From: a virus
DNA length: 24,393 bases
Strand: one strand, 5' to 3'
Virus record (IMG/VR): IMGVR_UViG_3300012964_000056
Span: 1-24,393 of that record
Shown piece after piece: positions 1 through 24,393 of this stretch (position 1 is its first letter; the number at the start of each line of letters is the position of its first letter). The notes beneath the pieces were generated by a model. That model saw nothing but the letters and a program-made list of their open reading frames with translations. It ran no database searches and was not told the DNA's origin. Both the position numbers and the translations under genes were made by a program.

Positions 1-1092
1 GGTGCGACTGAATTTCTAAAGAGACGCATGGGAGAAAAAGAAGTTGAATATTTACACCCATTAGCAGAAGACATAACCAAAGTTACTTATGGCACAATTG
101 TGTATCAAGAGCAGGTTATGCAGATTGCCAGAATCATTGGAAAATTATCTTGGGAAGACGTTTCATCACTTCGCAAAGCCATGAGTAAATCTCTCGGCAA
201 AGAATTCTTTGATCAGTTCTGGATTAGATTTGAACAAGGAGCAAACAGCCAAGGAATAACTTCAGAGCAGGCCAAAATAATATGGGACAACATCAATACT
301 ATGGGAAGTTGGAGTTTCAATCGCTCTCATGCTGTTGCCTATGGATTGTTATCATATTGGTGCTGCGTATTGAAAGCTCATTTCCCTCTAGAATATGCTG
401 CTGCTTGTTTGCGCAATCCAGCCACCAATGATCAAATGATTAAAATATTAAGAGAGATAGATAAGGATGGATATAAATACATTGCATTTGATAAGGACAA
501 GAGCCAAGAGAATTGGACTATTCAGGACAGAGTTCTTGTTGGTGGATTGGTTGGTGTCAAAGGTGTGGCTGGAAAAATTGCAAAAGAAATAATTAAAAGA
601 AAAAAAGAAGGGAAGGAATTAAGTCCAAGCCATATCAAAAGGATGAACAATGCAGTTACGCCATATGATATGTTGTATGAATGCCACGAGAGATTTGGAG
701 ATATATTCGAAAATCCAACTAAATACAACATATCTAGCAAATTAACATTTCTCAAAGACATAACTTCTGAGGATGAAGGTGTCTTTTGCTTCATAGCAAA
801 ATTAACTGAAAAGAATTTGCGCGATGGCAATGAACTTGTCAATCTTGAAAAGCGTGGTGGTGTGATGTGGGAAGGACAGACATTGTTCTTAAACTTCACA
901 GTTGAAGATGACACTTCATCCATGATGTGCCAAGTATCAAGATATTCATATCTAAAGTGGGGCAAGAAATTAGTTGAAGAAGGTGTGGTTGGTGATTGGT
1001 ATATATTCAAAGGAAAGCAAAGAAAAGGCTTCAGAAAGATATACATAGATCGCTGGAGAAAACTAAGAAAAGATGAGTGTTCTAATCCATAA
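1..1092 (+). CDS. dnaE-like: DNA polymerase III alpha subunit (DnaE-like), C-terminal part, 5' end outside window
   Basis: Replicative C-family DNA polymerase that extends primers at the phage replication fork. The reading frame is open from base 1, so the ATG at 28 is internal and the N-terminal PHP domain and palm with its catalytic aspartates lie left of the window. Visible are the fingers region of the family (HPLAEDITKVTYGTIVYQEQ, then LRKAMSKS), the conserved block SFNRSHAVAYGLLSYW with LKAHFPLEYAA, a helix-hairpin-helix-like stretch (GLVGVKGVAGKIAKEI, about residues 182-197) and a C-terminal region of about 100 residues that resembles the OB-fold module of DnaE. Family assignment is from motif recognition. 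It heads a rightward DNA-metabolism block with a helicase and a nuclease, which fits a phage with its own replisome parts. A host chromosomal dnaE is unlikely given the phage genes around it. Confidence 0.9.
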   Translation, partial: GATEFLKRRMGEKEVEYLHPLAEDITKVTYGTIVYQEQVMQIARIIGKLSWEDVSSLRKAMSKSLGKEFFDQFWIRFEQGANSQGITSEQAKIIWDNINTMGSWSFNRSHAVAYGLLSYWCCVLKAHFPLEYAAACLRNPATNDQMIKILREIDKDGYKYIAFDKDKSQENWTIQDRVLVGGLVGVKGVAGKIAKEIIKRKKEGKELSPSHIKRMNNAVTPYDMLYECHERFGDIFENPTKYNISSKLTFLKDITSEDEGVFCFIAKLTEKNLRDGNELVNLEKRGGVMWEGQTLFLNFTVEDDTSSMMCQVSRYSYLKWGKKLVEEGVVGDWYIFKGKQRKGFRKIYIDRWRKLRKDECSNP

Positions 1093-1101
1093 CTTTAGGA
1101 C

Positions 1102-1134
1102 AATTAGCTAAATAATTGTTTTATTTAGCTAATT
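1102..1134. terminator. Perfect 14-bp stem-loop behind the polymerase gene
   Basis: AATTAGCTAAATAA at 1102-1115 and its exact reverse complement at 1121-1134 flank a 5-nt loop (TTGTT). It begins 10 bp after the polymerase stop codon. The stem is AT-rich and is followed by only a short T run, so it may be a weak rho-independent terminator, an mRNA 3'-end stabiliser or a regulatory stem rather than a strong terminator. Confidence 0.45.
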
Positions 1135-1206
1135 TCAATAACAATAAAAATCAAATAAATCAATTAATTAGTCAAGAAAACTGTTTTATTATTCCCAAAA
1201 AAGAGG

Positions 1207-1237
1207 CATAATGAATATGTCATATGTCATGACATAT
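1207..1237 (+). promoter_or_regulatory. Operator-like palindrome with possible -10 box
   Basis: ATATGTCATGACATAT at 1222-1237 is a perfect 16-bp palindrome, and its left half-site ATATGTC also occurs as a direct repeat at 1215-1221. A possible -10 hexamer CATAAT lies at 1207-1212, which would put a start point next to the palindrome; I see no convincing -35 box. The layout resembles a repressor-binding site controlling the rightward genes that follow. No repressor gene is visible in the window. Confidence 0.4.
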
Positions 1238-1259
1238 CAAAGGAATAAAGGAAAATAAA

Positions 1260-1733
1260 ATGAAGCACATAATCAAAGCACTAGCAGATGCAAATTATAC
1301 CAATGTTGAGTTGGCAGAGATTCATAATAAGTATTCTGATGTCAAGGTGAAGAAATTCGAGACCAAGATGATTGCACTTAATCGTACAGCAGCAATCTTG
1401 GAGAAGAATAACATAACTAATTTTTCCAATTTAAATGCAAAGGAGATAAAAATGCAAGATAGCAAAAAAGAGAATGTTGTAAAGACAGCAGACAATAAAT
1501 CTATTAATAAGCCCAAACGTATAAAGGGCAGTCTTCCTGGTCCGCTATCAGAATTCAAAGGAAAAAGAATTCATAAACTGACAGAAATAAATCCACGCAG
1601 AGCTGGTACTTGTGGATGGCACTCTTGGAATATTGCCAAAGAGGGAATGTTGTTTGAAGATTATCAAGAAGCGAAAGGTCGCGTAGTTGATTTGCGTTGG
1701 GACGTTAATCATGACTTTGTGGAAATGATTTAA
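1260..1733 (+). CDS. Basic two-domain protein of unknown function
   Basis: Protein of 157 residues I do not recognise with certainty. The N-terminal 60 residues are helical and charged. A Lys/Asn-rich linker follows (about 65-95). The C-terminal 60 residues carry a compact pattern NPRRAGTCGWHSW...EGMLFEDY...GRVVDLRWD, which faintly recalls small winged-helix or HTH-like modules found in phage proteins; this is impression, not proof. The ATG is preceded by AAAGGAATAAAGGAAAAT, a purine-rich ribosome-binding region. It lies between the polymerase and helicase genes, with the helicase start 1 bp after its stop, so it is probably co-translated with the helicase and may act in replication or its control. 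Confidence 0.75.
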   Translation: MKHIIKALADANYTNVELAEIHNKYSDVKVKKFETKMIALNRTAAILEKNNITNFSNLNAKEIKMQDSKKENVVKTADNKSINKPKRIKGSLPGPLSEFKGKRIHKLTEINPRRAGTCGWHSWNIAKEGMLFEDYQEAKGRVVDLRWDVNHDFVEMI

Positions 1734-1734
1734 G

Positions 1735-3456
1735 TTGAAAATTCTACCATACGGAAATAATTGTCTTGCAAAAGTTGAGCTGTCGGCTGAAGCATATCAT
1801 AAATTGTTAGGTCTTCCCGGATTCAGAAAATGGAAAGATGGAACAAGAGAGATGATATTCAGACCGACAGCCAACAACATCACATACATAAATGAGAATT
1901 GGCCAGAAGCTCAATGGCTTGATGGCACTCAGCAGCATGTTGATGACTTTATCAAGAGCCAATTAGAAGCAATTGACACTCTCAATAAAAAAGAAATAAT
2001 TCTTGAAGATGATGGCTCTTATGAATATAAGACGAAACCATTCGATCATCAGAGACAATCTTTTCTTTTGAGTCGCGAAAAAGAAAAGTTCGCACTGCTC
2101 ATGGAACAGGGGACAGGGAAAACTAAAGTAGCCATTGATACCATTGCATATCTTTATGCCAAAGGCTCTATAGAAGCAGCCATAATTATAGCTCCAAATG
2201 GAGCACATTTAAATTTTGTGGAAATAGAAATCCCAGAGCATTTGCCAGAATGGGTAAATTATGAGGGTTGGGTTTATTCATCCAAGATGAATAAGGCAAT
2301 GCAGGAATCATTGACTAGATTAAACAATAAGAAAGACTTGCTAAAAATATTCTCTTTCAATATTGAAGGATTCACTTCTGATAAAGCCAAGAAAATAATT
2401 GAGCATTTAATGGCAATATATCGTTGCATCGTCATAATTGATGAAAGTCAATACATCAAGAATCCTTCTGCACTTAGGACTAAATATCTTACTAAAGTGT
2501 GCAAGCCTGCAAAATACAAACGAATAATGACTGGAACAGCCATCACTAAAGGGCTAGAAGACATTTATTCACAGATGAATTGGCTTGATCCTGCAATCTT
2601 AGGCTATGATAGTTTCTACACATTTAGAAGCCATTTTTGCACCATGGGTGGATTTGAAAATAGACAGATCATTGGATATAAGAATGTTGATGAATTAAGT
2701 AAAATGATCGAATCGCATTCATATAGAAAGACAAAGGCTGACTGCTTGGATCTGCCACCAAAACTATGGAAGCGTTGGAAAGTGCAGCTAACTCCACAGC
2801 AAAGAGATATATATAATTCAGTTAAGAAAAATTTCTATGCAGATCTTGGTGACAAACGCCTGACTGCATTGCTTGGCATAGTTAGGTTATTAAGATTGCA
2901 GCAAATAACTTGTGGTTGGTTTCCTGCTGATGGTGATGATTTTCTGACTCCAATTACAGGAGACAATCCAAAGCTGGAGGCAGTTCGCCAACATTGCTTT
3001 GATACTGATGGCAAGGTAGTTATTTGGGCAAGATTCAAAAAAGACATAGAGAGAATCACTCAAGAGCTGCAGAATGATCACGGAAGAAATGCAGCAGTTG
3101 CATATTATGGTGACACAGACATTGATGATAGAATGCCGATAGTTAGGCAGTTCCAAGATCCAAATTCTGACTTAAGATATATTGTTGCACATCCAAAGGC
3201 AGCAGGACGAAGCATCACACTTACTGCTTGCGAAAATCCAATTTATCATAGCAATGATTTTGATTTAGAATTACGTCTGCAAAGTGAGGACAGAACGCAT
3301 AGAATTGGCACTAAGAATAGCGTAACATATACTGATGTTGAAGCTGCTGGCACAGTGGATGGCAAAATAATAAGAGCGCTAAGAAACAAAAAGAGCATAG
3401 CAGATCTAGTGAATAAAGATCCAACCAATTTCTTTTTGGAGGAATTAGAAGATTAA
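1735..3456 (+). CDS. SNF2-family DNA helicase/translocase
   Basis: ATP-driven double-stranded DNA translocase, likely used in phage replication, recombination or repair. Both RecA-like lobes can be read: the Q-like region HQRQSFLLSR, Walker A GTGKTK (residues 126-131), Walker B/motif II IIDESQ (about 234-239), motif III TGTAIT (266-271), and motif VI DRTHRIG (519-525). The DRTHRIG segment closely matches the (Q)AEDRAHRIGQ signature of SNF2 proteins. Motif II reads DESQ where DEAH or DEGH is usual. Length (573) fits the compact phage and bacterial members without accessory domains. The start is TTG, 1 bp after the preceding stop, with GGA about 11 nt upstream; the next in-frame ATG would remove about 40 residues of apparently folded sequence. 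A nuclease gene follows. Confidence 0.88.
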   Translation: MKILPYGNNCLAKVELSAEAYHKLLGLPGFRKWKDGTREMIFRPTANNITYINENWPEAQWLDGTQQHVDDFIKSQLEAIDTLNKKEIILEDDGSYEYKTKPFDHQRQSFLLSREKEKFALLMEQGTGKTKVAIDTIAYLYAKGSIEAAIIIAPNGAHLNFVEIEIPEHLPEWVNYEGWVYSSKMNKAMQESLTRLNNKKDLLKIFSFNIEGFTSDKAKKIIEHLMAIYRCIVIIDESQYIKNPSALRTKYLTKVCKPAKYKRIMTGTAITKGLEDIYSQMNWLDPAILGYDSFYTFRSHFCTMGGFENRQIIGYKNVDELSKMIESHSYRKTKADCLDLPPKLWKRWKVQLTPQQRDIYNSVKKNFYADLGDKRLTALLGIVRLLRLQQITCGWFPADGDDFLTPITGDNPKLEAVRQHCFDTDGKVVIWARFKKDIERITQELQNDHGRNAAVAYYGDTDIDDRMPIVRQFQDPNSDLRYIVAHPKAAGRSITLTACENPIYHSNDFDLELRLQSEDRTHRIGTKNSVTYTDVEAAGTVDGKIIRALRNKKSIADLVNKDPTNFFLEELED

Positions 3457-3484
3457 TTAAAGGATGAAAGGAGGAGCGAAATTT

Positions 3485-3577
3485 ATGGTTGGGGAGACAA
3501 CTTATGAAAGAAGCAGAATTCTGGGCAAAGATGAGAGAGAACTTACCACTAGATGCAATGATGAGAGTAGAGAATAA
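3485..3577 (+). CDS. Possible 30-residue overlapping ORF or leader peptide
   Basis: A strong Shine-Dalgarno AGGAGG (3469-3474) is placed 10 nt before an ATG that opens a 30-codon frame, not the frame of the nuclease gene that overlaps it. The peptide (MVGETTYERSRILG...) is hydrophilic and unlike anything I know. It might be a leader whose translation couples to the nuclease start inside it, or the Shine-Dalgarno may serve the TTG at 3489 in the nuclease frame. Coding status is uncertain. Confidence 0.25.
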   Translation: MVGETTYERSRILGKDERELTTRCNDESRE

Positions 3578-3896
3578 ACTCGATCCTGGAATGCCAGATG
3601 TATTCTTCATGCATAATAATAATGCAGGCTGGATAGAATTAAAATCAGAATTGAAGATGCCATCAAAAATAAATTATCAACCAGCTCAGCCATTGTGGCT
3701 TGATAGTTATTGGAAGAAGGGCGGCACTTGCTACACATTTTTAAATATAATAGACAGAAAAGAAATATTCATTTGGGACGGAAATTGCGCTATGGATCTT
3801 AATAAGATTGGTGGAACAACAATGATTGAGCCTATGCTTTCTGTGAAAGAGAATGTGACTGGTTGGAGAGAAATATACAATGAGATTTTTATCTAA
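3504..3896 (+). CDS. PD-(D/E)XK nuclease, VRR-NUC / resolvase-like
   Basis: Small endonuclease of 130 residues. It carries the active-site pattern of the PD-(D/E)XK fold: a helix with conserved Arg/Glu (MMRVENK), then GMPDVFF supplying the Asp, and WIELKSE supplying the E-x-K pair. The spacing fits VRR-NUC proteins and phage Holliday-junction-resolvase-like enzymes. Proteins of this type often lie beside a phage SNF2 helicase, as here, and act on branched or flapped DNA. I chose the ATG at 3504, which has GGGGAG 7 nt upstream; an in-frame TTG at 3489 would add five residues and lie 14 nt from the stronger AGGAGG. Its stop codon overlaps the stop of the convergent minus-strand gene. Exact substrate cannot be told from sequence. 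Confidence 0.75.
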   Translation: MKEAEFWAKMRENLPLDAMMRVENKLDPGMPDVFFMHNNNAGWIELKSELKMPSKINYQPAQPLWLDSYWKKGGTCYTFLNIIDRKEIFIWDGNCAMDLNKIGGTTMIEPMLSVKENVTGWREIYNEIFI

Positions 3897-4084
3897 GTAT
3901 TATATAATGTGACTTCCAATAAAGATCTATTATATTCTACTGTCTGCGTTAAATTCTGATAATATGCATTCACATCTACTAATCCATGATAAAAGAAGTC
4001 AGATGTCTTCTCTACATATACATTGGAAATAATTGATGGTGCTCCATTAACAGCTCCAATTGCTTGTGTGCCTATGCCTGCCAT
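3893..4084 (-). CDS. Small protein at the end of the virion operon, function unknown
   Basis: Protein of 63 residues starting MAGIGTQAIGAVNGAPSI. It has no membrane segment and no motif I recognise. It begins 4 nt after the stop of the large fibre-like gene, with only a weak GGGTG-type ribosome-binding site, so it is probably translated by coupling. Position suggests a small tail- or fibre-associated protein, but this is inference. Its TAG stop overlaps the TAA stop of the nuclease gene on the other strand within the tetranucleotide CTAA, which leaves no room for an intergenic terminator. Confidence 0.55.
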   Translation of the reverse strand: MAGIGTQAIGAVNGAPSIISNVYVEKTSDFFYHGLVDVNAYYQNLTQTVEYNRSLLEVTLYNT

Positions 4085-4088
4085 TCAA

Positions 4089-5981
4089 TTACACCCATGA
4101 CGGTTTAGCATCAAGCTCTATTTCTCCTGTTATGGAAATCTCATTATAATTCCCGCCAGTTGCTGCAATAGAAATTGTGCCAGTGTTTGGACTAATTTTT
4201 TTAGTTATTGCTGCTCTGTCTGCAACTCCTGTCTCTGTTAAGAATGCAGTTACTGCTTGATTAAAGTTGGCAATATTTTTAGCAACTGTTCCAGATATGG
4301 CTATTGTATTGCTTGCAGCTGCTACGCTCAATGTTCCTCTTATTGAAAATCTCATCCACCAATCTGTGCCATTAGGTGTGTATGCTTGACCAACTGCTCT
4401 TGTTGTTGTCCAATTTGTGCCAGTTACAGTTAAAGAATTATTAACATACACATTCGCAGTTGATAATGGAGTTGGAGTCAACACGAAACTATCAGAAGCA
4501 TCACCATAATAAAGTGCAATTGTTGGTGCAGTTCCAGCACCAGATATATTAGCTTTAATTCTCATGACAAGTCTAGAACTAGAATTAGTCATTGTATGTG
4601 GATTTGGATTTCGATAGAATAATCTATTCTCAGTCTCTGTTGCACCAAGAGCTGCTGATGATTCAGTTGTAGTTACCAGCGCAATGTCAACTCCAGCTGC
4701 ATCAACTTCCCAAAGCTCTCCATAAACTTTAGCAACTTGAGTTCCTGCAGTTTTAGCAGCATGCAAATGCAATTCAAATTCGCCAGCAGGAAGAAAGGAC
4801 ACATTCGGTATTCCAATATCAGTTGCCCAGTTGCCAAGAATTTGATTGTTAATTACTCCAGCAGTGCTTAATGTTGTTTTTGGAGTGTAGGTTGTCGACA
4901 ACATCTTTTTATATGTTGCAATGTCTGATGCTGTTCCAGACAAATAGAATGACATTCCTGTTTGTGGCTGTATAAATCCAGCAACATATTTCTTAAGTGT
5001 ATTGTCCCATATCAATGTCTTTCCTGTGGCATCTGCAGCAGTAGCATCAATGTCGTGTAAGTCTGTTGATTGAAAGCCATTTACAATTTCAACATATATT
5101 TTTCCATTGTTTGTTGAATTTAAAGCATAACCAAGCCTAACTGAATGATTAGGAGCCACAGGTTTTGTTTTGGTTACCAATCCTGCTGTAATATCTGAAA
5201 CAAATAATGGATCTCCATCTAAAAATGCAGCAGTATTAAATCCTTCAAATATTCCAGAAGTTATGATATATCCAAATCCACCAACTGCTATATTTGCCAA
5301 CACAATTCCAATTGTAGTGTCAGAGGTCAATGATGTATCTGCTTTTGCCAGTGCTGCAGTTGGCATATTGCCTTGAGCTCCGCTGACATAAACAACTTGC
5401 TCTTTTGTTAATATAGCGGCTGTATTATTTTTAACTTTAAGTATCAGCTCTTTGCCAATGTGACAATTTACTCCAGAGATGTCTGTATCGAATGCAAGGG
5501 ATTGCTCTGTACTATCATAATACATTTGTCCAGCAGCCCAAGTAGGACGCACAGTGACAGTATTGAAATTGAGTCTGGTTGTCGCTGCCACTCCAATATT
5601 TGGCGTAGTAAAGACTGGACTTATTAATGGAGCTTTCAATGCCAAGTCTGCAATAAGAGTCTCCAATTGTGTCTGCAATGATGCTGGCAAATCATTGACT
5701 ATGTCTTTTGTTCCTGCACTAAAATTCACTGCAAGATTCAAATTGCTAGACGCAATGACAGTATCTCTAACTAAAGTCACAGAATCAGACAAGTGTCCTG
5801 TTCCAATTTCCCACTCAACAAGTGTCTGGTGTGCTATGAAATAATAAAATACATTAAGAGTTACACCATTGCCAAAGGCAGAATTGAAAGATTGTCTGCC
5901 ATTAACAGCATTGAGTATCAAATCTCCAGTGCCATTTGATGTGGTTGCTTGTTGTACTAAGTTTGCTATTTTAGCTACCAT
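4089..5981 (-). CDS. Tail fibre / receptor-binding structural protein
   Basis: Protein of 630 residues with low-complexity, beta-rich, Ala/Thr/Asn-rich sequence typical of trimeric phage fibres. The N-terminal part has VEWEIGTGHLSDSVTLVRDT, a pattern common at the base of phage fibres. Residues about 130-150 carry LKAPLISPVFTTPNIG, a widespread fibre motif. A central domain has VKNNTAAILTKEQVVYVSG and IGIVLANIAVGGFGYIITSG. A C-terminal beta-sandwich-like region begins near SFYLSGTASDIATYKKML and ends with repeats of short strands. No catalytic site is visible. The start has AGGTG 5 nt upstream. This is one of two large fibre genes; it sits after the lysis block, separated from the tail-tip gene, so it may be an accessory or side fibre rather than the main adhesin. 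Confidence 0.7.
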   Translation of the reverse strand: MVAKIANLVQQATTSNGTGDLILNAVNGRQSFNSAFGNGVTLNVFYYFIAHQTLVEWEIGTGHLSDSVTLVRDTVIASSNLNLAVNFSAGTKDIVNDLPASLQTQLETLIADLALKAPLISPVFTTPNIGVAATTRLNFNTVTVRPTWAAGQMYYDSTEQSLAFDTDISGVNCHIGKELILKVKNNTAAILTKEQVVYVSGAQGNMPTAALAKADTSLTSDTTIGIVLANIAVGGFGYIITSGIFEGFNTAAFLDGDPLFVSDITAGLVTKTKPVAPNHSVRLGYALNSTNNGKIYVEIVNGFQSTDLHDIDATAADATGKTLIWDNTLKKYVAGFIQPQTGMSFYLSGTASDIATYKKMLSTTYTPKTTLSTAGVINNQILGNWATDIGIPNVSFLPAGEFELHLHAAKTAGTQVAKVYGELWEVDAAGVDIALVTTTESSAALGATETENRLFYRNPNPHTMTNSSSRLVMRIKANISGAGTAPTIALYYGDASDSFVLTPTPLSTANVYVNNSLTVTGTNWTTTRAVGQAYTPNGTDWWMRFSIRGTLSVAAASNTIAISGTVAKNIANFNQAVTAFLTETGVADRAAITKKISPNTGTISIAATGGNYNEISITGEIELDAKPSWV

Positions 5982-5988
5982 TATTCAC

Positions 5989-6363
5989 CTACGGTTGCAC
6001 AGCTATCTGTTCTGTAAAAGTTATTTTGCCAGCATTGCCATTAATATTCACCAATGATGCAGCATTACCTGCTCCATCAACAATTGTCAATTGATAATAA
6101 TATTCTCCTGAAGTTATGCCAATGGTTTCTGTCTTAAGAACTTTGGCTCTTATTTTTGAGTTAACAGAATCATGGATGAATACTTCTGTTGGGCTAGTTA
6201 TTGAATTCTTCTTGACAATTGCCACAGCATCATAAGTTTTCTTTATTTCAAAATAAAGATTATATCCTGTGATTGGAAATAAAGTTCCATCTGGATTTTT
6301 GATAGTCATCTCTATGATGAAATCATTATTCTTTACTTGTTTTATGTCTGATGGCAATGACAT
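5989..6363 (-). CDS. Small beta-sandwich protein, baseplate/fibre-associated (BppU N-domain-like)
   Basis: Protein of 124 residues. The pattern NNDFIIEMTIKNPDGTLFPI, then TGYNLYFEIKK..., and a late SGEYYYQLTIVDGAGN resembles the small Ig-like or BppU-N-terminal domains used as connectors in phage tail and fibre proteins: an opening strand, a Gly/Pro turn after 'DG', a 'lyFeik' strand and a 'y.yqltivd' strand. No signal peptide or membrane segment is present. It is packed between a 99-residue gene and the fibre gene, 7 nt upstream of the latter, so a role as fibre adaptor is plausible. Family placement is by eye and moderate. Confidence 0.55.
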   Translation of the reverse strand: MSLPSDIKQVKNNDFIIEMTIKNPDGTLFPITGYNLYFEIKKTYDAVAIVKKNSITSPTEVFIHDSVNSKIRAKVLKTETIGITSGEYYYQLTIVDGAGNAASLVNINGNAGKITFTEQIAVQP

Positions 6364-6364
6364 A

Positions 6365-6664
6365 TTATGCTGCCGTCAATAATGCAACTTTAGTAGCATT
6401 CAATGGAATTTCAAACAGCATGCTCGAATTTGCAGGAACAGTTCTTTTCTTTGTGCTTGCTGGCATCAGAGCTGCTGTTGTGAAATCAAATGACACTGCT
6501 GCAGCAACAGTAGTGATGCGCATAAATTTAGCATTGGTATCCAAAGTTATTTCTTGAGCAGTAGCAGTATCATGAGCTGTTGCAACAATTGGAACTGGAA
6601 TGATATCTCCTCTAATTTTTGAATAATCAGAAACATATTCTTCATAATATACTGTTGTGGCCAT
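6365..6664 (-). CDS. Small beta-rich protein, probable virion component
   Basis: Protein of 99 residues, no recognised motif. It is rich in Ala, Thr and Val, with alternating hydrophobic strands (KFMRITTVAAAVSFDFTTAA, then TVPANSSMLFEIPLNATKVA). The 'vPAns...f.ip' ending resembles short beta-sandwich proteins found among phage virion genes. A strong AAGGAG lies 9 nt before the ATG, inside the end of the upstream lipoprotein gene. It sits between the spanins and the fibre-associated gene. A decoration or fibre-accessory role is a guess. Confidence 0.5.
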   Translation of the reverse strand: MATTVYYEEYVSDYSKIRGDIIPVPIVATAHDTATAQEITLDTNAKFMRITTVAAAVSFDFTTAALMPASTKKRTVPANSSMLFEIPLNATKVALLTAA

Positions 6665-6665
6665 T

Positions 6666-6902
6666 TTATTTCTCCTTCAAATCACAGTTGCATTTATCTA
6701 TTTTTCTATCTCTAGTGTCTTTTGGTGTGCAGCCACAAACAAAGGTGCAATAATTATTGGCACTTTTTATGCTGCAGAAATTCTTTTCAACTTCGTACAG
6801 TGTGCAATAATCATTAGTCTTTTTTGTCTCGCATGCGGTTAAGCCAATCAGGATCGGAGTTATTAATGCTATCCCTAATATTCTTTTCAATAACAGCATC
6901 AT
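6666..6902 (-). CDS. Outer-membrane lipoprotein, candidate o-spanin (Rz1-like)
   Basis: Lipoprotein of 78 residues that would be lipidated and sorted to the outer membrane, where o-spanins pair with an inner-membrane partner to fuse both membranes at lysis. The signal peptide is clear: MMLLLKR, a hydrophobic core, then the lipobox LTAC with Cys24 as the lipidated residue. The mature part has no Pro-rich tract, unlike lambda Rz1, but holds seven further cysteines (in YCTLY, FCS, YCTFVCGC and CNC). I chose the paired ATGs at 6902/6899, preceded by AGAGAGAAG; longer in-frame versions would bury the signal peptide. Its first 89 nt overlap the end of the Rz-like gene in another frame, an arrangement typical of Rz/Rz1 pairs. 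Other small lipoproteins are possible. Confidence 0.6.
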   Translation of the reverse strand: MMLLLKRILGIALITPILIGLTACETKKTNDYCTLYEVEKNFCSIKSANNYCTFVCGCTPKDTRDRKIDKCNCDLKEK

Positions 6903-7023
6903 TCTTCTCTCTTTCAATCTTGGCAATGATTTCAGATTTTCCGCTATCCTTGGAGATGCGAATGAGCAGCCATAGCAATACAGCAACTGTCGCACCTCCA
7001 AGTGATATGGAAAATATGCTCAC
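6814..7023 (-). CDS. Inner-membrane protein, candidate i-spanin (Rz-like)
   Basis: Protein of 69 residues with one N-terminal transmembrane segment (about residues 8-22, GGATVAVLLWLLIRI) followed by a charged helical stretch (KSEIIAKIEREKNDAVIEKN) ending in DPDWLNRMRDKK. This is the layout of a type II membrane i-spanin, anchored inside and reaching into the periplasm, though short for the class. The start is GTG immediately after the holin stop codon, with AAAGGTG about 10 nt upstream. Its 3' part overlaps the lipoprotein gene in a different frame, which together with the order holin, Rz-like, lipoprotein supports a spanin pair. Confidence 0.6.
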   Translation of the reverse strand: MSIFSISLGGATVAVLLWLLIRISKDSGKSEIIAKIEREKNDAVIEKNIRDSINNSDPDWLNRMRDKKD

Positions 7024-7413
7024 TTATTTATTCACCTTTGACATGTCCATAACGCCTTTGCTCAAGGCTTCTTTATGGATCTTGATGATTGGCTTTTCCA
7101 TCTTTACCGATGGCATTTTCATATCGATAGAAACAAGACCAGTGGCAAATGGCACCAACAACAAAATCAAAGGAATGACAAGCAATGCTGCACCTTTTTC
7201 ACTGTCTTTATTTTTAGGAAGATTCAAGCTGCTGATGAAAGACGAGAAGATTGGAGAAGTGGTAATTGCTCTGGTAATGGTGATGAACATCATAAAAGCA
7301 CCAGAAGCAGTTCCTGGATTGGCTTGTATGAATGCTGCCACAGCATCAGATTGCAAATAAGACAACACTGCTACGATAGCACCGAGAATAATAACTTTAA
7401 AACCTTTTAACAT
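7024..7413 (-). CDS. Holin-like membrane protein
   Basis: Protein of 129 residues likely to form the inner-membrane hole that triggers lysis. Hydrophobic segments are visible at about residues 4-20 (GFKVIILGAIVAVLSYL), a weaker one at 37-58 (SGAFMMFITITRAITTS) and a strong one at 75-97 (GAALLVIPLILLLVPFATGL). The first half has the shape of uncharacterised phage holins with a Pro/Gly turn between two helices. The C-terminal tail is Lys/Met-rich. I chose the ATG at 7413, which has AAAGGAAAAT about 8 nt upstream; a frame extension to 7449 has no such site. Position between the endolysin and the spanin pair supports holin or antiholin function, but the class is not certain. Confidence 0.55.
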   Translation of the reverse strand: MLKGFKVIILGAIVAVLSYLQSDAVAAFIQANPGTASGAFMMFITITRAITTSPIFSSFISSLNLPKNKDSEKGAALLVIPLILLLVPFATGLVSIDMKMPSVKMEKPIIKIHKEALSKGVMDMSKVNK

Positions 7414-7463
7414 TTTATTTTCCTTTTCTATTGCAGACAAATATGCCACTGCCTGCTTATGGC

Positions 7464-7889
7464 TTATACACGCTCAAAGTGTGGTGCATCAAAGAATGTA
7501 TGATCAAGTGTCTGACCATCACTGTCCCAATCTCCACCCCACTTGATAGTAACTCCTTCTTCTTGTGCTGCTCTTTTCATAAGACCAGCCAGAACTCCAA
7601 ATCTTGAAATCTCTTTAGCGCTGCCTTTATTGACTGCTTCCATATCTATTGGAGATGGATATAAATCAACAGCATGCGAATAACCATCAGATTGCATTAA
7701 ATGTTTGCTATTCATTGTTGTTGTTTTGCCATCATCAAATAATATCTTTTGACGTTCTGCAGTTCTTAAAGTTTCGCGAACTGAAAAATCCATGATTTGA
7801 TATGACATTGCTTTTCTGATAACTCGAACCATTGCTGGATCCAACTTATCATTTAGTCTTTCTTCGCTTTTGTCGCCAAATGAATACAT
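7464..7889 (-). CDS. Endolysin, M15-family D,L-peptidase (L-alanyl-D-glutamate type)
   Basis: Zinc peptidase of 141 residues that cuts peptidoglycan cross-bridge peptides during lysis. The metal-site pattern of M15 (VanY/T5-endolysin-like) enzymes is readable: SKHLMQSDGYSHAVDLYP supplies His63 and Asp75, and DAPHFE near the C terminus supplies His137; the GGDW motif (118-121) is also typical. The spacing between His63 and Asp75 is longer than the usual seven residues, as in members with an inserted DGY/F-type loop. There is no signal peptide, so a holin is needed for export. The ATG overlaps the stop of the upstream membrane-protein gene (TAATG). Confidence 0.88.
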   Translation of the reverse strand: MYSFGDKSEERLNDKLDPAMVRVIRKAMSYQIMDFSVRETLRTAERQKILFDDGKTTTMNSKHLMQSDGYSHAVDLYPSPIDMEAVNKGSAKEISRFGVLAGLMKRAAQEEGVTIKWGGDWDSDGQTLDHTFFDAPHFERV

Positions 7890-8176
7890 TATTGTCTATT
7901 CGCCTTATCTACTTTTCTATCTAATTTATCTTCTATTCTAGTCAGAAAAGATTCAATCTTATTAAATTGGGACTCAATCTTCTTGTCTGATTCTTGTCTC
8001 TCAAATTCCAAATGATTGATCTGGAATGTATGAAGGCTCAAGGTCGTTTCAATTTTTCCCATATACATTAAAACGCCAACTGCTACTGTTACTGTTGTAA
8101 ATAAGTGGCCGATCGTCACTTTCTTCTCTAAATGCCACTTTTTATCTTCTTTAGAATTACAATCACAATCTGACAT
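7889..8176 (-). CDS. Single-pass membrane protein with coiled coil, first gene of the lysis block
   Basis: Protein of 95 residues: a hydrophilic N terminus with MSDCDCNSKED, one transmembrane segment at about residues 20-40 (TIGHLFTTVTVAVGVLMYMG), then a heptad-like helical tail (INHLEFERQESDKKIESQFNK onward) predicted to coil. This topology occurs in small phage lysis-associated proteins, in antiholins and in uncharacterised families. It is the first gene after a strong promoter-like sequence, has AAGGAGA a few bases upstream of its ATG, and overlaps the endolysin start by 1 nt. A second holin or lysis regulator is plausible, not proven. Confidence 0.6.
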   Translation of the reverse strand: MSDCDCNSKEDKKWHLEKKVTIGHLFTTVTVAVGVLMYMGKIETTLSLHTFQINHLEFERQESDKKIESQFNKIESFLTRIEDKLDRKVDKANRQ

Positions 8177-8196
8177 TTTATCTCCTTTTTATTTTA

Positions 8197-8225
8197 ATTA
8201 TACTCTTTAATTGATCAAATATCAA
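8197..8225 (-). promoter_or_regulatory. Near-consensus sigma70 promoter of the lysis block
   Basis: On the minus strand TTGATA (8225-8220) is followed after exactly 17 nt by TATAAT (8202-8197), a 5/6 and a 6/6 match to the sigma70 hexamers with optimal spacing. The predicted start point, about 8190, lies just before the Shine-Dalgarno AAGGAGA (8187-8181) and the ATG at 8176. It is the only clear gap in this part of the operon. It would give the lysis genes and the downstream small virion genes their own transcription. Confidence 0.6.
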
Positions 8226-8234
8226 ACTGCTGAA

Positions 8235-8684
8235 TTATGTTCCTGCTGGATATGCTGGTTGCGTCGGAAGCACATTAGAAATGCCTTGAATGACCGCGCG
8301 TAGATCTGCTACGTAAGCCTGCCACTCTGCTGGGAAAGGTGCATTAACTTTCATACAGCGAATTGCTACCATGTCAGATTTGTCTAGGGCTTCCTGCGCT
8401 AATTTCTGATTGGCGATTAAATCGGCCTGAGCCTTCTCGGCATTAACCTTAGCTCGATATGCTAGACCTATATCAGTTGGAGTAAAAACTCCATTGACAT
8501 AGGTGAATCCGCCATAAACAAAATCCTGCGGTAATTCAGCAACATCTAATACCTCTAAGTTGAAAAAATTCTCTTCATGATAAAATTTGCCTTTGTTTTC
8601 GATCTGTATATGTGAGGAAAATATTTCTATTACTTCTCCAGCAAATAACACTACAGTATCAGATTTTCTTCTAACTATTTTCAT
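8235..8684 (-). CDS. Tail-fibre assembly chaperone-like protein
   Basis: Protein of 149 residues. The second half has the signature of phage tail-fibre assembly/tail assembly chaperone proteins: a helical stretch AYRAKVNAEKAQADLIANQK, then LDKSDMVAIRCM, APFPAEWQAYVADLRAVI, and the ending LPTQPAYPAGT ('W..y...LR.i......lP..PayP'). The first half is beta-rich with FVYGGFTYVNGVFTP. Such proteins help fold and trimerise the fibre encoded next to them, here the 747-residue fibre ending 9 nt upstream. The Shine-Dalgarno AGGAGA lies in the gap. Base composition is noticeably less AT-rich than in neighbouring genes, suggesting exchange of the fibre-chaperone module. Confidence 0.75.
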   Translation of the reverse strand: MKIVRRKSDTVVLFAGEVIEIFSSHIQIENKGKFYHEENFFNLEVLDVAELPQDFVYGGFTYVNGVFTPTDIGLAYRAKVNAEKAQADLIANQKLAQEALDKSDMVAIRCMKVNAPFPAEWQAYVADLRAVIQGISNVLPTQPAYPAGT

Positions 8685-8693
8685 TGTTTTCTC

Positions 8694-10937
8694 CTAGGAT
8701 GCGAAGTTAAGTGGAATTATAGCATATCCATTATTAGCAGCATTACGTCCTATCAAGCCATACTTTCCAGTCAATGTTGTGATTAAACCAACTGAAGGAT
8801 TGCCACTAGTGTTAGTAGTAATTGGAGAAATGGAGTCGGATAATAATTCAGATAACATTAATTTTCTTGTTTGTTGATCAATATAGAAGCTCCGCATATA
8901 GATCCTATATGCACCTCCACCATTAGTATCCCCAGTCATGAAAATTATACCTCTTCCATTTGTAAATATAATCCCTCGAATTGTAGGATTTGCTATACCT
9001 GCAAAAATGTTTAATGTAGTCTCTGGATAGTTATTAATTGTTGTGCCTGATATTGTTACAGACCATAGATTAATGGTGGTAGAAGATCTTGATACGATCA
9101 AGGCTGTGGTGGCTGATACGGCGACACACTTTATATTATCCTGCGTAACTGAAATACTCATATTAGCTACAGCTGCATTAGCTGTTACAGTCGTGCCAGA
9201 AACAGTAAACACTTGGGCACCTAAATAGTTAGTTGTGCCGCGATAAGCATAGAAATAAGCTGTTGCTGATAATTGGCAAACCGAAAGATATTCTGTGCCA
9301 TCTACAACTCCACCAAAACCACTGGTTATAGCATTGACTGTCGGAGTTGTGCCAGAAACAGTAATAACCACTCCTTTTGCAGTAACTCCTGTAGAGTAGC
9401 CTAGATATGCTGATGTTGAAGAGATGTAGAATAAGTGTATGTTATCAGTGCTAGTAGCAGCCACTACTACAGCTGCATTAGCTGTTACTGTTGTGCCTGA
9501 AATTGAAAGCACCATCACTTTATGTGTTGCTGTAGTACTGTAAGAAATTAAAACGTGGGTAGAATCTAATGCAATACAAGTTAGCTCACTCACAGCTGCT
9601 AATGCTTCAATAGTGGTGATTGCACCCAAAGACAGCCCCTCACCAGTAGATGTCACGACACAGGCTTTGACCGCAGCAGTAGCTGTATTATCCCAATATA
9701 GCACTAGTGCTGTGGTGTCGGATATTGGAGTAAAACATTCTTTATTGGTGTTTGTGGCTATCGTATAGGTAACTGCATTCAAAGTATCAAGATGTATTAA
9801 ATCATTAATCTTTGAGGGAGACATTTGATCGTTATGCCATACTCCTGCAGCGGTGCTAATGCTAGAGCAACGTACAGTTACAGTTTCACCAGCATTCACA
9901 ACACCCTTAACATTTCCAGCATTATCAATTATAGTGAATGTGTAAGTTCCAGCATTTTTAACGCTATAAGATTGTCCAAGAGACAATGTGGTTGCATTTG
10001 GCAACACAACGGAAAGTCCATAGGTTGTTGCGGTAAATATTTGTAATTTTGTGCTGGCTGAAGTTAGAGTTACATTTGCTCCGCTTGATGTCGTGGTTGA
10101 ACCACCCTCATTTGAAGCAGAAGAAGTAACAAACATAATATTAAAATCTGTACCATTATATATTAATGGATATGTTCCTGTTGTCAATAATGTGTTAGCT
10201 GCAATAGCAGTTCCATCAAGATTCTTGATGCTCTTAATCCCAAGACCATTAACATTGATGGTAGATGCACCTGTATTGGCATTCGCAGGTTTCAATTTTA
10301 CTATTTGTCCTGTTGCATATGCAGTGATGGCTGGTGAGGGAGCAACTACATAAGCATCTGCTGCTCCTGTGTCTGCTGCATAATTTAAATATTCACCTGC
10401 TAATTTAGCAACATTCGTTACTACGAAATTAGTTCCATCATACACAAGAGTATATATGCCAGCAGTGGCTAATTCTCCAGCAGCAGGATCTGCACCAGAG
10501 ACAGTCTTGATGCTCTTAACCCCAAGACCATTAACATTGATGGTAGATGCACCTGTATTGACATTGGCAGGTTTCAGTGTTACTATCTGTCCTGTTGCAT
10601 ATGCAGCAATGACTGGCGATGGAGCAACTACATAAGCATCTGCTAATCCTGTGTCTGCTGCATGATTCAACAGTCTAATTCCTGCAGCACCATGATACAT
10701 TTCTATTGCATTTGTTGTGGCATTTATTGATGCTATTGTAATCCAATCTGTGCCATCATGCACTTTCATTAGCCAAGGAGTGGCAGCATCATCTATCCAA
10801 ATAATACCTGCAGCAGCATATGATGGTGCTGTGGCTCCTTTGTGATGATTCATTAGTGCTACTTTACCTGCATTATCTTGAGTTCTATATTGAAGACCAG
10901 TCTGATTTGCTGCAATTTCTGGATTTTGTTGTGACAT
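8694..10937 (-). CDS. Large tail fibre with duplicated module and propeller-like repeats
   Basis: Protein of 747 residues, probable host-recognition fibre. The N-terminal part (NQTGLQYRTQDNAGKVALMN) looks like a virion-attachment region. Two copies of a domain of about 55 residues follow: HAADTGLADAYVVAPSPVIA... and YAADTGAADAYVVAPSPAIT..., each ending in NTGASTINVNGLG(V/I)KSIK, a module known from many phage tail proteins. The C-terminal half has at least five imperfect repeats built around ISGTTVTANAAVVV and strands such as HVLISYS, compatible with a beta-propeller or stacked beta domain. No enzyme motif is seen. Next upstream is the tail-tip gene (1 bp gap), next downstream the fibre chaperone. 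Confidence 0.78.
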   Translation of the reverse strand: MSQQNPEIAANQTGLQYRTQDNAGKVALMNHHKGATAPSYAAAGIIWIDDAATPWLMKVHDGTDWITIASINATTNAIEMYHGAAGIRLLNHAADTGLADAYVVAPSPVIAAYATGQIVTLKPANVNTGASTINVNGLGVKSIKTVSGADPAAGELATAGIYTLVYDGTNFVVTNVAKLAGEYLNYAADTGAADAYVVAPSPAITAYATGQIVKLKPANANTGASTINVNGLGIKSIKNLDGTAIAANTLLTTGTYPLIYNGTDFNIMFVTSSASNEGGSTTTSSGANVTLTSASTKLQIFTATTYGLSVVLPNATTLSLGQSYSVKNAGTYTFTIIDNAGNVKGVVNAGETVTVRCSSISTAAGVWHNDQMSPSKINDLIHLDTLNAVTYTIATNTNKECFTPISDTTALVLYWDNTATAAVKACVVTSTGEGLSLGAITTIEALAAVSELTCIALDSTHVLISYSTTATHKVMVLSISGTTVTANAAVVVAATSTDNIHLFYISSTSAYLGYSTGVTAKGVVITVSGTTPTVNAITSGFGGVVDGTEYLSVCQLSATAYFYAYRGTTNYLGAQVFTVSGTTVTANAAVANMSISVTQDNIKCVAVSATTALIVSRSSTTINLWSVTISGTTINNYPETTLNIFAGIANPTIRGIIFTNGRGIIFMTGDTNGGGAYRIYMRSFYIDQQTRKLMLSELLSDSISPITTNTSGNPSVGLITTLTGKYGLIGRNAANNGYAIIPLNFAS
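10224..10669. repeat. Pair of ~164-bp direct repeats inside the fibre gene
   Basis: Segments at about 10224-10387 and 10506-10669 are similar along their whole length with a 282-bp offset, which is 94 codons and keeps frame. Both begin CTTGATGCTCTTAA and contain AACATTGATGGTAGATGCAC. They encode the duplicated 55-residue fibre module. Differences are scattered, so the duplication is not brand new. The pair could recombine to add or delete a module. Confidence 0.8.
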
Positions 10938-10938
10938 A

Positions 10939-13900
10939 TTATGCTCCCTCTCCGTATCCCACGGCGTTATAGTCGAATGTTTTGGTTATTCTAGTTCCGA
11001 CAGAATTAAAGAATTTTATTTTGAATCCTAAAGCATTCTGATCTGACAACTCCCAATAATCACCAGTCGACATAGTTTGTCCCGTAATTACTATAGCTGG
11101 AGTTGCACGAAAAGGCTTCAAAAAAGTTATTTGAGTGCCAGTTGCATCAGTTGATAAAGCAGAGATATTATCTCCTTTGGTTGTTCTGTCTGGCATGTCT
11201 ATTAGAGCAGTTAATGCACTAATTGATGGAGTTATTCCTGTTGTATAACTGTACAATATCATTCTGAATTGGAATGCTCTGGCAGTATATTCTCCAATTA
11301 TGAAATCTCTCCAAGCAGTCCAAACTGGAGTTGCTGCTGGATCATCAGTTGTTGTTCTGACCTGCAATTTAATTGACCAACTAGATGGAGGTGCAGTTCC
11401 GTCCCAGTCCTCAATCGCATCAACATTGCCCCAATCATCAACATAAGCAGTTGTATCAACTCCTATCGATGTAACATCAGCTGATAATGTAGATGTGTAT
11501 ATGGCTCCTAAATCTACTGCTGGCTCTGTAAATGTATCAAAATTTGGAACATTATCTACATTTAACCAAGTGTCCATGAATCCATCGATGGCAAAAACAT
11601 AAGTTCCAGAACCAAGAATTGAGCCACCATCTCCACCAGTCGTTGGGCTGGTCAATATTAATGAGCCAGCAGAAACACTACAATTCGTTTTATCTCCAAC
11701 GAATGTTGAGTGTTGTGGCAATGATGCAACTGCATTAAGACCCAAAATGTCGCCAATTGTAGAAACTATCAGAGTTTCATTAGTGCTATAAACTCCAGAA
11801 GCAGTAATTGCTTTTATTAAATATGTGCCAGTCAAAGCAGGAACAGTTATTGTATTCTGTGCTGCAGAAATTTTATCAACCAATATAAAAGAATTAGCCC
11901 AAGTGGCACCAGTTGTTAATGCATTATATTTTATTTGATAATGAGATATTGTTTTTCCAACCACTAGATCCCAAGAGAGATATGCAGTGCCACTCAATAT
12001 ATTAACGTTGAAATTAGTTACATCGTCTGGAGCATCAGCACCTGATATTATTTGGTTATATATGTATAATGGTTTAGAATATATGCCATTTTGATTTTTA
12101 TATATTATTTTAAAATCATAATATGTTCCTGCAACCATATTCAATACTGTGATGGTATTGTTAGTTGTAGTAATTACTGATTCAGTCCAGACATTTTCTG
12201 TGCTACCTTTTTGATAAACTATCGGCTCTAGATATCTGCTATATTTTGGTGGCTCTAAAGTTATAATTGCAGCATTGACAATTCCGCCATCAGCATTCAC
12301 AATCAATGCTTCTTCGCCAGTCTGCACTTGTACTAATATTGGCGTTGGTGGCTGCTGCAATTCTTCTGGCATAGTTATGGATGAAGAAAATGCAGGAATT
12401 GTTCCTGTGTCTGCAGAATGAATTGCAGGAGATGCATCAACACATATAATCTCTGCTGTCATATTTGCTGTTGGTCTTATTGACTTGACTATGTATTCTG
12501 CACTCTCACTTCCAGCTTCTCCAAAAGACACTAAATTTCCAACTTGAATTAATGTACTTGTGAATGGCGTTACGAAGCTGATTGTGCTCTGATCACCAAC
12601 TACTGTTGCAATAGTTTCCAACCTTGTTCCTGTATTTGTTCTGATTCTAACTTGATATGTTTTATGATCAGACATGGTGAATATATCATCAATAACAATT
12701 GATTGTGCCAATCCGCCAGAAGAATTGATTGATTTAATTCTTGCATAACCAAGACCAACTAACATAACATCATGATTCATGCGAATCAAATCTCCACGAG
12801 TGCATGCTATGTGCTCAATGTCAGTGTTGAAGCGATACATTTCTGGACGCAATCTTGCTGATGCTATGTGATATCTTCCATCCTTATATACTTGGTCTGG
12901 ATCTGTAATGCCAACTAAATCTAAAGTCTCGAACTTGGTTGCATTATTGGCATCATATCCATCATCATAAACTATTCTTTGGTCTGGCTGATATCCTGAA
13001 TTCTTGTTGATGAAATTTATTTTAATGGCATGTGGTAAGTCTGCGAATGCTTTTTGAGAAGCAAAATTATATGTATTTCTTGGTGTGAATTCTTGTATTG
13101 GCACAGTCTGCACTTTGTCTTCAATTATAGTCCACTTGCCATCTATTTGAGAAACTGATGCTCTGCCTGCAGCTGCAACGTCTTGCAATAAATCTCCAAT
13201 GCTACGACGAGTGTCAACAACATAATTGAATTGTCTTCCTGCAGCTGCACAATTCGCATGCCAAGTCTGCAAGTCAGTTAAATTTAATCTTGAATCTGCA
13301 ATTGGTCTGGCATTAGCATTGCCTTGCATTATCTCTCTGAATATGGAAGCAGGATTTGATGATGCTGTGTCTGCTACCCAAGAAGCACCATTCCAGTCTT
13401 TAATTAAAGAAGTGACAACTCCATTCAGCTGATCCACAACTCCATTTAATTGGTCTGTGGCTTTTATTCTAAGCACTGTGCATGCAATGCCAGACATATT
13501 TATTGGATTAGTATTTCTAACAGAGCGAAGAGCAGTCCATGAAACTGCATCGAATGTATTTGTGTCAACTGAATCCACAGTATTGCGTCTTATTCTAACA
13601 TCATATTGTCCAGCAGCAACTGTCCATCGCAATGCTCTACGAAGTGATGCAGTGGTATCAGCAGTTATTGTTATTGCTGGTTGAGTTGCAACATCAACCC
13701 ATATTCCACTTCCTGCAACTGCATATTGAACATCAAAAGTGATGGTCAATGGAGAGCGAGAACCATTGGTGTTGAATTTGGTAAGACCTCTAGCAAAAGT
13801 AATGTCAACAGAAATTTCATCAATATTATTTTCAGTAGTTCTGGTTTGATATCCTGCCACTTGAGTTAATGCAATGTTCAAGTCATTCTGAATTACTGTA

Positions 13901-14682
13901 TTTGTATATGTTGTCAGTGGAGTATCGGCTGGAAAGCCTTGTTTAGTTTCTATCTCTACATCAGTGAAATCTGTGATTGGAGTCTCTCCAATTTTTAAAT
14001 CAGATATTGACATTGGTCCGTAGCCCCAAACATACAGCATTCTTACATATTGGTCATTGCCAATTGTCTCTGTATAAGGTCTGGCTCCAAATGGAGGAAT
14101 CATTCTGTGCGTGCCCAATGGCTTTGGTATTGTTCCGAAAGGCAGCAGCTGATTGCGAGAGCCTGCAATATATTGAGTTGTTTTCTCTGCAGTTTGCACT
14201 TGCGATATTGCACCAGACCTTGGTTTTGATGGTGGAGCAATTGCATTTAATGCTAATGAACCTGCAATAGAAAATATAGAGCTGCCTACAAATTGTCCAA
14301 AGGCTGTTACTGCAAAGCTGCTGCCAGCCTGAAAGCCGATGCCCAAAGCAGCTCCAATTTGAAGACCTGCATAAGGTGCAGCAGCCATAAGTGCCAAGCT
14401 TAAAACTGTGCGCAATGGGCTTTTACCACCACCTCCACCACCCATAGGGATGATGCGAATAGTTATTCTGTCGCCTTGCTGCGAGACAATATCGCCCCAT
14501 CTATCTTCTGTAATCAATTCATCATTGCAATAAACAATTGCAGACAATTCAAAGTTTAAGCTCGGTTTTATACTATCTACCAATTCAGCAATTGTTTTTC
14601 CATGCTCAATTTCTTGAACAATGCTCTTGACTGAGAAAGGCTCAGGACAATATATCAGCCATGTCTTAGATGAATCTGTCAT
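10939..14682 (-). CDS. J-like: Tail tip / host-specificity protein J-like, with gpI-like N terminus
   Basis: Protein of 1247 residues forming the tail tip that contacts the host. Residues 1-80 look like the ubiquitin-like domain of the lambda gpI tail-assembly protein (LIYCPEPFSVKSI, VYCNDELITEDRWGD, RITIRIIPMGGGGGG). A Gly/Ala-rich hydrophobic stretch follows (about 85-150). After PPSKPRSGAISQVQTAEKTT the gpJ core begins with FGTIPKPLGTHRMIPPFGARP and YVRMLYVWGYGPMSISDLKIG, very characteristic of J homologues. Fibronectin-III-like strands occur near residues 885-970. The C terminus is variable beta sequence. The gene overlaps the NlpC/P60 gene by 17 nt. In lambda, gpI and gpJ are separate, so this looks like a fusion. 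Confidence 0.88.
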   Translation of the reverse strand: MTDSSKTWLIYCPEPFSVKSIVQEIEHGKTIAELVDSIKPSLNFELSAIVYCNDELITEDRWGDIVSQQGDRITIRIIPMGGGGGGKSPLRTVLSLALMAAAPYAGLQIGAALGIGFQAGSSFAVTAFGQFVGSSIFSIAGSLALNAIAPPSKPRSGAISQVQTAEKTTQYIAGSRNQLLPFGTIPKPLGTHRMIPPFGARPYTETIGNDQYVRMLYVWGYGPMSISDLKIGETPITDFTDVEIETKQGFPADTPLTTYTNTVIQNDLNIALTQVAGYQTRTTENNIDEISVDITFARGLTKFNTNGSRSPLTITFDVQYAVAGSGIWVDVATQPAITITADTTASLRRALRWTVAAGQYDVRIRRNTVDSVDTNTFDAVSWTALRSVRNTNPINMSGIACTVLRIKATDQLNGVVDQLNGVVTSLIKDWNGASWVADTASSNPASIFREIMQGNANARPIADSRLNLTDLQTWHANCAAAGRQFNYVVDTRRSIGDLLQDVAAAGRASVSQIDGKWTIIEDKVQTVPIQEFTPRNTYNFASQKAFADLPHAIKINFINKNSGYQPDQRIVYDDGYDANNATKFETLDLVGITDPDQVYKDGRYHIASARLRPEMYRFNTDIEHIACTRGDLIRMNHDVMLVGLGYARIKSINSSGGLAQSIVIDDIFTMSDHKTYQVRIRTNTGTRLETIATVVGDQSTISFVTPFTSTLIQVGNLVSFGEAGSESAEYIVKSIRPTANMTAEIICVDASPAIHSADTGTIPAFSSSITMPEELQQPPTPILVQVQTGEEALIVNADGGIVNAAIITLEPPKYSRYLEPIVYQKGSTENVWTESVITTTNNTITVLNMVAGTYYDFKIIYKNQNGIYSKPLYIYNQIISGADAPDDVTNFNVNILSGTAYLSWDLVVGKTISHYQIKYNALTTGATWANSFILVDKISAAQNTITVPALTGTYLIKAITASGVYSTNETLIVSTIGDILGLNAVASLPQHSTFVGDKTNCSVSAGSLILTSPTTGGDGGSILGSGTYVFAIDGFMDTWLNVDNVPNFDTFTEPAVDLGAIYTSTLSADVTSIGVDTTAYVDDWGNVDAIEDWDGTAPPSSWSIKLQVRTTTDDPAATPVWTAWRDFIIGEYTARAFQFRMILYSYTTGITPSISALTALIDMPDRTTKGDNISALSTDATGTQITFLKPFRATPAIVITGQTMSTGDYWELSDQNALGFKIKFFNSVGTRITKTFDYNAVGYGEGA
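13415..13456. repeat. 21-bp tandem duplication in the tip-protein gene
   Basis: Copies at 13415-13435 and 13436-13456 encode DQLNGVV twice in a row. They differ at five positions, all synonymous, so the peptide duplication has been kept while the DNA drifted. Confidence 0.75.
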
Positions 14683-15079
14683 TGCGATAAAAACCTGATA
14701 TTCTATGCTCCCAATGCACAGAGTTGTATTTCTCTATGCAACTATTTCTTCCCATCTCTGCATGCAACATAGTTTTATCTTCTAAGACAAAACCCACATG
14801 CATCGGTTTGCCACGAACCAGCATGACAATAACATCGCCAAATTTTTCTTCACCAATATTAATTGGCTTCCAATGCTGTGATTCTCTGCTGATGATGTTT
14901 TCTATTTTTACAGATTCAATAGTTCTTTTATATTCGCTACAATATGATGGAAGAGCGATGTCATATTGCTCCATAAAAATCAGCCTAACAAGTCCCCAGC
15001 AATCAACACCAGCACGATCTCTTCCAACCTCTGCGAACTTAATGCCTATATATTTGCCTACCCAAAATGGAATTGCCAT
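14666..15079 (-). CDS. K-like: NlpC/P60-family peptidase, tail tip protein K-like
   Basis: Cysteine peptidase of 137 residues thought to sit at the tail tip and open peptidoglycan during DNA entry. The catalytic Cys27 lies in GVDCWGLVRLIF, the His94 in KPMHVGFVLED and a third polar position in LHAE (His106); these match the NlpC/P60 triad. Lambda gpK has an added N-terminal JAB/MPN metalloprotease domain, which is missing here, as in many shorter homologues. Start and stop overlap its neighbours (TGATG with the DUF1833 gene, 17 nt with the tip gene), in the lambda order M, L, K, I/J. Confidence 0.85.
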   Translation of the reverse strand: MAIPFWVGKYIGIKFAEVGRDRAGVDCWGLVRLIFMEQYDIALPSYCSEYKRTIESVKIENIISRESQHWKPINIGEEKFGDVIVMLVRGKPMHVGFVLEDKTMLHAEMGRNSCIEKYNSVHWEHRISGFYRNDRFI

Positions 15080-15552
15080 CAGAATAATCCTGGAAAAGTG
15101 TTTGGTGTGAATGTGCCAGAAGGATATGGCTCTGAAGTAAAATCCTCCAAAGTTAAGTCTCCCTCTATTACAAATGCGTCGTATTTTACATTTGTTAGTT
15201 TAAAGTCTGTGAAAGAAGCCTCAACAACATCTGGCGAAGATGCCAATACAATTTTAAATACTATTGATGGTGCTGTTGATAAGCTTCTTATGGTCTGCAC
15301 TAGGCTTCTGCTCACATTGTCAATTCTCAATTTAGCTCTCTGGTTACGTCCATCAACATCATCAGGCATAATCAATTCGAATGGATAATAAACATATGTA
15401 TTGCCACCATGAATTATGTCAGCGCCAGAGCTGTTGACTCTAATTGGCGTGGCTAAACTTGCATGAGATATTTCGATAAGCTGCACAAATACTTCTGCAG
15501 TTTGTTCATCAAATATTGCAACCTTTGCTGGAGAAGATAATGCTCTACTCAT
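15079..15552 (-). CDS. DUF1833-like minor tail protein (gpL position)
   Basis: Protein of 157 residues matching the pattern of DUF1833 tail proteins: an opening LIEISHASLATPIRVNSSG, then the G-x-x-Y-xx-F-P-type segment GNTYVYYPFELIMPDDVDG, the strand AKLRIDNVSRSLVQTIRSL, and the ending DFTSEPYPSGTFTPNTFPGL. This family takes the place of lambda gpL between the gpM-like and gpK-like genes and builds the tail tip. Lambda gpL carries an iron-sulphur cluster; I see no cysteines here that could hold one. ATGA and TGATG junctions tie it to its neighbours. Confidence 0.82.
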   Translation of the reverse strand: MSRALSSPAKVAIFDEQTAEVFVQLIEISHASLATPIRVNSSGADIIHGGNTYVYYPFELIMPDDVDGRNQRAKLRIDNVSRSLVQTIRSLSTAPSIVFKIVLASSPDVVEASFTDFKLTNVKYDAFVIEGDLTLEDFTSEPYPSGTFTPNTFPGLF

Positions 15553-15899
15553 GGCAATTTCTCCAATTCGAATGCAGCATTAAAATTTGCACCATCAGCA
15601 GTGATAACTGGAGCTGTCTTAAATCTAAATGATTCCGTAATTTCTGTTCTTGGATTGCTCATATTGAATGGCAATGTTCCTGACTCTGTAGTTGTCACAT
15701 AGAATGTTCGTAAATAATCCACCTGAGCATTTGTGAGGAATAGGCTTACTGAATATTGACTGGCTTGTGCAACAAATCTACGTCTTACTTTTGCTGGTCC
15801 AGCATCCATAGTTGTTCTGATTGAAGTATCAGGAAAAGTTTCCTTGAATCCCGCTCTAAGAACTTTTGATGGTAATGTTGCTGGCCAACTTATTGTCAT
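15549..15899 (-). CDS. gpM-like minor tail protein
   Basis: Protein of 116 residues immediately downstream of the tape-measure gene. It begins SWPATLPSKVLRAGFKETFP and contains VRRRFVAQASQYSVSLFLTN, then YLRTFYVTTTESGTLPFNM and RFKTAPVITADGANFNAAFE. This order, a 'tl.v....ks....pg..trrrf' start, a core beta-sheet and a 'sf.w.dP' replacement, is typical of lambda gpM/distal-tail-like proteins that link the tape-measure tip to the tip complex. Sequence identity with lambda gpM is evidently low, so position carries much of the call. It follows a duplicated 11-bp element that contains its ribosome-binding site. Confidence 0.65.
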   Translation of the reverse strand: MTISWPATLPSKVLRAGFKETFPDTSIRTTMDAGPAKVRRRFVAQASQYSVSLFLTNAQVDYLRTFYVTTTESGTLPFNMSNPRTEITESFRFKTAPVITADGANFNAAFELEKLP

Positions 15900-15926
15900 A
15901 TCATCTTCCTATCATCTTCCTATCAT
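15900..15926. repeat. 11-bp tandem repeat duplicating stop codon and Shine-Dalgarno
   Basis: TCATCTTCCTA occurs twice head to tail (15901-15911 and 15912-15922) followed by a partial third copy (TCAT). On the minus strand each unit reads TAGGAAGATGA. One copy supplies the tape-measure TGA stop and the other the AGGA ribosome-binding site before the gpM-like ATG. Confidence 0.8.
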
Positions 15927-17810
15927 CGAAGGATTCAAGCCAAAAGTGTCTCTCAAAGCTTGGTTGGACATTGTTCCTGAATTTCTTATATTAGTGCTAA
16001 CCATTTCATCAATCATGATGGCAATATTTCTGTTGCCAGAACCATCAACTGATTCTGCCACTTCAACTTTGGAGTTTGTGCTGTTATAAACATTCACAGT
16101 TGTTGCAGAACTTCCTATTTGTCCTATGCTTCCTCTTCCAGGAGGATTGAAAAGTTCTGGACCATTCTCACCAACAACATATGACATTCCCTGATATACG
16201 TCTCCACCACCAGCTCTGCCACCACCAAATATTCCGCCAAGAGAAGAGAATATGCTTCCACCCATGGAGCCAAGCATATCAGAAAGTGGACCAGTAATGG
16301 ATTGTCTAACTGCAATTCTTGCCAAATCACTCACGATTGAATTTGCCAAATCTTTAAAGCTAAGTTTGCCAGTGGTGACAAAGGATACTAAAGCGTCTTC
16401 AGCACCATGAAAAGCATTGGTAATTGATTTATCGACAAGAGAGCCGATGTCAGAGAATTCATCTTTCATGCGTAACAAGCCACGCATGAATCCTCCACTT
16501 ATGGTTTTGTCAGCTTCTAAAAATTTCATATTGAGTCTGTCCATGGCATCAGCATATTGATCTGCAGTTATTGCGCCAGAAGACAATAAGAAATTTAAAT
16601 CTTCTTGTGCAGTTTCATATTCTTTCATGTTTGGGACAAGACCCTTGAGAAGTTCTTTTTGTCTCTCGTATGCTTCTGTAACTGTAGTTAAAGCAATTGC
16701 TCCACCACCAGTGCCTGTTCTTGCTTCCATCTTTTCTGCAAATTTCTTGGCAGATGCTTCGGATTGCTCTCTGGATTTTCTTATGAATTCTTGCATCTTG
16801 CCTTCTGAATCCATTCCAGGAGTTGACATCAAATCTTCTTGCTTCTTCAATATCTCTTCATTTGCTGCTTCTTGAATTCCTTTTAGCAAATCCTTTTGTC
16901 CTGTGGCAAGAGCATACATCATTGCAAATCCACCACCAACTATGGTTGTTGATTGCTCGAATGCAGTTCGCACACCTTTGATGGCAACTGTTAATTTGTC
17001 TATGAACCAAGCAACAGAATCAATTGCATCTTTTGTTCTCTGTGCCCATATATCTGCACCATCAGCACTATCTATGAACCATAAAGCCATGTCTTCAATT
17101 ATTGGAGCAAGCTCTATTCCTACTTTGCCAACAATTCCTCCAATAGCTTGACCAACTCTGCCCATTGCATCTTTTGCTTGTTCTACTTTTGCAACATCAA
17201 CTCTATTTAAAGAAATTCCAAATTTATCATTGAATGCTGCAGCATCCTCAATCTTTCTGCCATATTCATCAAACACATTGACCATGCCACGCGCACCTCT
17301 GCCAAATATTTCCATGGCAGTTGTCATTTGCTGAGTTGGATTTTGTATTCTAGACAAAGCAGTTGCAATTCTATCGAATTGTTTGTCTGGAGACAAGTTG
17401 ATCAATTCTTTTGCACTAATGCCAATGGATTCAAAAGCTCTTTTTTGTGCATCGCTACCTTTTGCAGCTTCAACTAAATTCCTTTGCATGATAGTTAGAT
17501 TTGAGGTTAATGCTTCGATGCCAACTCCAGCTCCTCCAGCTACTGTTTTCATATTCACTAGAGCTTCATACGATATGCCAAAAGAATCAGCAAGTTTGGC
17601 ATTGGCATCTATCATCTCCATTTGCTGACTAATGATCCTCTCTGCAAATCTAACAGAGGCAAAGCTAACGTATGCAGCAAATGCTTTCTTGATAGTTGAG
17701 CTCATTCTTTCGGCAGTTGATTCAGTGTTTTTAAGCTTGGCATTAACCTTATCCAAGCCATCGCTGGCTGGTTTTGGATCTACAATAACTCTGATATTGA
17801 AATCAGTCAC
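15912..17810 (-). CDS. H-like: Tape-measure protein
   Basis: Protein of 632 residues that sets tail length and passes through the tube at DNA ejection. The N-terminal part has long helices and heptad-like spacing (DGLDKVNAKLKNTESTAERM), then the segment SFGISYEALVNMKTVAGGAG with LSRIQNPTQQMTTAMEIFGRG typical of TMP families. A hydrophobic stretch lies in the middle (STTIVGGGFAMMYALATG). The C-terminal region resembles the lambda tape-measure C-terminal domain (TGKLSFKDLANSIVSDLARI, then a Gly-rich GGIFGGGRAGGGDVYQG and VGENGPELFNPPGRG). The start is GTG within a GTGA overlap with the GT frame. At roughly 0.15 nm per residue, a length rule known from other siphoviruses, the tail would be near 95 nm. 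Confidence 0.92.
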   Translation of the reverse strand: MTDFNIRVIVDPKPASDGLDKVNAKLKNTESTAERMSSTIKKAFAAYVSFASVRFAERIISQQMEMIDANAKLADSFGISYEALVNMKTVAGGAGVGIEALTSNLTIMQRNLVEAAKGSDAQKRAFESIGISAKELINLSPDKQFDRIATALSRIQNPTQQMTTAMEIFGRGARGMVNVFDEYGRKIEDAAAFNDKFGISLNRVDVAKVEQAKDAMGRVGQAIGGIVGKVGIELAPIIEDMALWFIDSADGADIWAQRTKDAIDSVAWFIDKLTVAIKGVRTAFEQSTTIVGGGFAMMYALATGQKDLLKGIQEAANEEILKKQEDLMSTPGMDSEGKMQEFIRKSREQSEASAKKFAEKMEARTGTGGGAIALTTVTEAYERQKELLKGLVPNMKEYETAQEDLNFLLSSGAITADQYADAMDRLNMKFLEADKTISGGFMRGLLRMKDEFSDIGSLVDKSITNAFHGAEDALVSFVTTGKLSFKDLANSIVSDLARIAVRQSITGPLSDMLGSMGGSIFSSLGGIFGGGRAGGGDVYQGMSYVVGENGPELFNPPGRGSIGQIGSSATTVNVYNSTNSKVEVAESVDGSGNRNIAIMIDEMVSTNIRNSGTMSNQALRDTFGLNPSMIGR

Positions 17811-18145
17811 TGTTTATTATTCCTTTCCTGCTCTTTCCTGTGCCAATCAAGATAGAATGTGTCCATAGCTTTAATTATACTGATAAATAAATCAATAGTA
17901 AAGCTATCTAGGCAATGATATTGTGCATATAAAAGCATATCTCTCCAAGGAATTGGACCAAGAGACATACCAATCTGACGACATGTGCTCAATTCTGAAA
18001 ATGCTTTCATATAAAATGCATCGCCTGAAATTAAGATAGGCTCTTCAATTACCCAGTCTGGTAAAGGTTGCCCTCTCTCTTGGGAAGCTGCAACTACGAA
18101 TCCATCTCTCTGCCATCGCAACTCCCATTCCAGACGTTCTATTAG
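17807..18145 (-). CDS. GT-like: Tail assembly chaperone extension GT, made by -1 frameshifting
   Basis: The 112 codons that extend the upstream chaperone if ribosomes slip -1 at the A AAA AAC heptamer. The shifted frame reads LIERLEWELRWQRDGFVVAA and continues to IKAMDTFYLDWHRKEQERNN. It could only start on its own at a TTG (18121), without a convincing Shine-Dalgarno, which fits frameshift expression. The fusion (about 253 residues) would bind both the tape measure and tail-tube subunits, as in lambda gpG-T. Position directly upstream of the tape-measure gene is conserved for such pairs. The sequence contains helical and Trp-rich stretches but no other motif. Confidence 0.78.
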   Translation of the reverse strand, partial: LIERLEWELRWQRDGFVVAASQERGQPLPDWVIEEPILISGDAFYMKAFSELSTCRQIGMSLGPIPWRDMLLYAQYHCLDSFTIDLFISIIKAMDTFYLDWHRKEQERNNKQ

Positions 18146-18567
18146 TTTTTTGTTTCATCCTCAATATTCACAGATCCATTAGTGAAATTTACAGGATTAG
18201 CTGCAAAAATTCTAATCTCATCAAAAATGTAATTTGGCAAAGCATCAAGAAAAGCAGAAACATTTTCCTTGTTGAATTCAACTTCTGCACCATTAACATC
18301 GACAACATTCCATTCCTTAATAATGTGCTCTGCATAAAGCTTCTTATCATTGTTGCGATTTTCAATAATCATATCAGCAGTAACATTATTTACCTTGCCA
18401 CGAGATAACATTTTGCTTCTCTTTAATACAGCATTTAGATATGCTTTATTTGCATCTGTGGCAGGTGCAAGAGTCAAACACATGTCTCCCTCTAATTGAG
18501 AAAGCTCATATTTGACTAATGATGCTTCAGAAACATCAGCCTTTTTAATATTAGAAAAATCTACCAT
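18142..18567 (-). CDS. G-like: Tail assembly chaperone (gpG-like)
   Basis: Protein of 141 residues that coats the tape measure before tail-tube polymerisation. It follows the major tail protein and precedes the GT frame and the tape-measure gene, the position of lambda gpG. Sequence features: a charged start (MVDFSNIKKADVSEASLVKY), the segment LTLAPATDANKAYLNAVLKR, and KLYAEHIIKEWNVVDVNGAE, where 'W.v.d..G' recalls tail chaperones that resemble lambda gpG and DUF-type relatives. I chose the ATG at 18567 with GGAGGAATAAA just before it; a longer frame to 18615 would place translation through the hairpin. Its last sense codons form the slippery site ACA AAA AAC, next to the TAA stop. Confidence 0.78.
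   Translation of the reverse strand: MVDFSNIKKADVSEASLVKYELSQLEGDMCLTLAPATDANKAYLNAVLKRSKMLSRGKVNNVTADMIIENRNNDKKLYAEHIIKEWNVVDVNGAEVEFNKENVSAFLDALPNYIFDEIRIFAANPVNFTNGSVNIEDETKN
18145..18151 (-). promoter_or_regulatory. -1 ribosomal frameshift heptamer A AAA AAC
   Basis: The zero frame reads ACA AAA AAC TAA, so the heptamer X XXY YYZ is A AAA AAC with correct phasing, directly before the stop codon of the G-like gene. After a -1 slip the next codons are CTA ATA GAA and the frame stays open for 112 codons to the GT stop at 17807. The phase and position match G/GT-type programmed frameshifting. I do not see an obvious downstream pseudoknot. Confidence 0.75.
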
Positions 18568-18590
18568 TTTATTCCTCCGAGTTGTTGGGC

Positions 18591-18643
18591 GAGGAGAGAA
18601 GATAACTCTCGGCAATCATCTTCTCTCCTCTATCGCTAGCGAT
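18591..18643. repeat. Two inverted repeats between major tail protein and G genes
   Basis: A perfect 13-bp inverted repeat (GAGGAGAGAAGAT at 18591-18603 and its complement at 18618-18630) flanks a 14-nt loop. Next to it lies the perfect 12-bp palindrome ATCGCTAGCGAT (18632-18643). On the minus strand they follow the major tail protein stop and precede the G Shine-Dalgarno. No T run follows, so neither is a classical terminator. They may stabilise or partly terminate the abundant tail-protein mRNA. Confidence 0.7.
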
Positions 18644-18650
18644 TAACCTA

Positions 18651-20375
18651 TTAAGCAGGTATGTATGGGAACAGGGACACACCAATGCTAGTTCCGAGAA
18701 TTGCATCTTCAAATGCCTGACCAGTTAATGCAATTTTAACTGATTCATTCATTGTCAGATTCTTTGCTCCACCACCAAGAGTCATAGATGGAATATCTAC
18801 TAGTATAGCTCCATCATCATTCTTAATGGAGAAATCCATTGTAACAGTTTCATTATTTCTAATTGCATCTACTACTGCAGAGTTAGTGAAGATAAGTTCC
18901 GCAGTAACATTCACATCAAAGTTTCCAGCATTCATGAACACTGCACCCAGAGTGGCAAGAGCTTTTTCTGGAGACACATTATTCATTAATGTTACTGATA
19001 AGTTTTTGAAGTATGTACTGAGTCCTGTCTCATCGTATTTCTGCAATCTCAATCTTGCAATATCAGAAGAAGTTCCGAATGCAACCTTTTGAGTTGGAGC
19101 GAGAGCATTTGCAGCTGTTGAGTTTCTTGTAGTTGTTGGCAAGTCTGTATCCATACCTATGAAACCAAGCTGTAATGATGCCTTATCAGTCAAAGGAAGT
19201 GTGAATTGCATGCTATTGCAATAGTTTCCTTTAGCATATTCATACATTGGCACGCCAACTGCACTCAAGTCTGGCATAGCAAGTTCAAATGTGTAGGCTT
19301 GCTCTTTGTAGTCTGCATCATCTACTGATACGTTGCGAGCAAATCTGCCAAAATACAATTCGATGTCTTTGCCTGTTCCTGCATCTACTGTGAATGTCAA
19401 TGAGGTTTTATCCAGAGATAAAAGATTTGCTGCGATCGCAGTGATTCGTGCATATCCTGTATCTGCTGCTGTAGCGAATTTGCTTCCTGCTGTCGAGCCA
19501 CCAATCCAAATAGATTGACCAACCGTCAGACCAAGAGTTGTAAAGTCAAGAACAACAGAAGCCAGATCGCCACCAGACGTGATGGACAAATCTCCTGTGG
19601 CTGCTTTTCTACCAGCAATTGCCAGCGTTGCATTTCTGGTTGATGCTACTGTCTCTGCAGTCAAGCCAGTGATGTGGATGTTAGTTGCTATGGAGTTTGA
19701 TAACACAGTCTTGATACCATTGTTAGCTGCAACTGCAAATCCTCTTGCATACACTAAAGTATTTGCAGCAAGAGCACCACCAGAAGCAACAGTATAACCA
19801 CCAGAAGCTGGAGTTGTTGCAATTCCAAGTCCTGCAGGATCCACACTATAGCTACCTGCAGAAGTAATTGTGACTGTGGCAACTGCAGAACCAGAAAGAG
19901 TGGCAACAGTCAGAACTGCCTTTGTTCCTGTACCTGCAACTTCGAGTTTGTCACCTACTATGTATCCTGTACCACCAGCACTCACAACGGCTGTAGCAAC
20001 TGTGTACGGACCGGCACCAGCAGAAGTAATATCAAATGTTGCACCTGAACCTGCACCACCTGCAGTAACTGCTGTTGGCTTGAATTCTGATGTGCCATTG
20101 AATGTAGAGAAGGTAAATCCTTCAACGAAATCTGCAAAAGGCTCTATTGTCAAGTCTTGAGTGAACTCTACAGAACTATTCAAATCGCTGATTGTGCCTT
20201 TCTGTCTTTGTTTGCGTTTTGAGATAGGCTCTCTGGATACTGTTGAAATTGTCGAGCCATAAGTATTGATGGCATTTGGTTCTGTCTGCTTCCATTGAGG
20301 TGCAGCATCAATAGTTCCTGCTACTGTTTCTTTGGCATAATTTAAACCTACGTTATTGGTGACTACTCTACTCAT
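18651..20375 (-). CDS. V-like: Major tail (tube) protein with inserted beta domain
   Basis: Protein of 574 residues expected to form the tail tube. It is identified by its place between the tail terminator and the chaperone pair and by family-like sequence at the start (GLNYAKETVAGTIDAAPQWK, REPISKRKQRQKGT) and in the core (CNSMQFTLPLTDKASLQLGF, VTLMNNVSPEKALATLGAVF, TMDFSIKNDDG). A Gly/Ala/Thr-rich insert spans about residues 101-197, with GGTGYIVGDKLEVAGTGTKA, a motif seen in many phage surface domains. The insert may project outward. The gene starts with AGGGAGATAA before its ATG and is followed by two inverted repeats. Length is well above the 230-350 usual for simple tube proteins. Confidence 0.82.
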   Translation of the reverse strand: MSRVVTNNVGLNYAKETVAGTIDAAPQWKQTEPNAINTYGSTISTVSREPISKRKQRQKGTISDLNSSVEFTQDLTIEPFADFVEGFTFSTFNGTSEFKPTAVTAGGAGSGATFDITSAGAGPYTVATAVVSAGGTGYIVGDKLEVAGTGTKAVLTVATLSGSAVATVTITSAGSYSVDPAGLGIATTPASGGYTVASGGALAANTLVYARGFAVAANNGIKTVLSNSIATNIHITGLTAETVASTRNATLAIAGRKAATGDLSITSGGDLASVVLDFTTLGLTVGQSIWIGGSTAGSKFATAADTGYARITAIAANLLSLDKTSLTFTVDAGTGKDIELYFGRFARNVSVDDADYKEQAYTFELAMPDLSAVGVPMYEYAKGNYCNSMQFTLPLTDKASLQLGFIGMDTDLPTTTRNSTAANALAPTQKVAFGTSSDIARLRLQKYDETGLSTYFKNLSVTLMNNVSPEKALATLGAVFMNAGNFDVNVTAELIFTNSAVVDAIRNNETVTMDFSIKNDDGAILVDIPSMTLGGGAKNLTMNESVKIALTGQAFEDAILGTSIGVSLFPYIPA

Positions 20376-20387
20376 TTAATTATCTCC

Positions 20388-20789
20388 CTACTTTGTTTGG
20401 TTGTATTCGAATTGTATTTCTGCTATAGTCTGTTTCCAAGGCACATCATCAATGCCTTCTCTCACAAAGGCATCATAACATCTGATGTCATTGAATGTCA
20501 CTCCTTCAAATATAGTTCTTGCCAAGTCACAAAGCAAATCTGATTCCTTAACTCCTGTGCCAATTTTAGAAAATATTTGAATATAGATAGAGCCTTTGCG
20601 TAAATAACTTCTGTTTCCTGTGGTGCCAAGAGTTTCTTGGACACTTGAATTATTTCTAACTGATAACCTAACCCATTGATCTCTGGATGGCTTGAAATCT
20701 TCATTATCAAAAGTATATATTGATGCATCACCCCATTGGGTTACGAATCTTTTGTAAATTAATTTTCTTATATCAGTTAGGGTTGACAT
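20388..20789 (-). CDS. U-like: Tail terminator protein, DUF4128/gpU-like
   Basis: Protein of 133 residues that caps the tail tube and joins it to the head. It starts MSTLTDIRKLIYKRF, then has VRLSVRNNSSVQETLG, the segment RSYLRKGSIYIQIFSKIGTG, and ends with WKQTIAEIQFEYNQT. This order, an N-terminal helix, a beta strand with 'wvR.sv....s.q.slg', a 'y.r.G.i.iqif...g.G' strand and a C-terminal '..v.v.f.y...', is typical of DUF4128/gpU-type terminators. I chose the ATG at 20789 because AAGGAA lies at correct spacing; a TTG two codons upstream is too close to it. It overlaps the gp10-like gene by 17 nt. Confidence 0.75.
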   Translation of the reverse strand: MSTLTDIRKLIYKRFVTQWGDASIYTFDNEDFKPSRDQWVRLSVRNNSSVQETLGTTGNRSYLRKGSIYIQIFSKIGTGVKESDLLCDLARTIFEGVTFNDIRCYDAFVREGIDDVPWKQTIAEIQFEYNQTK

Positions 20790-21198
20790 TATCAAGTTCC
20801 TTAAGATTTTGTGTTAGTGCAATTTCTACTGATTGCCTAACAAATCCTGCTGGCGCCTTTTGACTATGTCCTTCATCAAGTCGTTTGATATATGGAACAT
20901 TATTGCTTATGAAAATGGCACCATCTTTAATTTCATAATTAGCTACCCTAGAGACTCCTTCTGCTGCAATTGCTGCTCTAGCTGCCACAGCTGATTTTGC
21001 TTCTTCAGGATCTTTTGGTGGTGTGCCATCAAGACTATGAGAAGATCCTATGGATGGTATCCAGTTGGCTCTAGCCCAGCCAGTATCTACTGGGGTTATT
21101 TCTTGAAGATTGGCTACGATATCCAAAGACATTTTTTTGATGACTTTTGTCGTCACCTTTTCAATGTCTGCAATTATCGTATCAATCTCTGTAGCCAA
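20773..21198 (-). CDS. HK97 gp10-like head-tail/tail completion protein
   Basis: Protein of 141 residues with the hallmark of the HK97 gp10 / minor tail Z family: ITPVDTGWARANWIPSIGSS near residues 34-53, where TPVDTG-x-(L/A)R is the conserved motif, and ISNNVPYIKRLDEGHSQKAP near residues 97-116, the 'n...Ya..lE.G.s..ap.g' signature. These proteins act at the head-tail joint or in tail completion. Translation starts at TTG with GGAG about 8 nt upstream; the nearby ATG is out of frame. The gene lies between the connector region and the tail terminator, as in related phages. Confidence 0.85.
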   Translation of the reverse strand: MATEIDTIIADIEKVTTKVIKKMSLDIVANLQEITPVDTGWARANWIPSIGSSHSLDGTPPKDPEEAKSAVAARAAIAAEGVSRVANYEIKDGAIFISNNVPYIKRLDEGHSQKAPAGFVRQSVEIALTQNLKELDNVNPN

Positions 21199-21213
21199 CT
21201 GGACATCTCCATG

Positions 21214-21498
21214 TTATTTACGTTTGCTGCCCTTTTTCTTTTTAGATTTTTTGACAACATCAGGTTTTTTATCTTTTATTGTTTTAGCAACATTTTCTTT
21301 AGTACCATGCATAATGACTCTAGGAGCATGCATAATGAAATTTGCCTCGAACAATTTGCTCAATTTTCTTTCATCAATGCCAAGCTCTTCATGAGGGAAG
21401 ATGTCGCCAGATTTAAAGTTCTGTCCATCGTACAGGAAGCTCTTTCTGGCGACATAATTTCCATGAGGACTAAATGGTTGCCGAGATATCAAAGCCAT
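21214..21498 (-). CDS. Small basic head/connector-region protein of unknown function
   Basis: Protein of 94 residues, starting MALISRQPFSPHGNYVARKS and ending in a strongly Lys-rich tail (KKSKKKKGSKRK). The middle has FKSGDIFPHEELGIDERKLS. No motif is certain. It has a strong GGAGGT before the ATG. Position between the major capsid protein and the gp10-like protein suggests a head-tail joining or DNA-binding role, and the basic tail could contact DNA or an acidic partner. This is inference. Confidence 0.65.
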   Translation of the reverse strand: MALISRQPFSPHGNYVARKSFLYDGQNFKSGDIFPHEELGIDERKLSKLFEANFIMHAPRVIMHGTKENVAKTIKDKKPDVVKKSKKKKGSKRK

Positions 21499-21512
21499 TT
21501 AAACCTCCATCC

Positions 21513-22502
21513 TTATGCTACGATTGTGTCGAAGAAGTAGCCAAGATCAGCAGCAACAAGCTTCTGGTCAAATGCCATTTCGATTTCAACACGATCAGAA
21601 GAAAGATTTTCCATACGGAATTTCTTAATACGCTGACCAGCACCAGCAGCACCTGTATAACCAGTCCAGCTGAAAGTGTAACCAGCTGTAGGAGTCATGA
21701 TTCCAGGAGTTGGAGCAGAATAGCACAACAGAGCTTTTTTGCCACCAATAAATGCATGGGTAGCAGTTTGGCCTGTTGCTGCAGTATTCTCTACTGCTTT
21801 CATGATGTGGATATTATCAACTTCAAACAGAGCTTTGAGAGCTTCAATATTCACACGAGCAGCACCACCTGCAGTTTGACCATATTTTACACGGTCAACG
21901 ATATCAGGATGGTCAACCAGAGCATCCCAAACAGCCTGACCAATAACAAGAGTGTTAGGCTCAAAACCAGTTGATTGAAGAACTGAAGATTTACCTTTGC
22001 GAACATTGTTGATAGGATCAGAAGCAGCATCATTCCACTGACGGAAAGTAGTTGTGTTGTTCTCTGCAGAAGCAACGCCATCTACGTCACCAGTCCAAAG
22101 ACCACCAGCAAAATATTTGCTAACCCAAAGCTTTTCTCTGCGGATGAAAGCCTGACCAGTAAGCAATTCAGTTGCTTCACGATCAAGATCCAGAACAGAA
22201 TCAGCATTTGCACGACGTTGGTCATCAATGTCGTGGTGAAGTGCATGAACAGGAGCAAAATAGTTTGGAGTTGCATCTACTTTGAATTCTGCACCTGCAG
22301 ATTCAGTTGATGGTGCACGAACTTCCATGTTTGATTTATTGAAATAAGCACGGTCGTAAGTGTAATACAGGTCTGACTGCTTAGAGACAGAAATGTTTGG
22401 AAACACTTTGTCTGCTACATAGTTAGTTGCCTTTTGGATAAATGCCACTGAAATATCAGTGAGCGGTTGGTTTACGTGAACATCACCAGGAGTCGGATTC
22501 AT
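21513..22502 (-). CDS. Major capsid protein (HK97-fold candidate)
   Basis: Shell protein of 329 residues. Family-typical stretches include DISVAFIQKATNYVADKVFP near the start, YYTYDRAYFN, HALHHDIDDQRRANAD with LDREATELLTGQAFIRREKL, NTLVIGQAVWDALVDHPDIV in the middle and IEMAFDQKLVAADLGYFFDT at the end. These are characteristic of a group of phage major capsid proteins with DUF2190-type decoration partners, and the HK97 fold is inferred from that. No delta-domain is obvious, since a separate scaffold gene is present. An AAGGGA precedes the ATG. It is flanked by the decoration protein and connector-region genes in the usual order. Confidence 0.9.
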   Translation of the reverse strand: MNPTPGDVHVNQPLTDISVAFIQKATNYVADKVFPNISVSKQSDLYYTYDRAYFNKSNMEVRAPSTESAGAEFKVDATPNYFAPVHALHHDIDDQRRANADSVLDLDREATELLTGQAFIRREKLWVSKYFAGGLWTGDVDGVASAENNTTTFRQWNDAASDPINNVRKGKSSVLQSTGFEPNTLVIGQAVWDALVDHPDIVDRVKYGQTAGGAARVNIEALKALFEVDNIHIMKAVENTAATGQTATHAFIGGKKALLCYSAPTPGIMTPTAGYTFSWTGYTGAAGAGQRIKKFRMENLSSDRVEIEMAFDQKLVAADLGYFFDTIVA

Positions 22503-22534
22503 ATTTTATTTCCCTTCTTTGTTGTTAATTAAAA

Positions 22535-22906
22535 TTAGGCAAGGATGTGATGGTTAACTAGGAGAACACGAACGATGTCTCCAGCAACACCACCATCAAT
22601 TGCACGAGCAAGTACATGGTCAGCAGTAGCAGCAAGCAAGCCTGTGCCATCTGTATGAGATTGCACTTTGTCTCCTGCAGTTACGTTACCACCAAGCTTC
22701 AGTTGGCTGATGCCTGCGATACCAACTGTAGCAGCACGACCTGCAGCAGCTGGATCATTTTGTAGAATGCCAATGGCATCGCCACCAGCAGAAGCAACAG
22801 CATCAACTTGGCTGTCAGTTGCCAACTGCACGAAGCAGTATTGACTTGCAGACAGATCGCCACCAGCTTCCATAGTGACACACATTAGATTTTGTTCAGT
22901 AGCCAT
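22535..22906 (-). CDS. DUF2190-family capsid decoration protein
   Basis: Protein of 123 residues, Ala/Gly/Val-rich, with the DUF2190 pattern: QYCFVQLATDSQVDAVASAG, then AIGILQNDPAAAGRAATVGI, GGNVTAGDKVQSHTDGTG and AGDIVRVLLVNHHIL at the end ('aiGvl...p.aG..a.V...G'). Members trimerise on the capsid surface and stabilise the shell. It lies directly upstream of the major capsid gene with AGGGAGAT before its ATG. Confidence 0.85.
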   Translation of the reverse strand: MATEQNLMCVTMEAGGDLSASQYCFVQLATDSQVDAVASAGGDAIGILQNDPAAAGRAATVGIAGISQLKLGGNVTAGDKVQSHTDGTGLLAATADHVLARAIDGGVAGDIVRVLLVNHHILA

Positions 22907-22919
22907 ATTTATATCTCCC

Positions 22920-23879
22920 TTACTTTGTTTGAGTTTCGTTGTAGAGTTTCTTTCCTTCAGCAGTTTTTAGAACAGCGTCCATAGCTACTGAATTGGAAAC
23001 ATTATTGTCTTTAGCATATTTCTTAGCCAATGACTCTAATTTGCCTTTTGCATCTTTTGGCTCTTCTTCTGCTTTCGTAACTCCAAGAGTCTGGAATGCA
23101 GGAGACATAGCCTCATTTGCAGATTTGATGATTTCAAGAACTTCAGTTTTCACACTTTCATCTTTGATGCCATCGATGGATTTCAACAAGGCTACTTTAG
23201 CATTGCTATTTCCTTTGATGAAATTCATTTCAACTTCTGCACGTTTTTCTAATGCAGCTTTAATGTTCTTTTCCACTTCTGCTTTTGCAAGCTTGTCAGC
23301 TTCATCAGCACGCTTCGCCATGGCAACAAGACGAGGATCATCAGATTTGCGATATTCAGTGCCATCAATGCATTTATATACCACTGCATCTTCTTCAGAA
23401 GCTTTTTTGATTTCTCCTGCACGCTCTTCTTTTGACTTAGCAATGAATGCATCTTTGTCTTCTTCTTTGAGAGATTTGAGATGAGTCTTTTCAGCATCAT
23501 CCAAAAGATAAAGAGCTTGAGCCTTTGCCAATCCAGTTTCAATGCTTTTCATGATTTCTGCAATCTTGGCAGACTTGGCAGCCATCATTTCTTTTTCTTT
23601 GTCTGCACATTCTTTTGTAGTCATTTCAGTTTCTGCTGTGGCTGCAGCATTTTCTTCTCCAGCCATCTCAGTTGATTCCAGAGCAGCAAGTTCTTGCTTT
23701 AGTTGCTCCAAATGTCTATTGATAATTTCCATTTCGTCCATTTTATCACCTTTCTGTTTGTTGTGTCGTTTCATTAAAACCATAGTAGCACCAGATTGGG
23801 CAGGAACATCAACAGCAGAAATCTCATTGATTGTGAATTCACGCATAATGTTTTTCTTCTGCTTTTTATTCTTCGACAT
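22920..23879 (-). CDS. Scaffold protein carrying the protease-scaffold junction motif
   Basis: Protein of 319 residues. Residues 13-38 (REFTINEISAVDVPAQSGAT...) match the segment that joins XkdF-type protease domains to their scaffold ('nEISlVd.PAn..A.v.LmKR'). The rest is Glu/Lys-rich and helical, ending in a positively charged helix (KGKLESLAKKYAKDNN), as expected for a capsid scaffold removed by proteolysis. The ATG lies inside the end of the protease gene (14-nt overlap, AGAGGTAGAG just upstream). A second start at residue 47 (MDEMEIINRH, position 23741) has a better Shine-Dalgarno, AAAGGTGATAAA, and would give a 273-residue scaffold lacking the junction segment. Confidence 0.8.
   Translation of the reverse strand: MSKNKKQKKNIMREFTINEISAVDVPAQSGATMVLMKRHNKQKGDKMDEMEIINRHLEQLKQELAALESTEMAGEENAAATAETEMTTKECADKEKEMMAAKSAKIAEIMKSIETGLAKAQALYLLDDAEKTHLKSLKEEDKDAFIAKSKEERAGEIKKASEEDAVVYKCIDGTEYRKSDDPRLVAMAKRADEADKLAKAEVEKNIKAALEKRAEVEMNFIKGNSNAKVALLKSIDGIKDESVKTEVLEIIKSANEAMSPAFQTLGVTKAEEEPKDAKGKLESLAKKYAKDNNVSNSVAMDAVLKTAEGKKLYNETQTK
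23739..23754 (-). promoter_or_regulatory. Strong internal ribosome-binding site and second start in the scaffold gene
   Basis: AAAGGTGATAAAATG on the minus strand places AGGTG 5 nt before an in-frame ATG (23741, residue 47). It is stronger than the site at the annotated start, and would yield a shorter, purely helical scaffold, comparable to the nested Nu3 scaffold of lambda. Confidence 0.5.
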
Positions 23880-24276
23880 TCTCTACCTCTTCATCAGCAA
23901 CCCTTTGACCGCCGATACTAAACCCAGTGTATTCTCCTGATTTGAATTTCTCAAGAGTCTCTTTCAGAGCTGGCTTGACTGCAATTAGCAAACCAGATTT
24001 CTGAATCCCAATATTAAGTGCTTTGGCAATTTCAGTCGTAAGAGGAAAGGCAAAAACAACTTTGCCACCCTCTTTATAACGATGCATGTCGCCAAGAACT
24101 CTGTCACCTTGCATAAAATCAACAGAAGCCTTTAACATTGCATCTTCAGGAATGTGATCTCCCTGCAAGTCGAAATAATCTTTACCATCTTCTTGACATA
24201 CGATTGCATATCCAAAAACAAGACCAAGATTATCATCGACTTTCAGGAAGTTTCCTTTTTTGGAGAATGTGTTCAT
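23866..24276 (-). CDS. xkdF-like: XkdF-type prohead maturation protease
   Basis: Protein of 136 residues, serine protease fold of the XkdF family (PBSX-like), which cleaves scaffold and capsid during head maturation. Family blocks: GLVFGYAIVCQEDGKDYFDL, then LQGDHIP followed by ASVDFMQGDRVLGDMHRYKE with the conserved DMH, AFPLTTEIAKALNI, LLIAVKP and the ending SGEYTGFSIGGQRV. The start at 24276 has TAGGTG upstream; a longer frame from TTG at 24363 lacks a ribosome-binding site and adds a Cys-rich segment foreign to the family. The protein stops right after the FSIGG block; in many phages the frame continues into the scaffold, which here is a separate overlapping gene. Confidence 0.82.
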   Translation of the reverse strand: MNTFSKKGNFLKVDDNLGLVFGYAIVCQEDGKDYFDLQGDHIPEDAMLKASVDFMQGDRVLGDMHRYKEGGKVVFAFPLTTEIAKALNIGIQKSGLLIAVKPALKETLEKFKSGEYTGFSIGGQRVADEEVENVEE

Positions 24277-24393
24277 TGCACACCTACAGAAGAGTGCAGA
24301 ATAGAACAGACAGTGAATTCTCTCTGATCCAAAAGTGCATGCTCTAAAAATATAGCGTTGCAATTATACCTCATTTTATTGCTCCATCACCAA
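24277..24393 (-). other. Gap before the protease gene; end of an upstream gene and weak promoter-like box
   Basis: Short minus-strand frames run in from the window edge and stop at 24376 or 24371, so one probably is the C terminus of the upstream gene (a portal-type gene would be expected), but I cannot tell which. A TATAAT hexamer lies at 24368-24363 without a good -35 box at proper spacing. No other feature is seen. Confidence 0.3.

Follow-up and report, generated by a model that had tools for sequence, protein, structure and literature searches.

The tail chaperone genes of this uncultured phage are very probably joined by a -1 programmed frameshift of the kind known from lambda G/GT, as the sequence-only reading had proposed. 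Four lines of evidence support this assignment: the order of the genes, the family matches of both halves of the predicted fusion, a single protein family that spans the two, and the retention of an in-phase slippery heptamer at the junction in nearly all relatives. The frameshift type itself is well known; whether a conserved stop codon set flush against the heptamer aids slippage is the part worth following.

The chaperone genes and their junction

The window, that is, the whole virus record of 24,393 bases (38.5% G+C), carries on its minus strand a siphophage structural module with the major head protein, tail completion, tail terminator and tail tube proteins and the chaperone pair, followed by the tape measure, minor tail proteins and a J-like fibre. 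An overlapping pair of ORFs, G and T, sits between tail tube and tape measure (Table 1). The families matched by G and T, phrog_313 and phrog_3817, are annotated as tail assembly chaperone and tail chaperonin, respectively. Both halves also match phrog_8233 in order, G at its positions 8–133 and T at 140–255, and from these alignments phrog_8233 appears to be a family holding the G-T fusion. G shares 36-46% identity with its close relatives and T 49% with that of Shewanella phage S0112; no match to a solved structure was found by sequence, and no relative was found in bacterial genomes.

Table 1. Features of the G/T junction and its flanking genes (coordinates in the window)
Feature	Position	Strand	Details
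Major tail tube protein	18651..20375	-	Phage_tube_2 8e-19
G-like tail assembly chaperone ORF	18142..18567	-	ATG 18567, GGAGGA upstream; phrog_313 E=5e-15, phrog_8233
Internal Shine-Dalgarno-like GAGG	18159..18162	-	ends 7 nt upstream of heptamer; putative role
Slippery heptamer A AAA AAC (ACA AAA AAC)	18145..18151	-	0-frame phase
Tandem 0-frame stops TAA (18144-18142) and TAG (18141-18139)	18139..18144	-	end of G, flush 3' of heptamer
T domain, -1 frame (KLIERLEWELRW...)	17807..18148	-	ends TGA; Pfam Phage_TAC_18 4e-13, phrog_3817 1e-25, phrog_8233
TTG, sole early start-like codon of the T frame (disfavoured)	18119..18121	-	after K1 L2 R5 L6 E9; not conserved
Predicted imperfect stem-loop	18081..18127	-	17 nt downstream of heptamer; -23.2 kcal/mol, z=-2.1
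Tape-measure protein	15912..17810	-	Tape_meas_lam_C 1e-22

Read on the minus strand, the 0 frame at the end of G is GAT GAA ACA AAA AAC TAA TAG, confirming the heptamer in the phase first described, and the -1 frame from 18157 to 18139 is TGA AAC AAA AAA CTA ATA. The upstream limit of the -1 frame is the TGA at 18157-18155, and the overlap with the G frame is only 13 nt. Since this TGA closes the -1 frame, slippage is confined to about three codons, mostly taken up by the heptamer. The -1 frame runs on from the CTA at 18145 for 112 codons, and the stop that ends it (17809-17807) overlaps the tape-measure gene's GTG start at 17810; all of these numbers match the earlier description of the frame. 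Among 6,392 codons in the main ORFs of the minus strand, this is the only in-phase heptamer of the six canonical types scanned for, while X XXY YYZ strings of whatever kind occur in phase 25 times; about 0.01 of any kind would fall by chance in the approximately three overlap codons.

Under the frameshift reading, most ribosomes would stop at the TAA at 18144 to give G. A minority would shift one base backwards at A AAA AAC, either while AAA occupies the P site and AAC the A site or once translocation has brought the ribosome up to the stop; these would then read AAA AAA CTA ATA... in the -1 frame to produce a G-T fusion. Excess G would coat the tape-measure protein, as in lambda, and G-T would bring in the tail-tube subunit through its T part, with the G:GT ratio aiding tail assembly. 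Slippage itself, its rate and these protein roles are what we infer from the sequence, and no observation of the fusion protein was found for close relatives of the phage. In E. coli, slippage is much weaker on A AAA AAC than on A AAA AAG (PMC5009743); therefore, the frameshift level may be low. For HK97-like tail chaperone genes, 6–7% frameshifting was found in reporters (PMC3711429).

Outside the tail genes, early and structural genes lie on opposite strands, and the plus strand at 28-1092 encodes a DNA polymerase C-terminus (phrog_405), truncated by the contig edge. Downstream of the endolysin, two overlapping small ORFs on the minus strand (6666-6911 and 6814-7023) have no PHROG match; one has an N-terminal membrane helix and the other a lipobox-like LTAC, and by these features they look like a nested spanin pair.

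The junction in relatives and in known systems

The relatives gathered comprised 20 cultured phages and 80 uncultured viral loci, which gave 83 loci after de-duplication, window included, and 51 clusters when grouped at 70% T identity. Searches of viral contigs with single proteins returned no usable relative, and all 16 T proteins aligned together were too divergent to serve as a query; smaller alignments succeeded. Comparison for conservation of the heptamer had been suggested as a check, and its outcome is clear: an in-phase heptamer stands at the G/T junction in 82 of the 83 non-redundant loci, cultured phages among them. By type these are 50 AAAAAAC, 28 GGGAAAC, 2 GGGAAAG, 1 GGGAAAT and 1 AAAAAAT. 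Script-based scoring found 81 loci; the apparent exception, L053, proved to be a scoring artefact, as inspection located its GGGAAAC (included in the 28) 24 nt before the stop. A sequencing error or broken gene was rejected as the source of the junction, since many cultured phages, independent of one another, share it.

The only relative without a canonical heptamer is L038, the junction of which reads CTG GGG GAA TCC TAG (around 2490-2510), which may be a non-canonical slip site or reflect a sequence error. Relatives keeping both frames without the heptamer had been named as evidence that would count against frameshifting; this one locus alone is such a case, and only in part.

The closest protein relatives found, at 36-50% identity, are S0112, Pseudomonas phages RSP/KPP23 and Roseobacter phages RDJL1/2/6. 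All share A AAA AAC and the -1 T frame, although in the RDJL phages the stop lies 12 nt farther along and T is mostly missing or truncated in their records. G/GT frameshifting is a textbook case (for lambda, Levin 1993 and Xu 2004, as cited in PMC5009743). The window resembles lambda in the -1 direction, in having an X XXY YYZ string late in G, and in the location between tail tube and tape measure, the fusion being made at a low level in lambda. In lambda, however, the string is G GGA AAG, recovered in our control as GGGAAAG 15 nt before the G stop, whereas the T-like domain of the window is Phage_TAC_18. A stop-adjacent AAAAAAC has been published for gp12/gp13 of Acinetobacter phage Loki and also for IME_AB3 (PMC5313236). 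The same heptamer is there flush with the stop of the first tail chaperone in the same gene order, but these phages belong to another lineage and have an extra gene between T and tape measure; their frameshift is likewise a prediction (PMC5313236).

The flush stop and other candidate stimulators

Tests on the stop, the downstream RNA and the upstream element were all made on the same 51 clusters, with phylogeny ignored. The G stop is flush against the heptamer in 62 of the 81 non-redundant loci scored and in 38 of the 51 clusters. In the 46 clusters where AAAAAAC or GGGAAAC is followed by a CTN leucine codon, CTA accounts for 27 of the 46, against a 12% share of the CTN codons across these genes (binomial p about 1e-13, with clusters taken as independent, which overstates the significance). 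In the 0 frame CTA gives TAA or TAG, while CTG followed by A gives TGA. Given the CTA excess, the flush stop looks selected, and the comparison thus points to a stop that is apparently both conserved and under selection.

The 60-odd nt past the site are more stable than synonymous-codon shuffles (mean z −1.57, 19 of 51 clusters below −2), and folding energies there are also below those of other parts of these genes (Wilcoxon p about 1e-6). For the stem-loop predicted in the window, 4 of 200 shuffles were equally stable, z is -1.8 against synonymous shuffles, and the spacing from the heptamer exceeds the usual distance. Alignments of two groups gave neither a consensus structure nor convincing covariation, and a single conserved stimulator fold was rejected accordingly. 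In L075, L084, L095 and L099, a strong hairpin of each locus's own (GTTCTGTTCTAT...ATAGAACAGAAC) falls in almost the same position, about 8-50 nt past the heptamer, though the wider alignment has no consensus fold.

Upstream, complementarity to the anti-Shine-Dalgarno sequence shows a sharp peak 4–12 nt ahead of the heptamer, and GAGG occurs at exactly the offset seen in the window in 17 of 51 clusters. The excess over synonymous shuffles is weak (-4.9 vs -4.2 +/- 0.3 kcal/mol). The position of this candidate stimulator is striking, but the complementarity comes mostly from glutamate codons. For the window itself, GAGG, the predicted stem-loop and the flush stop are all plausible stimulators. 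E. coli dnaX also combines an upstream Shine-Dalgarno-like element, an A-rich heptamer and a downstream stem-loop (PMC5009743), although it is not homologous, shifts on A AAA AAG with about 50% frequency and has the shorter of its two products made by the shift.

It had been suggested that stop context may raise slippage instead of a pseudoknot. The first half of this suggestion gains from the conserved, apparently selected stop; the "instead of" does not, as downstream RNA structure is enriched too, and a stop replacing RNA structure as the stimulator is not supported by the folding comparison. The corresponding refinement of the frameshift reading, in which ribosomes with AAC in the P site would make the -1 slip while waiting at the TAA, and the rate would be set by stop context rather than RNA structure, is favoured by the prevalence of the flush stop and the CTA excess but opposed by the enriched structure. 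Stops close behind shift sites have precedents, as pea enation mosaic virus needs one 3 nt downstream for efficiency and some bacterial dnaX genes have a stop directly after the shift site (PMC5009743); for flush stops at bacterial -1 sites, literature searches yielded just this general review. However, RDJL-type, lambda and Erythrobacter phages do without a flush stop (theirs is 12-33 nt away), the commonest stop is TAA, normally an efficient terminator, and selection could favour a clean end of G instead. We regard this refinement as rather doubtful.

Where T begins, and what the junction implies

Frameshifting on the heptamer predicts a T that is read from the slip site onward, whereas T as a separate gene would be reinitiated at TTG 18121 after the G stop, the heptamer being incidental. 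The TTG lies 21 nt past the stop with purine-rich sequence ahead of it, and T is commonly annotated as a separate ORF in GenBank. Yet conservation of the -1-frame protein starts at the heptamer, ahead of any start: K is present in 51/51 clusters, L2 in 47/51 and L6 in 44/51. The K is dictated by the heptamer itself, so L2 and L6 are independent evidence and K is not. Across the 51 clusters, variation is biased to third codon positions of the -1 frame. Furthermore, 17 of 51 clusters have no ATG, GTG or TTG for at least 25 codons past the heptamer, and in S0112 the earliest possible T start is 46 codons downstream; independent initiation therefore cannot yield the conserved T in many relatives. 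In the window the TTG, nine codons into T, is the first start-like codon and lies past conserved residues, with ATG 18010 next, in agreement with the original remark that the frame has no good start. As many relatives also lack the TTG and the heptamer is so widely retained, independent initiation there was rejected and is very improbable.

Still less credible is RNA polymerase slippage on the A6 run, giving mRNAs of altered length that are translated in the standard way, although AAAAAA is a possible slippage tract and such slippage on runs of 9 A/T is documented in bacteria (PMC5009743). Six A is short, and this reading was rejected on account of the GGGAAAC that about a third of relatives have in place of AAAAAAC, with no six-base homopolymer but with the tandem-tRNA slip pattern and phase kept.

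A fusion is annotated in GenBank as a joined CDS for two Rhodobacter phages, RcSimone-Hastad and RcRudolph. Several public records of relatives leave T out or begin it 20–45 residues late. The S0112 and RSP records start T at internal codons, with about 38-46 residues lost, and those of RDJL Phi 2 and RDJL Phi 1 leave T out entirely, though the conserved part begins at the heptamer. For this branch, a useful annotation rule is to seek an A AAA AAC or a G GGA AAC whose last base adjoins the G stop.

Taken widely, the comparison supports the classic-frameshift route to tail chaperones in an uncultured phage. Tentatively, the heptamer-fused 0-frame stop in this siphophage branch may itself have been selected as part of the -1 frameshift signal, a proposal to which we would give well under an even chance. 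If true, termination and slippage would compete at one ribosome position, and the stop-flush layout poses that competition as a testable question.
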